Assembly (NCBI GenBank): GCA_029561345.1
Contig: JAKQJC010000034.1
Coordinates: 124,001 to 188,000, forward strand
DNA: 64,000 nt
Origin: Chloroflexota bacterium
GTDB taxonomy: Bacteria > Chloroflexota > Anaerolineae > Anaerolineales > Anaerolineaceae
Direction of reading: 5' to 3'
Below, one piece after another: positions 1 through 64,000 of the stretch. The position numbers and the translations under genes were made by a program. A model generated the notes under the pieces. That model searched no databases and was not told the DNA's origin. It was given only the letters and a program-made list of their open reading frames with translations. Numbering within the stretch: position 1 is the first letter of the stretch; each line of letters starts with the position of its first letter.

Positions 1-1
1 C

Positions 2-1204
2 AACCATATCCGGCTGAGCATCTGGATGGCGGGGGGAGCACAGGTGATTGGCTCGGCTGACGCTCAGGCAATGGAAGCGGCAGCGGTGATGACGGGCGGC
101 AGTTTTTTTGCTTTTTCAGGCAGCGAGCCCATTCCTGATCCCAGCAGCGCGTTTGACCCACTGGCAGGCGTGTACCTGGTGCATTACCGTTCAGGCATCA
201 TCACCAGCGGCAGCCACACGCTGACCCTGCGCATCGAAAAAGAAGGCGAGATGATGGTGGCCGGCCCGCTGGATTTCACCCTGAATGTGACGCCTCCCAA
301 TCCCATTTTCCTTTCACCTCCGCCGCAAATTACCCGCAGCGGCCAGGCGGATGAAGATGGCCAACCTCAGGCGCTGACGCCAGCCAGCCAGACCTTGAAG
401 ATGGTGGTGGAATTCCCCGACGCCCACCCGCGCGCGCTGCGCGCCAGCCGCCTTTTTGTGGATCAGAAGCTGGTGGTTGAGAATAAAAAAGCGCCTTTCG
501 ACTCCTTCACCTGGCCGCTGACGGCCTACAAGGAAGATGGGCGGCATATCCTGCGCCTGGAAGTGGAAGATGAGATGGGTCTGATGGGTTCCAGCAGCGA
601 ACTGCCGGTGAGCATCACCATCTCCCTGCAAATGCCCGAAGTTTTGCCGGAAGAACGGCGCAGCAATTTGTGGGGCATCACGGCAGCGGTGCTGGCGTTT
701 GCGGCGCTGGTCAGCGTGCTGGCGGTGGGGTGGACCATCCGCACCCGCTCAAAAAATAAAAAAGCAGCCACCGCGGATATGATGATGGACGAATCCTCTG
801 CTGACATTTTTTCTACGCGGGCGGCCCGGAGCTGGCCGAAAAAAGGTGCGCATGAACACAGCGAGGCGGCAATGATGGGATTGGAAGGTGCGCCGACCTT
901 CAATTTGGGTTTGAAAGAATCAACCTTCGGGAGAGATCCCACCCAGGCCACCTGCGTGGTGACGGCAACCGGGGTGGATGCCCTGCACTGCCGGTTGAGG
1001 CGCATGGATGACGGCAGCTACTGGCTTTATGATGAAAATTCGGTGGCAGGCACCTGGGTCAACTATGCGCCGCTGGGAAAAAACGGGTTGCAGCTGCACC
1101 ACGGGGACCGCGTGGCGATTGGTCAGGCTGCTTTCCGTTTTCGGTTGCAAAATCCACGGAATTTGCGTAGAATACAAGTTAAACCCTACAAGGATCGGTT
1201 ATGA
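2..1204 (+). CDS. VWA/FHA-domain membrane protein (5' end outside window)
   Basis: The frame is open to the left edge, so the N-terminus is missing; the ATG at 26 is internal. The first ~90 residues look like the end of a von Willebrand factor A domain followed by Ig-like beta-sandwich segments. A hydrophobic stretch near residues 217-238 (numbered from the internal ATG) is a single membrane span followed by a basic stop-transfer. Residues ~293-380 form a cytoplasmic FHA domain (FGRDP, LHCRL, GTWVNYAPL, GDRVAIG). FHA domains bind phosphothreonine. The stop overlaps the start of the PP2C phosphatase gene by 4 bp (ATGA), so the two are translationally coupled. Inference: a surface-sensing receptor that reads Ser/Thr phosphorylation, with a kinase possibly encoded further left. 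Confident on domains, not on ligand. Confidence 0.85.
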   Translation, partial: NHIRLSIWMAGGAQVIGSADAQAMEAAAVMTGGSFFAFSGSEPIPDPSSAFDPLAGVYLVHYRSGIITSGSHTLTLRIEKEGEMMVAGPLDFTLNVTPPNPIFLSPPPQITRSGQADEDGQPQALTPASQTLKMVVEFPDAHPRALRASRLFVDQKLVVENKKAPFDSFTWPLTAYKEDGRHILRLEVEDEMGLMGSSSELPVSITISLQMPEVLPEERRSNLWGITAAVLAFAALVSVLAVGWTIRTRSKNKKAATADMMMDESSADIFSTRAARSWPKKGAHEHSEAAMMGLEGAPTFNLGLKESTFGRDPTQATCVVTATGVDALHCRLRRMDDGSYWLYDENSVAGTWVNYAPLGKNGLQLHHGDRVAIGQAAFRFRLQNPRNLRRIQVKPYKDRL

Positions 1205-2562
1205 ATCCTTCAGATAAACCCCACCTTCTGACCGCCTCGGGAACCCACCCCGGCATGACGGGCAAAAACAACGAAGATTACTTTGGCATCTTCAGTTTCA
1301 CCACCCAGAATAATGGGCGGTCTTTGCCGGTGCTGCTGGCGATGGTCTGCGACGGCATCGGCGGTCACAACGCCGGTGAAGTGGCGGCAAAGCTGGCTGT
1401 GGATACCATCCGGGGATTGGTTTTGGAAAGCGACGGCTCAGATCCGCTGGGCACGATGACCCGGGCCATTCAGGAAGCCAGCCGGGATATCCATAATTTT
1501 GCCAGCGAAGATCCAGCTCGTCAGGGCATGGGTTCTACCTGCTCCTGTGCATGGATAGCCGGTGATCGTCTCTTCATTAATTATGCCGGCGACTCGCGAA
1601 TGTACCTGTTGCGCGGCGGGCGCATCCAGCAATTGACCAAAGATCATACCTGGGTGCAGGAAGCCGTGGATGCGGGTGTGCTGAACCGTGCGCAGGCCAA
1701 GAAGCACCCCAATGCGCATGTCATTCGCCGGCACCTGGGCGGAGAAGAACCGCCAGAAGTGGATGCGCGGCTGTATATCACGGGCAAGGAAAGCGATGAG
1801 CAGGCTCTGGCCAACCAGGGTTATCCGCTGATGCCGGGCGACCGCCTGTTGATGTGCAGCGACGGATTGACCGACCTGGTTGAAGATGATGAAATTGCGG
1901 CCGTTCTGCTGTCCATGCCGATGGCAGCTGCCATTGAGCAGTTGATTGGCATGGCCTGCCAGCGCGGCGGTCACGACAACATCACCATTGTGACGGCGCA
2001 GGTGCCGGGCGAACCGCCGCAGGTGCGCGGAGCAGCCCCAACCGGGCCGGTGCCGCCGGCGACCCAGGTACGTCCAACCGGACCGGTTCTCGCGAAAGGG
2101 CAGCCCAGAACCACCGGACCCATATCGCCGGGTGGTCAGACTGCGCGCGCGCCGGGCAGCCGGGTTTATCTATGGCTGGCGCTGACTGTGTTGATATTCC
2201 TGGCGTTAGCTGCCATCGCGGTCATTATCGGGATCACCGTTTTTGCCAACCCGCAGGTCACCTCCACCCCCACGCCGCGCCCAAGCGCTTCGCCCACGCA
2301 CATCCGTTTTGAAGAGACCCCACCGGCGGCCACTGTGCGGCCGCCAGTCACCCAGGCTCCTGGCATTGAACCTTCTGCGCCACCGGCAAATGACACCCCC
2401 ACGCTCACAGCCACATCCTGGCCTACGGATACGCCGCAGCCAACCATCACATCCACGCCAACCCCGCCGGGAACGCCGGTGCAGCCTGGAGTCACCCAGC
2501 ATACGGCCACAGTGACCCTCACCCCATTGGCACCGATGGGGGGCAGCACAACTTACCCATAG
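1201..2562 (+). CDS. PP2C-family Ser/Thr phosphatase with membrane anchor and Thr/Pro-rich tail
   Basis: Residues 1-~265 are a PPM/PP2C domain. The metal-binding motifs are visible: NNED at 23-26, DGIGG at 51-55, GDSRMY near 131, SDGLTD and the final DNIT. It would dephosphorylate phospho-Ser/Thr proteins using Mn/Mg. After the catalytic domain come a Pro/Gly-rich linker, one membrane helix at about residues 321-347, and an extracytoplasmic low-complexity tail rich in TPTP/TSTPTP. The catalytic domain therefore faces the cytoplasm. It is translationally coupled to the upstream FHA protein, a common receptor/phosphatase pairing in bacterial Hanks-kinase systems. The partner kinase is not in the window. 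Confidence 0.92.
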   Translation: MNPSDKPHLLTASGTHPGMTGKNNEDYFGIFSFTTQNNGRSLPVLLAMVCDGIGGHNAGEVAAKLAVDTIRGLVLESDGSDPLGTMTRAIQEASRDIHNFASEDPARQGMGSTCSCAWIAGDRLFINYAGDSRMYLLRGGRIQQLTKDHTWVQEAVDAGVLNRAQAKKHPNAHVIRRHLGGEEPPEVDARLYITGKESDEQALANQGYPLMPGDRLLMCSDGLTDLVEDDEIAAVLLSMPMAAAIEQLIGMACQRGGHDNITIVTAQVPGEPPQVRGAAPTGPVPPATQVRPTGPVLAKGQPRTTGPISPGGQTARAPGSRVYLWLALTVLIFLALAAIAVIIGITVFANPQVTSTPTPRPSASPTHIRFEETPPAATVRPPVTQAPGIEPSAPPANDTPTLTATSWPTDTPQPTITSTPTPPGTPVQPGVTQHTATVTLTPLAPMGGSTTYP

Positions 2563-2595
2563 GATACCGGTTTTTAACCTTCAAAGGTGCATTAA

Positions 2596-2632
2596 AACCC
2601 ACAACGCCTGCGTTAAGCAGGCGTTGTGGGTT
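2596..2632. terminator. Bidirectional intrinsic terminator
   Basis: A perfect 16-bp stem (2596-2611 with 2617-2632) with a 5-nt loop lies between the convergent PP2C and mreB-like genes. The A-run on its left gives a U-tract on the minus strand, and the trailing T's serve the plus strand weakly. Confidence 0.85.
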
Positions 2633-2652
2633 CTGTCGGCTGGCGCAAAGGG

Positions 2653-3663
2653 TCAGGATGAGGCCAGGCTGCGGCGCAGCACCGCGCGCATGGCCAGGGC
2701 TTTGGCGGCACCTTCAGCGGTGCAGGTGATGGGATTATCCACCAGGTAAGCGGGAATGCCAAGAGCGCGGGTGAGGTATTTATCAATCCCACGCAGCATG
2801 GAACTGCCGCCCACGATGGCCACGCCGCGGTCAATGATATCGGCGATCAACTCGGGCGGGGTTTTTTCAAGCACGCGTTTGACCGTGTTGACCACTTCGT
2901 TCAGCGGGTCTTCAAGGGCATCGGCAATTTCATCGGTGGTGAGGGTGGCCGGGCGGGGCAGGCCGTTAACCTGGTCCTGGCCCTGCACTTCGAGGGACTG
3001 CTGTTCGCCGCCGGGGATGGCGCTGCCGATTTTTATTTTGAGCTGTTCAGCGGTCGGCTGGCCAATGATCAGACCGTATTTCTTACGCACATAGGCGGCA
3101 ATGGCATCATCCATTTTAAGGCCGGCCGTGTGCGAAGTTTCGGCACAGACGATGCCGTTCATGGCCAGCACGGCGGCCTGGGTGGTGCCGCCTCCCAGGC
3201 AAATGATCATATTGCCTGAGGGGGTATTGATGGGCAGATCCACGCCGAGGGCGGCTGCCAGGGGCTGGTGGATCAGGTAAACCTCACTGGCGCCAGCGCC
3301 CAGGCCGGCTTCGTGCACGGCGCGGCTTTCCACGCTGGTCACGCCGTAGGGCATGGTGAGCATGATTTTTGGCCGGTTGAGGAAGAGCATGGGCGGGCTG
3401 ACCTTGCGGATCAGCTCTTTGAGCAGTTTTTCGGTGATTTCGTATTCAGCGATGACACCGTTCTGGAGAGGACGGATGACCTCAATGGATTCGGGAACGC
3501 GGCCCATCATATCGCGGGCAACCGTGCCCCATTCAACCATTTTTAATTCTTCGACCACAATGGCAACCACGGTGGGTTCCTGTACCAATATCTGGCGCGT
3601 ATCGGCAACGATGGTGTTGAGGGTGCCGAGGTCAATGCCCAGTTCGCGCGAAAAAAGCGGCAT
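2653..3663 (-). CDS. MreB-like actin-family protein, divergent
   Basis: 336 residues, the usual MreB length. The phosphate-1 motif GIDLGTLNT is at 9-17, and IVGGSSMLRGID resembles the adenosine motif IxGGGxxLxGLD. MreB filaments organise the peptidoglycan elongation machinery in rod-shaped cells. Oddity: the phosphate-2 motif, normally DIGGGTT, reads CLGGGTT, so the aspartate implicated in Mg/ATP hydrolysis is absent. It is the last gene of the M42-atpAGDC operon, 20 bp after atpC, with an AAGGAG ribosome site. Inference: an MreB paralogue that may bind nucleotide without normal hydrolysis. A second, canonical mreB elsewhere would be expected if the cells are rods or filaments. Confidence 0.85.
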   Translation of the reverse strand: MPLFSRELGIDLGTLNTIVADTRQILVQEPTVVAIVVEELKMVEWGTVARDMMGRVPESIEVIRPLQNGVIAEYEITEKLLKELIRKVSPPMLFLNRPKIMLTMPYGVTSVESRAVHEAGLGAGASEVYLIHQPLAAALGVDLPINTPSGNMIICLGGGTTQAAVLAMNGIVCAETSHTAGLKMDDAIAAYVRKKYGLIIGQPTAEQLKIKIGSAIPGGEQQSLEVQGQDQVNGLPRPATLTTDEIADALEDPLNEVVNTVKRVLEKTPPELIADIIDRGVAIVGGSSMLRGIDKYLTRALGIPAYLVDNPITCTAEGAAKALAMRAVLRRSLASS

Positions 3664-3683
3664 AAAAGATACTCCTTGAGGGG

Positions 3684-4106
3684 TTAATGCCCTTTGCGCT
3701 GCCGGTAGCGCCGGACAGCATCAATGCGCAGGTTGGACCGGCGCAGGGCAGATTGCAGATTGAGGAAGGCGTCGCTGTCTCGAGGAATGTCTTTGCTGAG
3801 CAGCTCTTCAGCACGGCGGCGGGCCGATTCAGCCCGTTCCACATCAATTTCAGCCACATTTTCAGCGGCATCGGCCAGAATTGTGACCTGATCGGGCTGC
3901 ACTTCGGCCACCCCACCGGCCACGGTAAAAATTTGCTCTTCGCCTTTCGAGCGGATGGTAATCAGACCGTACTGCAGGGTGGTGAGCAGGGGAGAATGAT
4001 TGGGCAAAATGCCCATTACCCCGGCTGAGCCCGGCAGGACGATGATATCAGCTTCGCCTTTGAAGACCTGACGGTCTTGTGAGACAATTTCACACCGGAT
4101 TGGCAT
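3684..4106 (-). CDS. atpC: ATP synthase epsilon subunit
   Basis: 140 residues. The N-terminal beta-sandwich has the family signature GSAGVMGILPNHSPLLT near residue 27-43, followed by a two-helix C-terminal domain rich in Arg/Glu. This central-stalk subunit connects gamma to the c-ring and in many bacteria restrains ATP hydrolysis. It follows atpD by 41 bp in the same operon. Confidence 0.95.
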   Translation of the reverse strand: MPIRCEIVSQDRQVFKGEADIIVLPGSAGVMGILPNHSPLLTTLQYGLITIRSKGEEQIFTVAGGVAEVQPDQVTILADAAENVAEIDVERAESARRRAEELLSKDIPRDSDAFLNLQSALRRSNLRIDAVRRYRQRKGH

Positions 4107-4147
4107 AAGGGCAAATCCTTTCCTCTGTGTGGGTGAGGCTGGCTGGG

Positions 4148-5572
<1,425 letters not shown>

Positions 5573-6475
5573 CTAGCCTTGCCGGGTGGCTTTGGCAAGG
5601 GCTTCTGCACCGCCAGCGATATCCAGCATATCATTGGTAATGGCCTGTTGGCGGGCCTTGTTATAATCGAGCTGCAAGCCGCTGAGCAAATCCATGGCGT
5701 TGTCGGTGGCATGTCGCATGGCCACCATGCGCGCGGCATGTTCAGAGGCGAGGGATTCGAGAATATCCTGATAAACCTGAACACCGGTGAAGCGCAGGAT
5801 GATCTGATTCAGGATTTCGTTTTGATCGGGTTCATAGGTGAACACCGAATGGGTGGTGTGGGTCACATTGTGTGCGGTGAGTTTGCCCTCGTTGTGAGAG
5901 ATCTCCAGCGGCAGCAGTTTGCGGATGACCGGTTCCTGCACCACCATGCTTTTAAAATTGGTATAAGCCAGGTAGACCTGGTCGGCCCGGCCTGAAGTGA
6001 ATTCCTCTATTGCCATGCGGCCGATGGGGGAAACATCCATAAAGGAAGGCATGGCTGGCAGGCTGCTGAATTCGGCAATGACCTTCTTGCGCCGGCGGAG
6101 AAGCATATCGCGGCCTTTGCGCCCGACCGTGATATATTCCACCGGGCAGGGAAAGTCGTTGAACTGCTGGAGGGTGGCGCGGACAATATTCATATTGTAA
6201 GCGCCAGCCAGGCCGCGGTCGCCGCTGACCAGAATGACCAGCACCGATTTGATTTCTTCCCGTTCGTTCAGCAGGGGGTGCAGGCTTTCGTGGCCAGGTT
6301 GACGGGCCAGGTGAAGCAGCACTTTCCATGATTTTTCAGCGTAGGGCCGTGAGGCCATGACGGCTTGTATGACACGGCGCACTTTGCTGGCTGAAACCGT
6401 CTCAAGTGCTTTGGTCACCTGGGAGATATTTTTGACGCTCCGGATGCGGAGCCGCATTTCACGGGCTGATGGCAT
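5573..6475 (-). CDS. atpG: ATP synthase F1 gamma subunit
   Basis: 300 residues. The N-terminus (PSAREMRLRIRSVKNISQVTKALETVSASK) matches the long coiled-coil helix of gamma, seen here as IRSVKNISQVTKALE. The C-terminal helix carries the conserved MVAMRHATDNAMDL segment and a YNKARQQAITNDM ending typical of gamma. It is the rotating shaft inside the alpha3beta3 ring, encoded between atpA and atpD as in other bacteria. Confidence 0.97.
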   Translation of the reverse strand: MPSAREMRLRIRSVKNISQVTKALETVSASKVRRVIQAVMASRPYAEKSWKVLLHLARQPGHESLHPLLNEREEIKSVLVILVSGDRGLAGAYNMNIVRATLQQFNDFPCPVEYITVGRKGRDMLLRRRKKVIAEFSSLPAMPSFMDVSPIGRMAIEEFTSGRADQVYLAYTNFKSMVVQEPVIRKLLPLEISHNEGKLTAHNVTHTTHSVFTYEPDQNEILNQIILRFTGVQVYQDILESLASEHAARMVAMRHATDNAMDLLSGLQLDYNKARQQAITNDMLDIAGGAEALAKATRQG

Positions 6476-6492
6476 GGGTCGCCTGCCTCAGT

Positions 6493-8157
<1,665 letters not shown>

Positions 8158-8168
8158 GCGGCCTCCGG

Positions 8169-9239
8169 TTAAGCGGTAAATTCGGCCACCTTGCTGGCAT
8201 CCAGACGGGTAAGGATGGCAACCAGCAGGCGGACAGCATTGTCATAATCACTGCGGTGGATGATGGAACTGTGGGAATGGATATGGCGCGCCGGCACCCC
8301 GATGACGACGGTGGGGACGCCGGTTTTGTACAGGTGAATGACAGAGCCATCGGTGGCGCCGCCCTCAATGGCAGAGAGTTGAATGGGGATGGATAGTTCA
8401 GCGGCTGCATCCACCACCATATCGCGCAGCTTCAGGTTGGGGATCATGCGGGCATCATAAATCAAAACGGTGGGACCCTGGCCCAGCTTGTTGGCGCATT
8501 CTTCAGGGTTGACGCCCGGCACATCGCCGGCAATGTCTGATTCCAGAATGATGGCAACATCGGGGTTCACCACTTCAACAGCGGTGGTGGCGCCGCGCAC
8601 GCCCACTTCTTCCATCACGGTGGCGGCGCCAAAAATGGTGTTGGGGTGCTCCTTGGTTTGCAGCTCTTGCAGCACTGAAATGATCATGGCCACACCGACA
8701 CGGTCATCAAAGGCTTTTGAGAGATAGGTTTTACCGCTGGCCATGATGTTAAAATCGGCGTGGGGAACAATGGGGTCTCCAGCGCGCACACCGGCAGCGG
8801 TCACTTCATCGAGAGAGGTGGCTCCGATATCAATATACATTTCTTTGCGGGTGATCACTTTGGCCCGTTCTTCGGATGAGAGCAGGTGCGGCGGTTTGAC
8901 GCCAATCACACCGATCACATCGCCCAGCCGGGTTTTAATGATGACACGCTGGCCGAGAAGGGTTTGGTCGAACCAGCCGCCCAGAGGCAGGAACTTAATG
9001 TAGCCTTCTTTGGTGATGTGCTTGACCATGAAGCCAATTTCATCCATATGGCCGGCCAGCATCACACGGGGGGCGGGAGCGCTGCCTGTTTTGCAGCAGA
9101 TGACGCTGCCAATTTTATCCTGCGACAGTTCGCCAAGGGGGGCAAAATAGTCGCGCACCAGGCTGCGAACAGGGGTTTCATAGCCGGGAACGCCGTGCGC
9201 TTCGGTTATTTCCTTCAAGAGCTTTTCGATTTCGTCCAT
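8169..9239 (-). CDS. M42-family metalloaminopeptidase
   Basis: 356 residues. Binuclear-metal ligands and catalytic residues of the M42 (glutamyl aminopeptidase/PepA-like tetrahedral peptidase) family are visible: GHMDE near 67, [24 protein letters not shown] and HSHSSIIH near the C-terminus. It would trim peptides in the cytoplasm; members are often annotated as endoglucanase M by old error. It is the first gene of the operon that continues into atpAGDC-mreB, separated from atpA by 11 bp. The link to the ATPase is probably only shared expression. Confidence 0.93.
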
Positions 9240-9301
9240 GAGCCATCCCTTCTATATGAAATAGAAAACTCGCCCAGTGGGTGGGCTGCATCATTGGTTA
9301 A

Positions 9302-9330
9302 ATCATACTAGAAAGCCGTTTTATTGTCCA
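9302..9330 (-). promoter_or_regulatory. Sigma-70-type promoter of the M42-atpAGDC-mreB operon
   Basis: Read on the minus strand: TGGACA (9325-9330), a 17-bp spacer, TATGAT (9302-9307). Transcription would start near 9295, giving a leader of about 55 nt that includes a small GC hairpin (GCCC/GGGC). This is the only good promoter before the operon. Confidence 0.6.
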
Positions 9331-9366
9331 GTTATACCCGGCCTTTTCAGGGTGATGTTACTCACC

Positions 9367-9397
9367 AAAAAAAATTGCTTCAGGTGATCGAAGGAGG
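9367..9397 (-). terminator. Possible weak terminator after ruvA
   Basis: On the minus strand a short stem (CTTC/GAAG) is followed within four bases by eight U's (the A-run at 9367-9374). The stem is too short to be certain, but it lies downstream of the ruvA stop. Confidence 0.35.
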
Positions 9398-9430
9398 CGC
9401 GCGCAGTGCCTCGCGGCGAGGGAAAAATGA

Positions 9431-10006
9431 TCAGCGGAAATATTGCAGGGCCAGGCGCAGGCGGGCTTCCACATCTTGGGGTGCATCGTGAGGAATGGCC
9501 TGAATGGCGGTTTGCGCCTCAACCACGCTGTAACCGAGGCCGGTGAGGGCATCGAGCACTTCCGTGTCGAGGTTGGTGATGACCGCCGGCAGGCCGGTGA
9601 CTTCGGTGTCCTGGATTTTACCCTGCAATTGCAGCAGGATTTTTTGCCCGGTTTTTTTGCCTACCCCAGGCACTTTTGCAAACAAGTCTGCCTGCTCGCT
9701 GACCACGGCGCGGCGGATGGCATCGGGTGTGAGGACCGAGAGGGTGGCCAGGGCAGTGCGGGGGCCGACTCCGTTGACGCCGAGGAGCAGCACAAAAAAT
9801 TCGCGTTCTTCGGCAGTATCAAAGCCGTAAAGGCTGAGGGCGTCTTCACGCACCACCAGGTAGGTGTGGAGGCTGATGGTTTCACCGGCCTTGACCCGGG
9901 CGCGCAGCGGCGCGGGCACGCTGACCAGCAGGCCTACCCCTCCCACGCGTACCACCAGCCCGGCGGAACTGATTTCGGTGATTTCCCCAAACAGCGAAGC
10001 GATCAT
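9431..10006 (-). CDS. ruvA: Holliday junction DNA helicase subunit RuvA
   Basis: 191 residues. An N-terminal OB fold (MIASLFGEITEIS) is followed by two helix-hairpin-helix motifs (GVNGVGPRTA near 84 and VPGVGKKTGQKIL near 117) and a C-terminal RuvB-binding domain. It binds four-way junctions and loads the RuvB branch-migration motor. Its start overlaps the stop of the methyltransferase gene by 4 bp (ATGA). ruvC is two genes upstream; ruvB is absent from the window. Confidence 0.96.
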   Translation of the reverse strand: MIASLFGEITEISSAGLVVRVGGVGLLVSVPAPLRARVKAGETISLHTYLVVREDALSLYGFDTAEEREFFVLLLGVNGVGPRTALATLSVLTPDAIRRAVVSEQADLFAKVPGVGKKTGQKILLQLQGKIQDTEVTGLPAVITNLDTEVLDALTGLGYSVVEAQTAIQAIPHDAPQDVEARLRLALQYFR

Positions 10007-10809
10007 AATCGTTTCTCCTTATCGCGGCGGTGATTGTAAATCTCATAAAGTACAACAGCCGTGGCCACGGCCAGATTGAGCGAATCACTGCGTCCGGTCA
10101 TGGGAATGCGCAGAACAGCATCGCACAGGGCCAGGTGCTGCGGCAGCAGTCCCTGGCGTTCGCTGCCCATCAATACAATGCAGGGATCGGGATAAACAAA
10201 GGTGTGATAATCCTGGTCGGACCCGCCAGAAGTTCCCAGCAGGGGCAGGGCCACCTGTTTTTTCCAGGCAGAAAACTCGGCAAAACTGGTTTTAATCAAT
10301 TTTTGCGAGAACAGGGCGCCCATGCTGGCGCGGGCAGCCGATGGATCGTAGGGGTCGGTGCATTGATCGAGCAAAATGACGCCCTGCGCGCCGACGGCAT
10401 CGCTGGTGCGCAGGATGGTGCCCAGGTTGCCGGGGTCGGCCACGGAATCGAGGGCGATCCACAGCTGGCCGTGAGCCGGACGGGTTTTGGGCAGGCTGGC
10501 CCAGCGCTGGCGGGCCACAGCGCCAATGCCCTGGGGACCATCTTTGAGGGCAAAGCTGTTGAAGGTATCGGCGCTCACTTCCAGCACCGGCACGCCCTGG
10601 GTTTGTTGCAGATTGGCCAATTCCTGGCCGTAAGAGCTGACGAGCAAATCGGGCGCCACCACCAGGTATTCCATTTGAATACCCTGTTCAAAGGCTTCAC
10701 CGACAATGCGCAGACCCTCCATATAAAACAGGCCGGTTTCACTGCGTGTTTTGCGGTCGCGCAGTTTGCGAATTTGCTTGATTTTTGGGTTGGCAGGACT
10801 GGTTAACAT
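10003..10809 (-). CDS. TrmH/SpoU-family RNA 2'-O-methyltransferase
   Basis: 268 residues from the chosen ATG at 10809, which lies 4 bp after the ruvC stop; upstream ATGs would overlap ruvC. The N-terminal L30e-like substrate-binding domain (NPKIKQIRKLRDRKTRSETG) precedes a SPOUT knot domain with NLGTILRTSDAVG, VLMGSERQGL and IPMTGRSDSLNLAVA, the three signature motifs. It probably methylates a ribose in rRNA, as in RlmB or TsnR, but the target base cannot be told from sequence. It is cotranscribed with yebC, ruvC and ruvA. Confidence 0.93.
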   Translation of the reverse strand: MLTSPANPKIKQIRKLRDRKTRSETGLFYMEGLRIVGEAFEQGIQMEYLVVAPDLLVSSYGQELANLQQTQGVPVLEVSADTFNSFALKDGPQGIGAVARQRWASLPKTRPAHGQLWIALDSVADPGNLGTILRTSDAVGAQGVILLDQCTDPYDPSAARASMGALFSQKLIKTSFAEFSAWKKQVALPLLGTSGGSDQDYHTFVYPDPCIVLMGSERQGLLPQHLALCDAVLRIPMTGRSDSLNLAVATAVVLYEIYNHRRDKEKRL

Positions 10810-10813
10810 GGCA

Positions 10814-11302
10814 TCAGGTGAGGGAGCGAAAACGGAGGCTGTTGAGATGGCAAAAGGCAATCGCCAGAGCATCGGCAGCATCATCGGGGCGGGGGATATC
10901 TTCGAGGTTGAGAAGGGCTTTCATCATCATCTGCACCTGCTTCTTTTCGGCGTTGCCATAACCCACGGCTGCCTGCTTCACTTCCAGCGGGGTGTATTCA
11001 AACACGCTGATACCTGCCTCGGCCAGGGCCAGCAGCACCACGCCGCGGGCCTGTCCCACGGCGATGGCCGTGGTGACATTGCGATGAAAAAACAACTTCT
11101 CCACCGCGCTGCTGGCAGGGCGGTGGAGAAGGATGATTTGCTTCAATTCCTGATAAATCAGGACCAGCCGTTCAGGCATAGGCAAGCCAGCTGGCGTGGT
11201 GATGACGCCGTAGGCGACTGCTTCAGGTTGGCCGGAAGCGTTTTCCCGCACCAATCCATAGCCTGTGGTGGCTGTGCCGGGGTCAATCCCCAGAATGGTC
11301 AT
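10814..11302 (-). CDS. ruvC: Holliday junction endonuclease RuvC
   Basis: 162 residues. The RNase H-like fold starts with ILGIDPGTATTGYG, containing the first catalytic Asp (D7). AVEKLFFHRN carries the conserved Glu, and the C-terminal RPDDAADALAIAFCH supplies the last acidic pair. It resolves junctions produced with RuvAB. It starts 2 bp after the yebC stop. Confidence 0.96.
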   Translation of the reverse strand: MTILGIDPGTATTGYGLVRENASGQPEAVAYGVITTPAGLPMPERLVLIYQELKQIILLHRPASSAVEKLFFHRNVTTAIAVGQARGVVLLALAEAGISVFEYTPLEVKQAAVGYGNAEKKQVQMMMKALLNLEDIPRPDDAADALAIAFCHLNSLRFRSLT

Positions 11303-11304
11303 AT

Positions 11305-12060
11305 CTATTCTGATTCGAGGGCAGCCATGGCCTCTTCAGAGATCTTGAGGTTCGAGTAGACGTTCTGCACGTCGTCAAACTCTTCGAGGGCTTCAATGAC
11401 TTTTAGAACCTGCATGGTCTTTTCTACATCGAGTTCGACTTCCATGTTGGGGAACATGCGCAAGCCAGCTTCATCGGGGTGAATTTTGGCATTGTGTAGG
11501 GCGGTGCTGATCTTCTTGAAGGATTCGACCGGAGCGAAAATTTCGATTTCGCCGTCTTCTTCGACGATGTTATCAGCACCAGCTTCAACAGCCAATTCGA
11601 AAACCTTGTCGAAATCAAGGCCCTTGGAAGGGAAGGAGAAATAAGCATTGCGGGTGAACTGCCAGGCCACCGAGCCGCTTTCGGCCATGCTGCCGCCGCT
11701 GCGGGAGAGGATGTGGCGGATTTCTGCCACGGTGCGGTTGCGGTTTTCAGTAACGCATTCGATGATCAGGGCGATACCATTGCTGGCGTAACCTTCATAG
11801 GTGTTTTCTTCAAGAACGACCCCGTCTTTGCTTTCGCCAGTGCCGCGTTTGATGGCGCGTTCAATGCCGTCTTTGGGCATGTTCTGAGCGCGTGCACGCT
11901 CGATGGCCAGTTGCAAACCGACATTGTTATCGGGGTCACCGCCGCCCTCGCGGGCTGCAAGAACAATTTCGCGGGCCAGGCGAGTGAAGACCTGACCTTT
12001 CTTGGCATCGGCAGCGCCTTTTTTGCGCTTAATCGTAGCCCAATGTGAATGTCCAGACAT
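11305..12060 (-). CDS. yebC: YebC/PmpR-family protein
   Basis: 251 residues with the classic start MSGHSHWATIKRKKGAADAKK and the three-domain YebC layout. Family members act as translation factors that relieve ribosome stalling and have also been described as transcription regulators. It heads the yebC-ruvC-trmH-ruvA operon, a gene order common in bacteria. Confidence 0.96.
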   Translation of the reverse strand: MSGHSHWATIKRKKGAADAKKGQVFTRLAREIVLAAREGGGDPDNNVGLQLAIERARAQNMPKDGIERAIKRGTGESKDGVVLEENTYEGYASNGIALIIECVTENRNRTVAEIRHILSRSGGSMAESGSVAWQFTRNAYFSFPSKGLDFDKVFELAVEAGADNIVEEDGEIEIFAPVESFKKISTALHNAKIHPDEAGLRMFPNMEVELDVEKTMQVLKVIEALEEFDDVQNVYSNLKISEEAMAALESE

Positions 12061-12109
12061 ACTTTTACTCCTGAAAACACCTTAGAGTGTAGAATTGAAA
12101 TTTTGCAAG

Positions 12110-12115
12110 ATTATA
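12110..12115 (-). promoter_or_regulatory. Extended -10 element upstream of yebC
   Basis: On the minus strand TGGTATAAT gives a consensus -10 with the TGn extension. No clear -35 is seen. The leader before the yebC ATG would be about 45 nt and contains an AGGAG ribosome site. Confidence 0.5.
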
Positions 12116-12288
12116 CCATGTAACTAAAAAAAGAATGGTGTTTTTACGGAAAACCGCTCCTGCCCCTCAAATATATCATATTTTTACCCACTGCGTCCAT
12201 TTATTTCGCCCATCAAATATAACCCGGAAATGAATCCAGATGGGGGCATTTCATAGCAGCATTAACAGGGACAGGTTTTTTTTAAAGA

Positions 12289-12316
12289 GTTCCCCCTTCC
12301 AGAGGGAAGGGGGAAC
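12289..12316 (-). terminator. Strong hairpin downstream of the giant secreted-protein gene
   Basis: A perfect 12-bp stem (12289-12300 with 12305-12316) with AGAG loop lies 24 bp after the stop of the minus-strand gene. The minus strand continues into an A-run rather than a U-tract, so it may stabilise the mRNA end rather than terminate intrinsically. Confidence 0.45.
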
Positions 12317-12339
12317 CGGAATTCAGATCTGATCCTGGT

Positions 12340-15300
12340 TTAGGGGAACAGTTTGATGATAAACGGCAGGAAGATCATCTTGTTGGGTATAAAGTCAACT
12401 GTGATGGTGACGGTGGCCACATTGGAGTCAGAGAAGCCGTCATTGACTTTATAAGTGAAGGTATCGGCCCCTGAGAAGAAGGGCGCGGGGGTATAAGTGA
12501 AGGAACCATCCGCGTTCAACGTCAGGCTGCCATGCTGCACATCCGTGACCAGCGATACGGTCAGGCTGACGCTGTCGCTGTCAACATCGTTGGCCAGCAC
12601 GCCAGCAGCTGCGTTCACAGTGAGGGTGGTATCCTGATCGGTGAGGTAGGCATCAGCAACCGCGACCGGGGCGCCGTTCACATTCAGCTTCACAGGCAGG
12701 CTGACTTTGCGTTTGGCGGCATCGGTGATGCGGATTTCCGCCGTGTACGTGCCGGGGGTCAGGCCGGTTGAATCAATGGAGACGCTCACCGTGGTGAAGC
12801 CGCCGTCGGCGGAAAGCGTGCCGGTGACCGGGTTTTCGTTCAGCCAGGCCACATCAAGGCCCGTTTCGCCGTTCAGGGTGATATCATCGATGGTCACTTC
12901 AGCGCCATCATTGCCCAGGTATTGGAAGCCGATGCGCACCGGCTGGCCGGGCAAAATGGAGGTCAGATCAAAGATGCTTTCCGCCCAGGCCCAGTTGGTA
13001 GTCCAGACATCATCGAGCTTGCCAACAAAGACATCGTCTCCGCCGCCCACTTCGCCAACCACCAGCCAGACATTCAGATCGCAGTTATCGAAGGTGGTTT
13101 TGCACCAATAGACGCTGCCATTTGACCAGACACTCAAAGTGCCGGTGGCCAGGGCGTATTCCGGGGTGAGCAGCCATTCATCCTGGTCGTAATCATATTC
13201 AACATGCGCGCTATATGAACCGCTGTGCGAAGAGGTGCTCTGTTTCCAGGTTTCCACCGTGCTGCTGGATTCCAGAGTCCAATCGGCGGGCGGGAAGGCG
13301 GCGCCTTCAAAACCTTCTGAAAGCAGAACTTCAGCTGGTTTCAGGCCCGGAACGATGGGCTGGTTGGTTTTAACCAGCACTTCTGACATTTCAAATGCAG
13401 AAGCGATGGCGCCAGAGTTGGTGAGAGTGAAGGTCTTGACTGAGCTGGCATTGGCAGGCAGACTCAGTTCAATGCTGGCAGGGTTCACCGCCAGGCATGG
13501 CGCATCTAACCGCAGAGTGGCATTTTGAGTTACAACCAAACCATCCTGCAATGTGACCGTGAGAGTTTGGGCGATGTAGCCGGCTTTGCTGATGGTGAGG
13601 GTGTAGTCGTTATCAGCCACGCGGTCCGCCCATTGGAAGTGACCGTCAGCGCCTGTGGTCAGAGTGGCCACCACGACGCTGGCAGTATTGCGCACTTCCA
13701 CTGTGGCGCCCTTCAAAGGCGCACCCGGAGTGGCATCGCACACACCCAGGCCAGAAGCGACGCCTTCAACGGTGCCGTAAGCGGCCGGCATGGTGACTGT
13801 GAGGGTGACGGGCACATTGGCCACGCGGTAGGGCGTGTTGTTGCTCAGTTTCAACTGGGCGGTGTAGGTGCCAGGCTGCAGGCCAGTGGCATCAAAGGAC
13901 AGGCTGACAGGTTCGGTGGCGCTGATGGCGAGGGCACCGGAGACAGGGCTTTCGCTCAGCCAGGGGATATCCAGGTAATTGCAGACGCCAGTTTCGCCCG
14001 AATCGACCTCAAAGATGTTCCCGGTGGATTGGTTGGCAGCCCAGAGATAGCCATTGCAGTCGATATCGAGGCCGGCTTCGCCGCCATGGAGACCGGTGAC
14101 ATTGAACCCGCCCAGGTTGGCATAATTGTTGTTGGCATCCAGAACACTGATATCGTAAGCCGCGCTGATGCCGCTGTTGGTGACGAACAGGTGGCCGGTG
14201 GCGGGGTTGTAGGCCAGGCCGGCGATGGGCAGGCTGACATTCACCTGTTCAAGGATGGCGCCAGAGCGGTTGAAACGCACGATGATAGAATCGTTCCAGG
14301 AACCGGCAAGGAAAGTATCGCTGGCCGGATCATAGGCCAGACCGCGCTGGCTGGTGCCAAAGGATGGGCAGATTTTCTGGCCGGTGGCTGCCAGCGAGGC
14401 GGGATCCAGTTCGTAGATGCAGTTATCACCGTTGACGTTGATCTGCCACAGGGTGCCCGCAGCAGGGTCATAGGTCATATCCGCTGCGAATGCAGTTACC
14501 CAGGGGGCAGTGTCGATGGTGCGGCCAGTTTTGGCCCCGGCAGGCGTGAATTCATAGTCCAGGTTATCGCCGCCGCCAGCTTTAATGTTGCTAGTCCAGA
14601 TATGACCATCATCGAGGTTGACGCCCACACCCCATGGCATGGTCAGGCCGGTGGTGATGGTGGAGATGACGGTGCCGGCAGCTGCGTTTTCAAACTGCGG
14701 GGCAGAGCGGTCTGGGAAGAGGTAGTAGGCCACGCCTTCCAGGGTGTATTTGTTGAAATTCTTGGGGCCCAGATGGCGGTTGGACGGCGCAAGGACCGAG
14801 GTATAGGCAGCCGTTCTGGGAGCCAGGTTGGTTTCTTTGATTTCGTAATCCACCGAAACCGTGCCAGTGTTGCCAAGGGTCAGGGTTTGGGTGGCAGCGC
14901 TGTTCATGGGCAGGGAGACTGAGAAGCCTGCGGGAGAAGCGCTGAGGATGCCGGCCTGGAGGGAGAAATTCTGCCGGACCACGGCGTTATCAGTGACGGT
15001 CACCTCGGCCGTGCTTTCAGCGTAGTTGGCTTTGGAAGCAGCCACCGTTTGAGTGCCTTCAGACACAAAGCCGTAGTAGAAGCCGTCAGCCAGGCTGGCG
15101 TCGGCCGGAGTTGAGGCGGTGGTCAGGCTGCCGCCGGGGAAGACGATGGTTGCTTTATCGAGAGGCAGGGTCGTGTTTGCATCCACCACTTTGCCCAGCA
15201 GCAGGCCGCCGCTTTTCGCGACGCATTCGGGGGCGCTGCCCACCACCACATCGTCAATATGCACATCGTTGCCGTAAGCGCTGAAGCCCTCAAAGCCAAT

Positions 15301-17958
15301 CAACAGATTGGTAACAGTGGCATAGGCGCTCAAATTGACAATGTGATTTTTCCAATTGGCTATTCCCGTGTAGCGAAAAATGGGAGAACCCACTGGCGTC
15401 CAGGTGGCGCCGCCATCTGTTGAGACGGTCACCTGCACGCTGTCGGTGTTGATATTAAAGCCTGTGTCATGGTACACCTGGAAGCTGACCTGGTCGGTGG
15501 CAATGCTGGTCATATCCAGAGGCAGACTGTAAGTCAGGCGGGCCTTGTTGCCAGATGTGACATCATATGAGTTGAAGTAAGCCACATTGGGGGCGCTGAC
15601 CGCAGCGACGCCGGAGGGATTTCTGGTGCCGGCATTGGTAGACCAGGCTGGGGTGCCGGATCCGGCGGTTTTGACAGTGGTCCAGTTGGCGGGCAGAGAG
15701 CCGGCGGTGACACCGTCAAAGTTTTCCTTCATGCCGCCCACGATGGCATACCCCGGAGCCTGGCAGGTATCCACATTGACCGTCAGAGCAAAATCCTGGA
15801 CGGAATCGGAAGCGGGAACCAGAACAGTGGCGGTGCCCACGTTGTAACCGGGGAGCATGGCCTGCACACTGAAGTCAAAAGAATCGCCTTCAGGCAGTGA
15901 AACGCTGTAGGTGCCCGTTTCGGGATCGGTGTAGATATCGCCACCCGGGTAGCCGGCAATGGTCAGGCGGGCATAGAGGGGCCAGGTGTGGCCGCTGGAC
16001 GTGCCATCGGTGACCGTGCCCGAAACCGTATGCATGGGGGCGGGGGTGAGGGCAAAGTTCTGGGTGGTGGTGGTTTCGGTGGCCACAACGATACCCGTGG
16101 CGGATGCCGGCAGGTAGCCGTAAGCAGACACGGTCATGTCATAGGTGCCGCCGGGGGCTGTGATGGTGTAAGCGCCATCGGCAGCCGAAATGCCGCCGTA
16201 AATGCCAGCAGTGAGGCGGGCGCCGGCAACCGGGTTGCTGGTGCTGGCATTGGTAACAGTGCCAGAAATTTTGCCGGTAGGAACCGCAAAGCAGCCTGGA
16301 TATTTGAAGGCCACAATGCGGGTGGCCCAATCCCAACTGCCGGTGGAGTATTCCGTGGTGAACCAGAAGGTGCAGCCGTCCTGGGGGTCAATGCTCATGG
16401 AAGAGTAATCGCCCCAGCGGTTGACGCCACTCTGGGCGGCGGTGCCGCTGAAGGCCACCCGTTCGCCCTGGGCCATGACATTGGCCGGATCGGTGTTCAG
16501 ACGCCCCACCAGGCCAATGGAGGGATTCATGGTGGTGCTGGACATGGAATAGCCCAGGGCCAGGTTGCCCATGCGGTCCATGGAAATGGAACCCATCCAG
16601 CGGTGGGTGGCATCGGCCACGTCGCCAGCATAGGTGCCCTGCTGGGTGATGGTCCAGGTTGCGCCAGAGGTCTGGAGTTCATACCAGCGCACGGCTGCGC
16701 GGGTGGAACCGGCATCCACAGTGTGGTTGACCACCATGCGGGTGGTTCCGTCTTCCAGCTGGCGATAGGCCAGGCGGTACATCAGGCGGTCGCCAATGGC
16801 ATCCAGTTTCTGTGCATTGGGCTGGGAGACGCAATCGCGGGTGGAAGTGCAGATGGGGTTGAAGTTGGACACTACTAGCACCTGATCGGGCTGACCCGAA
16901 TTGCCAAAGGAGAAGGTGTTGCCGGCCCAATCGGTGTGGAAATGCCAGATGCGCATTTCATCCACCGTGCCGAGGCCGTTGGAGGAGTCATCCACTTCGG
17001 CGAAGTAGTTGGGGGTGCCGGCAGCCGGGGGAGTGCCTTCAAAATCAGCGGGGAGCATGCCGCCAAAGGCACTGTTGGCCGTTTCGAGGTCAAAGATGAC
17101 CTGGCGGGCAGTGCCGCCGGTGAGCATCTGGTCGCGTTCATATACAGCCACACCAGCGCCGCCCCATGAAGAGCCACCGGTGAACTGGTTGACGGTCATA
17201 TAGTAACCATCGGGCCAGATGCCGAATTTGGGGTAGTCATTCATCTTGGTGTTGCTGTAGAGGAAGGCATAGCGGTAGTATGCGCCGGCGGGGTTGCTGG
17301 TTTGCGAGATGGCCATGCAGTTGTAGTAAGGGCCGTTCACTGCAAACTGGCTGATCATCCAGCGGTTGGCAATTTCATCGTACAAAACGATGGGGTCGCC
17401 ATCATTGGAGGTTTCGCACGGGCCGCCAAAACCGGCCCAGAGGGAATTGCCGGCGATGGGGCTGGTGAAGAGGGCCACGGGGGCCGTGGCTTCGGTCACA
17501 TCCCAGGCCTGGATGTGCAGGTTGACCCACTGCATGTAATATTTCTTGCCTGTGCCGGGGTCATAACCGATATCGCCCTGGGTATCGGGCGGGGCAACGC
17601 CGCCAATATTGTTCACCCCATCGAAACTGGTGATTAACTCAGGCATGCTGCCGGCGAGGGGGGCGTTTTGCAGCGCGGCGTCAGGAGAAGTGACTTTGGG
17701 CGCTGAATTCAAAACTTTGGGCAAGGGCAGCATGGGAATTTCTTCATTGTAGGCGCCCATTTGCGGTTGTTGGGCGGCTGCCAGGGCTGTCAGAGGGGCG
17801 CTTAGGTCATGGTGCAGGTCGTAGCTGATCTGCGGTTTCAAACCGTCCTGAAGAGGGGCGGCAGAAAAATCAGCACTGACCGGTTGAACCATGCTGGACA
17901 GGATTCCCACCAGGAGAATGATGGAAAACAACGATGATAATTTTTTATGGGGGGACAT
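12340..17958 (-). CDS. Giant secreted multidomain surface protein (1872 aa)
   Basis: A signal peptide covers about residues 1-29 (basic start, hydrophobic core, ending VSADF). The rest is extracytoplasmic beta-structure: a propeller-like region ~106-555; carboxypeptidase-regulatory-like domains ~559-720, ~919-990 and ~1389-1479; 'choice-of-anchor J'/MAM-like jelly rolls ~743-906 and ~1548-1700; a second propeller (NHL/SMP-30-like) ~1103-1333; and a cadherin-like domain ~1766-1853 with the LANDVDSDS and FTYTP motifs. It ends in a hydrophobic tail containing MIFLPFIIK, like two other exported proteins here. No catalytic motif was recognised. Likely an adhesin or cell-surface scaffold. The gene is monocistronic with an AAAGG ribosome site. 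Confidence 0.85.
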   Translation of the reverse strand: MSPHKKLSSLFSIILLVGILSSMVQPVSADFSAAPLQDGLKPQISYDLHHDLSAPLTALAAAQQPQMGAYNEEIPMLPLPKVLNSAPKVTSPDAALQNAPLAGSMPELITSFDGVNNIGGVAPPDTQGDIGYDPGTGKKYYMQWVNLHIQAWDVTEATAPVALFTSPIAGNSLWAGFGGPCETSNDGDPIVLYDEIANRWMISQFAVNGPYYNCMAISQTSNPAGAYYRYAFLYSNTKMNDYPKFGIWPDGYYMTVNQFTGGSSWGGAGVAVYERDQMLTGGTARQVIFDLETANSAFGGMLPADFEGTPPAAGTPNYFAEVDDSSNGLGTVDEMRIWHFHTDWAGNTFSFGNSGQPDQVLVVSNFNPICTSTRDCVSQPNAQKLDAIGDRLMYRLAYRQLEDGTTRMVVNHTVDAGSTRAAVRWYELQTSGATWTITQQGTYAGDVADATHRWMGSISMDRMGNLALGYSMSSTTMNPSIGLVGRLNTDPANVMAQGERVAFSGTAAQSGVNRWGDYSSMSIDPQDGCTFWFTTEYSTGSWDWATRIVAFKYPGCFAVPTGKISGTVTNASTSNPVAGARLTAGIYGGISAADGAYTITAPGGTYDMTVSAYGYLPASATGIVVATETTTTQNFALTPAPMHTVSGTVTDGTSSGHTWPLYARLTIAGYPGGDIYTDPETGTYSVSLPEGDSFDFSVQAMLPGYNVGTATVLVPASDSVQDFALTVNVDTCQAPGYAIVGGMKENFDGVTAGSLPANWTTVKTAGSGTPAWSTNAGTRNPSGVAAVSAPNVAYFNSYDVTSGNKARLTYSLPLDMTSIATDQVSFQVYHDTGFNINTDSVQVTVSTDGGATWTPVGSPIFRYTGIANWKNHIVNLSAYATVTNLLIGFEGFSAYGNDVHIDDVVVGSAPECVAKSGGLLLGKVVDANTTLPLDKATIVFPGGSLTTASTPADASLADGFYYGFVSEGTQTVAASKANYAESTAEVTVTDNAVVRQNFSLQAGILSASPAGFSVSLPMNSAATQTLTLGNTGTVSVDYEIKETNLAPRTAAYTSVLAPSNRHLGPKNFNKYTLEGVAYYLFPDRSAPQFENAAAGTVISTITTGLTMPWGVGVNLDDGHIWTSNIKAGGGDNLDYEFTPAGAKTGRTIDTAPWVTAFAADMTYDPAAGTLWQINVNGDNCIYELDPASLAATGQKICPSFGTSQRGLAYDPASDTFLAGSWNDSIIVRFNRSGAILEQVNVSLPIAGLAYNPATGHLFVTNSGISAAYDISVLDANNNYANLGGFNVTGLHGGEAGLDIDCNGYLWAANQSTGNIFEVDSGETGVCNYLDIPWLSESPVSGALAISATEPVSLSFDATGLQPGTYTAQLKLSNNTPYRVANVPVTLTVTMPAAYGTVEGVASGLGVCDATPGAPLKGATVEVRNTASVVVATLTTGADGHFQWADRVADNDYTLTISKAGYIAQTLTVTLQDGLVVTQNATLRLDAPCLAVNPASIELSLPANASSVKTFTLTNSGAIASAFEMSEVLVKTNQPIVPGLKPAEVLLSEGFEGAAFPPADWTLESSSTVETWKQSTSSHSGSYSAHVEYDYDQDEWLLTPEYALATGTLSVWSNGSVYWCKTTFDNCDLNVWLVVGEVGGGDDVFVGKLDDVWTTNWAWAESIFDLTSILPGQPVRIGFQYLGNDGAEVTIDDITLNGETGLDVAWLNENPVTGTLSADGGFTTVSVSIDSTGLTPGTYTAEIRITDAAKRKVSLPVKLNVNGAPVAVADAYLTDQDTTLTVNAAAGVLANDVDSDSVSLTVSLVTDVQHGSLTLNADGSFTYTPAPFFSGADTFTYKVNDGFSDSNVATVTITVDFIPNKMIFLPFIIKLFP

Positions 17959-18301
17959 AATAAAAAACCTTTTCTATGTGAGCTGGCGAAGTTCCCTGCG
18001 GGGATGAGCTTTCAAATTGCCAGCGGGATAAGGATATGATTCAACACCTGCTTTTTCCACGCCCTTATCATGATGTTATCAGGCTGATGCTGGGCCTTTT
18101 TAAAAGGCTTGCCGCATTCCCGAACCTTTCCATTTTTTGGCAGGCATTGAATACAATGCAATCGGTTGCAAAAAGTTGTAAATATATATAATAAGAAAGG
18201 GTATCACCTGAAAAAGGTGTACCTTAAAGCTTCCTCCTTGTTTTTCACATGATCGTGGATGATAAGGGAGAGCGGAACCAAAACCCAAAATGTACCAGAT
18301 T
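17959..18301. other. Intergenic region left of the IS element
   Basis: 343 bp without a credible gene. It must hold the promoter of the giant secreted-protein gene, but no good -35/-10 pair is visible. An AT-rich patch lies near 18178-18195, and an imperfect hairpin at 18197-18225 (CACCT/AGGTG core) has bulges. The left copy of the IS target duplication is at 18294-18301. Confidence 0.5.
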
Positions 18302-18319
18302 TTGAATACCGGACACTTT
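18302..18319 (+). repeat. IS left terminal inverted repeat
   Basis: TTGAATACCGGACACTTT; pairs with 19469-19486 with one mismatch. Confidence 0.88.
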
Positions 18320-18387
18320 AACAAATGACGACTGGCACATGAGGTACACTTATGTTTATTCCGTCCAAGGAAGAACAGGAGTGAACC

Positions 18388-19482
18388 ATGAGTGACAATC
18401 GTCGCGTTTATCGTACCATCAAACAGGCAATTATGCAATTGTATCCCGGACAGCCCAAAGGCAATACCATGCGCATGTTGACCACCCTGGCCGCAATGAT
18501 CACCGGCATTGTACTGGGCAAAACCTGCCAACTGCCCACAATTGCCCGCAAAGCCCCCGATCAGGCCAAAGCCGACAGCCGGGTGAAACGTTATACGCGC
18601 TGGATACAGAATGAACGGGTCGATTACGAAACCTATTACTTTCCATTTGTGGCTGAATTGCTTCATCGCCTGGCCGCCATTCGTGAGTTGGTGTTTATCA
18701 TAGATGGCAGCGAAGTGGGACACGGTTGTATCACCTTGATGATCAGCCTACTGTACGGTAAGCGGGCATTGCCGATCACCTGGTTGGTGGTCAAAGGCTC
18801 TAAGGGACACTTGCCGGAACACATTCATATGGAACTCCTGGGGCAACTGCAAGATATTTTACCGCCCAGCGCACGGGCTATCTTCTTGGGAGATGGAGAA
18901 TTTGACGGGATCGAGCTGCAAGCGGCAGCAGAGACGATGGGACTGCGGTATGTCTGTCGAACCGCCAAGAATGCTCAATTGTATGAAGACGATGAAAACT
19001 TCACTTTCACTGACTTGTTCGTTCAGCCGGGCGATCTGATTGCTATTCCCAATGTTTGGTTTACTCGGGAAGGTTATGGGCCAGTGCAGGTGATTGCCTG
19101 GTGGGCTAGAGGATATTCAGAACCCATCTATCTGGTCACTAACTTCGAGTTACCCTATGAAGCCTGTCATTGGTACAAAAAACGTTTCTTGATTGAAACC
19201 TTTTTTTCTGACCAGAAAAGTCGTGGATTCCACCTCCACAAAAGCCATCTGTCTACGCCAGATCGTCTGGGCATTCTCATGATCGCGACGTGTTTGGCTT
19301 ATCTTTGGATCGTTTACTTGGGACAGACGGCTGTTCGGAAGGACCAGATCAAGGTAATCCATCGTGCAGATCGGTGTGACTGGAGCCTTTTCCGGTTAGG
19401 TCTAGCTTGGTTGGATTATCTCCTTAACGAGGAGCTGGATATTCCAGTCTCTTTTACCCTGGAGCCGAAAAGTGTCCGGTAA
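18388..19482 (+). CDS. IS4-family DDE transposase
   Basis: 364 residues. The DDE catalytic triad is recognisable: Asp in IIDGSEVG, Asp in LGDGEFDG, and Glu in the family signature Y-(2)-R-(3)-E-(6)-K (YKKRFLIETFFSDQK). This signature defines IS4-type enzymes that cut and paste through hairpin or flush-end intermediates. The reading frame is intact with an AGGAG site before the ATG. The stop codon TAA lies inside the right terminal inverted repeat, so the gene uses the element to its very end. Confidence 0.95.
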   Translation: MSDNRRVYRTIKQAIMQLYPGQPKGNTMRMLTTLAAMITGIVLGKTCQLPTIARKAPDQAKADSRVKRYTRWIQNERVDYETYYFPFVAELLHRLAAIRELVFIIDGSEVGHGCITLMISLLYGKRALPITWLVVKGSKGHLPEHIHMELLGQLQDILPPSARAIFLGDGEFDGIELQAAAETMGLRYVCRTAKNAQLYEDDENFTFTDLFVQPGDLIAIPNVWFTREGYGPVQVIAWWARGYSEPIYLVTNFELPYEACHWYKKRFLIETFFSDQKSRGFHLHKSHLSTPDRLGILMIATCLAYLWIVYLGQTAVRKDQIKVIHRADRCDWSLFRLGLAWLDYLLNEELDIPVSFTLEPKSVR

Positions 19483-19486
19483 TCAA
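19469..19486 (-). repeat. IS right terminal inverted repeat
   Basis: Reverse complement reads TTGATTACCGGACACTTT. It contains the transposase stop codon (19480-19482). Confidence 0.88.
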
Positions 19487-19688
19487 ACCAGATTTTCATC
19501 CGGATTAAGAAGAAAGGTGCGATTTATCGGGTTAACTATAGTATAAAGATCATATAATGCAACTGATTAATGGTACTTTTTTTAATACCATTACGAGATG
19601 ATGGGCTTGTCCCCTTTTTGCATCATCATAACAGTATCCATCGCCAGGGCAGCCTGCTCTGGCGGTCCATTGCTTGTGAAGACCAGGT

Positions 19689-20531
19689 TCAGGGCTTGGC
19701 CTTCCAATTGCTGAGGATGGCCCCGCCAATGATCAGCCCCATGGCCAGGCCGGTCAGCCAGGTCAGGCGCTAGCCGCTGAACAGCATCAGGTTGAGGGTG
19801 GAAAGGAGGGGGGTGAGATAAGATAGCGACCCGATGGCGCGCGGATCACCGCGCTTGAGGGCGGCATCCCAGAAGAAAAATGCAGCCCCCATGGGGCCGG
19901 CGGCGATGAGAACCAGCAGAAGAACCTTGTGCCAGCCCGGTGAAACCAGAAAATCCAGCGACCCGCCCAGAGCGAGGTGAACGGTAAAGGAGAGCAGGCC
20001 GGAAATCAGGCAGAAAACACTGATGGAGCCGGTAGGGAAGGGCGGCAGGCGTTTGGTGAGCAGCGAATAGACTGCCCAGGTGACAGCAGCCCCGCCTGCA
20101 AGGAGGTAGCCGGGCAGGTAGCGGGTATCGAAGGTGATCTGTCCCTGGGTGACGATGAGAGCGGCGCCAGCCAACCCCAGCAAACCGCCTAAAATATGTT
20201 GAAGCCGCAGGTGGATGCCTTTGATGAAGAGGGGAGAAAGCACCACAATCAGCAGCGGCCAGAGATAATTGATCAGGTTGGCTTCAACTGCCGGAGCCAG
20301 GGCAAAAGCGCGAAAATAAAGAAAATGGTAGCCAAAAATACCGCCAACCCCCACCAGCAGGGTACGAAAAGGCACCCGCCAGGCGCGGGGTTGAAAGAGG
20401 CTGGTGAGACCGGTGAGCGTGAAAACCACCCCCAGCATCAGGAAAGGCGGCAGGCTGGCCACCTGTGAACCCAGCAGGGCCAGGGTGCTCCATAAAATCA
20501 CGGCAAATGAGGCGAGCAGCAGGCTGTTCAT
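19689..20531 (-). pseudogene. EamA/DMT-family transporter broken by a premature TAG
   Basis: An inner-membrane drug/metabolite transporter with about ten hydrophobic helices in two EamA repeats. The frame is intact for 253 residues and ends with ...LNLMLFSG, then TAG (19770-19772). Beyond that stop the same frame continues for 26 residues (RLTWLTGLAMGLIIGGAIL, then SNWKAKP) and ends at a TGA at 19689-19691. The continuation is exactly the expected tenth helix. So one nonsense change removed the last transmembrane segment. The product may be inactive or a shortened functional form. Substrate unknown. A sequencing error or amber read-through cannot be excluded. Confidence 0.8.
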
Positions 20532-20838
20532 CTAATCCTTCTGATGACAGGACCAATTTTCAAAAACACCCGCCAATTTTAACGCGATTCTGCTGTTTGG
20601 GTATAAAATAGCCTTTGCCGGTGTTTCGCTTGCCTTGCTTGCCTCAGATCACTTTGATTGCATCGGAATCAGCAATATTGCCGTAACCACGCACGTCAGT
20701 ATGCGGCGCCAGCCTGAAGGGCTTTTCTATGGAACCTGGCTGCGCTTCCTCAATAATTAATTGCAATCAAAGTCCGCCACGCGGTTCTTCTTGATATGGC
20801 CCTGTGCCAAACATCCCATATCCTTAAGGAGGCACTTT
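20532..20838. other. Divergent intergenic region with long corA leader
   Basis: 307 bp between the minus-strand transporter and corA. A plus-strand -10-like TATAAA (near 20601-20606) follows a TTTAAC at ~18 bp. Downstream a 12-bp perfect inverted repeat (20651-20662 with 20762-20773) encloses 99 bp holding smaller stems (AGCC/GGCT; GCCAG/CTGGC). A further 7-bp stem (20793-20799 with 20816-20822) ends four bases before the corA ribosome site. No ORF here is convincing. Confidence 0.55.
20651..20822 (+). promoter_or_regulatory. Candidate structured leader RNA of corA
   Basis: ACTTTGATTGCA (20651-20662) pairs perfectly with TGCAATCAAAGT (20762-20773), closing a ~123-nt domain like the P1 helix of a riboswitch. 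A second hairpin, GATATGG/CCATATC, abuts the AAGGAGG of corA and could control its exposure. It does not match the M-box consensus as I know it. Function is inferred only from position and pairing. Confidence 0.4.
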
Positions 20839-21771
20839 ATGATCAGCATCTACAAAAATACCGAACTCGGCCTTGAAGAATTGGATAACCCGGTAAATGG
20901 CTGCTGGATTAATATTATTAACCCCACCAGCGATGAAGTGGACCGGGTGACTGCCTGGGGGATTCCGCTTGATTTTCTGACCTATGCCCTGGATGTGGAT
21001 GAACGGCCGCGCATGGAAAAAGAGGATGACGGCACCATGCTGGTCATTCTGCGCATCCCTTATTTTCAGGGATTGACCGTGGATGTGCCTTATGCCACCA
21101 TTCCACTGGGCGTCATTTTGACCGGGCAGTATTTTGTCAGCGTCTGCCGCCGGCCAACCGATATTTTGCAGGAATTTGCCTCAGGGCGGATGCGGAATTT
21201 TTCCACGGGTAAACGCAACCGCTTTTTGCTGCGCCTGCTGCTCAGCACGGCCAATAAATATCTGACCTACCTGCGCGAAATCAACAAAACAGTGGATAAT
21301 CTGGAAGACAAGCTGCAGGCCTCAATGCGGAATAAAGAGGTATTTGATCTGCTCAAGTATCAAAAAAGCCTGGTTTATTTCACCACAGCGCTGAAATCGA
21401 ACGGATTGATGCTTGAGCGCCTGCAGCGCAGCCAGTTTTTCCACACCTATCCAGATGATGAAGATTTGCTGGAAGATGTCATCACCGAAAACGCCCAGGC
21501 GATGGAAATGGTGAACATCTCCAACAACATTCTCACCTCCATGATGGATGCCTTTGGCTCAATCATTTCCAATAACATGAACGTGGTGATGAAATTCCTG
21601 GCCTCGATGACCATTGTCCTCAGCCTGCCCACCATTGTCACCAGCTTTTTTGGCATGAATGTTAACCTGCCGTTTTCGGAACATCCGCAAGCCTATCTCA
21701 TTGTGATTGGCATTTTCACCCTGCTCAGCTTGCTGGTGACGATTATTTTTGTCCGGCGCGACTGGTTTTAG
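20839..21771 (+). CDS. corA: CorA-family magnesium/divalent cation transporter
   Basis: 310 residues from the ATG at 20839, chosen because AAGGAGG (20826-20832) precedes it by six bases; an upstream ATG lacks this. The large N-terminal cytoplasmic alpha/beta domain leads into a long stalk helix and two C-terminal membrane helices with the signature FFGMNV at the end of TM1. The GMN loop forms the selectivity filter of the pentamer. The leader contains strong inverted repeats that may regulate expression. Shared terminator with tRNA-His. Confidence 0.95.
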   Translation: MISIYKNTELGLEELDNPVNGCWINIINPTSDEVDRVTAWGIPLDFLTYALDVDERPRMEKEDDGTMLVILRIPYFQGLTVDVPYATIPLGVILTGQYFVSVCRRPTDILQEFASGRMRNFSTGKRNRFLLRLLLSTANKYLTYLREINKTVDNLEDKLQASMRNKEVFDLLKYQKSLVYFTTALKSNGLMLERLQRSQFFHTYPDDEDLLEDVITENAQAMEMVNISNNILTSMMDAFGSIISNNMNVVMKFLASMTIVLSLPTIVTSFFGMNVNLPFSEHPQAYLIVIGIFTLLSLLVTIIFVRRDWF

Positions 21772-21783
21772 AGACGGGAAGAT

Positions 21784-21817
21784 AATAAAAGACCTCGCGC
21801 AAGCGAGGTCTTTTATT
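21784..21817. terminator. Bidirectional terminator between corA and tRNA-His
   Basis: A perfect 15-bp stem (21784-21798 with 21803-21817) with GCAA loop. A-rich left and T-rich right arms supply U-tracts in both directions. Confidence 0.9.
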
Positions 21818-21818
21818 C

Positions 21819-21894
21819 TGGGGTGGCTGATGGGGGTCGAACCCACAACCCCTTGATCCACAGTCAAGTGCTCTGCCATTGAGCTACAGCCACC
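21819..21894 (-). tRNA. tRNA-His (anticodon GTG), CCA encoded
   Basis: On the minus strand the cloverleaf folds fully: acceptor GTGGCTG/CAGCCAC, D arm, anticodon loop with GTG after CT, and T arm GTGGGTTCGACCCCC. The extra G(-1) at 21894 opposite C73 at 21822 is the histidine identity element. Bases 21819-21821 encode the 3' CCA. Confidence 0.97.
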
Positions 21895-21967
21895 ATATCG
21901 AAGCAGTATTTTATCACGAGGCGCTGATTGGCGCAAGATTTTTAACGCATTTTCGTGGGAGGTTTCT

Positions 21968-22348
21968 TTGTTGGAGAACTGGAAAACAAAGGCGCGGCAG
22001 CTAAAAACGGATACCCTGGCGCTTTACCTGGCCTACCGCGACCCGCGGGTGGGGTGGCAGGCGCGCGTTTTTGCCGCGCTGGTGGTGGGTTATGCCTTCA
22101 GCCCAATCGATTTGATCCCTGATTTCATCCCACTGCTGGGATATCTGGATGACCTGATCCTGATTCCAGCAGGGGTGGCGCTGGCTTTGAAGATGATCCC
22201 GCCGGAAGTGATGGCCGAGTGCCGGATTGCAGCGGCAGAAATGGACAAGAAACCGAAAAATTGGACTGCTGCCCTGGTGATTGGCCTGATCTGGGCTGGT
22301 GTGCTTGCGGCGGCCGGATTTGGATTTTGGAAAATGATTAACCCATAG
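21968..22348 (+). CDS. DUF1232/YkvA-family small membrane protein
   Basis: 126 residues from a TTG start; GGGAGG (21957-21962) lies five bases upstream and there is no ATG nearby. The conserved DUF1232 core SPIDLIPDFIPLLGYLDDL is at about residues 45-63, and a C-terminal hydrophobic helix (~100-121) anchors it. Biochemical function of this family is unknown. It is followed by the YbaK-like gene 11 bp downstream, suggesting cotranscription. Confidence 0.88.
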   Translation: MLENWKTKARQLKTDTLALYLAYRDPRVGWQARVFAALVVGYAFSPIDLIPDFIPLLGYLDDLILIPAGVALALKMIPPEVMAECRIAAAEMDKKPKNWTAALVIGLIWAGVLAAAGFGFWKMINP

Positions 22349-22359
22349 GCGGAGGAAAA

Positions 22360-22836
22360 ATGACATTGAACGCATCTGCACAGAAAGTCCAAAATATTTT
22401 AAGAGACCGGGGATTTCCCTGCGAAGTGGTGGAACTGGCGGATTCCACACGCAGCGCAAAGGAAGCTGCCCAGGCAGTGGGCTGCGAGCTGGGCCAAATT
22501 GTCAAATCGCTGGTATTTCGCACGCTGGAAAGCAGCCGGGCGGTGCTGGTGGTGGCCAGCGGTCCAAACCGGGTGGATGAAGCGCTGATCAGCGCCCTGC
22601 TGGGCGAAGGAATTGGCAAGGCTGATGCAGACTTTGTACGCGAGCGCAGCGGTTATGTCATCGGCGGGGTGCCGCCGTTGGGACATGCTTCACCAATGGT
22701 GACGTTTATAGATGAAGACCTGCTGCAGTATCCGGAGGTCTGGGCGGCAGCCGGCACGCCGCATGCCGTGTTTTGCCTCAAGCCGGCCGATCTGCCCGTT
22801 ATGACCGGCGGGCAGGTGGTGAAAATTCACGCCTGA
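22360..22836 (+). CDS. YbaK/EbsC-family aminoacyl-tRNA deacylase
   Basis: 158 residues with the YbaK/ProX fold: KEAAQAVGCELGQIVKSLVF near 35-54 contains the catalytic Lys region, then GYVIGGVPPLGH near 97-108. Relatives hydrolyse mischarged Cys- or Ala-tRNAPro in trans. Which tRNA this one edits cannot be told here. It has an AGGAGG-like site (GCGGAGG) and ends at a strong terminator. Confidence 0.92.
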   Translation: MTLNASAQKVQNILRDRGFPCEVVELADSTRSAKEAAQAVGCELGQIVKSLVFRTLESSRAVLVVASGPNRVDEALISALLGEGIGKADADFVRERSGYVIGGVPPLGHASPMVTFIDEDLLQYPEVWAAAGTPHAVFCLKPADLPVMTGGQVVKIHA

Positions 22837-22851
22837 ACCTCATCTGAAATT

Positions 22852-22886
22852 AAAATCCCCGCCATTTTCTTCCGGCGGGGATTTTT
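22852..22886. terminator. Bidirectional terminator
   Basis: A 12-bp stem (22852-22863 with 22874-22885) with flanking A and T runs, between the convergent YbaK-like and alpha/beta-hydrolase genes. Confidence 0.9.
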
Positions 22887-22890
22887 CGTT

Positions 22891-23658
22891 TTATTTTGCA
22901 AAGCGGGCGATGAAGGCTCTGGCCAGGGCAGCCGGCGCTTCCAGCATGGGCATATGGCCCACCCCGGGAATCACTTTTAAGACGGCATCCGGCAGGAGCG
23001 CTGCCATTTCCTGAGCGCGTTCCAATGGGATAATGGGGTCAGCGCCGCCGGCAATGACCAGGGCGGGCATGCGCAGCTCCGCCAGGCTGGCTGTCCGGTC
23101 GGGGCGTTCCGCCATGCCTTGCAGGGCGCCAGCCACGCCAGCCGGGCTGGTCTTAAGCATCACACGGCGGGTGGCCAGGCGGGCGGTTGACGAAACGGCC
23201 ATTTTGGGGGTCATGCTTTCCACCAGGCTGGCGACGCCCTCTGTCAGTACCTGCTGCGCCTGGGCGTAGCGGCCGGCGCGGCGTTCCGGGGCATCGGCTG
23301 CCGCCTGGGTAACTATCAATCCCAGCCCAGAAAGGCGCTCTGGGTGAGCACAGGCAAAAGCCAGGCTGACATAACCGCCCATGGATTGCCCGGCCAGGAT
23401 GGCCTTTTCAAGATGCAGGGCATCGAACAGGCCGAGCAGATCTTGAGCCAGCAAATCCATGTGATAGATCCCTTCCGGGGCATCTGAAGCGCCGTGCCCG
23501 CGCAGGTCGGGGGTGATGACGCGGAAATAAGGGCTGAGATGTTGGGCGGTTTTTTTCCAGATGGTGTGATCCAGGGGGAAGCCGTGCACCAGCACCAGAG
23601 GCTGTCCGCTGCCGCTTTCTTCCACGTTCATGTGGAGGCCGTTGACCTGAATTTTCAT
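22891..23658 (-). CDS. Alpha/beta-fold hydrolase
   Basis: 255 residues. Oxyanion motif HGFPLDHTIW near 25-34, nucleophile elbow GQSMGG with Ser92, acid in GGADPIIP, and catalytic His in GVGHMPMLE. The layout matches small esterases and 3-oxoadipate enol-lactonase-like enzymes; substrate is unknown. Its start overlaps the end of the CCA-transferase-like gene by 4 bp, so it is the last gene of the tdk-hpt operon. Confidence 0.92.
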   Translation of the reverse strand: MKIQVNGLHMNVEESGSGQPLVLVHGFPLDHTIWKKTAQHLSPYFRVITPDLRGHGASDAPEGIYHMDLLAQDLLGLFDALHLEKAILAGQSMGGYVSLAFACAHPERLSGLGLIVTQAAADAPERRAGRYAQAQQVLTEGVASLVESMTPKMAVSSTARLATRRVMLKTSPAGVAGALQGMAERPDRTASLAELRMPALVIAGGADPIIPLERAQEMAALLPDAVLKVIPGVGHMPMLEAPAALARAFIARFAK

Positions 23659-25268
23659 TTCTCCTCCGGGCGGTCTTTCTTTTCCAGTTCGCGGATGGTG
23701 TGGCGGGCGTGTTCAAGGGCCTGCTCGCGGTTGGTGACATGCCCGGTGGCCTGGGCCTCACGCAGCGATTCAAGCACGCGGCCAACCAGGGGACCGGGGG
23801 TGAGGGAGAAGGCCTTGATCACATCATTGCCGTTCAGCAGGGGCTGCGGGCGCACGCATTCTTCAGGCCGTTCCCACCAGGCTTCAAACATGCTGCGCAC
23901 CAACTCCAGTTCGTGTTCCCAGGTGGGAACAGGCAGGGTGGTGTGGTAGGTGGCCAGGGTATCGGCCAGGCTGAGCAGCCCGATATCCAGCCCGGCTTCG
24001 CCGTTATCGCGGAAGTAGCGGTAAATGGCGCGCCGCGAGGCATGCTCACCGCGCCAGGCCAGATGGTGCAGGCGCATATGGTTGCGGGTGGTCAGTTCAA
24101 TGCGCGCGGTTTCGGCATTGGCCAGGGCCAGACCTTCGCCAAGCGAGAAGGCGGCTTTGGCGGAATGCATTTCGTGCCCATAGGCGTGATGGCGGCCGTC
24201 AGCGCCCTGGCTGCGGGTGGCGGGCTTGCCGGCATCATGATACAGCGCCGAAAGCAGCAGCAGCCAGCGGGCCGGACGGCCGGGGCAAATTTCTTGGGAC
24301 AGGTGTTCAACCAGCGGCTGCCTGAAGCGGCCCAGGCGCAGCGAGGCCAGGCCAAGGATGAGGCTGCCGCCGTTTTCCTGATCGGGCGGGGCGGCCAGCA
24401 CGCTCAGCAGGTCTTCGAGGCTTTCCAGGGTGTGCAGAGTGTGCTCCCATACATCGAAAACATGCGGCGACGACTGGGGAATGTGTTTGAGGGTTTCCAG
24501 TTCGGGAAAAACCTGCGGAATCAGGCCCAGATGATCCATCAGGCGCACGGCTGTGGTGACGCGCGGCAGGTTGAAGATCTTGAACAGCTCATCGCGGCGG
24601 CGCTCGGGGCTGGCGGCAGGCAGCAGGGGGGCGGCCTGGCGGATGAGAGCGGCGGTTTCGGGTAAAATGGCCAGGTTATAGCTCAGCGCCATGCGCACCC
24701 CACGCAGCGTGCGGATGGGGTCTGCGGTGAGAGAGGCGGTTGAACAGGCGCGCAGCACACGGCTGCGCAGGTCAGCCAACCCCCCGCAGGGATCGCGCAG
24801 GGCAGTCAGGTCGGCTACCGGCAGGGCCATGGCATTGACCGCATAATCGCGCAGGCGCAAATCGTCTTCCAGGGTCTGGCCCTGAAAGACGGCAAAATCA
24901 ATATAAAAGGGCAGAGAATTGGCCTGCTGCAGAATGACGCGCACGGTCTGCCGCTCGTCATCCAAAATAAAGTGCGGGGCATCCAGGGCGCGCGCCACAG
25001 CCCGCCCGGCTTTGACCGTATCCTGCTTGAGGACAAAATCAAAATCGTGAACGGGGCGTCCGGTCAGCAGATCGCGCACAGCGCCGCCCACCAGATAGGT
25101 TTCGGGGAAGGCGCGAAGCACCTCGCGGATGGTTTCAAAGACGGGCGGAAAGGCTTCCGGGGGAGTGGAGGGGTCAGCTTTCAGGATGATATTTCTCCAG
25201 GTCCACCACGCCGATATAAGGCAGGTTGCGGTAGTATTCATCCAGGTCCAGGCCGTAGCCAAAGACAA
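23655..25268 (-). CDS. CCA tRNA nucleotidyltransferase/poly(A) polymerase family protein with HD domain
   Basis: The nucleotidyltransferase head has YLVGGAVRDLLTG and HDFDFVLKQD (the two catalytic Asp), then RLRDYAVNAMAL and an RNA-binding neck. A C-terminal HD domain has YHDAGKPATRS. It would add or repair CCA ends of tRNA. The start is uncertain: ATGs at 25268 and 25241 lie inside hpt, and between hpt's stop (25174) and the catalytic core there is only a GTG at 25121. That GTG would delete the first helix. A GGAG followed by ATC-ATC-CTG at 25182-25190 suggests a non-canonical start. The frame itself is intact. Confidence 0.85.
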   Translation of the reverse strand: MSLATAWTWMNTTATCLISAWWTWRNIILKADPSTPPEAFPPVFETIREVLRAFPETYLVGGAVRDLLTGRPVHDFDFVLKQDTVKAGRAVARALDAPHFILDDERQTVRVILQQANSLPFYIDFAVFQGQTLEDDLRLRDYAVNAMALPVADLTALRDPCGGLADLRSRVLRACSTASLTADPIRTLRGVRMALSYNLAILPETAALIRQAAPLLPAASPERRRDELFKIFNLPRVTTAVRLMDHLGLIPQVFPELETLKHIPQSSPHVFDVWEHTLHTLESLEDLLSVLAAPPDQENGGSLILGLASLRLGRFRQPLVEHLSQEICPGRPARWLLLLSALYHDAGKPATRSQGADGRHHAYGHEMHSAKAAFSLGEGLALANAETARIELTTRNHMRLHHLAWRGEHASRRAIYRYFRDNGEAGLDIGLLSLADTLATYHTTLPVPTWEHELELVRSMFEAWWERPEECVRPQPLLNGNDVIKAFSLTPGPLVGRVLESLREAQATGHVTNREQALEHARHTIRELEKKDRPEEK

Positions 25269-25731
25269 ATTCGTTGGGGATGACGAAGCCGGCGTAATCC
25301 ACCTTCACATCTACCTCGCGGCGTTCAGCTTTATCGAGCAGAGTGCAAATTTTCAGGCTCTTGGGGCGGCGGGTTTCGAGCATGGCCACCACAGATGAGA
25401 GGGTGTGGCCGCTGTCGATGATATCTTCCACAATCATCACATGCTGACCGGCCAGGTTGGAATTGAGGTCGAGGGTGATTTTGACATTGCCGCTGGACTC
25501 ATACCGCCCGGCACCGTAGGAAGACACCGCCATGAAATCGATGGAGACGGGCAGGTCAATGTGGCGGATGAGGTCGGTGAGGAACATGACTCCGCCGCGC
25601 AGGATGCAGATCATCAGCACCGGCTCGCCGGCATAATCGCGGGTGATCTGAGCGCCGAGTTCGGCGATGCGGCTCTGAAGATCGGCCTCAGAGATGAGCA
25701 CTTTCTTAAGAATTTCCTGAAGTTTTTGCAT
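25174..25731 (-). CDS. hpt: Hypoxanthine phosphoribosyltransferase
   Basis: 185 residues from the ATG at 25731, which has AGAGGA upstream; a longer frame runs back into tdk and is spurious. The PRPP-binding loop VMIVEDIIDSGHTLS is the type I phosphoribosyltransferase signature, and ILRGGVMFLTDL and SYGAG mark the purine-salvage branch. It converts hypoxanthine or guanine plus PRPP to IMP or GMP. It sits 16 bp after tdk, forming a nucleobase/nucleoside salvage pair. Confidence 0.95.
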   Translation of the reverse strand: MQKLQEILKKVLISEADLQSRIAELGAQITRDYAGEPVLMICILRGGVMFLTDLIRHIDLPVSIDFMAVSSYGAGRYESSGNVKITLDLNSNLAGQHVMIVEDIIDSGHTLSSVVAMLETRRPKSLKICTLLDKAERREVDVKVDYAGFVIPNEFVFGYGLDLDEYYRNLPYIGVVDLEKYHPES

Positions 25732-25747
25732 TTTTTCCTCTCTACTC

Positions 25748-26320
25748 TTAATCGCGGGGAACCTGGTGGTGAGTGCGGCAGCGAGCTTCATACATTTCGG
25801 CGGCGCCGACGATGACAATGGGATCATGGTAATGGGCAGGCTGCCCATTGACCAGTCGCTGGGTGCGGCAGGCGGGCTCGCCGCAGACCATGCAAATGGC
25901 CTGAAGTTTATCCACGCGTTCAGCCTGGGCCATGAGGACGGGCATGCAGCCAAACGGTTCGCCGCGGAAATCGGTATCGAGGCCGGCCACAATCACGCGC
26001 TTGCCCTGGTCTGCCAGTTTTTGCACAATGGGTACAATTTCGTCATCGAAAAACTGGGCTTCATCAATGGCAATCACTGTGGTGTGGGGGTTGAGGTGCT
26101 CCCAAATTTCAGCAGCCTTCTGTATGGGGATGGCATCAAAAGCAGAACCGGCATGAGAGGTGACTTTTTCCACCGCGTAACGATTATCAATGATGGGTTT
26201 GAACACCTGAACGCATTGCCGGGCAATGGTGGCGCGGCGCAGGCGGCGAATCATTTCGTCGGTTTTGCCGCTGAACATGGAACCGCAAACAACTTCAATA
26301 ATACCAGAATGGTGCTTCAT
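25748..26320 (-). CDS. tdk: Thymidine kinase (type II)
   Basis: 190 residues. P-loop [11 protein letters not shown] near 13-23, Walker B-like IAIDEAQFF, and a zinc-binding lasso with CMVCG and a further Cys after it. It phosphorylates thymidine to dTMP with ATP for salvage. It is first in the tdk-hpt-CCA-hydrolase operon, with a GAGGTAA ribosome site; no convincing promoter was found in the 226-bp gap. Confidence 0.95.
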
Positions 26321-26477
26321 GCTTACCTCAAAGGTTGGAATGTAAGGCCATTTGACAGGGTCAGATGATAACCTTCATGCGCTCAGGCAATGAGCGTCTG
26401 AAAAAAAGCCAGGCGCAAGAAAGGTGGAAAAAGACCTCATCATGAGCAATTATAATAAAAAAGAGCGATTAAATCAA

Positions 26478-26508
26478 AACCGGCAGACGCGGGGTGCATC
26501 TGCCGGTT
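26478..26508 (-). terminator. Terminator of the L31 gene
   Basis: A 10-bp perfect stem AACCGGCAGA/TCTGCCGGTT (26478-26487 with 26499-26508); the minus strand continues TTGATTTAAT. Confidence 0.8.
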
Positions 26509-26546
26509 GGTCAATCTATACGATGCGAGAAGGCGGTGCGTTCTGC

Positions 26547-27023
26547 TTAGGCGCTGACTTCTTCAGCGGCGGCAGGCAGATCGTAACCAAGCTGGCGCAG
26601 ATGCTTCTTCATATCAATGAGCGATTTGCGGCCAAAGCCTTCAATCTCGAGCATGGCAGCTTCGCCAGCGGCCAGTTTTTCCAGAACCTGACCAACGGTG
26701 GTGATGCCAGCCTTGGCGAGGGCTTCGGTGGCCTTGCCGCCGATGTTGAGTTCAGACACAGGGCGTTCAGGAGAGGTGCGAGAAGTTTCGCGAGCCTTCT
26801 GCTGTTCGACAAAGCTCTGGCGGGCCTGCAGCTTCTTGTAGAAGCGGTCAACCTGGCCTTCAATGTCGATCAGGCGCTGCTGCTGACCGGTGAAGAAGGG
26901 ATGGCAGTTGGAGCAAATTTCGGTGCGGATGGTCTTGCGGGTTGAACCGGTGGTCCAGGTGGCGCCGCAGGAGCAGGTGACAACTGCATCGGGATAATAA
27001 GTGGGGTGAATTTTTTCTTTCAT
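26547..27023 (-). CDS. rpmE: Ribosomal protein L31 fused to an RNA polymerase alpha-CTD-like domain
   Basis: 158 residues, about twice the usual L31 length. Residues 1-~68 are a zinc-type (C+) bL31 with C17, C19, C37 and C40 and the signature HPFFTGQQ. A charged linker (~69-87) leads to residues 88-150, which align without gaps to the C-terminal domain of RNA polymerase alpha (SELNIGGKATEALAKAGI, then TTVGQVLEKL, GFGRKSL). In E. coli alpha numbering, R265 corresponds to K97 here, N268 to E100, and G296/K298/S299 to G131/K133/S134. L31 sits at the 50S-30S bridge. The extra domain is a helix-hairpin-helix that could contact DNA, rRNA or transcription factors. The gene lies 66 bp downstream of rpmA. 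Confidence 0.9.
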   Translation of the reverse strand: MKEKIHPTYYPDAVVTCSCGATWTTGSTRKTIRTEICSNCHPFFTGQQQRLIDIEGQVDRFYKKLQARQSFVEQQKARETSRTSPERPVSELNIGGKATEALAKAGITTVGQVLEKLAAGEAAMLEIEGFGRKSLIDMKKHLRQLGYDLPAAAEEVSA

Positions 27024-27089
27024 AGTGTCCTTTTTCGATAATCCGAACCGCAGCGGGGCTGCCTGGCTCGGTATCTGAGGGAAAGAAGG

Positions 27090-27380
27090 TTAGGCCGATG
27101 CGTCGGCGAGCTCTTCTTCGATCAGTTCAATCGGCATGACATTGACGCGCTTGCGGCCGGTGGGCAGGGTTTCGAAAACCACAATGCCATCCGCCACGGC
27201 GAAGAGGGTGTCATCTTTGCCGATATCGACATTGGCGCCGGGATGAATGCGGGTGCCACGTTGGCGCACGAGAATATTACCAGAGAGCACAAATTCGCCG
27301 GAGAATTTTTTCACGCCCAGGCGCTGTGCATTCGAATCGCGACCGTTGCGGGATGAACCGCCGCCTTTTTTGTGAGCCAT
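27090..27380 (-). CDS. rpmA: 50S ribosomal protein L27
   Basis: 96 residues starting [16 protein letters not shown], with the flexible N-terminus that reaches the peptidyl-transferase centre. There is no cleavable N-terminal extension of the Firmicutes type. It follows rplU by 3 bp. Confidence 0.98.
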
Positions 27381-27383
27381 TGC

Positions 27384-27704
27384 TTACGCCTCCATCCGAA
27401 TGGATTCAACCTGCAGCAGGGTGTACTGCTGGCGGTGACCAGTTTTCACACGGATCCGCTTCTTGGGTTTGTAGCGGAACACAACAATTTTCGGACCTTT
27501 GGTGTGGTCCACGACCTTGGTGCTGACGCGCGCACCGGCGACGTTCGGGCTGCCAACGACGACTTTGTCGCCATCCACAACCAGGAGCACTGCGTCGATT
27601 TCGACGGGCTGACCCGCTTCAAGGGGCAGGCGGTCCACTTCTACTGTACCGCCTTCGACGACTTTGTACTGCTTGCCGCCGCTTTCAATAATAGCGTACT
27701 TCAT
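27384..27704 (-). CDS. rplU: 50S ribosomal protein L21
   Basis: 106 residues from ATG 27704 (MKYAIIESGGKQY), preceded by GGAAGGA at proper distance; a TTG five codons upstream is less likely. The C-terminus has the conserved GHRQQYTLL. First gene of the rplU-rpmA(-rpmE) cluster. Confidence 0.97.
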   Translation of the reverse strand: MKYAIIESGGKQYKVVEGGTVEVDRLPLEAGQPVEIDAVLLVVDGDKVVVGSPNVAGARVSTKVVDHTKGPKIVVFRYKPKKRIRVKTGHRQQYTLLQVESIRMEA

Positions 27705-27811
27705 ATTTTTTCCTTCCAATCTTCACTTCACCGTTGGCCAGCGCCCCCCGGTCGCGGGTTGGCGGGGAAGTTTGGGGTTGATAATGGCGCCTTCTTCAGG
27801 CGCGAATGGAT

Positions 27812-27840
27812 ATTATACTCCTGACAGGTCAGAGAGTCAA
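27812..27840 (-). promoter_or_regulatory. Near-consensus sigma-70 promoter of rplU
   Basis: Minus strand: TTGACT (27835-27840), 17-bp spacer, TATAAT (27812-27817). This is the best promoter in the window. The ~100-nt leader contains a GCGCCT/AGGCGC hairpin. Confidence 0.85.
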
Positions 27841-28019
27841 TTCTTTAAGATGCCCGATTTTGTGATGAAACGGGACGGGGCTTCTTTCAGCGGAAGGATT
27901 TTACCACAATATTTGGCAAAAATGGGGCTGCACCTGAAAGAAAATTGGGAATGCCATTAAAAATGCGGAAGAAGGCTTTTTGAATCCTGCCGTACGCAGT
28001 TGCGATAATCACCGCGCCG
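27841..28019. other. Intergenic remainder upstream of the rplU promoter
   Basis: Between the rplU promoter and the terminator of the M23-like gene. No gene, repeat or convincing signal was seen. Confidence 0.4.
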
Positions 28020-28058
28020 AAAAAATGCCCCGACGGGGTTGATTTCACGCCGGGGCAG
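28020..28058 (-). terminator. Terminator of the M23-like protein gene
   Basis: A ten-pair stem with one G-U wobble (28027-28036 with 28049-28058) followed on the minus strand by six U's. Confidence 0.85.
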
Positions 28059-28078
28059 CAGAGGTTATGCTTGAAGGG

Positions 28079-31000
28079 TTATTTGAAAATCACCGGGAAG
28101 TAGATCCAGTAACCCGGACCCACGCGCAGGCGGTAAGTGACATCAGTGCCAGCCGTGTTAGGATCAATGGATTTGAAGCTGACATCGTAGGCGCCGTCGG
28201 CCGGCGGGATGAACATAAGGGTGGCGGGCAAGGTCAGACCGGGGGCTGCGGCTTCAGCCAGCACGGTGCTGTCGCCATGCGCATAGACGCGGATGATGGC
28301 AGCGGCGGCACTGAGATCATCGGGAAGGGCGCTGATGAGCACCGGCACACCGGCTTGGCCGGTGAAGGTGACCCAATCGCGGTCGCCGCTGCCGCAGAAG
28401 TTGTGCGCCTGGCTGACGCCGTTTTCCAGCGGGGTGGCATTGGCCTGTTCATCATCCAGGTTGGCCTCATAAGCATCGCCCTGGCACCCGCCGGAGATGG
28501 CGGTGCTGGTTTCAGCCACATTGCTGAGGTTGCCGGCATTATCCATGGCCTGCAGGCGGAAGGCATAGGTGCGGTTCCATTCGCCGATGAAGAAGGTGCG
28601 GCGGGTGCCGCCGTTGTAGGGTTGGGGCAGGGCTTGCCAGCCGCCGCCGTCCACATTCACCTGCAGGGTGAAATGAGCAATACCCGAGCTGGCTTCCTGG
28701 GCATGCCAATCGAGGCGGATGGCGGTACTATCGAAGCTGGCAGGCGGGTTCACAAAGGAAACCACCGGCGAGGTGCGGTCAATGACAACCGACCAGTTGA
28801 CGGCCACAGCCGTATTTTCAGAGCGGTCATAGGCGCGGGCCATGAAAGCCAGCTTCTGACCTTCAGCAACGCCGCTGATATCCACGGAAGTTTGCCAGCC
28901 GTTGCTGCCGTTCCAATCGGTATCAATCAGGGTCCATTTGCCGTTGGTCCAATCAGCGTTGTGCATCCAGAATTCCACCCGGCTCATACCGCTGCCTGAA
29001 TCAGCCGCAGCCACATTGAGAGTCAGGTTAGAGGCATTGGTTGCGCTGCCTTGAACCGGCGAGATAAAGGATACTGTGGGATCGGTCAGATCTGAAGAGG
29101 AACCAGTATCTTTCCGCAGGGTCATCTTGTAGAAATAATCTGCGCCGCCATCGCCTGGATTGTGGGCCTGCAGGCGCAGGGTGTAGGTGCCGGTGGTGGG
29201 GATGGTGAAGCCCAGGAAAGGATCCACCAGCAGACCGGGCATTTCATCATCATTTTCAGCGATGACGCTGAGGTTATCGGAGCCCTGGTAGAGATAGACG
29301 CGGCTGTTGAGCAGGGAAACTGGGTCGAGGGTCTGGGCGTCCACATCAATGCTGAGTTTGTCTCCGGCTGTGGCGCTGAAGGTATAGTAATCCAGGTCGC
29401 CTGCCGGGCAGATGGCGCCGATGACGGTTTTGCCGATGGCGGTGACGGTTGCGCTGTTGAAGGTGTTGTTGGAGGGGCTTTCAGCCGTGCAGGTTTCGGG
29501 TGCATTGGTATCGATAGCGATATCATCCACCAGCCAGCCGTAGAAGGCATTGTAATTGTCATCCACGGTGTCAAAATGGAAGCGGATGCGAATGGTGCTG
29601 CCGGCGTAAGCCGAGAGGTTGATGGGCGGGCTGCTGATCCATTCATTTTGGGGATCGTAGGTGAGCTGCACCAGGTTGGTGAAGGGGCCGCCGTTGCGGG
29701 AAATTTGCACCCAGCGCTGGTCCCAGTGGGTATAGGTGGTTTCGGTCTCGCTGCGGTACTTAAAGCGCAGGTAGGCCGTGGAGGTTGCCGGAATGGTCAC
29801 AGGCGGAGAGGTGAGGTCGCCGCGGGCCACCAGGCCGGTGCCATAACCGCCTGCGCCGCCAAATTCCCAGACATGGTTGGCGCTGTTAGCCGGATCCGCG
29901 GCCTGCTGCCAGAAACCGCTGGCAACCCAGCCATTGGCGCCGCTTTCGGCCGTTTCATAAATGGGCAGGTTGAGCGCGCCGGAAGGGGGCAGGGTGTTGG
30001 CAGTGACGGTGAAGGATTGTGTCTGCCACTCGCTGAAATGTTGGGTGCTGCTGGCATCCACAATGCGGCCCTGCACGCGCCAGGCATAGCTGCCAGCCGG
30101 CAGGCTGCCAATGGACCAGAAGGTATCCACCCCAAAGGTGCGGGTCATATAGGGTGAACCGCTGATACTGCCCTGGTAGAGTTCAGCCTGGTATTTGGTG
30201 GCGCCGCCGCCATTCCAGCCCAGCACAAGCGAATCGAGGCTGGAGGGGGAACCGCCGCCTGATCCGGTGGCCAGGGTGAGTTCAGGGTTGGAAGGTGTAT
30301 CTGAACGCTTCTTAACTTTGATGGACGAAATAGTGTCGCTGCCGATGCGGTTGTCATCGAGGCTGCGCTCTAGGGCAGCGATGGTTTCAGTCCGTCCGCC
30401 GTAATTGACCTCATCATAAACCACAGCCTGAACATTACTGCCCACCTTGATGGAAGAAATGGTATTGTCGCCCAGCGGCGAGAGCAGGTTAGAGAGCGGG
30501 TAAGAACCGATTTCCAGCAGCTTGCAAACACCGCCGTAGTTGGGTTCTGAATAAATGGCCACCTGGTTGGAGGTGGGATTGCAGGTGGGGGGCGGGGTGT
30601 TTTTGCAGGGGGTATCTTTGACCATCTGGCGGGCGCCGATGGGAAAGGTCATGTTACCTTCCACATCCCAGACCTTCAAGGCCAGGGTGAAGGGGCCGTC
30701 GGGGACGGTGGTTGAGCAGAGATCCACTTCGTAGGCGAAAGGCGTGCCAGCCGCAGCCGGGCCAATTTCACGCCAGGCGCCGTCGTAGTTGGCGATGAGT
30801 TGAATGCGGGCGATGCCGCGGTCATCTGAAGCCCATCCGCCGGTGATGAAGGGGGCCGTGATGGTTTGATTGGGGGCTGGGAGCAGCAGTTCGCCGGTGG
30901 GCGGGTTGGTGCCCACATTGCCAGAAACATAAACATCCTGGCCTTCGCCGCCATACCAGGCAGCCTCGCTTTTCATGCGCGGGCGGCCGCCCTGGGTGGC

Positions 31001-31960
31001 TTCATCCCAATTGATGAACACATCTTTGAAGGTGATGTCCACCGAAGGGCCCCAGCGCAGGCCGTAGGTGGTGTGGACCATGAAATGCAGGTGATGGTTG
31101 GTCGAATAGCCGGTGTCATCCACATTGCCAATGAACTGGCCCTGGCGCACCGGCGCGCCGATGGTTTTTAATTCGGCGGGGATGCTGTTTTGAGCCAGGT
31201 GGTAATATACCTGATAGGAGATGGGGGTGGTGGAGCGGTCTTCAAGCACAAGCCGGTTGGTGCAGCTTTCAGAACCGTTGGGGCATTCGTCGTTATACCA
31301 GAAAACCGTACCGCCTTTGGCGGCCAGCAGGGGGAACATGGTGCCGTCGCAAAAATCGAAGGCATATTTGCATTCATTGTTGTAGCAGGATGCGTGGGCC
31401 ACACTCCATTCCAGGTCTTTGGCCAGGCCTGCTGCCCAGGGCAGGTAATAACCCCCGAGGGTGATGTTGGGCGCCTTGATCTGATCGAGTTGGGAGGCAC
31501 TTTCGAAGCGGTCCACCATGGGTTCGGTGTGCAGTTCTTCGGGCAGGTTTTCCATGGCCTGCATGAAACCCGGGTCTGTTTGTAGGGTGAGCTTCCATTC
31601 CGCCGGAGCCAGACCTTTGGCACTGGCATCCAGGGTGGCAATGACCAGGATGGGTTCGCTGCCCATCACTTTGCCGTTTTGCAGGTCAACCGACTCAAGC
31701 CAGACCAGGGCCGATTTCCCGTCATCCGAATAGGTGATATGGTTGACGCGGGTGCCGTAAATGGCAAAGCGCATCACATCCATGCGCTGGGCAGCCAGTT
31801 CCTGCGCGGCTTCGGTCAGCGCCGCTTCCACTTCGGGGTTCGGCGCTGGCGTGGGCGACGGCGCAGCGGCAGCTGCCGGTTGCAGCACAGCCGGAAGGGT
31901 CAGGGCGCCGGCTACCATGAGGAGGATAAAGAGTAGCATGGCCAGAAGAGCTTTTTTCAT
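28079..31960 (-). CDS. Large secreted M23-like peptidoglycan-associated multidomain protein
   Basis: 1293 residues from ATG 31960 (MKKALLAML), a clear signal peptide start. Regions: coiled N-terminal part ~30-165; M23/LytM-like fold ~167-313 with YYHLAQ and HHLHF zinc motif; beta/gamma-crystallin repeats ~463-550 (YSEPNYGGVCKLL, YDEVNYGGRTE); MAM/immune-inhibitor-A-like jelly roll ~665-815; two PPC (pre-peptidase C-terminal) domains ~820-950 and ~1160-1280; Ig-like repeats between. It ends YWIYFPVIFK, the tail shared with two other exported proteins. The first M23 zinc ligand (HxxxD) reads KYAFD, so His is missing and hydrolysis is doubtful. Likely binds or remodels cell wall. Confidence 0.82.
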   Translation of the reverse strand: MKKALLAMLLFILLMVAGALTLPAVLQPAAAAAPSPTPAPNPEVEAALTEAAQELAAQRMDVMRFAIYGTRVNHITYSDDGKSALVWLESVDLQNGKVMGSEPILVIATLDASAKGLAPAEWKLTLQTDPGFMQAMENLPEELHTEPMVDRFESASQLDQIKAPNITLGGYYLPWAAGLAKDLEWSVAHASCYNNECKYAFDFCDGTMFPLLAAKGGTVFWYNDECPNGSESCTNRLVLEDRSTTPISYQVYYHLAQNSIPAELKTIGAPVRQGQFIGNVDDTGYSTNHHLHFMVHTTYGLRWGPSVDITFKDVFINWDEATQGGRPRMKSEAAWYGGEGQDVYVSGNVGTNPPTGELLLPAPNQTITAPFITGGWASDDRGIARIQLIANYDGAWREIGPAAAGTPFAYEVDLCSTTVPDGPFTLALKVWDVEGNMTFPIGARQMVKDTPCKNTPPPTCNPTSNQVAIYSEPNYGGVCKLLEIGSYPLSNLLSPLGDNTISSIKVGSNVQAVVYDEVNYGGRTETIAALERSLDDNRIGSDTISSIKVKKRSDTPSNPELTLATGSGGGSPSSLDSLVLGWNGGGATKYQAELYQGSISGSPYMTRTFGVDTFWSIGSLPAGSYAWRVQGRIVDASSTQHFSEWQTQSFTVTANTLPPSGALNLPIYETAESGANGWVASGFWQQAADPANSANHVWEFGGAGGYGTGLVARGDLTSPPVTIPATSTAYLRFKYRSETETTYTHWDQRWVQISRNGGPFTNLVQLTYDPQNEWISSPPINLSAYAGSTIRIRFHFDTVDDNYNAFYGWLVDDIAIDTNAPETCTAESPSNNTFNSATVTAIGKTVIGAICPAGDLDYYTFSATAGDKLSIDVDAQTLDPVSLLNSRVYLYQGSDNLSVIAENDDEMPGLLVDPFLGFTIPTTGTYTLRLQAHNPGDGGADYFYKMTLRKDTGSSSDLTDPTVSFISPVQGSATNASNLTLNVAAADSGSGMSRVEFWMHNADWTNGKWTLIDTDWNGSNGWQTSVDISGVAEGQKLAFMARAYDRSENTAVAVNWSVVIDRTSPVVSFVNPPASFDSTAIRLDWHAQEASSGIAHFTLQVNVDGGGWQALPQPYNGGTRRTFFIGEWNRTYAFRLQAMDNAGNLSNVAETSTAISGGCQGDAYEANLDDEQANATPLENGVSQAHNFCGSGDRDWVTFTGQAGVPVLISALPDDLSAAAAIIRVYAHGDSTVLAEAAAPGLTLPATLMFIPPADGAYDVSFKSIDPNTAGTDVTYRLRVGPGYWIYFPVIFK

Positions 31961-32077
31961 AAAGAACCAACCTTTATAAGAGGTGCGGCATACCAATCAG
32001 CCGTTGAACCGGTGGGATTGGGGTGGACGGGCGCAGAGCGATGAACTGCCCGGCAACGCCAAACCACCGGTAAATCC

Positions 32078-32083
32078 ATTATA
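32078..32083 (-). promoter_or_regulatory. -10 element of the M23-like gene
   Basis: TATAAT on the minus strand (CCGGTATAAT). No strong -35; the transcript leader would be about 110 nt. Confidence 0.4.
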
Positions 32084-32139
32084 CCGGAATCAGAAGAAAG
32101 CATGCAATTTTTGTGCCAGAATGGGATAGGGCGGCGGGG

Positions 32140-33990
32140 CTAAGGGTAGGCAACCGGGGTGGCGGTGGGGAAGGGCGTGGGCGAGTTGACCGGGGCAGGG
32201 TAAGCCTGACCGGTGGGCGTGGGGCCGGGGGTGGCGGTGGGGCCGGGGGTGGGCGTTTCATTAACTGGCAGAGTTATCTGCGGGGTGGGTTCTGTGGCAA
32301 TCACCACCGGGGTGGGAATGGGCGCGGCGGGAGTAGGTGTGGGCAGACCGGCCACCGTGCTGATATCATTAACATAATTAATCGCATTCTGGCAAGCAGG
32401 TTCCAGGCGCGTGGCAACCGTATCCCAGTTGAGGGGCAGTCCTTCGCGCAGGGTTTCCTGAACGGCTTCAGTCAGGCAGCCGGGGCCGGCATTGTAATTG
32501 ACGAGGGTGAAACGCCACAGGTCGGCATAGGTGGCTGCGTCGCCGGCATTTTTCCCGGAGGCGCTGGCGATGATATGTCCTGTCTGTTCGCAGTTGGCCA
32601 GCAGGCTGCGGGCAAACACGCTGATGCTGAAATTGGCTTTGGAAAGATCGATGCCGTTCGGGCAATCGGGGCAGGCTGCATTGACCTTGGTGACCAGGGC
32701 GCCGCGCAGCATGGCCTGTTCCTCTTCAGAAAGGTTGCCAAAGCCAGCCTGGCAGACCTCGCCATCAAAGACCAGCGGGCAGAACTGGCGGAAGAAATCG
32801 GGATTCCACAGCAGCACGGTGTCGGCGCCATTTTCCGTCAGCTGGCCGAGCCCGGCTTCCTTGTAATTGGTGAACATGCCGGGCCAGAACTGGCTTTCGC
32901 GGGAAAAGACGTTCTTCATCAACTGGGCCGGAACACCGGTATCCTGGGCGACGCGGATGATCTCTGCATCGAAGCTGTTCTGCCATTCAACGACGGCAGG
33001 CCGGGCTTTTTCAACGCCGCAGGCATTGGCCACGCCGGCCGATTCCAGTCCCTTGTTGGGGCAATCGGCCGCATTGACCAGTCCCTGTTCGATCATATTG
33101 CCCGCCAGCAGGTAATATGAGGCGGATGATTTCAACCCTTCTACGGTGTCGGGAGTCTGCAGCCAGGGGGCCGGACCGCCGACCTCGGGGAAAGCCTCCC
33201 AGCTTTGGGCGCAGGTGGATTGGCCCTCTCCGCGCCACTGGGTGCTGAGCACATCCGCGTAGTAGAGCGGTCGGTCAGAGGCTTCGCCGTCGGGGGCAGA
33301 AAAATTGCCCCAACTGACCACGCGCACCTGGGCGGTGTAGTGTTCGGAGCTGTCGCCAAAGGACGACTCAGCCCAGAAATCAACCCGCGCGCCGCCCTGG
33401 CCGGTGACCGGCAGTGCCACGGTGCAGGTGGCGCCTGCGCAGGAGAAGGGCAGGTCGTCCACATAACCCTGAATGCGGATGATGGATTCGCTGGGCAAGG
33501 GTTCTTCGCCGGTGAGGATCAGGTTGGGCAGGTTTTCACATTGATCGGCCTGCTGACCTGACGTGCAGCCTTCCAGCGAAAGCCATACGGTGGGCGGGGC
33601 CAGGTTGACGGTGATTTCGCGCTCGCCGGGGGTGACATGAGCCAGATGCAAATAAAGGCCGGTGCACCCTTCGGAGCTCTGGCCGTTTTCGGCCGCGGTG
33701 CAGGTGGGGGTGGCCTTCCACTGGTTTAGGATATCTTCACCGCAGAAGTAGAGCACTTCTGCCGGGGCGGGATAACCTTCGTGTTCGGCATAGATCTGGC
33801 AGACCACCTGGCTGTGCGCCCAGGTGAGCAGCCACCATTCGTAGGTGGTGTAAGCCATCTGGATGGTGGTAGTGCGTTTGCCGGGTTCTTCAGCCGCCCG
33901 CACCGGCTTAAAGGATGCCGCAGCCTGCAGCAGCATGACGGCGATCAGGCTGAGGGCAATCAGAAGGGTGCGGGCGCGGCGGAGGCTCAT
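32140..33990 (-). CDS. Secreted SLT-type lytic transglycosylase-like protein
   Basis: 616 residues. Signal peptide ~1-32 ending VRA. After Ig-like domains (~40-230), a goose-lysozyme/SLT core contains the catalytic Glu365 in FSRESQFWP, the GLGQLT motif and a late VNYNAGPGCL. These are hallmarks of enzymes that cleave glycan strands to 1,6-anhydro ends. The spacing between motifs is longer than in Slt70. A Thr/Pro-rich tail (TPTPGPTATPGPTPTG) ends the protein. Its start overlaps the LCP-like gene by 4 bp (ATGA), so the two are coupled. Likely works outside the membrane on peptidoglycan. Confidence 0.82.
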   Translation of the reverse strand: MSLRRARTLLIALSLIAVMLLQAAASFKPVRAAEEPGKRTTTIQMAYTTYEWWLLTWAHSQVVCQIYAEHEGYPAPAEVLYFCGEDILNQWKATPTCTAAENGQSSEGCTGLYLHLAHVTPGEREITVNLAPPTVWLSLEGCTSGQQADQCENLPNLILTGEEPLPSESIIRIQGYVDDLPFSCAGATCTVALPVTGQGGARVDFWAESSFGDSSEHYTAQVRVVSWGNFSAPDGEASDRPLYYADVLSTQWRGEGQSTCAQSWEAFPEVGGPAPWLQTPDTVEGLKSSASYYLLAGNMIEQGLVNAADCPNKGLESAGVANACGVEKARPAVVEWQNSFDAEIIRVAQDTGVPAQLMKNVFSRESQFWPGMFTNYKEAGLGQLTENGADTVLLWNPDFFRQFCPLVFDGEVCQAGFGNLSEEEQAMLRGALVTKVNAACPDCPNGIDLSKANFSISVFARSLLANCEQTGHIIASASGKNAGDAATYADLWRFTLVNYNAGPGCLTEAVQETLREGLPLNWDTVATRLEPACQNAINYVNDISTVAGLPTPTPAAPIPTPVVIATEPTPQITLPVNETPTPGPTATPGPTPTGQAYPAPVNSPTPFPTATPVAYP

Positions 33991-35273
33991 GGTTCAGGGG
34001 TTTCCGTTTCTGTAGGGGTCACGGTGGGGGTTTCGGTGATGGTGGGGGTGAGGCTGATGGTGGGCGTCAGCGAGATGGTCGGCGTGAGGGTGATGGTGGG
34101 TGTGCGCGTGAGGGTGGGCGCCAGGGTGGCGGTGGGCACGGGGGTGAGGGTTTGGGTGGGGGTGATGCTGGGCGTGGGCGAGACGGTCAATTCATACACC
34201 AGGGTGGCGTAGCGTTCCGACATGGGTGCAGGTTGGCTGACGAAAGCGATGGCCTGTTCCATGATGGCGCGCAAAGCTCCTGGTTTGGGGATAAACACCG
34301 CTGCCTCGGCCTGGCCAGGGAGCTGCCAGCGGGTGACGTCATTCCAGGTGACCTGGAAATAGGCCATGCGCTGGGGGTCTCCCAGCCGGAGAGCGAGGGG
34401 AATGGCATTCAACAAATCAACCAAGGTCAAGTCGCTTTTCACTGTGGACTGATAAGCCACATAAAGTTCCTCCAGCCGCGCCAGGTTTCCGCCTTCCACC
34501 ATGCGCAGGAAAACCAGGCGCAGCATTTGCTGCTGGCGCAACGCCAGCGACATTTCATCGCGGCTATTGCGCACCGAGACAAAGCACAGGGCTTCAAAAC
34601 CATCCATGTGCCGAAGGCCTTCTTTGAATTCTCCGCAGCGTTCATCAGAGAAAGGAACCGTTACCGGCACATCCAGCCCATCGAGGTCAAAGATCAGTCT
34701 TTCAAAGTTCTGCTGCGGCACCACCACCCAGTGGTCGGGGCGCAGGCCGAAATTGTAGCGGAAGGTTTCCAGCACCCCTTCAATATCCCCGGCGGCGTAA
34801 GCCGTATTGATGCGCTGCATGGTGTAACCGGGAATATAGACGAGCAGCTCAGGCGGAATGGCGATCAGGCTGGCCTTGGCCAGGCGCGGATGCACAATGG
34901 CGAGGTGAACGGCGTTGGTGCGGCCAACAAAAGGCGGTTCGCGGTCGGCGCCGAGCAGCAGGTAGGTCTGCACTTCATCGGGCAGCTCAAGGCCGGTGAG
35001 AGCCGGGGGCTGCGCAGTGATGAGCGGCAGGCTGGGAGCTGGAAAGGTGCGCGTGGGCGTGCGGGTTGGCGTCAGCGTGGCGGTGCGGGTGGGCGGGGGT
35101 GTTTCACTGGGCGTTGGGAGCAGGGTGGATTGCGACGGCGGCGGCGTGGGGGTGAGAGAAGGCAGGGAAGCCGTCAATGCCGGGGGAGTGCTGCCTGTAC
35201 AGGCGGCGATCCAACCGGTAATGAGGATCAGCAAAAGATACGGCCGCCAGGCCCGCTTTAAGCCAGACCACAT
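33987..35273 (-). CDS. LytR-CpsA-Psr (LCP)-like lipoprotein with degenerate active site
   Basis: 428 residues. A lipobox IAAC places the lipid on Cys25, followed by a Thr/Pro linker. Residues ~105-275 follow the LCP fold: LLLGAD, GRTNAVHLAIVHP, INTAYAAGD, VVVPQQNFERLIFDLDGL, and RQQQMLRLVF. Active LCP enzymes attach polymers to peptidoglycan and have IPRD and RTD motifs. Here these read IPPE and RTN, so key Arg/Asp residues are replaced. The C-terminus is a repeat of TPTISL/TPTIT units. Canonical LCPs are transmembrane rather than lipid-anchored. It is coupled to the transglycosylase-like gene. Confidence 0.78.
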   Translation of the reverse strand: MWSGLKRAWRPYLLLILITGWIAACTGSTPPALTASLPSLTPTPPPSQSTLLPTPSETPPPTRTATLTPTRTPTRTFPAPSLPLITAQPPALTGLELPDEVQTYLLLGADREPPFVGRTNAVHLAIVHPRLAKASLIAIPPELLVYIPGYTMQRINTAYAAGDIEGVLETFRYNFGLRPDHWVVVPQQNFERLIFDLDGLDVPVTVPFSDERCGEFKEGLRHMDGFEALCFVSVRNSRDEMSLALRQQQMLRLVFLRMVEGGNLARLEELYVAYQSTVKSDLTLVDLLNAIPLALRLGDPQRMAYFQVTWNDVTRWQLPGQAEAAVFIPKPGALRAIMEQAIAFVSQPAPMSERYATLVYELTVSPTPSITPTQTLTPVPTATLAPTLTRTPTITLTPTISLTPTISLTPTITETPTVTPTETETPEP

Positions 35274-35283
35274 AATTGTAAAG

Positions 35284-35289
35284 ATTATA
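35284..35289 (-). promoter_or_regulatory. -10 element very close to the LCP-like gene start
   Basis: TATAAT on the minus strand lies ten bases before the ATG at 35273, so the mRNA would have almost no 5' leader. A second TATAAT lies ~15 bases further upstream. Confidence 0.4.
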
Positions 35290-35330
35290 GCATTAAATCC
35301 ATTATAACAAAAATCGGTGCGGGGCGCTTA

Positions 35331-35363
35331 AAAACAACCGGCCGGACAGCGCTGTCCGGCCGG
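35331..35363 (-). terminator. Terminator downstream of the small lipoprotein gene
   Basis: Stem CCGGCCGGACA/TGTCCGGCCGG (35338-35348 with 35353-35363), loop GCGC, followed on the minus strand by TTGTTTTT. Confidence 0.88.
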
Positions 35364-35375
35364 CTGCAGGCAACC

Positions 35376-35852
35376 TTATTTGATGACGCGGACGATTTCA
35401 CCGGTATCGTTGGTGCGGACTTCGTAACGCATGCCCGAAGCTTCAAAGGTCAGGCGGAAGCCCGGAGTGATGACGGCAGCGCAAACTTCACCGGCATTGG
35501 CCACGCCGAGGCAGGCGTCATTCCAATTGACAGCTTCAAAAGCGATGGCTTTCACGGTATCAGGATTGAGGCTGAGGGCTTTGGCGAGGGCATCGCGGCC
35601 GGCAATGACATAGGGCAGGCTGGGATCGGGGGCCGGGTAGGCCATCGGCGCGGTGGTCGGCGCTGGCAGGTCAGGCTGGGCCGGCGGGTAGGCAGTGGGA
35701 GAGGTATTGCCGGCGGGAGCCTGGGTGGGAGCCGGGCTGACGGGCGCCTGGGTGGGCGCGGGCGGGGCAACCTGGGTTTGAGTGGGGGTGCTGTTGCAGG
35801 CGGTGAGCAAGACTGCGATAAGCAGGATGGCGATGAAGAACCGTTTTGTCAT
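35376..35852 (-). CDS. Small lipoprotein with C-terminal beta domain
   Basis: 158 residues. Lipobox LTAC (Cys19), then a Pro/Thr/Ala linker to ~80. The C-terminal ~75 residues contain VNWNDACLGVANAGEVCAAV followed by ITPGFRLTFEASGMRYEVRT. This resembles a recurrent uncharacterised domain in Chloroflexota and cyanobacterial lipoproteins with the pattern W-D-xx-LG...ITPG-[FY]-R...G-x-x-Y. Two Cys (~113 and ~122) may form a disulfide. Function unknown. It follows ftsK by 66 bp and ends at a terminator. Confidence 0.75.
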   Translation of the reverse strand: MTKRFFIAILLIAVLLTACNSTPTQTQVAPPAPTQAPVSPAPTQAPAGNTSPTAYPPAQPDLPAPTTAPMAYPAPDPSLPYVIAGRDALAKALSLNPDTVKAIAFEAVNWNDACLGVANAGEVCAAVITPGFRLTFEASGMRYEVRTNDTGEIVRVIK

Positions 35853-35918
35853 ACTGGATTTTCCTTCTAAAAAGTTTTCATGGTTTATGGACGTTGAGCG
35901 GTCTGCAAAGGTTCCGGT

Positions 35919-38423
35919 TTATTCAGCCGGAGGGCTGGTCTGGCCGTAATCGAGAATTTCGCGCACCTGGCTGTTGGGCTGCAGCGGGCCGATGATGCCT
36001 TTTTCTTCCATCTTGTCAATCAGGCGGGCGGCGCGGGTGTAGCCAATGCGCATGCGGCGCTGCAGCATGGAAATGGAGGCGCGGCCCTCGCGGCGAGCCA
36101 GTTCAACCGCGTCCTTGTAAAGGGGGTCATCTGATTGCTGAGGGGCCATCTCTTCTTCCCAGAGGGGCACCTGCTTGAGCGCCGCGCCGACGGGCAAATT
36201 CTGGGCTGAGGGCACTGCGGTGCGGGTGGGCTGCTGGGCAGGTACCTGCCCAAGGGCCGCGGCAGCCACTTCGGCGGCAGCAGCGCGCCAGTATTCCACC
36301 AGGCGTTGGATTTCGCCGTCAGCCACATAGACGCCCTGCAGGCGCACCGGCGCCGGGGCATCAGGCGCCTGGAAAAGCATGTCGCCGCGGCCCAGAAGTC
36401 GCTCGGCGCCGGGCTGATCGAGGATGACGCGGCTGTCGGTGTTGGAGGCCACGGCAAAGGCGATGCGCGCGGGGAAGTTGGCTTTGATGAGACCGGTGAT
36501 GACATTGACTGAGGGGCGCTGGGTGGCGATGACCAGGTGGATGCCGGTGGCGCGGGCCAGCTGGGCCAGGCGGCTGATGGTGCTTTCGGTTTCATCCGGG
36601 GCCAGCATCATCAGGTCAGCCAGTTCGTCAATCACCACCACAATGTAGGGCAGGGTTTTCTGGTTGCGGCTGCGCATGCGGTCGTTGAACTCGTTGAGAT
36701 TGCGCACGCCGGTTTCAGCAAATTTCTGGTAACGGCTGTCCATTTCGCGGGTCATCCACTGCAGGGCGCCGATCACTTTTTCAGCTTCCACCACCACCGG
36801 GGCCAGCAAATGGGGAATGCCGTTGTAACCGGTCAATTCCACGCGCTTGGGGTCCACCAGGATCAGGCGCAGGTCATCGGGGGTATTATTGAGCAGCAGG
36901 CAGCTGAGAATGGCGTTGACGCATACAGATTTACCGGAACCGGTGGTACCGGCCACCAGCAGGTGGGGCATGGAGGGCAGGCTGGTGGAAATGGGCGTGC
37001 CGGCCACATCCTGGCCGAGGGCAAAGCGCAGGCTGTTTTTCTGCTTTTTGAAGGATTCGCTGAGAATGGCATCGCGCAGAGTGACACGGCTGGTTTCAAG
37101 GTTTGGCACTTCAATGCCAACATAGGAGCGGCCAGGCACGGGGGCCTGGATGCGCACGCGGGGGCAGGCAAGAGCCAGGGTCAGGTCATCAGCCAGCGAG
37201 ACAATTTTACTGACGCGCACGCGGGTTTTGCCGTTGCGGGTTTCAACGAAATCGGGTTCCACGCCGTAGCGGGTGATGGCCGGGCCGCGTTGAATTTCGA
37301 CCACATGAGAAGGCGCGCCGAAGGATTTAAGCGTTTCTTCAATGATGCGCGCGCGTTCCTGCTCCTTGTTATCGGAGCTGGAGCCGGGCAGGGAGGGGTC
37401 GAGAATATCATCCAGGTTGGGAAGCACCCACACCGGCGCGGGCGGTTCTGGAACTGCCGGAACCGGCGGCTGCAAAGCAGATTGGGCTGCACCGGGAAGG
37501 CCTGCGGAAGCGGGCAAACCTGCGGCAGCAGGAGCCGCCTGTCCGGCCGCAGCGGCGGCGGAGGAAGCTGGCGTGCCTGCCTGGGCGCTGGAAGCGGCAG
37601 CCGCCTGGGTGAGGGCAATGCGCACAGGGTCGGGAGAAGGCAGGTCATTGGGCGCATCGGTGAGCCCGGCCGAAATGGGATGGTAGGGGTAAGGCTGTTC
37701 AACCGGCCGGCGCCGCCGCAGGCGGTCCCAGATGGGCCCGAGCCAGCGGAAGAGTTCGGCTATGGAAAGGTCGAAGAAAAAGGCCAGAGACATGATGAGC
37801 CAGGCTGCCAGCACCACGGCTGCGCCGCCAACACCAAGGGTGCCGGCAAGCAGGTTATAGATCAACTGACCGGCATAGCCGCCCCACAGCTTGCCTTTAA
37901 ATTGCACGCCAAAGAGCTCGGCCCAGGCGAGCAGGTTGAAAAAGACCAGGCCCAGACCCACCATGCGTTCCAGCGACATGGGGGGCAGGCGGTCGGTGTG
38001 GCGCAAAATGAGCCAGATGCCCACGGCCAGCAGAGCCAGGGGCAGCACATAGACGCCCCAACCGAACAGGCCGCTGATGGCTTCAAGCCAGATGCCGATG
38101 AGGTTGCCGCGGGAGGGTGAAATGAGACCCAGCAGGGTGAGCAGGCCCAACAGGCCGAGACCCACGCCAATCAGATCCACCTTGCGTTCAGGAGACACCT
38201 GAAAAAGGGGTTTTTGCTGGGAAGATTTGTGAGATGAGGGCGCGCTGCTGTGGCTGCGCGAGGTGGGAGCGGCAGCGGGCTTGGACTGCGCGCTGCCGCG
38301 GGAAGAAGCGGGTTTGGGATCGGGCTTGGCGCTGCTGGAGCGGCTGGAAGCAGACTTGCTCTCAGGCTTGCTGCCGCGGCTGGCGGGGGCGGGAGGGGCT
38401 TCTGGCTTTTTGCGAGTGGTCAT
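35919..38423 (-). CDS. ftsK: FtsK/SpoIIIE-type DNA translocase
   Basis: 834 residues from ATG 38423, which has CCGGAG seven bases upstream. The N-terminus is a Ser/Ala/Pro/Lys-rich cytoplasmic stretch (~1-80) followed by about four membrane helices (~85-230). An Ala/Pro-rich linker (~260-360) precedes the motor with Walker A GTTGSGKS (Lys498) and Walker B VVVIDELADLMM near 600. The C-terminal gamma winged helix (~750-825) reads the polar KOPS/SRS-type DNA sequences. It pumps chromosomal DNA through the division septum. Confidence 0.95.
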   Translation of the reverse strand: MTTRKKPEAPPAPASRGSKPESKSASSRSSSAKPDPKPASSRGSAQSKPAAAPTSRSHSSAPSSHKSSQQKPLFQVSPERKVDLIGVGLGLLGLLTLLGLISPSRGNLIGIWLEAISGLFGWGVYVLPLALLAVGIWLILRHTDRLPPMSLERMVGLGLVFFNLLAWAELFGVQFKGKLWGGYAGQLIYNLLAGTLGVGGAAVVLAAWLIMSLAFFFDLSIAELFRWLGPIWDRLRRRRPVEQPYPYHPISAGLTDAPNDLPSPDPVRIALTQAAAASSAQAGTPASSAAAAAGQAAPAAAGLPASAGLPGAAQSALQPPVPAVPEPPAPVWVLPNLDDILDPSLPGSSSDNKEQERARIIEETLKSFGAPSHVVEIQRGPAITRYGVEPDFVETRNGKTRVRVSKIVSLADDLTLALACPRVRIQAPVPGRSYVGIEVPNLETSRVTLRDAILSESFKKQKNSLRFALGQDVAGTPISTSLPSMPHLLVAGTTGSGKSVCVNAILSCLLLNNTPDDLRLILVDPKRVELTGYNGIPHLLAPVVVEAEKVIGALQWMTREMDSRYQKFAETGVRNLNEFNDRMRSRNQKTLPYIVVVIDELADLMMLAPDETESTISRLAQLARATGIHLVIATQRPSVNVITGLIKANFPARIAFAVASNTDSRVILDQPGAERLLGRGDMLFQAPDAPAPVRLQGVYVADGEIQRLVEYWRAAAAEVAAAALGQVPAQQPTRTAVPSAQNLPVGAALKQVPLWEEEMAPQQSDDPLYKDAVELARREGRASISMLQRRMRIGYTRAARLIDKMEEKGIIGPLQPNSQVREILDYGQTSPPAE

Positions 38424-38604
38424 GGGTATCTCCGGTTGAATTATAACATAACCCAAAGGCGCGGAAAAACGCCCGCCTTATCAACGAAAGGCGAGCAAGG
38501 AATGTGCCAGAAACGCCGCCGCCAGGGGTGAAATTCACCCCGAATCCCCCGGCAGGATGTAAAATACACCCGGAAATACCCTATCCATCCTAAAAGAGGC
38601 TTGC

Positions 38605-39033
38605 ATGAAACAATCCATTGTTCACATTGCGCTGGTGGTTCGTGATTATGATGAGGCCATCGCTTTTTACACACAGACACTGCATTTTACCCTGGTGGAA
38701 GACACCTACCAGCCGGCGCAGGATAAACGCTGGGTGGTGGTGGCGCCGTCCAATTCAAATGGCACAACCCTGCTGCTGGCGCGGGCTTCCAAACCGGAAC
38801 AGGAAGCCTTCATCGGCAACCAGGCTGGCGGCCGGGTGTTCCTGTTCCTCAACAGCGACGATTTTTGGCGTGATTATAACGAGATGGTTGCCAAAGGAAT
38901 CAAGTTTATCCGCCCTCCCAAAGAGGAATCTTACGGGACGGTGGCTGTTTTTGAAGATCTATACGGCAACCTTTGGGATTTGCTGCAATTAAATGAAAAC
39001 CACCCGCTTTTTGAACGGGCGGCTCAGGGTTAG
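38605..39033 (+). CDS. VOC-superfamily (glyoxalase/dioxygenase-fold) protein
   Basis: 142 residues. Two beta-alpha-beta-beta-beta modules: VHIALVVRDYDEAIAFYTQTL at the start (metal-ligand His near residue 7) and AVFEDLYGNLWDLLQLN near the end with a Glu/Asp-type ligand region. Length and layout fit a single-domain VOC enzyme; the reaction is unknown. AAAGAGG precedes the ATG. It is convergent with ppk2. Confidence 0.88.
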   Translation: MKQSIVHIALVVRDYDEAIAFYTQTLHFTLVEDTYQPAQDKRWVVVAPSNSNGTTLLLARASKPEQEAFIGNQAGGRVFLFLNSDDFWRDYNEMVAKGIKFIRPPKEESYGTVAVFEDLYGNLWDLLQLNENHPLFERAAQG

Positions 39034-39041
39034 AATTACGA

Positions 39042-39193
39042 TAACTGCTCAGCCGTGTCGTTTTTTGAACCGCAAAGCACGCGAAGAAACGGCTGTCTTT
39101 GTGCAACTTTTTTGCCCTCACGCGGTGAGGGCAAACGGGAATTGCGAGGGGGGGACATCATATGATGTCTTAAATAATACCCCTGAGCAGTTA
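39042..39193. repeat. Multi-hairpin palindromic element between convergent genes
   Basis: Outer 11-bp perfect inverted repeat TAACTGCTCAG/CTGAGCAGTTA (39042-39052 with 39183-39193). Inside are a 10-bp hairpin TTTGCCCTCA/TGAGGGCAAA (39111-39135) and a 16-bp perfect palindrome GACATCATATGATGTC (39154-39169). TAGAAT occurs on both flanks (39031-39036 and 39200-39205). No T-tract makes it a terminator. It could be a MITE-like remnant or a structured RNA. Confidence 0.55.
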
Positions 39194-39263
39194 AGATTAT
39201 AGAATATCTTTGCACCAGGCTCCGGCGCGGATCAGGCCGGGGCCTGTTTTGATTCCGGGCGGG

Positions 39264-40244
39264 CTAATCCGGTTCGTCCTCTTCGGGGCTTTTGGGAACA
39301 TAGATTTCGGGAACGAAATTCTGATCGCTCATCGGCGGGCGCACATAGCCCTGATCGGGCTGGCGGGGCGGGAGAACAAGGGGTTCGGGCGTGAGGTCTT
39401 CATAGGGGATGAGGCTGAGCAGGTGGCGGATGCAGTTGAGGCGGGCGCAGAGCTTGTTATCGGCGTTGACCACATACCAGGGCGCCTGTTTGATATCGGT
39501 GTGGGCAAAATTTTCATCCTTGGCGCGGGAATATTCCACCCAGCGCGCCCGCGACTGCAAATCCATGGGGCTCAGCTTCCAGCGCTTGGTGGGGTCTGAA
39601 ATGCGCGCCTGGAAGCGCAGTTCCTGCTCCTTGTCGCTGACCGAGAACCAGTATTTGATCAGGATGATGCCGGAGCGCACCAGCATGCGTTCAAATTCAG
39701 GCACAGAGCGCAGAAACTCGCGGTATTCTTCCTCAGTGCAAAACCCCATCACCCGTTCCACTCCGGCGCGGTTGTACCAGCTGCGGTCAAAAAGCACCAT
39801 TTCGCCAGCGGCCGGCAGGTGGGCCACATAGCGCTGGAAATACCACTGGCTTTTCTCGCGCTCGGTGGGGGCAGGCAGGGCCACCACCCGGCAGATGCGC
39901 GGGTTAAGGCTTTCGGTGATGCGTTTGATGGCGCCGCCCTTGCCGGCGGCATCGCGTCCTTCAAAAATGACCACCACTTTCAGCCCTTTGAAGCGCACCC
40001 ATTCCTGCAGCTTGACCAGTTCCACCTGGAGGCGGCGCAATTCTTTCATGTAGTTCCGCTTGGTGACGTGAAAGATATCGGCAGGGGCAGCCGGGTTGAC
40101 ATGCAGTGCGGCCGGGTTGACCGGCACCTGGTCGGGACCGGTAAGGATGGGGGTGATTTCAACGGGTTTTTCAGGGACGGCAGCCGCCGCCTGTTTTTTT
40201 CCACCCCGCTTTTCTTTTTTGTGTTCTTTTTCTTTTTTAGCCAT
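39264..40244 (-). CDS. ppk2: Polyphosphate kinase 2 family protein
   Basis: 326 residues from ATG 40244 (MAKKEKEHKKEKRGGKKQ), preceded by AGGAGA. A lysine-rich N-terminal tail leads into the PPK2 core: Walker A FEGRDAAGKGG, Walker B LFDRSWYNRAGVERVMGF, and a lid with arginines. It transfers phosphate between polyphosphate and nucleotides; class I versus II/III cannot be decided safely by eye. Basic N-terminus may help bind polyphosphate. Confidence 0.93.
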   Translation of the reverse strand: MAKKEKEHKKEKRGGKKQAAAAVPEKPVEITPILTGPDQVPVNPAALHVNPAAPADIFHVTKRNYMKELRRLQVELVKLQEWVRFKGLKVVVIFEGRDAAGKGGAIKRITESLNPRICRVVALPAPTEREKSQWYFQRYVAHLPAAGEMVLFDRSWYNRAGVERVMGFCTEEEYREFLRSVPEFERMLVRSGIILIKYWFSVSDKEQELRFQARISDPTKRWKLSPMDLQSRARWVEYSRAKDENFAHTDIKQAPWYVVNADNKLCARLNCIRHLLSLIPYEDLTPEPLVLPPRQPDQGYVRPPMSDQNFVPEIYVPKSPEEDEPD

Positions 40245-40393
40245 CTTCTCTCCTATCGTAACTGGACCATCGAACGGAATGAAGACAGAGATCATGAATC
40301 ATTCGCCTGTAAAATGATTATAGACCTTTTTGGCCATTCTCAAAGCAAGAAAACGGGAAAATGCCTATAATGATGACAGGAGGACCGGAATAA

Positions 40394-40876
40394 ATGGATG
40401 CCCAGTTGAAATCAATGCTTTTGAGTATTTATGCCGACCGGATTGAAAATTCAGAGGAACAAGGTCGCTTTGAGCGGGCTGTTGAAAGCATGTGGCGGGC
40501 CTGCCTGGAGCGCGGGTCCTTTGGTTACAGCGCTCATTATGAAGCCACCGTGTGGACCCTGCCCGATTTGTTCCGGCTGCTGCATTCGCGGGTGGAAACC
40601 GCGGCGCAATTTGAACGGATGTGCCGGGCCATGCCGGAACTGGTCCGCTGGCTGCCTTATAACAGCGAAGAGGGGCCATGGGGATACACCCATACCATCG
40701 ACCTGGGCTCATTCAATCAACGCCTCGCGGATATCCCGGATTTTGACGGGTTTATCGGGGGCTTTGAACAGAATCCGGTGAGTGTATGCAGTGATTGTGG
40801 CAAAGACATGCAGGTGGAGAAGAGGGAAAATGGAAATATCCTGACCTGCACCTGCGGGGCGATGATGGTTTGTTAG
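40394..40876 (+). CDS. Hypothetical protein with C-terminal zinc ribbon
   Basis: 160 residues, no recognised family. The N-terminal ~120 residues look helical and acidic with several Trp. The C-terminus contains VCSDCGKDM and LTCTCGAMMVC, a CxxC...CxC(x5)C set typical of a small zinc ribbon. AGGAGG at 40378-40383 supports the start, and a TATAAT lies at 40366-40371. It is cytosolic. It ends before a strong terminator. Confidence 0.75.
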   Translation: MDAQLKSMLLSIYADRIENSEEQGRFERAVESMWRACLERGSFGYSAHYEATVWTLPDLFRLLHSRVETAAQFERMCRAMPELVRWLPYNSEEGPWGYTHTIDLGSFNQRLADIPDFDGFIGGFEQNPVSVCSDCGKDMQVEKRENGNILTCTCGAMMVC

Positions 40877-40888
40877 ACGGTGGAAAAG

Positions 40889-40928
40889 AAAAAACGTTTT
40901 GCCGTTGTATGCAGGCAAAACGTTTTTT
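40889..40928. terminator. Bidirectional terminator
   Basis: 15-bp stem AAAAAACGTTTTGCC/GGCAAAACGTTTTTT (40889-40903 with 40914-40928) between convergent genes. Confidence 0.9.
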
Positions 40929-40946
40929 GAGGTGTAAAAAAGGGCG

Positions 40947-41852
40947 TCAGACGCTGCGGACCAGGGGGAGGATGTGCTGTTTCACATCGTCGTCACAGGT
41001 TGGGGAAGGCACCTGATCGAAAAGATACCAGTCTTCCACATGCTCCACGCTGGCGCCGGGCTGCAGTTCCACGGTGGGGCCAAGGGTTTCAACCTCAAAA
41101 ATGGCCTCGTTGGTGAAGAATTCCACCGATGAGTTGGCGTCGGGGTATACGGCCTGGGGCTGGAAGGCGGTTTTGACGAGGAAGAAGTGACCCTGGCGCA
41201 CATATCCGGTCCAGCCGGCCGGGACGGAGGCGCCAATTTTTTGCGGTTCAACCGTGTGGTCGCTCTGACTCAGCAACAGATAACGCGCGCCAATTTTAAA
41301 GCGCGGATCGCTGAGATCGGTGTAGGCCCACATGGCCAGGGCTGTTTTGGGGAGCAGATTGGGAACACCGTGGCGGCCGTATTCCGGCAGCGGCAGGATG
41401 CCCGTGCCGCCGGCTGCCATGACTGAAAGCGCCCAGGGGGCCAGGGTGATCGGCCAGAGGCTGGCATTTTTCAGGCGGTGGGTGACGCAAACATGGGCCG
41501 CATGAGGCTCCACCCAGATATCGATTTCTTTTTGCAGCAGGGTGGTGCTTTCCACCGGCGCGGTGGCGCGGAAAAAACCATCCACTTCGCGGCAGTCCAC
41601 TGGATCATTATCGGGGTGGTAGGTGCGGGGGAGGGCTTCAGGGGCAGCCCAGAAACGATGCCCACCGTAGCTGTGCCATTGGTTGCCGCCGGTCAGACCG
41701 AGCTGTTCGGGAAAGGTGACAAATTCGTTTTCCTTGCCGGTGTAACCAAAATGGATGATGCGCGGGCCGACATCCCCGGTGACAATCAGGTCGATAAGGC
41801 CGTTGGAAAGGCGGTAACAATTGGGCCAGTTGCCGTAGGTGATTTTTTCCAT
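40947..41852 (-). CDS. Galactose-mutarotase-fold protein (DUF4380-like)
   Basis: 301 residues from ATG 41852 (MEKITYGNWPNCYRL); a longer frame to 42014 crosses decayed DNA. Motifs NCYRLSNGLIDLIVTGDVGPRIIHFGY near 12-38 and YGGHRFWAAPEALPRTYHPDN near 70-90 resemble DUF4380/aldose-1-epimerase-like beta-sandwich proteins. The repeated His/Glu pockets suggest carbohydrate binding, with no proven reaction. No signal peptide is seen, so likely cytosolic. Confidence 0.75.
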   Translation of the reverse strand: MEKITYGNWPNCYRLSNGLIDLIVTGDVGPRIIHFGYTGKENEFVTFPEQLGLTGGNQWHSYGGHRFWAAPEALPRTYHPDNDPVDCREVDGFFRATAPVESTTLLQKEIDIWVEPHAAHVCVTHRLKNASLWPITLAPWALSVMAAGGTGILPLPEYGRHGVPNLLPKTALAMWAYTDLSDPRFKIGARYLLLSQSDHTVEPQKIGASVPAGWTGYVRQGHFFLVKTAFQPQAVYPDANSSVEFFTNEAIFEVETLGPTVELQPGASVEHVEDWYLFDQVPSPTCDDDVKQHILPLVRSV

Positions 41853-41935
41853 GACTAATCCTATAAAGATAATGATGCCAGAATGGATGGCAGGGTAAAA
41901 AAATCTGCCATCCATCACATTATACTCTACATACG

Positions 41936-42275
41936 CTACTCTTCGACAGAGAAATAACCGCGCTGCACCAGCGTGTAATTCACATAGAGTTCCACGCTGT
42001 AACTGCCATGTCATTGGCGATTTTCATCTGTTCTGTCAGGGCAGCTTCCTATTCCGCGCTAACATTGGGCAAGCCGTTTGTTGCGCCAGTAATTGACATC
42101 ATTTTCACACGACTCGTAGGCGTTAACCGCATTCAGGGCCCGCGTTTCTTCGGCATCGCCTGAGCCGTCTTCAACGACGGAGGCGCGCCAGACAACAACG
42201 GCGCCAATCACCACTACCACGGCAATGAGAATGGCAACGGCGATTTCAAAAGGGCTGGTTTTCTTCTTGTTCCAT
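41936..42275 (-). pseudogene. Decayed small membrane-protein gene
   Basis: Three minus-strand frames together give one protein-like reading. From an ATG at 42275 the frame stops quickly, but the +1 frame reads KKKTSPFEIAVAILIAVVVV, then a helix end and GDAEETRALNAVNAY, ending at TAG. A second frame then gives EAALTEQMKIANDMA, interrupted by stops, and a third gives YSVELYVNYTLVQRGYFSVEE and TAG at 41936. The parts fit an N-terminal membrane helix followed by a helical domain. At least two frameshifts and a stop indicate a pseudogene. Function unknown. Confidence 0.7.
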
Positions 42276-42385
42276 GGGGTTTCTCATTTTTTCAAAAAGG
42301 TTTCTGGCGGGAACTGTAAGAAACTCGGCGCCGTGCCAGATTGATATTGGTCTGTTGGTCAGGCGAGCGGGCGGAGAGCCGGAAA

Positions 42386-43138
42386 TCAAATTATCAAGAG
42401 GTCTGCCAGTTTTTTGGCGTCAAAATCCACCAGGATCGTCCCATCAATATCAAAAGTGGGTGTGGTCTCATTGCCGTTGGCCCATTCGCGCACCTGGCGG
42501 GCAGCTTTTGGGTTGATTGAGATATCCACTTCGGTGTAGGAAATGCGGTGTTCCTTCAACCAGGCGCGGGCATTCCGGCAGTCGGAGCACCAGGGCGTGC
42601 AATACATCACCACGCCGCCGTGCGGCAGTTCAAATTCAGCATCTGCTTTTTCAATGGCAGCATAGACTTTGGCGGCCGAGGGGTCCACCTGTTTCAGGAC
42701 GGCAAACAGCACTTCGTTATCGGGCTGGTCAGAAATTTCGTGGATATCGATATATTGGATGACGCCCTTTTTATCGAGCACGAAGATGGCGCGTTCCGTA
42801 AAGCCATCCGGCCGCAGCACGCCGTATTTTTTTGCCACCCTGCCGTGAGGCCAAAAATCGCTCAGCAGCGGGTAGGTGATGCCGCCCAGGCTGGCTGCCC
42901 AGGCTTTGAGACAGGGAATGTGATCCACAGAGATACCCAGAACCTGGGTATTTAATCCCGCGAACCGGGCCAGATTGGCCTGATAGGACGGGATCTGGCT
43001 GGTTCATATGGGGGTGAAGGCCAGGGGGAAGAATGCCAGCACCACGTTTTTTCCTCGCAAATCTTTCAAGGTGACAGATTTGTCGAGGTGGCCGGGCAGG
43101 GTAAAATTTGGGGCTTTTTGTCCTACCTGTAAAAGCAT
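42386..43138 (-). CDS. Probable selenocysteine-containing peroxiredoxin-glutaredoxin fusion (in-frame TGA = Sec45)
   Basis: 250 residues if the TGA at 43004-43006 is read as selenocysteine. ATG 43138 has AAGGAGG upstream. Residues 1-~160 are an AhpC/TSA peroxiredoxin: [12 protein letters not shown], then [20 protein letters not shown], where U sits exactly at the peroxidatic Cys of the usual FTPVCT motif. The frame continues unbroken through [16 protein letters not shown]. Residues ~175-250 are a glutaredoxin domain with CTPWCSDC. Downstream of the TGA a 7-bp stem GCCAGAT/ATCTGGC (42969-42999) could form a bacterial SECIS. It would reduce peroxides with electrons passed through the fused Grx. 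A nonsense mutation at this codon is the alternative. selABCD genes are not in the window. Confidence 0.82.
42969..42999 (-). promoter_or_regulatory. Candidate SECIS stem-loop after the in-frame TGA
   Basis: Minus strand: GCCAGAT (42993-42999) pairs with ATCTGGC (42969-42975), beginning four bases after the TGA, with a 17-nt top containing a CCT/AGG mini-stem. A competing fold pairs ATCCCG with CGGGAT and GGCC with GGCC. Distance suits SelB-dependent decoding, but the expected G at the start of the apical loop is not obvious. Confidence 0.4.
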
Positions 43139-43289
43139 GAAACCTCCTTATCAATAAGAGTGGGCGGCCATTTGCAAAAAACATTCAGCAGCCGCTGTCA
43201 AACACAGATGAAGTAATTATAGACTGAAGCGGCCTGCAGATTCAACCTTCAGAGGCGGCTTTTTTGAAAATATGGGTTAAAATCAAGCC

Positions 43290-44360
43290 ATGTTTTCCAA
43301 GTGGCGTTTCCTGATCATTTTTACAGTGCTGACTGTGCTGGCGGCTGGCTGCGGCGTGACAACCCCTGCGGCCACCCCTGAGACGGCTGTCCCGCAGCCC
43401 ACTGAGGCACAGGTGCGGGTCACCATAACGGCTGCCCCAACGCGGGAGATTCAGGCCACCCCGCCTGAAATGAAGGTGGAACCCACGGCGGTTCCAACGG
43501 CCGCACCCAAACCCACCCTGGACCTTGAATTGAAAACCTGGCCGGCCGAAGTGCAGGTGGAATGGGCGGATGTTTGGGATGACCCGGCCAAAGAAAAGAG
43601 CTATTGGAACCGGCAGACGCAGCTGCTTTTGGGGGAGCGGGTGCGCGTGGTGGCTGAAGCCGGCGATTGGGCGCAAATTGTGGCGGTGCAGCAGCCTTCC
43701 TCCAAAGACCAGCAGGGTTATCCGGGCTGGGTGCGGCGCGAGGCGCTTTCGGCCGGGTGGAGCGATGGACCGCAGTGGGCGGTGGTGATGATGCAGACGG
43801 TTCCCCTGTATGCAGAGGCGGATGAAGCTGCGAAAATCATCCTGCGCCTGCACCTGGATGTGCGCCTGCCAGTGATGAGCGCGGATGAGCAATGGGTGCA
43901 GCTGCGCCTGCCGGGCGGGCGCTCGGGCTGGGCGGCGCGGGCAGGCTTGCGCCTGGCAGCCGACCCGGATGCTGCGGCGCCACTGGACGGCATCTGGGAT
44001 ACGGCGCTGACCCTGCAGGGGCGGCCCTACCTGTGGGGCGGTGCAAGCGGCTATTCGCTTGATTGTTCCGGTTTTACCTACCGTCTGTTTCACGCTTACG
44101 GCATTGCGCTGGCCCGCGATGCCAATGACCAGGCGCTGCAAGGCCAGGCTGTGCCGGCGGGCGCCTGGCGCATGGGGGATCTGTTCTTTTACAGCGATGT
44201 GGTAAACGGGCCGGTGACCCATGTGGTGATGTATTGGGGCGATGGCCAGGTGATGGATGCGGAACCGGAACTGGGCCTGACCCTGCACCCCATGGCGGAT
44301 TTGAGCCAGCATTATGTCTGGCACAGTGCCCGGCGCATGCTGCCAGAAGGGACAAAATGA
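43290..44360 (+). CDS. NlpC/P60-family lipoprotein with SH3-like repeats
   Basis: 356 residues. Lipobox LAAGC lipidates Cys21; a Thr/Pro linker follows to ~75. Two SH3b-like domains (~80-155 and ~160-228) precede an NlpC/P60 cysteine peptidase with YLWGGASGYSLDCSGF (catalytic Cys259) and VTHVVMY (His311). Such enzymes cut peptide stems of peptidoglycan. First of several envelope genes on the plus strand; the next gene starts 54 bp later. Confidence 0.92.
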   Translation: MFSKWRFLIIFTVLTVLAAGCGVTTPAATPETAVPQPTEAQVRVTITAAPTREIQATPPEMKVEPTAVPTAAPKPTLDLELKTWPAEVQVEWADVWDDPAKEKSYWNRQTQLLLGERVRVVAEAGDWAQIVAVQQPSSKDQQGYPGWVRREALSAGWSDGPQWAVVMMQTVPLYAEADEAAKIILRLHLDVRLPVMSADEQWVQLRLPGGRSGWAARAGLRLAADPDAAAPLDGIWDTALTLQGRPYLWGGASGYSLDCSGFTYRLFHAYGIALARDANDQALQGQAVPAGAWRMGDLFFYSDVVNGPVTHVVMYWGDGQVMDAEPELGLTLHPMADLSQHYVWHSARRMLPEGTK

Positions 44361-44414
44361 GATCTGGCTGAGAAACAGGCCGAAATCTCTTGCCTGTTTG
44401 GCCTGCTGTGGATT

Positions 44415-45569
44415 ATGATAAAACCCATGAAGCGTTTTGGATTGGTATTGTTATTGGGTCTGACGGGGCTGCTGGTTAGTCTTTTGGCGGCCTGCGGCCG
44501 GCCCGCGCCAGCGCCGACGGCCACCCCGACGGCCAGTTTCACGCCTGCGCCATCGCTGACCCTGACGGCCTCACCGGCATCGCCGGCAGCGCTGACGCCC
44601 ACGGTGACAGCCACCCCCACCATCACGCCGACTCCCACCCCGACGATCACCCCCACGCCAGAACCTCTTGGCAGCACAGCCAATCCTTTGGTCATGGGGA
44701 TTGTTTTGCCGGAGATGGACGCCCTGCGCGAATCCAATTATATCGAAATTGCCGCGCGCCTGGGCGACCAGACCGGAGCGGCGGTGCAGGTTTTGACCCT
44801 GGCCTCTTATGAGGAACTGCTGGAAAAGCTGGAAATGGGCAGCGTGCATATGGCCTGGATGCCGCCTGCCACCTATGTTTATGCTCACCAACGCGGCCTG
44901 GCCACGGTGGCTCTGGTGACGAATCATTACGGGGTGTATGCTTATGGGACGCAATTTATGGCGCGGGTGGATTCGGGCATGTCCACTTACTATGACCCCA
45001 AGGCTGACAAGGTGACGGCCCCAGGCGATGCGGCCATGCAGCAGCTGGCCGGACTGCGGCCGTGCTTTGTGAGCGAAACCTCGGTTTCGGGGTACCTGGT
45101 GCCGGCCGGACTGATGCGCAAGGCTTCGGCGCCGACCCGCGAGCCGGTGTTTGCCCAGTCATCGGGCGGGGTGGTGCGCGCGGTGTATGCCAAAGACATT
45201 TGCGATTTTGGCGCCACCTATGCCATTTCCGGCGATCCGCGCACCGCTTCGTCTATTTTGGAACAGTTTCCAGATGTGCTTTCAAAAGTGATGATCTTGT
45301 GGCGCACAGAAGCTATCATTCCTAACCTGAACGTGTCCTACACACCCAGCCTGTTTGACAATGCCAACCCGGCAGCGGTGGGGCTGCGGTCACGCCTGAC
45401 GGCGGCTCTGATTGCCATTGCCGGAACGAACGAAGGCAAGGCGCTGTTGAGCACAGCCAATGATTATAATATTGAAGGGTTCCAGGAAGCTGAGGACGCG
45501 CTTTATGATCCTCTGCGGGATCTCTGGCTTGAATCGGGGCTGAGTTTGGAGCCTTTCATCGGACAATGA
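44415..45569 (+). CDS. PhnD/transferrin-like periplasmic binding lipoprotein
   Basis: 384 residues. Lipobox LLAAC (Cys near 28), then an unusually long TPT-rich linker (~30-90). The body has the two-lobed type 2 periplasmic-binding-protein pattern of PhnD-family proteins: NPLVMGIVLPEMDALRES, VLTLASYEELLEKLEMGSVH, AWMPPATYVYAH. Family members bind phosphate/phosphonate-like oxyanions for ABC import, but no permease or ATPase lies next to it, so substrate and role are open. The downstream SanA-like gene begins 10 bp later. Confidence 0.85.
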   Translation: MIKPMKRFGLVLLLGLTGLLVSLLAACGRPAPAPTATPTASFTPAPSLTLTASPASPAALTPTVTATPTITPTPTPTITPTPEPLGSTANPLVMGIVLPEMDALRESNYIEIAARLGDQTGAAVQVLTLASYEELLEKLEMGSVHMAWMPPATYVYAHQRGLATVALVTNHYGVYAYGTQFMARVDSGMSTYYDPKADKVTAPGDAAMQQLAGLRPCFVSETSVSGYLVPAGLMRKASAPTREPVFAQSSGGVVRAVYAKDICDFGATYAISGDPRTASSILEQFPDVLSKVMILWRTEAIIPNLNVSYTPSLFDNANPAAVGLRSRLTAALIAIAGTNEGKALLSTANDYNIEGFQEAEDALYDPLRDLWLESGLSLEPFIGQ

Positions 45570-45578
45570 AACCCAGAT

Positions 45579-46253
45579 ATGATCAAACGTATTCGCATAT
45601 TTTTCTCGAAATTTGGCAAGATGCTGTTTAACCTGTGCCTGTATCTCTCCATTGCGGCGGCGGTGGTGCTGGGCATCTCCCGCCTGGCTGCCATTTTGAT
45701 GACCGGCGGGCAGATTACCACGTCTGAGGCTGCACCCAAAGCCCGGGTGGCCATTGTCTTTGGAGCCGGATTGACGCGCGACGGAGGGCCGAGCCTGGTG
45801 CTGCGCGACCGGGTGGCGGCTGCAGCGCAGCTCTATTTTGACGGCAAGGTGGAACGCCTGCTGATGAGTGGTGACAACCGTTTTGTTTATTACAATGAGC
45901 CGGAGGCCATGCGCCAGTATGCCATTGGCCTGGGGGTGCCGGAGGAAGCCATTGTGCTCGATTACGCCGGGCGGCGCACGTACGATACCTGCTACCGGGC
46001 GGGCTACATTTTCGGTGTCACGGAGGCCATTCTGGTGACACAGAATTTTCACCTGCCGCGCGCGCTGATCCTGTGCAATGCGATGGGCCTGAAGGCCACC
46101 GGCGTGGCTTCAGATATCAGCGATTACACCCGCAGCACGGAGCTGGTATGGCAGATCCGCGAACTGCCGGCCACCCTGGTGGCCTTTATCGAAGCGTATA
46201 TCACCCACCCGGAACCGGTGCTGGGTGACAAGGAACCCATTTTTTACGATTGA
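45579..46253 (+). CDS. SanA/YdcF-like (DUF218) membrane protein
   Basis: 224 residues. One N-terminal membrane helix (~18-42), then a DUF218 Rossmann-like domain: VAIVFGAGLTRDGGPS, VERLLMSGDNR, and TQNFHLPRALILCNAMGL. In enteric bacteria SanA affects envelope barrier function; DUF218 chemistry is unknown. It sits between the PhnD-like and HD genes with short gaps, so probably one operon. Confidence 0.9.
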   Translation: MIKRIRIFFSKFGKMLFNLCLYLSIAAAVVLGISRLAAILMTGGQITTSEAAPKARVAIVFGAGLTRDGGPSLVLRDRVAAAAQLYFDGKVERLLMSGDNRFVYYNEPEAMRQYAIGLGVPEEAIVLDYAGRRTYDTCYRAGYIFGVTEAILVTQNFHLPRALILCNAMGLKATGVASDISDYTRSTELVWQIRELPATLVAFIEAYITHPEPVLGDKEPIFYD

Positions 46254-46267
46254 TCTGAAGGAGGCTT

Positions 46268-46840
46268 ATGGATCGCAGCCAGGCTTATGCCCTTGTGACA
46301 GAGTATGTAAAAGCGCCCGGTTTGGTCAACCACATGCTTTGCGTGGAAGCCTGCATGCGTTTTTACGCGCAAAAACTGGGAGAAGACGTGGAAAGCTGGG
46401 GGTTGGCAGGATTATTGCACGACTTTGACTGGGAGATTCATCCCTCCCTTGAGGAACATCCCGTGGCTGGCGCGCCGATTTTGCGGGAGCACGGCGTGCC
46501 CGAGGAAGTGGTGCTGGCAATTGTGAGCCACGGGCAGAACACCGGCGTGCCCCGCGACACCCTGATGCGTAAGGCGCTGTTTGCCTGCGATGAAATCACC
46601 GGCCTGGTGACGGCGGTGGCGCTGGTGCGGCCTTCGCGATCTCTCTATGATCTTGAGGCTTCATCCGTGAAGAAGAAGTGGAAGGATAAAGCCTTCGCCG
46701 CCGGGACCAACCGCGAAGAAATGGCTCAGGCCGTGGCCGAATTCGGTGTGGATTTGTGGGAACACACGGATAATGTCATTCTGGCCATGCGCCAGATTGC
46801 TCCCCAACTTGGATTGGAAGGCAGCCTTACCCCGGCATAA
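46268..46840 (+). CDS. HD-domain phosphohydrolase-like protein
   Basis: 190 residues. Metal ligands: His in NHMLCVEACM (near 23), HD in GLLHDFDWE (near 56-57), a further His in LEEHPVAGA, and Asp in DEITG. AAGGAGG upstream supports the start. Related small HD hydrolases act on nucleotides or phosphate monoesters; substrate unknown. It follows the SanA-like gene by 14 bp. Confidence 0.9.
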   Translation: MDRSQAYALVTEYVKAPGLVNHMLCVEACMRFYAQKLGEDVESWGLAGLLHDFDWEIHPSLEEHPVAGAPILREHGVPEEVVLAIVSHGQNTGVPRDTLMRKALFACDEITGLVTAVALVRPSRSLYDLEASSVKKKWKDKAFAAGTNREEMAQAVAEFGVDLWEHTDNVILAMRQIAPQLGLEGSLTPA

Positions 46841-46884
46841 AAACCGGCCGCGGCAGCCTTGTCCAGAGAATGTGAAGGTGCTGC

Positions 46885-47991
46885 ATGGGTTTAACGGGTA
46901 AGGGTTTCTGGATCTGGAAAATTCCAAACTGCGAGTCGAGCAATGTGGAAAGCATTGCCAACCTGGCGCAGGCCGCGCATCTCAGCCATGTGCTGGTGAA
47001 GATTGCTGACGGCAAACGCTATATGAACGTCACCACCACGGGGACGGACTTGGTGCCGCCGCTGGTGACTGCGCTGCGCGCACGCGGCATTCTGGTTTAC
47101 GGCTGGCATTACGTGTACGCCGATGATGTGGATACCCCGGAACTGGAGGCACAAACGGCCATTCAGCGTCTGCAGGGGCTGAACCTGGACGGCTATGTGA
47201 TTGACGCCGAGGTGGAATACCGCAACAAGGCAGCCCAGGCGCGGGTTTTTATGAACCTGCTGCGCGGGGCGCTGCCAACTCTGCCGGTCGGGCTTTCGGC
47301 CTACCGTTTCCCCACCTGGGACACCCAGTTTCCCTGGACGGCTTTTCTTGAAAAGTGCGATTTTTCGATGCCCCAGGTGTATTGGGAGGGGGCGGATAAT
47401 CCGGAATATCAGCTCACGCGCAGTACCAATGAATATCTCAACCTGACGCCCTCCCGGCCGGTTTATCCGGTGGGGCCGACCTATAAAAATGGGGGGTGGG
47501 CGCCTTCGTCTGATGAAATCACCCGTTTTTTGAACACTGCCCGCAACACCCTGCACCTGGCCTCAGCCAGCTTTTTCAGCTGGGATGAATGCCGGCGCGA
47601 TCTGCCCGGGCTTTGGGATACGATCCGCGATTACAGCTGGGATGCGGTGCCGCCGCCAGAGGAGATGCCCAACCGCCTGGCAGCCGCCCTGAACAGCCAC
47701 AATGTAGACCAGGTGGCGGCTCTTTATGGGACAAACCCGGTGCATGTCAGCGCCAGCCGCACGGTGCAGGGACTGGATGCGGTGCGCGCCTATTACACCA
47801 ACCTGCTGGGGACGGTGCTGCCCAATGCCACCTTCACCATCACCGGCATTCGCGGCACGGGCAATTCGCGCCATTTCACCTGGCAGGCGACAAGCGACCG
47901 CGGCCCGGTGACCAACGGCTCGGATACCCTTGGTTTGATGGGCGATCAGATTTCCTATCATTACACCTTCTTTACCCCGCCAGCAGGTTAG
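46885..47991 (+). CDS. GH25-like TIM-barrel protein with C-terminal NTF2/SnoaL-like domain
   Basis: 368 residues. Residues 1-~235 look like a beta/alpha barrel with GFWIWKI, GILVYGWHYVYADD, GYVIDAEVEYRNK (Asp-x-Glu as in GH25/GH18-like active sites), PVGLSAYRFPTW and FSMPQVYWEG. The last ~110 residues (RLAAALNSHNVDQVAALYG onwards) resemble a SnoaL/NTF2 cone. No signal peptide is visible, unusual for a wall hydrolase. The barrel may process or bind a glycan; the combination is uncommon. Confidence 0.72.
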   Translation: MGLTGKGFWIWKIPNCESSNVESIANLAQAAHLSHVLVKIADGKRYMNVTTTGTDLVPPLVTALRARGILVYGWHYVYADDVDTPELEAQTAIQRLQGLNLDGYVIDAEVEYRNKAAQARVFMNLLRGALPTLPVGLSAYRFPTWDTQFPWTAFLEKCDFSMPQVYWEGADNPEYQLTRSTNEYLNLTPSRPVYPVGPTYKNGGWAPSSDEITRFLNTARNTLHLASASFFSWDECRRDLPGLWDTIRDYSWDAVPPPEEMPNRLAAALNSHNVDQVAALYGTNPVHVSASRTVQGLDAVRAYYTNLLGTVLPNATFTITGIRGTGNSRHFTWQATSDRGPVTNGSDTLGLMGDQISYHYTFFTPPAG

Positions 47992-48119
47992 GCCACGGAT
48001 TCAGGCTGCAGTATTTGCTCAACTGGTTGATTAATTCAACAAGGTCACATTAAGGCTCCCCCCGGCTTTGCCCAGGCGAAGGACCTGCCCGCGCTACTGC
48101 GGGGGTGAAAGTTAATTTT

Positions 48120-48158
48120 GGGGTGTTTATGTCCCGCAAAGAGAGACATAAACACCCC
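48120..48158. repeat. 14-bp perfect inverted repeat
   Basis: GGGGTGTTTATGTC (48120-48133) pairs with GACATAAACACCCC (48145-48158), 11-nt loop. No U-tract follows on either strand, so it is not an ordinary terminator. Confidence 0.75.
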
Positions 48159-48282
48159 ATGTGGTTAAGCTTCTGATCGAAAATGGAAAACCCCCAAGGG
48201 GAACGGCTGTGATTTGTTAGGTGTTTGCAAGGTGTTTTTGGGCAAAAGACGGGCATAATTAAGAACTGGATGGCTTTCCCGC

Positions 48283-48313
48283 TTGTCATCCCCAAAACGA
48301 TTCATGATATAAT
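48283..48313 (+). promoter_or_regulatory. Promoter of the response regulator gene
   Basis: TTGTCA (48283-48288), 19-bp spacer, TATAAT (48308-48313). The spacer is long. CGGAGG follows directly before the ATG at 48332. Confidence 0.5.
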
Positions 48314-48331
48314 CTAAACATCGGAGGCCCT

Positions 48332-48709
48332 ATGAAAGTATTGGTGGTGGATGACGACCCAGCCATGACAGAACTGCTTAAGCTGCTGCTGCAGCAGGCA
48401 TCAGCCGAGGTGGTGACAGCCAACTCAGGCATGCAGGCCATTGAATTGGTGACAGAAGCCCCCCCAGATGTGATGATTCTGGACCTGATGATGCCCGAAA
48501 TGGATGGCTGGGAAGTGTGCGAGCGCATCCGCAAGGTGAGCCGTTTGCCCATTCTGGTGCTTTCGGCGCTGGATAAACCGGGGATGGTGGCACGCGCCCT
48601 GGATTCAGGGGCCGATGATTACCTGATCAAGCCGGTGCCGAGCGGGGTGCTGATTGCCCACCTGAACAACCTGGTGCGGCGCTCCAATCCGGAAGCCCAG
48701 GCCGCCTGA
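48332..48709 (+). CDS. Single-domain response regulator (CheY-like)
   Basis: 125 residues, only a receiver domain. VVDDDP supplies the acidic cluster, the phosphoacceptor Asp is in ILDLMMPEMDG (near 51), the switch Ser/Thr is in LSALDK, and Lys is in YLIKPV. With no output domain it must act by protein contact. Monocistronic between its own promoter and terminator; no kinase adjoins it. Confidence 0.95.
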   Translation: MKVLVVDDDPAMTELLKLLLQQASAEVVTANSGMQAIELVTEAPPDVMILDLMMPEMDGWEVCERIRKVSRLPILVLSALDKPGMVARALDSGADDYLIKPVPSGVLIAHLNNLVRRSNPEAQAA

Positions 48710-48730
48710 TTGATCCCTTTTTTGACCATC

Positions 48731-48763
48731 AAACCCTTCTTTACCACAGAGAAGGGTTTTTTT
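48731..48763 (+). terminator. Intrinsic terminator
   Basis: Stem AAACCCTTCT/AGAAGGGTTT (48731-48740 with 48750-48759) followed by seven or more T's. Confidence 0.93.
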
Positions 48764-48823
48764 ATATTTGTGGATGGGGTATAATGAACGGCATAGACTG
48801 CCGCAAGGCAGGTTGACGCTCAC

Positions 48824-49825
48824 ATGGGAAGGTTTTCAAATTTGAATTCACATTCACTGCATACTCGTTTCCGCCGCGCCGCACACAGCGGGTGGATGAT
48901 TTTTGGCTTATTGACTCTGGCTGTTCTGCTGGCAGCCTGCACGCCTCCTTCGCCCGCCCCCACGGCAGGCCCGGTGGTGAACCCCAGCCAGGCGCCGCTG
49001 GCATTGACTGAAACGGCGGCGCCGGCCCTGACCCTGACCCCCACGGTGGAACCCACCCCCACGGCCACCCCGGTGCCGCTGGCGGCCCAGGTGAACCAGG
49101 GCGGCGTTACCCTGGCGGAATATCAATCTGAACTGCAGCGCTACCGCGCCGCTGAAATCCTTTTGCAGCGCACCCCGGCTGCTGAAGCGGATGCAAAGAC
49201 GGCAGTGCTGGACGACCTGATCAATCAGGAACTGCTGGCGCAGGCCGCGGCTGAAGGGGGTTTTGTGTTGAATGAAGCCGACCTGCAGGCGCGGGTGGAT
49301 CAGGTGATCGCCGATCGAGGCGGGCAGGAAGCCTTCAACACCTGGCTGGCGGCCAATTTTTACACCCCTGAGACGTTCAGGGCGGCCCTGGCGCGGCAAA
49401 TGGCGGCTGCCTGGCAGCGCGATCAGATTTCCGCATCCATTCCAGCGGAAATGGAACAAATTCATGCCCGTCAGATTTTGATCTATAATGAAGATGATGC
49501 TAAAATAATTTATGCTCAGTTAAAAGCTGGCGCAGATTTTGCAACCTTAGCGCAGAGGTACGATCCGGTTTCACTGGGCGAGTTGGGCTGGTTTCCACAG
49601 GGATACCTGCTCTCGAAAGAAGTTGAAGCAGCCGTGTTTGCCCTGCAGCCGGAACAGATGACAGAGATTGTCAAAAGCCCGGCAGGTTATCATATGGTCA
49701 AGGTTCTGGAACGAGGGCTGCACCCTCTCTCGCCGGACGCCCGGCAGGTGCTGCAGAAAAATGCCCTGAAAGCCTGGATTGACCACCGCCGCGCCCAAAG
49801 CAGCATCACCATCACCGTGCCATAA
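48824..49825 (+). CDS. PpiC/parvulin-type peptidyl-prolyl isomerase lipoprotein
   Basis: 333 residues. Lipobox LLAAC (Cys39) after a rather long basic leader, TPT-rich linker to ~90, SurA/PrsA-like N-terminal helical domain (~90-205), and a parvulin domain ~208-305 with IHARQILIYNEDDAKIIYAQ, FATLAQRYDP, GELGWFPQG. Likely an extracytoplasmic foldase for secreted proteins, fitting the many large exported proteins nearby. Followed 24 bp later by a membrane protein gene. Confidence 0.92.
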   Translation: MGRFSNLNSHSLHTRFRRAAHSGWMIFGLLTLAVLLAACTPPSPAPTAGPVVNPSQAPLALTETAAPALTLTPTVEPTPTATPVPLAAQVNQGGVTLAEYQSELQRYRAAEILLQRTPAAEADAKTAVLDDLINQELLAQAAAEGGFVLNEADLQARVDQVIADRGGQEAFNTWLAANFYTPETFRAALARQMAAAWQRDQISASIPAEMEQIHARQILIYNEDDAKIIYAQLKAGADFATLAQRYDPVSLGELGWFPQGYLLSKEVEAAVFALQPEQMTEIVKSPAGYHMVKVLERGLHPLSPDARQVLQKNALKAWIDHRRAQSSITITVP

Positions 49826-49849
49826 ACCAAAAAATTACGGGAGAATATC

Positions 49850-50635
49850 ATGCTATCAGGACAGCCGCAAAACCTATCTTCTACCCCACGCCGGAAATCA
49901 CGCCCGTTCAATTTTGATATCATCTGGAATTTCCTGACCCTGCTGGTACTATTCAGCATTTGCGGCATGATTGGCTGGTTTGCGCTTATCTTCCTGGATC
50001 CGAGCCAGATGTTCAACCCGTTCCCCCCGCAGATCAACCCGGCGGCGGAAATCCCGCAAATTCAGGTCTGGCCGACCAACACCAGCGTGCCGGTGGCGCT
50101 GCCGCCCACCTGGACGCCCACCAACACCACGGCGCCGACCATCACCAACACACCCAAACCCCCGACCATCACCCCGACCATTTTTGTGATCCAGGGCCCG
50201 CCCACGGCGATCCCGCCGACGGCTGAGCCCAGCGCCACCCCCACCCAGGCTTCCAACCTGCCCTTCGCCCTGCGCGGCAGCATTGTGGCCATTTCCAGCA
50301 ACGTCACCCGCCCCGATTCCGGCTGCAACTGGATGGGCGTGGGCGGACAGGTGTTTGATATGCAGGGAGCGCCGATTGTGGGCTACACCATCCAGCTTGG
50401 CGGCACGCTGGCTTCCACCCCGGTGGATATGCTCAGCCTGACCGGCACAGCCCTGCAGTACGGCTCGGGCGGCTATGAATTCACCATCACGGACCGGCCG
50501 ATAGCTTCCAAGAAGACCCTCTGGGTGCAGTTGATGGACCAGGCTGGGATGCAAATTTCCACCCGCATTTACTTCGATACCTTCGATGACTGCGAAAAGA
50601 ACCTGATTCTGGTGAATTTCAAACAGATCCGCTGA
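49850..50635 (+). CDS. Single-span membrane protein with Thr/Pro linker and beta domain
   Basis: 261 residues. A membrane helix (~27-50) is followed by a Thr/Pro-rich stalk (~70-135) and a C-terminal domain (~140-261) beginning NLPFALRGSIVAISSNVT with GCNWMGVGGQVFDMQGAPI and YGSGGYEF, resembling carboxypeptidase-regulatory/Ig-like modules. Two Cys (~161 and ~251) may pair. Function unknown; extracytoplasmic by topology. Between the foldase and MBL genes. Confidence 0.72.
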   Translation: MLSGQPQNLSSTPRRKSRPFNFDIIWNFLTLLVLFSICGMIGWFALIFLDPSQMFNPFPPQINPAAEIPQIQVWPTNTSVPVALPPTWTPTNTTAPTITNTPKPPTITPTIFVIQGPPTAIPPTAEPSATPTQASNLPFALRGSIVAISSNVTRPDSGCNWMGVGGQVFDMQGAPIVGYTIQLGGTLASTPVDMLSLTGTALQYGSGGYEFTITDRPIASKKTLWVQLMDQAGMQISTRIYFDTFDDCEKNLILVNFKQIR

Positions 50636-50646
50636 GAGGACTCCAA

Positions 50647-51321
50647 ATGACTTTTCTTGAGATCAACCTGGGGTTGAGCCGCTGTTTTTTGCTGCCCTGC
50701 CAGGATGGTTATTTGTTGATTGATACGTCCATGGCTGCCAGCAAGGCAGCCTTTTTGAAAGCCCTGCAGGGGTTGAACGTGACGGTGCCGCAAATTCGCT
50801 GGCTGCTGATCACGCACCACCACCTCGATCATGTGGGGTTTGCCGAAGAGATCCTGAAGGAAAGCGGCGCCCGCCTGATCATTCACCGCGCTGGCGTTGA
50901 GCAGTTGAAAAGCGGCGTCATGGCGCCGCACAGGCCGGTCAACCGGCGCATGCGCCTGCTTTCAGCGATGATCAGCGCTGGCGGCCGCGAGCGCCTGCCG
51001 GCGCTGGGCGGTCGGGCGGAGGATGTGGTGATTGAGGGCGATGACGACCACCTGCTGGCCTCCATCGGTATTGAAGGGCGCATTTTGCATACCCCCGGCC
51101 ACACCCGCGATTCGATTTCCGTGCTGCTGGCTGATGGACATGCCTTTGTGGGCGATGCGGCTTCGAATTCCCTGCATGTGCTGGGCACAGCTTACCGGCC
51201 TTTTGTGCTGGAGAACCCTGAACAGGTGAAGGAAAGCTGGGTTAAGCTCAAACAGGCCGGGGCCAGGGTGTTCCACCCGGCGCACGGCGCGGCATTTGAG
51301 GTGGAGAAACTGAAAATTTGA
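50647..51321 (+). CDS. MBL-fold metallo-hydrolase
   Basis: 224 residues. Metal motif THHHLDHVG near 57-65, His in HTPGHTRDS, Asp in FVGDAASN and a last His in FHPAHGA. This is the glyoxalase II-like/beta-lactamase fold; substrate unknown. It starts 11 bp after the preceding gene and ends at a terminator. Confidence 0.93.
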   Translation: MTFLEINLGLSRCFLLPCQDGYLLIDTSMAASKAAFLKALQGLNVTVPQIRWLLITHHHLDHVGFAEEILKESGARLIIHRAGVEQLKSGVMAPHRPVNRRMRLLSAMISAGGRERLPALGGRAEDVVIEGDDDHLLASIGIEGRILHTPGHTRDSISVLLADGHAFVGDAASNSLHVLGTAYRPFVLENPEQVKESWVKLKQAGARVFHPAHGAAFEVEKLKI

Positions 51322-51326
51322 AATAG

Positions 51327-51352
51327 AAAACCGCCTGCAAAGGCGGTTTTTT
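51327..51352 (+). terminator. Intrinsic terminator after the MBL gene
   Basis: Stem AAAACCGCCT/AGGCGGTTTT (51327-51336 with 51341-51350), GCAA loop, T-run. Confidence 0.92.
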
Positions 51353-51380
51353 GTTGAAAAACGGTTTGGGGCAAAGCCGG

Positions 51381-54152
51381 TCAGTTGAATATTTCCGGCA
51401 GGTAAAGCAGCATGGCGGCCATCACCTCAAGCAGGACGGCATTATTAGCCGGATCGGCATCGGTTTCGGCGGTGGTGATGGTGAGGGTGACGGGATAATG
51501 CGCGCCGTAAGGGGCCGCAGGGGAAGGCGCCGCAAGCAGGAGGAAGGACTGAGAATCGAGGAAGGCGCTGCCGGGCAGTTCCCAGGTGAGCACGCTGCCG
51601 CTGACGGCTGGACTGACCCCGGACGTGTCGCCGGCATAGGTCAGGTCAGCGCCGAGAGTGGCGGCGATGGTGATGCTGGCGGGGGTGGTCAGGCCGTAAT
51701 TCGCATAGTTTATTTCAACCGGTGCGGCCCCGCCGGGGGTTCCCAGGGCCAATGCTTCAGACGGCCAGATGGCCATATCCACACCAGGGCTGATGGCGCT
51801 GTAGGTGGTGCTGCCAAAACCAGTGGCGCTGGTTTGCAGGCTGGCCGATTGGGCCTGACCGGAGCGGAAAATCATCGCCGGGGTGAGAATTCCCCCGCCG
51901 CCGTTGACCAGGGCGTAGTAAAGATGGTAGCGCTGGCTGTAGTCCGCGTCCATCCAGGTGAGGACGGCATGCCCGGCGGCATCGGCGGTGACAGATACAT
52001 GCCTGGTTCCGGCGCTCACAGCGGGAGCCGGCAGCAGGGTGGGGGCCACGGTGCGGGTGAAGCTGGAATCGAGCACAGCAAAGCGGGTGATGCCGCTGCC
52101 GGTCCAGGCAACGACAATTTTCCCGTCTGAAAGCTCAGCCGCATCGGCGTAATTATCATCATAGGTCCACCCGTCCTCGGTGAGGCGGGCCGGGTTTTTA
52201 ATCAGGTTTCCGGCGCTGTCCATGACCGCATAATACAGATCTCCGTCGCTGGCGCGCTGCCAGGTGAGGAGGGCCTTCCCACCGCTCAGGGTATTTACAC
52301 CTGAAAGGTCGTATCCTTCCCAGTTGTCGCCAATGGTATCGTGGGTGAACTGGACGGGACCGCTGACCGCAGCTCCGCTGGCATCCACCACCGCAACATA
52401 GATATCATTGATTTTGCAATCGTTGAAAGCGCAGTTTGGGGCGCGGTGATAGCGCTGCCAGGCCAGCACAAACCGGTTATCCGTGGTGGCTGCCAGGCGG
52501 GTGGAGTAATATTGAGGCACATTGGGGGTGGCCGCTGTGCCCCAATAGGTGTTATAGGTCAGGTTGACCGGACCGGCAACCAGGTCGCCGGCGGCATCCA
52601 GCACGGCAAAATAGACATTGAAATTGGACTGCATTTCGCCGTTGATGGATTGGACCACTTCGCGATACCATAAAACGCCGATATGTCCATCAGGGGTGAC
52701 GGCCGCCACCGCGCTGTAATCATAGGTGGACAGACCCGCAGTGCTGTGATCGGTGAGCCTGCCCGCCGGGCGCAGGGGCCGGCCCACCTTATCCAGAAGG
52801 GCGTATTCGATTTCTGATGTGGACAGGCTGCAATCTACATTTACACAGCGCCACCGGTCCCACAGGTAGAGGAAGCTGCCATCGGGTGTTTGGGTAACGG
52901 CCGGTTCATAGCCCCACGTCCACAGGTCATTCACCGGCCTGACCGCCTGTCCGGCGGGCTGGGAGAGGAAGAGCTTCATCACGCCGTCGGCTTCGTCGCT
53001 GAAGGCGAGGGCAAACGGAGCCGGAACGGCGGTTTGCAGGGTGATGGTTTTATTTTTTGCCGGGTTCAGCGAAGATTGGGCCAGGACGGCAGCGGCATTG
53101 GCGTCACCGGCGGCGGCGCCAGGCGGTGTTTGCACGCGGGCGACGATGGTGAGGGCGCTGCCGGGAGAAAGCCAGCCGGTATCCAGGACCGTGTCGCTGT
53201 CGGTATCGGAAAGCGGGGTGACGCCGTCAGCATAATACAGGTTGAACGGCCAGACGGATGAGGTGGCCAGGTCAAACACATCAGCGCCCGTATCGCCGGT
53301 GTTGCGGATGGTGAGGAAAAAATCGCGGGTTTCGCCAGCGCGGACGAAGGCTCCCTGCACAGGCGGATTGACCTGCAGGCGGGCCGCGGCGGGCGGGCGG
53401 GTGAAGCGCACAGCCTTTCCATCTGCCAGCCCGGCGCTGTTGTGCAGATAGGTCAGGCCGGAGATCCCGGAGGCATCTTCAATGCCCACGGTGGCGCTTT
53501 CCAGGTTCCCCGCCAGGCTGAGATACTGCAGGATGATATCGCCGTTTTCATGGAGGATGATCTCGAAGGTGAGGGTTTCAGCGGAACTGGCCGCGCAGCA
53601 GCGCGAGATACCGGCATATTCAATGACCAGGAAGCGGTCAGGGGCCGCGCCGCCCAGCAGGGTATAGACTTTGCCTGAATTGTAAGATTGGTTGATGGCC
53701 AGGTCGTCCCAGAAGGCGGCAATGAGATTGTTGGGAGCGGCCTGCTGCGGGATGAGACGGTTGGCGTAGGCCGGGTGGGTGCCGCCAAAAGTGATCAGCC
53801 CATTGGTGTTGATATAGAGATCGGTGTAGGTGTTTTCGTAGAATTTGAAAGGGAAGCCAATCTCGATCTGGCTGTAGAGATCATTGCCCACCAGGTAGCG
53901 ATCGGTGCCAGTGGCGGCGTCGATCCAATTGAAGGCGGCCGTGTCATCCCAGGTGTAACCGAATTCGTCCGGCCCGCCAGCGGCCTGAGGCTGCTGCGGA
54001 GCACCCTCCGCTGCCGCCTGCCGAGGGGGAATGGGGTCTGCTGAACGGCCGGCTGGCAGGCTGTTTTGCGCCGCGGCGGGCTGGATGCGAGCGGAAAGAA
54101 GAATGATGAAGATCAGGCCGATATTGAGAAAACGTAAACCATGTGATCGCAT
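51381..54152 (-). CDS. Large secreted beta-rich protein (923 aa)
   Basis: Signal peptide ~1-28 (RFLNIGLIFIILLSARIQPAAA). Residues ~60-260 resemble a nidogen/galactose-binding-like domain (FGYTWDDTAAFNWIDAATG, FPFKFYENTYTDLYINTNG). A C-terminal half (~400-800) contains repeats of the form FAVLDAxGxxVxGPVxLTxDT, probably a beta-propeller. Ig/DUF11-like modules flank it. The C-terminus ends MLLYLPEIFN, the same kind of tail as the giant protein and M23-like protein. No catalytic residues recognised. Likely surface-exposed. Confidence 0.82.
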   Translation of the reverse strand: MRSHGLRFLNIGLIFIILLSARIQPAAAQNSLPAGRSADPIPPRQAAAEGAPQQPQAAGGPDEFGYTWDDTAAFNWIDAATGTDRYLVGNDLYSQIEIGFPFKFYENTYTDLYINTNGLITFGGTHPAYANRLIPQQAAPNNLIAAFWDDLAINQSYNSGKVYTLLGGAAPDRFLVIEYAGISRCCAASSAETLTFEIILHENGDIILQYLSLAGNLESATVGIEDASGISGLTYLHNSAGLADGKAVRFTRPPAAARLQVNPPVQGAFVRAGETRDFFLTIRNTGDTGADVFDLATSSVWPFNLYYADGVTPLSDTDSDTVLDTGWLSPGSALTIVARVQTPPGAAAGDANAAAVLAQSSLNPAKNKTITLQTAVPAPFALAFSDEADGVMKLFLSQPAGQAVRPVNDLWTWGYEPAVTQTPDGSFLYLWDRWRCVNVDCSLSTSEIEYALLDKVGRPLRPAGRLTDHSTAGLSTYDYSAVAAVTPDGHIGVLWYREVVQSINGEMQSNFNVYFAVLDAAGDLVAGPVNLTYNTYWGTAATPNVPQYYSTRLAATTDNRFVLAWQRYHRAPNCAFNDCKINDIYVAVVDASGAAVSGPVQFTHDTIGDNWEGYDLSGVNTLSGGKALLTWQRASDGDLYYAVMDSAGNLIKNPARLTEDGWTYDDNYADAAELSDGKIVVAWTGSGITRFAVLDSSFTRTVAPTLLPAPAVSAGTRHVSVTADAAGHAVLTWMDADYSQRYHLYYALVNGGGGILTPAMIFRSGQAQSASLQTSATGFGSTTYSAISPGVDMAIWPSEALALGTPGGAAPVEINYANYGLTTPASITIAATLGADLTYAGDTSGVSPAVSGSVLTWELPGSAFLDSQSFLLLAAPSPAAPYGAHYPVTLTITTAETDADPANNAVLLEVMAAMLLYLPEIFN

Positions 54153-54212
54153 ATGACTCCCTATTGTGCACTACCAGATGAGGATCCCCGCAGAATCAAT
54201 CACGATATTAAA

Positions 54213-54241
54213 ATTATAGACGCTCGGGACGGCAATTGCAA
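54213..54241 (-). promoter_or_regulatory. Promoter of the 923-aa secreted protein
   Basis: Minus strand: TTGCAA (54236-54241), 17-bp spacer, TATAAT (54213-54218). Confidence 0.65.
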
Positions 54242-54271
54242 TAAAAAAAAAGGCCGGAGGAAAATCCGGCC
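54242..54271 (-). terminator. Terminator after the rhodanese gene
   Basis: Stem GGCCGGA/TCCGGCC (54252-54258 with 54265-54271) followed on the minus strand by about ten U's. Confidence 0.88.
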
Positions 54272-54298
54272 GGCAGGAATGGGGGAAAATGGCTGGGC

Positions 54299-55141
54299 TT
54301 ATGCTTTACCTATCGGGCGGTTGGGGTCGCGAATCCATTCACTCCATGAGCCCACATAGAGCTTGCCGCCGGGCAAACCGGCCATTTCCATGGCCAGCAG
54401 GTGAAAAATGGAGGTGACGCCAGAACCGCAGTAAACTGCCACATGATCGGGCGGGGTGCCGCCGAGCAAAGCGTCAAATTCAGCGCGCAGCACATCCGGG
54501 GCCTTGAGGACGCCCTCTGGGGTCAGGTTTAAGCCGTGAAAGCGGTTGACGGCGCCGGGAATATGCCCGGCGATGGCGTCAATGGGCTCGCTTTCGCCGC
54601 GGTAGCGTTCAGGAGAGCGGGCATCCACCAGCCTCCAGGCCGGGTCCAGGCGCAGGCGGTCCACTTCGGCAGCGCTGACCACTGCGCTGGCATCGATCAC
54701 GCCGTGAAAAGGGTAAGGCGGGCGGGTTTCAGCCCCGCTGGCGGTCTGGCGGCCTTCGCGAGTCCATTTTGGGAAGCCGCCATCCAGCACAGCCACAGCT
54801 GCATGCCCGCTGTGGCGCAGCATCCACCATGTGCGGTCGGCAAAGGCGCCCCCATTGGCATCATAGACCACCACCTGGGTTTCGGGGGTGATGCCCCAGC
54901 CTGACACGGTTTTTTGCCAGGCGGCATCATCCGGAAGGGGATGGCGGCCGGTTTCCGGCCGCACGGGAGCAGCCAGGTCATGCCCCAGGCTGGCATAGAT
55001 GGCGCCGGGAATATGCGCCTCAAGGTAGGCTTCATGCCCCCAGTTGGGCCTGGCCAGGTCGTAGCGGGCGTCAATGACCGCCCAGTTTGGATCATCAAGA
55101 TGTTCTGCCAGGTCAGCGGTGGATATAATGGTAGAAAACAT
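54299..55141 (-). CDS. Thiosulfate/3-mercaptopyruvate sulfurtransferase (rhodanese)
   Basis: 280 residues with tandem rhodanese domains. The active Cys238 is in AVYCGSGVTS; the 5-residue loop after Cys is of the kind that accepts thiosulfate or mercaptopyruvate. WWMLRHSGH and VDARSPERYRG are further family motifs. It moves sulfane sulfur. No signal peptide. It follows the small membrane protein gene by 11 bp. Confidence 0.94.
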   Translation of the reverse strand: MFSTIISTADLAEHLDDPNWAVIDARYDLARPNWGHEAYLEAHIPGAIYASLGHDLAAPVRPETGRHPLPDDAAWQKTVSGWGITPETQVVVYDANGGAFADRTWWMLRHSGHAAVAVLDGGFPKWTREGRQTASGAETRPPYPFHGVIDASAVVSAAEVDRLRLDPAWRLVDARSPERYRGESEPIDAIAGHIPGAVNRFHGLNLTPEGVLKAPDVLRAEFDALLGGTPPDHVAVYCGSGVTSIFHLLAMEMAGLPGGKLYVGSWSEWIRDPNRPIGKA

Positions 55142-55152
55142 GGAACCTCCGG

Positions 55153-55566
55153 TTATTTTTGATGGTTGTGAACAAGGGCGGCGCTCAACAGCAGCAGCAG
55201 CAGGCCGGCGCTGTCAAACAGGATAAAACGCAAGATGGATTGGCTGAGCAGGGGATAGTCCGCCGGCAGATTCAGCCAGAGCAGGGTTTCGCCGGCGGCG
55301 CCGACAGCCTGCATGATGACCGCCTGCCAGAGCGAAAGGTTAAAACGCCGCGGGTGCCAGAGGGCAAAAGCATAGGGCACATTCCACATCAGAAACAGGA
55401 TGCCCATGCCCTGCACAGCAGCCCGGCCGGGAATGCCGGCCACTTCAAAACCAGGCGCATAAATTTCTGGCCAGATGAGAAAGAGCACAGCGCACTGCAC
55501 GTTTATGAAGAAGACCAGGCCAATCAGCAGGCGGGCCAGCCAAAGGCGGCGGTGGGGTGTCAGCAT
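55153..55566 (-). CDS. Small four-helix membrane protein
   Basis: 137 residues, with about four hydrophobic helices (~10-30, ~50-68, ~76-97, ~108-130). No family recognised. Located 11 bp upstream of the rhodanese gene, so probably cotranscribed. Confidence 0.75.
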   Translation of the reverse strand: MLTPHRRLWLARLLIGLVFFINVQCAVLFLIWPEIYAPGFEVAGIPGRAAVQGMGILFLMWNVPYAFALWHPRRFNLSLWQAVIMQAVGAAGETLLWLNLPADYPLLSQSILRFILFDSAGLLLLLLSAALVHNHQK

Positions 55567-55580
55567 ATCATATCCGGATT

Positions 55581-55616
55581 GGCGTCCCTGTCCGGAGATA
55601 CGCGGACAGGGACGCC
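55581..55616 (-). terminator. Strong hairpin after the S9 peptidase gene
   Basis: 14-bp stem GGCGTCCCTGTCCG/CGGACAGGGACGCC (55581-55594 with 55603-55616). It lies just after the S9 stop but has no U-tract, so it could act as a transcript-end stabiliser. Confidence 0.5.
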
Positions 55617-55623
55617 GGATTCA

Positions 55624-57639
55624 TCATTTGAGGTATTTTTCAAACCAGCCAGAGATGGCCTTCAGGCGGGTGATGCGCCGGTCGGTGCGGCCCATGCGCG
55701 AGAGGCCGTGGGGTTCATCGGGGAAGAGCACCAGCCCGGTTTCAACCCCCAGTTTTTTGAGGGCCACAAACACCTGAATGCCCTGCTCAGGATCGCAGCG
55801 CTGATCATTGAGGTTGTGAATCACCAGGGTGGGGGTTTTGGCATTGGCGATGTATTTCATCGGCGAACAGCGCCAGAGAATTTCAAGGTCTTCGTAGGGC
55901 GCTTTATTGCCAAAAATTTTCTGGAAGGACCAGTTAAAATCGCTGGAACCCCACATGCTGATGAGATTGCTGACGCTGCGCTGGGTGACAGCCGCTTTGA
56001 AGCGCGAGGTGTGCCCGATGATCCAGTTGGTCATATAGCCACCGTAAGATCCGCCGGTGACGCCCATGTTTTCGGTATCGATATAGGGTTTTCCGGCCAT
56101 CAGATCGGCAAAACACATCAGGTCTTCGTAGTCCACCGTGCCCCATTTGCCATCATAAATGGCGCGGGCGTGTTCCTCGCCGTAGCCCTGGCCGCCGCGC
56201 GGGTTGGAGAAATACACCACATAGTCCAGTGAGGCCAGGAAGTAAAACTCGTGCATGAAGAACCAGCCGTATTGGGTGAGAGGGCCGCCGTGAATTTCAA
56301 GAATGGAAGGATATTTTTTGGCAGGATCAAAATCGGGCGGGGTCATGATCCAGCCCTGCAGATCGTTGCCGGAGCTGCCCTTGAACCAGACTTCTTCCAC
56401 CTTCGAGAGATTGACCTCATCCAGCCAGGCGTTGAGGCGGGTGAGGCAGCGCGGCGCCTGCTGACCGCTCAGATCGACCAGCCAGATCTGGCCGGGGTCG
56501 GTCATGGTACCTTTCAGGCAGGCGGCGAACCGGCCGGCGGCATCCTGTGAGATATGCCCGACGGCAGCCTGGTCGCCAAAAACAGCCCGCAGTCCCGAAC
56601 CGTCCACGCAGATGGTGTAGAGGGTGTTGGCGCCGAGGCGGGTCACCTGGAAGATGAGGGATTGGCTGTCGGGAGCCCAGATAGGTGCCTGACCGGGCGC
56701 GCCGCCGATGTCGTTGATGGTGTAACCGCAGAGGTTGATATCCACATCGGCGGTGAGACAGTGAGCCGCCGCGCTGCCATCAGCCGGGACCAACCAGAGG
56801 CGGTCGTTCTTCCAGCTCTGATCCAGCCCTTCCTTGCCGATATAAGCGATCCATTTGCCATCCGGCGAGAAGGCTGTAAATCCCTTAGGGCCGGCCGGGG
56901 TGGGGATGAGGCGCTGTTCGCCGGTTTCCACATCCAGCACAAACAGATCCTGGCGGTCGCTGTCGAAATCGGGATCGGGCGTGCGGTTGGACACAAAAGC
57001 CACCTGTTTGCCGTCCGGCGACCAGCTCAGGTCGGATTCATCGTAAACGGCGGAATCGGTGAGCTGGCGGGCTGAACCATCGTGGGCATCCACCACCCAA
57101 ATATGAAAGCGTTCTTTGGGAAGGTAGCCTTCGCCATCCAGTTTAAAGTAAACGCGGTCAATATGGCGCGCTACAATGCCCAGTTCTTTTTTCTTGGGGT
57201 CACGCTCGCGTTCCAGCACTTCTTCGTCTTTTTTACGGAACTGCAGCAAAATCTGGCTGCCATCGGGTGACCAGGCAAAATCGCGGATTTCACCTTGCAA
57301 ACGGGTGAGCGGCTGGGCTTCGCCGCCATCTGCGGGAATGAGGAAAATCTGCGGCGATTCGGTTTCATCGGAGCTGCGCTTTGAAATGAAGGCAATTTGG
57401 CTGCCGTCGGGTGACCATTTGGGGCTGCCGTCTTTGTTTTTACCGGAGGTGAAGCGGCGGGGTTTGCCGCCAGCGGCTGGCGCCAGCCAAAGGTTGGAAA
57501 ATTTTTTCTCGTTATCGGCGTTCACCTGCTGCACAGCATAGATGACTTTCTGGCCATCGGGGGAAATTTGCGCAGAGGTGATGATCTCAAAGCGGTAAAG
57601 ATCTTCAAGCGTGATGCGGCGTTTCGCGTTTTCTGTCAT
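55624..57639 (-). CDS. S9-family prolyl oligopeptidase/acylaminoacyl peptidase
   Basis: 671 residues from ATG 57639 (MTENAKRRITLEDLYRFE) with AAGGAT upstream; the longer frame crosses a terminator into the next gene. An N-terminal WD40-like (TolB-type) propeller has repeated SPDGxxI units. The C-terminal alpha/beta-hydrolase domain has GGSYGGYM (Ser531), NDQRCDPEQ (Asp) and DEPHGLSR (His). No signal peptide: cytosolic degradation of short peptides or oxidised acyl peptides. Confidence 0.94.
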   Translation of the reverse strand: MTENAKRRITLEDLYRFEIITSAQISPDGQKVIYAVQQVNADNEKKFSNLWLAPAAGGKPRRFTSGKNKDGSPKWSPDGSQIAFISKRSSDETESPQIFLIPADGGEAQPLTRLQGEIRDFAWSPDGSQILLQFRKKDEEVLERERDPKKKELGIVARHIDRVYFKLDGEGYLPKERFHIWVVDAHDGSARQLTDSAVYDESDLSWSPDGKQVAFVSNRTPDPDFDSDRQDLFVLDVETGEQRLIPTPAGPKGFTAFSPDGKWIAYIGKEGLDQSWKNDRLWLVPADGSAAAHCLTADVDINLCGYTINDIGGAPGQAPIWAPDSQSLIFQVTRLGANTLYTICVDGSGLRAVFGDQAAVGHISQDAAGRFAACLKGTMTDPGQIWLVDLSGQQAPRCLTRLNAWLDEVNLSKVEEVWFKGSSGNDLQGWIMTPPDFDPAKKYPSILEIHGGPLTQYGWFFMHEFYFLASLDYVVYFSNPRGGQGYGEEHARAIYDGKWGTVDYEDLMCFADLMAGKPYIDTENMGVTGGSYGGYMTNWIIGHTSRFKAAVTQRSVSNLISMWGSSDFNWSFQKIFGNKAPYEDLEILWRCSPMKYIANAKTPTLVIHNLNDQRCDPEQGIQVFVALKKLGVETGLVLFPDEPHGLSRMGRTDRRITRLKAISGWFEKYLK

Positions 57640-57661
57640 GGGAAAATCCTTATGAAAAGAA

Positions 57662-57690
57662 AATCCCCTTCCGTTAACTGGAAGGGGATT
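57662..57690 (-). terminator. Terminator after gpmA
   Basis: 11-bp stem AATCCCCTTCC/GGAAGGGGATT (57662-57672 with 57680-57690); the minus strand continues TTCTTTTC. Confidence 0.85.
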
Positions 57691-57703
57691 CTGAACAGAA
57701 AAA

Positions 57704-58450
57704 TTACTTGGCCTTGCCCTGGTTCTTGACGGCTTCCTGGGCTCTGGCAATTTCATCGGCATCGCCGAGATAATAGTGGCGGATGGGCATGAAGTTGTCG
57801 TCCAGTTCGTACACCAGCGGCACACCGGTGGGGATGTTGAGTTCAATGATGTCTTCATCCGAAATGTTGTCGAGGTGTTTGACCAGAGAGCGCAGGCTGT
57901 TGCCGTGGGCCACGATCAAAATGCGCTGGCCTTCCTTGAGGGCCGGGATGACGGTGTCGTTCCAGAAGGGCAGGAAGCGGGCAACCGTGTCCTTGAGGCA
58001 TTCGGTGAGGGGCAGTTCTTCTTTGGTCAGGCCCTTGTAGCGGGGATCATGACCTGGGTAGCGGGGGTCTTCGGTTTCGAGGGCCGGGGGCTGCACATCG
58101 TAGCTGCGGCGCCAGATGTGAACCTGCTCATTGCCGAACTTGGCGGCGGTTTCGGCCTTGTTCAGCCCCTGGAGGGCGCCGTAATGGCGTTCGTTGAGGC
58201 GCCATGAGCGTGACTGGGGAATCCACATCAGGTCCATTTCATCGAGGGCCAGCCACAGGGTGCGGATGGCGCGCTTGAGGACGGAGGTGTAGGCGATGTC
58301 GAAAACAAAACCGGCTTCTTTCATCATCACGCCGGCTTTTTTGGCTTCTTCGATGCCTTTTTCTGAAAGATCCACATCGGTCCAACCGGTGAAACGGTTT
58401 TCTTTGTTCCAGATGCTTTCGCCATGGCGGAGTAAAACAACTTTATACAT
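57704..58450 (-). CDS. gpmA: 2,3-bisphosphoglycerate-dependent phosphoglycerate mutase
   Basis: 248 residues, the usual length. [10 protein letters not shown] holds the phospho-accepting His9, [12 protein letters not shown] is the substrate loop, and [11 protein letters not shown] has the second catalytic His. It interconverts 3- and 2-phosphoglycerate in glycolysis and gluconeogenesis. Confidence 0.97.
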
Positions 58451-58800
58451 GGTTCATTGCCTTTCATAAGATGGATTAACTGCCTGAGGCAGAATTATGA
58501 CAACAGCTTAATTGTATCGCCAATTGGTCCAGACGCAAAGAAAAAAGCGGCTTTTCTCCTGCTGAAGGAAAGAACCCTGGCCGCCTGTCATGACCGACAG
58601 CGGATTTCCATCACTAGCTTATAAAGGGATGGGTATGCTATCATTAAAATGTTATAGCTGTTCAGGTTTTTAGCACGGCCTTGAAAGAAGCGGCAGGGGG
58701 GAGGAAGGTTTTCCTGCGGTGAAGGATGCGTGATGGAGCAAAACCAGCGCAACAGCGGTCAACAGCCAAATTCAATACTTTAAACCCATGAAGGAGCCCT
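58451..58800. other. Divergent promoter region between gpmA and the aminotransferase
   Basis: 350 bp with no gene. A minus-strand promoter for gpmA reads TTGGCG (58518-58523), 18-bp spacer, CATAAT (58494-58499). For the plus strand an AT-rich stretch near 58620-58670 holds weak -10-like hexamers. No RNA gene or repeat recognised. Confidence 0.5.
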
Positions 58801-60129
58801 ATGAAAATCTTAAACGTTCCCGGTCCAAAGGCAAAGGCCATTATTGAACGCGATCACAAGGTGATTTCGCCCTCTTACCCGCGTGGTTACCCGTTTGTGA
58901 TGGATCACGGGCTTGGCTGCGAGGTGTGGGATGTGGACGGCAACCGGTTCCTCGATTTCATGGCTGGAATCGCGGTTGCTTCTACCGGCTACTGCAACCC
59001 TGAAGTGGTGAAGGCCATCCAGGAACAGGCCGCCAAGTTCATTCACATCTCTTCTGATTTCTATCACGAAAAATGGGTGGAACTGGGTGAAAAGCTGGAC
59101 GAGATTGCGCCTTTCAAGGATCCGGCGATCGCGTTTATGACCAATTCTGGCACGGAAAGCGTGGAAGCGGCGCTGAAACTGGCGCGCCACTACACCGGCC
59201 GCTCTGAATTCATCGGCTTCTTTGGCGCATTTCACGGGCGCACCATGGGAGCGGTTTCGCTCACTGCCAGCCGCGCGGCCTATCACCGCGGCTTCTTCCC
59301 CTTGTTGAGCGGCGTGGCCCATGTGCCCTTCCCCGACACCTATCACCCGATCCTGGCGCCGAATTATGCCGGCGAACCTTATGGCGAGACTGTGGTGCAT
59401 TACATTGAACATCAGGTGCTTGAACGCATCATCCCGACCGATCAAGTTGCGGGCATTCTGGTGGAACCCATCCAGGGTGAGGGCGGTTATGTGATGCCTG
59501 AAGCCAGCTTCTTCCCGGCGCTGCGCAAACTGTGCGATAAATACGGCATTCTTCTCATTGCTGATGAAGTGCAGTCGGGCATGGGCCGCACCGGTAAATG
59601 GTGGGCGATTGAGAATTTTGGCGTTGAGCCCGATATCATCACCACGGCCAAAGGCATTGCCTCAGGCATGCCGCTGGGCGCCATGGTGGCACGCAAGGAT
59701 ATCGTCAAATGGCCCAAGGGTTCGCATGGCAATACCTACGGCGGCAACCCTGTTTCCTGTGTGGCGGCCCTGGCCACCATCCACCTGCTGGAAACCGGCT
59801 TCATGGCCAATGCGGAAAAGGTGGGCGCCTTTGCCAAGAAGAAACTGGAAGAAATGGCCGCCCGCCATCCTTCCATTGGCCAGGTGCGCGGCATCGGCCT
59901 GATGCTGGGCGTGGAATTCGTCAAGAACCAGCAGACTCACGAGCCTGCGCCTGCTCTGCGCGATGATGTGGTGGACGCGGCGTTTGAACGCGGCCTGCTG
60001 ACCCTGGGCTGCAGCAAGAGCACCATCCGCATTTCACCGCCCCTGTGCATGTCCCAATCTGAAATGGAAGAAGGCCTGGCCATCTTCGATGAGGCCATCA
60101 CAGTGGCTGAAGAAAAGCATTTGAAATAA
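58801..60129 (+). CDS. Class III PLP-dependent aminotransferase
   Basis: 442 residues. The PLP lysine is Lys284 in TTAKGIASGMPLGAM; the glycine-rich NSGTESVEAALKLAR and LIADEVQSGMGRTG (Asp binding the pyridine N) are clear. Overall resemblance is to 4-aminobutyrate/acetylornithine aminotransferases; length favours GABA or ornithine/lysine-type enzymes. Substrate not determinable. AAGGAG precedes the ATG. Monocistronic. Confidence 0.93.
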   Translation: MKILNVPGPKAKAIIERDHKVISPSYPRGYPFVMDHGLGCEVWDVDGNRFLDFMAGIAVASTGYCNPEVVKAIQEQAAKFIHISSDFYHEKWVELGEKLDEIAPFKDPAIAFMTNSGTESVEAALKLARHYTGRSEFIGFFGAFHGRTMGAVSLTASRAAYHRGFFPLLSGVAHVPFPDTYHPILAPNYAGEPYGETVVHYIEHQVLERIIPTDQVAGILVEPIQGEGGYVMPEASFFPALRKLCDKYGILLIADEVQSGMGRTGKWWAIENFGVEPDIITTAKGIASGMPLGAMVARKDIVKWPKGSHGNTYGGNPVSCVAALATIHLLETGFMANAEKVGAFAKKKLEEMAARHPSIGQVRGIGLMLGVEFVKNQQTHEPAPALRDDVVDAAFERGLLTLGCSKSTIRISPPLCMSQSEMEEGLAIFDEAITVAEEKHLK

Positions 60130-60147
60130 GCTTTCTGTACCTCACAG

Positions 60148-60174
60148 CAGCCGGAAGAGTCGCTCTTCCGGCTG
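60148..60174 (+). terminator. Intrinsic terminator after the aminotransferase
   Basis: 12-bp stem CAGCCGGAAGAG/CTCTTCCGGCTG (60148-60159 with 60163-60174), then TTTGATT. Confidence 0.75.
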
Positions 60175-60213
60175 TTTGATTCAACGGGCTCATCCGGACC
60201 CTTTTTGCCGGAA

Positions 60214-60243
60214 TTGGAACAATCTGCCGGGTTGGGTTATAAT
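60214..60243 (+). promoter_or_regulatory. Promoter placing the transcript start at the histidine kinase ATG
   Basis: TTGGAA (60214-60219), 18-bp spacer, TATAAT (60238-60243). The expected start point, about seven bases on, is the A of the ATG at 60250. No ribosome-binding site is present. Confidence 0.6.
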
Positions 60244-60249
60244 TACCTC

Positions 60250-61818
60250 ATGTTACCTGATTTTCGTGTCCGCCAACGTGATTATCTGCTTGAAATATCC
60301 CGCGCCATTACCCAGGAGCTGGACCTTGACCAGCTTTTGGGGCGTATTCTGACCGTATCCATTGAAATGCTGGCCGGGCAGGCCGGCCTGATTGCTCTGC
60401 GCGAAGAGCGCGGGGTCTGGCGTGCGGCAGTATCGCAGAACATTCCGCAGCCCTTTTTGAGGGCTATTGAAACCTGGATGGCGCAGATTCCAGATGAAGA
60501 AGAGAGCGCCGTGCAGCAGATCACGGATATCAACTGGCGGCTGAACGAACTGACCTATGCCGCCAGCCTGGGCCTGCTCAACAGCGTGGGTTTGCCGCTG
60601 GTGGAAGGAAAACGGGTGATTGGCGCCATTTACATCTTCCGCGGTTACCCGGATATGTTCTCGGGCAACGACCGGGCCCTGCTGAGCAGCTTTGCCAACC
60701 AGGCAGCCATTGCCGTGCGCAATGCGCGCCTGTTCACCCAGGCCAACCAGGAGCGCCAACGGCTGAATGCCCTGCTCGATTCGGCGGCCGACGGCATTCT
60801 CATTTTGCGGGCCGACCATCACATTCAGCGAGCCAACCCGGCTTTCTGCCGGTTGATGGGCCTGCCGGCGGACAAAATTAATGAGAAACTGCACGATGAA
60901 ATCATCGTCTGGAACAGCCGACCGCAGGGCCTGACCCTGGAAGCAGCTGAAGCCGGCGGCTGGCCGCTGACGGCCAATGCCCACCTTTATGTGGAAGGGG
61001 ATCTGAAACGCAATGGGCAAACCGCCCTGCCGGTGGGCATCACCTATGCTCCGCTGCTCTCAGCAGAAGGCGGGCTGCTGAACATTATTGCCACTGTGCG
61101 CGACATCACGCGTTTCAGGCAGGCTGAAGAGATCAAGAGCACCTTCATTTCCATTGTTTCACATGAACTGAAAACCCCGGTGGCGTTGATCAAGGGCTAT
61201 GTCTCAACCCTGAGGCGCGAAGATGCAGAATGGGACCGCGCCATTGTAGCCGACAGCCTGGAGGTTATTGAAGAAGAGGCCGATCACTTGGCGGAGCTGA
61301 TTGAAAATCTGCTGGATGCGTCGCGCCTGCAGGCGGGCGGCTTTGCGATCAAGAAATGCGACGTCAACCTGGTGGAACTGGCGCGCTCGGTGGTTGAACG
61401 CCAGCAAACCCAGACCAGCGCACACACCATTGTGCTGGACATGCCGGAGAACATGCCGGTGATTCTGGCGGATGACACCCGGCTGAGGCAGGTGCTCATC
61501 AACCTGGTGGCCAACGCGGTCAAGTATTCCAGGGGCGGCGAGGTGCGCATCAGCGGGCAGGCGCTGCCCGACCAGGTGATCATTTGCGTCAGCGACCAGG
61601 GACCGGGCATTGCTCCGGGGGATATTCCGCATATTTTCGACCGCTTCTACCGGGCGCCCGAAGCCAGCCGGCGCACCAAAGGCACCGGCCTGGGGCTTTA
61701 CCTGGCGCGCGCCATCATTGAAGCGCACGGCGGCCGCATCTGGGTGGATCCGCGGCCGGGTGAAGGAGCGCGGGTGTGTTTTTCACTGCCGCGCATTGAG
61801 GAAGATGACCGGTTCTGA
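60250..61818 (+). CDS. Soluble sensor histidine kinase (GAF-PAS-HisKA-HATPase)
   Basis: 522 residues from ATG 60250; a TTG at 60205 lies upstream of the promoter. GAF ~20-165, PAS ~170-290 (LLDSAADGILILRADHHIQR), HisKA with phospho-His305 in SIVSHELKTPVALIKG, HATPase ~405-517 with N box LVANAVKYS, G1 DQGPGI and G2 GTGLGLYLAR. No membrane helix, so it senses an internal signal. No response regulator adjoins it. Convergent with the permease: the hexamer TGATCA (61816-61821) supplies both stop codons. Confidence 0.94.
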   Translation: MLPDFRVRQRDYLLEISRAITQELDLDQLLGRILTVSIEMLAGQAGLIALREERGVWRAAVSQNIPQPFLRAIETWMAQIPDEEESAVQQITDINWRLNELTYAASLGLLNSVGLPLVEGKRVIGAIYIFRGYPDMFSGNDRALLSSFANQAAIAVRNARLFTQANQERQRLNALLDSAADGILILRADHHIQRANPAFCRLMGLPADKINEKLHDEIIVWNSRPQGLTLEAAEAGGWPLTANAHLYVEGDLKRNGQTALPVGITYAPLLSAEGGLLNIIATVRDITRFRQAEEIKSTFISIVSHELKTPVALIKGYVSTLRREDAEWDRAIVADSLEVIEEEADHLAELIENLLDASRLQAGGFAIKKCDVNLVELARSVVERQQTQTSAHTIVLDMPENMPVILADDTRLRQVLINLVANAVKYSRGGEVRISGQALPDQVIICVSDQGPGIAPGDIPHIFDRFYRAPEASRRTKGTGLGLYLARAIIEAHGGRIWVDPRPGEGARVCFSLPRIEEDDRF

Positions 61819-62679
61819 TCAGGCGCGCTGCATGCGCTTTTCGAGCCATTTCACCAGCAACGACAGCATCAGGGTGAGCAGCAGGTACATGACAGCCAGG
61901 GTGGTATAGGCTTCGTTGAACTGAAAGGTCTGACCGGCGAACAGGCGGGCGGTCTGGGTCAGGTCGCGAATGGCCAGCACAGAAACCAGCGAAGAATCTT
62001 TGAGCATGGAAATAAAATCGTTGCCCAGGGCCGGCAGCACATTGCGGATGGCCTGGGGGAGAATGACATAGCGCATGGCCTGGGGGTAGCTGAGACCGAG
62101 GGCGCGGGCGGCTTCCATCTGGCCGCGCGGAATGGACTGGATGCCAGCGCGAAACACCTCGGCCAGAAAGGCGCCGTAGGTGATGGAAAGGGCAGCCACC
62201 GCGCGCACTTCCATGGGGATATCCTTGCTGTTCAGGGCTGAGAGCCATGCGATGCCGGCGGCGCTGCCCACGGCATTCAGCACGCTGACAAAGCCGCTGA
62301 CACCCACGAAAGCGATAAAGAAAATCAACACCAGCATGGGCACGCCGCGCACCACTTCCACGTAGAAAGTGGCGGCGTTTTGGGCGGCCACATTTTTGGA
62401 GAGACGGCCAATGCCGGTGAGGAGACCAAAGATCAGCGAAAGGGCAAAGGCACACACGCTGATGAGGGCGGTCATGGCCAGGCCGGCAGAGATGAAGCGG
62501 AAGGCCTGCTGGAAGGAGGGCTGGGTGGCCACCGAAAGCCCCACCGCCCCGGCCAGCAGCAAAATGGCAGCCAGCCACCAGGGGAAAGTGCGCACCCAGG
62601 CAGGCCAGAGAATCGCGGGTCTGCGCAGGGCCAGGGGAGGGCGGAGGGGGTGAGTGACGGGAGAGGTTGCTTTATACAT
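61819..62679 (-). CDS. Amino-acid ABC transporter permease (HisM/GlnP type)
   Basis: 286 residues from ATG 62679 with AAAGG upstream. Five or so membrane helices and the EAA loop EAARALGLSYPQAMRYVILPQA facing the cytoplasm. Partner of the binding protein encoded just upstream. The ATP-binding subunit is not nearby. Confidence 0.93.
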   Translation of the reverse strand: MYKATSPVTHPLRPPLALRRPAILWPAWVRTFPWWLAAILLLAGAVGLSVATQPSFQQAFRFISAGLAMTALISVCAFALSLIFGLLTGIGRLSKNVAAQNAATFYVEVVRGVPMLVLIFFIAFVGVSGFVSVLNAVGSAAGIAWLSALNSKDIPMEVRAVAALSITYGAFLAEVFRAGIQSIPRGQMEAARALGLSYPQAMRYVILPQAIRNVLPALGNDFISMLKDSSLVSVLAIRDLTQTARLFAGQTFQFNEAYTTLAVMYLLLTLMLSLLVKWLEKRMQRA

Positions 62680-62703
62680 GATTATGCCTTTCAAATATAA
62701 AGG

Positions 62704-62744
62704 CTCTGGGCTGGCCCGTATGATTCACACAGGCCAGCCCAGAG
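62704..62744 (-). terminator. Intercistronic hairpin between binding protein and permease
   Basis: 13-bp stem CTCTGGGCTGGCC/GGCCAGCCCAGAG (62704-62716 with 62732-62744), 15-nt loop, followed on the minus strand by CCTTTATATTTG. Likely partial terminator or stabiliser that keeps binding protein in excess over permease. Confidence 0.65.
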
Positions 62745-62752
62745 TTAAAAAA

Positions 62753-63634
62753 TCAGTTGGTGGTTTTGATGTCCGCGTTGGATATTTTGAAAGTGGGGCT
62801 GAAATAACGGGTGCTGAGCTTTTCGAGCGTGCCGTCTTTTTGCATGGCGGCCAGCGCCTGGTTGACCGGCGCCACCAGGGCGCTGCCTTTGGGGAAGACA
62901 AAGCCCAGTTCCTCGCCGGCGATGGCCGGGCCCATCAGTTCAAGGGCTTCGCCATTTTCGCCAAGATAGCCCATGCCAGCCACCTCGTCAATGATCACCG
63001 CATCGACGTCGCCGGTGATGAGAGCCTGGATGGCAAAGGGGAATTGTTCAAAGGCTTTAATGCGCGTTTCGGGCAGGATTTTGCGGGCGGCCTCGTAATT
63101 GGCGGTGTTGGCCTGGGTTCCCAGCACCCAGCTTTCGTTGGCGGCAAAGGTTTCGAGCGAGTTGAAGCGGGTTTCGCCTTTGCGCACCAGCAGGCGCTGC
63201 TGAATTTTGATGTATCCAGTGGAGAAATCGGCCTTTTGGGCGCGTTCGGCGGTGATGGTGATGCCATCGGCTGCCACGTCATACTGCCCGTCAGACACGG
63301 CCTGGATCATACCGTCCCAGGCCACCTCGACGAATTTAGGCGTGCAGTGCAGGCGGGTGCAAATTTCCGTCCAGGCGTCATAATCCCAGCCGCCAGCCTG
63401 TCCGGTGCTGACGAGGATGTAGTTGAAGGGCAGGTAGGCGTTTTCTACCGCAATGGTCACCTCGCGGCACTGCAGGTCCACGAGGGCGGTGCTGGCGCTG
63501 CCCAGGCAGCCCTGCGGTTCAGCGGCGGCGGGAGCCGCCGTGGAAGCGGCGTTGGATGGGGCGGTTGAGGGGGAAGTGCAGGCTGCCAGAAGGACAGCAG
63601 CGATCAGAAGAGAGATGAAAAGCCGGCGAGACAT
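62753..63634 (-). CDS. Amino-acid ABC transporter substrate-binding lipoprotein
   Basis: 293 residues. Lipobox LLAAC (Cys19). SBP_bac_3 fold: VTIAVENAYLPFNYI, WDYDAWTEICTRL, QYDVAADGITITAERAQKADFS and KIQQRLLVRKGE. Resembles binding proteins for polar or basic amino acids. First gene of the pair; the cognate ATPase lies elsewhere. Confidence 0.94.
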   Translation of the reverse strand: MSRRLFISLLIAAVLLAACTSPSTAPSNAASTAAPAAAEPQGCLGSASTALVDLQCREVTIAVENAYLPFNYILVSTGQAGGWDYDAWTEICTRLHCTPKFVEVAWDGMIQAVSDGQYDVAADGITITAERAQKADFSTGYIKIQQRLLVRKGETRFNSLETFAANESWVLGTQANTANYEAARKILPETRIKAFEQFPFAIQALITGDVDAVIIDEVAGMGYLGENGEALELMGPAIAGEELGFVFPKGSALVAPVNQALAAMQKDGTLEKLSTRYFSPTFKISNADIKTTN

Positions 63635-63850
63635 GTTGTTTTACTCCAGTTTTAAGCAGCAGAAATAGATCCGGAACAATCATAGAATTGTTTCCGCTCA
63701 GACAGCCAGAACAGTGGTCATGTAGGATACAATTGGGCGAAATAGGCCCACCTGGCTTGAGCGGCGGCGGCGGACTATTTCAGGCCCTGGAGAAGAACGG
63801 GGCTTTCTTGATACACCTCCTCTGACTTTCAGGTCAGAACAACAAAAAAA

Positions 63851-63871
63851 GCCTTCCATATGCTGGAAGGC
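63851..63871 (-). terminator. Terminator of the gene entering from the right
   Basis: 8-bp stem GCCTTCCA/TGGAAGGC (63851-63858 with 63864-63871), followed on the minus strand by seven U's. Confidence 0.85.
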
Positions 63872-63909
63872 CTGTTTGCATTTACTTTATGCCCGAAAAC
63901 GAATTTGGG

Positions 63910-64000
63910 TTAAGCAGAAATGCCCGTACCTTCCAATGGAAGACGGATATGCTTGGCGCCGCGCTTAGGATCGAGTTCGAGCAAGGGACAGTTTTGTAAC
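63910..64000 (-). CDS. C-terminal end of an unidentified protein (5' part outside window)
   Basis: The minus-strand frame from the right edge encodes about 29 residues with NCPLLELDPKRG and IRLPLEGTGISA before a TAA. It is followed by a good terminator, supporting a real gene end. The family could not be recognised from so little. Confidence 0.65.
   Translation of the reverse strand, partial: LQNCPLLELDPKRGAKHIRLPLEGTGISA

Follow-up and report, generated by a model that had tools for sequence, protein, structure and literature searches.

A probable selenoprotein in Chloroflexota: an AhpE-type peroxiredoxin fused to a mycoredoxin-like glutaredoxin, with a candidate tandem-hairpin SECIS element

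Mycoredoxin-1 of Mycobacterium tuberculosis reduces the peroxiredoxin AhpE (Rv2238c) directly, according to the account of Hugo et al. 2014 given in PMC4360819. Among PF00578 proteins, selenocysteine (Sec) as the peroxidatic residue is known from the TxxU Sec-peroxiredoxins, including PrxU of Eubacterium acidaminophilum (PMC13188914), and peroxiredoxin-glutaredoxin fusions carrying Cys have been described, from proteobacteria only (PMC2679010). Bacterial SECIS elements are modeled with 16–37 nt between the UGA and the apical loop and with a G[G|U] loop pattern, and some putative elements deviate from this distance rule (PMC13188914); the SECIS of Escherichia coli fdhF is ggttgcaggtctgcacc (PMC3834832).

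The gene described here brings together, as a single polypeptide, relatives of two cooperating proteins, AhpE and mycoredoxin-1 being direct partners. Its peroxiredoxin domain belongs to the AhpE subfamily by both sequence and fold, sharing catalytic position 45 and Arg116, and its partner domain is closest to Rv3198.1; it differs from the mycobacterial pair in having a predicted Sec in place of Cys, in being a single chain and in its non-actinobacterial host. With PrxU it would share a peroxidatic Sec within a TxxU motif, but it is of another subfamily and adds a glutaredoxin. The Haemophilus peroxiredoxin-glutaredoxin fusion is of the Prx5 type. The present gene has the same domain order as the proteobacterial fusions, but it is of the AhpE type, has a predicted Sec and occurs mainly in Chloroflexota. 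As far as open-licence papers show, this AhpE/mycoredoxin-like seleno-fusion and the tandem-hairpin SECIS proposed for it are new, the protein itself falling within a known superfamily, and an earlier description is possible.

The gene lies on the minus strand of a 64,000-nucleotide stretch of DNA, hereafter the window, from a Chloroflexota genome assembly of 4.24 Mb that is 92% complete (G000). Translation from ATG 43138 confirmed that the frame continues to a terminal TGA at 42386 with a single interruption, the TGA at 43006–43004 (codon 45). The features are as follows, all on the minus strand.

43143–43149, minus strand: Shine-Dalgarno-like AAGGAGG, just 5' of ATG 43138, read from the sequence
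42386–43138, minus strand: whole putative selenoprotein gene, 250 codons plus terminal TGA, open when the in-frame TGA is read through
42692–43138, minus strand: AhpE-type peroxiredoxin domain, residues 1–149 (Pfam AhpC-TSA; best PDB relative M. tuberculosis AhpE)
43004–43006, minus strand: in-frame TGA, predicted Sec45 at the peroxidatic position (TGA in 67 of 109 homologous loci, TGC or TGT in 42)
42954–42995, minus strand: hairpin H1, which would be a folded spacer within the SECIS (two-sided changes at 9 pairs)
42933–42951, minus strand: hairpin H2 (AUACCCAGGUUCUGGGUAU), proposed SelB-binding hairpin (96.9% paired in Sec copies)
42911–42913, minus strand: Cys76, which may be a further redox residue (conserved as Cys in 63 of 71 fused relatives, otherwise Ser or Thr)
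42389–42616, minus strand: mycoredoxin-like glutaredoxin domain, residues 175–250, with CTPWCSDC (C180, C184 and C187; Pfam and PDB 2lqo)

As the initial annotation had anticipated, a gene caller misses the enzyme: a plain open reading frame call yields only a fragment of 180 amino acids, starting at GTG 42928. Downstream on the same strand, a small frame at 42274–42050 (MEQEENQPF) runs into a TGA at once, with hydrophobic EIAVAILIAVVVVIGAVVVW open in the next frame past a run of T; this break is a frameshift by error or decay, and recoding is unsupported. Divergently transcribed on the plus strand at 43290–45569 are an NlpC/P60-SH3 protein and a phosphonate-type substrate-binding protein, which have no obvious redox or selenium link.

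Domain identities were established by comparison. The first domain matches Pfam AhpC-TSA (5e-39, residues 5–130), and in M. tuberculosis AhpE the residue aligned with codon 45 is the catalytic Cys, in agreement with the earlier placement of the TGA at the catalytic Cys. An AlphaFold model computed from the alignment reached a pLDDT of 94.3 (36 without the alignment, a run that was not used), and Foldseek ranked AhpE structures highest against it, with a TM score to the target of 0.93 at 40% identity. The domain is closest to AhpE and has the residues that mark this subfamily, namely P38, T42, the peroxidatic residue 45 and R116; among relatives, P38, C45 and R116 are invariant and T42 is nearly so. 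C76 could act as the resolving residue of the AhpE-type domain. The second domain matches Pfam glutaredoxin (3e-14, residues 176–234), its nearest PDB relative is 2lqo (Rv3198.1/MT3292), which we take to be mycoredoxin-1, and none of the 71 fused relatives compared deviates at its C180, C184 or C187. Because the peroxiredoxin domain scores 66 bits against the PrxU model NF040737 (cut-off 270) and the glutaredoxin domain 52 bits against the mycoredoxin model TIGR02200 (cut-off 89.5), the two are not filed as members of these NCBIfam families; no NCBIfam model covers this seleno-fusion.

Comparison likewise established the exchange of Sec and Cys. Homologues were collected with search patterns that left out the codon-45 position, and the codon reads TGA at 67, TGC at 26 and TGT at 16 of the 109 homologous loci, with no other codon present, while the fused TGA copies of the set contain no further stop in the aligned frame. 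The exchange expected for a selenoprotein is thus a clean swap at one column, with no other disruption. There are 62 distinct fused Sec homologues, and Anaerolinea thermolimosa IMO-1 (L053) is a cultured carrier. In the tree, Cys copies arise in at least four places within the Sec fusion clade (L031 with L041; L131; L132 with L133; L127–L130 with L134), corresponding to at least four replacements of Sec by Cys; L132 with L133 and L127–L130 with L134 are Cys lineages without Sec machinery, and both hairpins are degraded in the Cys copies.

The genome itself is equipped for Sec insertion, as a search for selA, selB, selC and selD revealed: it has one tRNA-Sec above the Rfam cut-off, with anticodon tca (ARAGORN), and profile matches to SelB (325 bits), SelA (513 bits) and SelD (347 bits), the selD gene itself containing one in-frame TGA. 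In a comparison drawing on 147 genomes of the same family, SelA or tRNA-Sec was detected in 52 of the 53 genomes with a TGA copy versus 3 of the 10 with a Cys copy (Fisher 1.7e-6, kinship ignored). Since three Cys genomes retain the machinery, replacement by Cys is not a consequence of machinery loss alone. Neither SelA nor tRNA-Sec was found in one TGA genome (G051), which carries the fusion and a TGA-containing selD; this is probably an assembly gap, because the assembly is in 770 contigs. Together, the machinery, the clean exchange and the domain matches support the selenoprotein peroxiredoxin-glutaredoxin proposed in the initial annotation.

The RNA behind the UGA was compared across the same copies. 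The initial annotation had pointed to a stem-loop beginning four bases past the TGA; this element does fold in the present sequence (−18.7 kcal/mol, z −3.9), but it is not kept in relatives and was rejected as the SECIS. The conserved signal consists of H1 and H2 (alignment columns 12–53 and 56–74), which has no match in Rfam. When synonymous codons were permuted with the protein held constant, the 54 nt after the UGA gave a mean z of −2.53 in Sec copies, 50 of 61 falling under −1.64, versus +0.32 and 0 of 9 in Cys copies; a 42-nt window, which truncates H1, gave a weak signal (mean z −0.92). RNAalifold returned an energy of 0 over the H1 region, and pair counts for the named structure were used in its place together with the synonymous shuffles. 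Over 65 Sec sequences, H1 and H2 are paired in 85% of cells, a count biased in favor of the structure because this was derived from the same sequences; independent of this bias are the contrast with Cys copies and the two-sided changes, which number 95 cells versus 35.5 in shuffles.

The outer stem of H1 is of the AUCCCG/CGGGAU type with compensated variants such as CCCUUC/GAAGGG, and the inner stem covaries too; in H2, column pair 58–72 is A-U in 38 sequences and G-C in 24. H1 pairs in just 79% of cells in Sec sequences, three outer positions often failing. The six core pairs of H2 are complete in 53 of 58 Sec copies versus 9% in synonymous shuffles, and in none of the Cys copies (0 of 10 and 0 of 40). 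Mean pairing of H1 and H2 is 79% and 97% in Sec copies, 54% and 56% in fused Cys copies, and 36% and 53% in other Cys copies. The RNA signal also appears to dictate a residue of the protein: the GU of the H2 loop comes from codon 66, and 61 of 62 Sec proteins have Val at this residue, whereas 8 of 9 Cys proteins have Ile or Met. One fused copy with the TGA (L065) is without H2 and may be decaying or relying on another signal.

A covariance model of the signal (R1) also matches Cys homologues, and because these matches arise from sequence alone, its scores fail to separate Sec from Cys; the two were told apart by pair counts instead. Searching with the model extended the set of Sec AhpE homologues to others across the phylum (37–67% identity), most with both hairpins, a result that shows range and not frequency, since the search favors sequences with H2. 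Both hairpins also occur in L108, an unfused actinomycetotal copy that was found without the model, and its H1 differs considerably. Two unfused Sec copies, L083 and L084, come from assemblies assigned to Thermodesulfobacteriota and Myxococcota but are nested within the Chloroflexota fusion clade, which points either to a transfer in which the glutaredoxin was lost or to misbinning of contigs.

The selD gene of the genome has the same SECIS core as H2, CAGGUUCUG: its TGA is followed by GGCGCAGGUUCUGCGCC, which contains this core with the loop G at +33. In the family, CAGGUNCUG is present in 38 of 49 selD genes with TGA, and no such SelB-type hairpin was found in the Cys selD genes. Like the E. 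coli fdhF SECIS, H2 has the CAGGU(U)CUG motif and agrees with the published G[G|U] apical pattern (CAG-GUU-CUG) (PMC3834832; PMC13188914); in contrast to fdhF and the canonical elements, its loop G lies at +60 from the UGA, outside 16–37 nt, with a conserved hairpin in between. In the Sec-type selD genes of the family (L015, L166–L176 and L304–L343), the UGA is followed first by a small hairpin (AGCGC-GGAA-GCGCU type) and then by the SelB hairpin in 47 of 50 cases, versus 5.0 on average and 11 at maximum in synonymous shuffles; the small hairpin also occurs in the compensated versions AGUGC/GCACU and AACGC/GCGUU. A second, Cys-type selD in long frames (~735–800 codons) is present in the same genomes (L147, L149–L156 and L158–L165) and is probably the known NADH dehydrogenase-SelD fusion. 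A second, paralogous Sec peroxiredoxin, of the AhpC type with TGA at the peroxidatic position (FTFVUPTEL), is observed in relatives (L272–L276), and has a SECIS-like hairpin, CGGCAGUUGCCG, ~13 nt after the UGA as read by hand.

Between the UGA and the SelB hairpin, the fusion gene has ~10 unpaired nt (8 + 2), compared with 12 for selD and 13 for the AhpC-type gene, and from this similarity we conclude, less firmly than for the other points, that H1 is probably a folded spacer presenting H2 to SelB. On balance we also favor a bacterial class of tandem-hairpin SECIS elements, in which a first hairpin would fold away coding sequence of variable length so that a SelB hairpin located far downstream stands at an almost unchanging effective distance of 10–13 unpaired nt from the UGA. 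Such a class would span two unrelated genes of Anaerolineae, the fusion (42-nt spacer hairpin, +60) and selD (14-nt, +33); these were the only convincing cases in a genome-wide scan for the SECIS core with an upstream TGA.

Other explanations of the stop at codon 45 fare poorly. A lone in-frame stop in one metagenome-assembled genome would permit a pseudogene, an assembly error or a chance event, but we rejected these because the same TGA recurs in 67 loci from many assemblies, the alternatives are purely Cys codons and no second stop is found in the fused TGA copies. The protein is moreover conserved on both sides of the TGA and the RNA elements are specific to TGA copies, leaving such an origin with negligible probability. 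Reading of the TGA as tryptophan or another standard amino acid, through an altered code or plain readthrough, would fit the open frame on both sides; it is contradicted by the TGA that ends the gene itself, and likewise 27 of 83 fused homologues, while the exchange residue is always Cys and the genome has tRNA-Sec, SelA, SelB and SelD, and we regard it as extremely improbable. The comparison thus indicates that codon 45 is almost certainly read as Sec.

How the hairpins would act allows more latitude. H1 might itself be the SelB-binding SECIS at canonical distance, with H2 as an accessory: its apical loop begins ~29 nt past the UGA, within the 16–37 nt range (PMC13188914), and the stem is kept by compensatory changes. 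The H1 loop, however, varies freely and is mostly without the G[G|U] pattern, whereas that of H2 hardly varies, conforms to the pattern and is the same as the selD core, making this arrangement unlikely. The hairpins could also act in pausing, or let selenium determine whether a product of 44 residues or the full protein is made, since both hairpins are directly behind the UGA, where pausing structures act, and eukaryotic selenoprotein mRNAs offer a parallel in their UGA-proximal redefinition elements. This role would be compatible with Sec insertion anyway, but the H2 core is that of the selD SECIS and both hairpins are lost along with the UGA, and we consider it very unlikely.

The preferred reading, which we consider likely, is a selenoprotein composed of a one-(Sec/Cys) AhpE-type peroxiredoxin with Sec45 as the peroxidatic residue and a fused mycoredoxin-like glutaredoxin, with H2 recruiting SelB and H1 as spacer. 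For Sec insertion, we infer that UGA 45 would be decoded by tRNA-Sec and SelB recruited by H2, whose apical CAGGUUCUG would be the SelB motif of this lineage. H1, between the UGA and H2, would fold away ~42 nt and leave ~10 nt unpaired, so that H2 would be positioned like a standard SECIS hairpin. For the catalytic relay, we infer that Sec45 would reduce peroxide and become a selenenic acid, to be reduced by the tethered CxxC (C180/C184), the glutaredoxin domain then being recharged by a cellular thiol reductase as the putative electron donor. The initial annotation had assigned recycling to a glutaredoxin; the role proposed here is more specific, because mycoredoxin is the known partner of AhpE, the nearest relative of the peroxiredoxin domain.

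With relatives of two M. tuberculosis redox partners in one chain, this relay is directly testable, and the Sec-to-Cys changes with degraded hairpins provide natural controls. The tandem-hairpin class, if true, would account for SECIS elements that escape current predictors. A widespread gene with its SelB motif 60 nt from the UGA, beyond a conserved folded spacer, would extend the 16–37 nt rule for bacterial SECIS elements and point to selenoproteins presently annotated as truncated genes.
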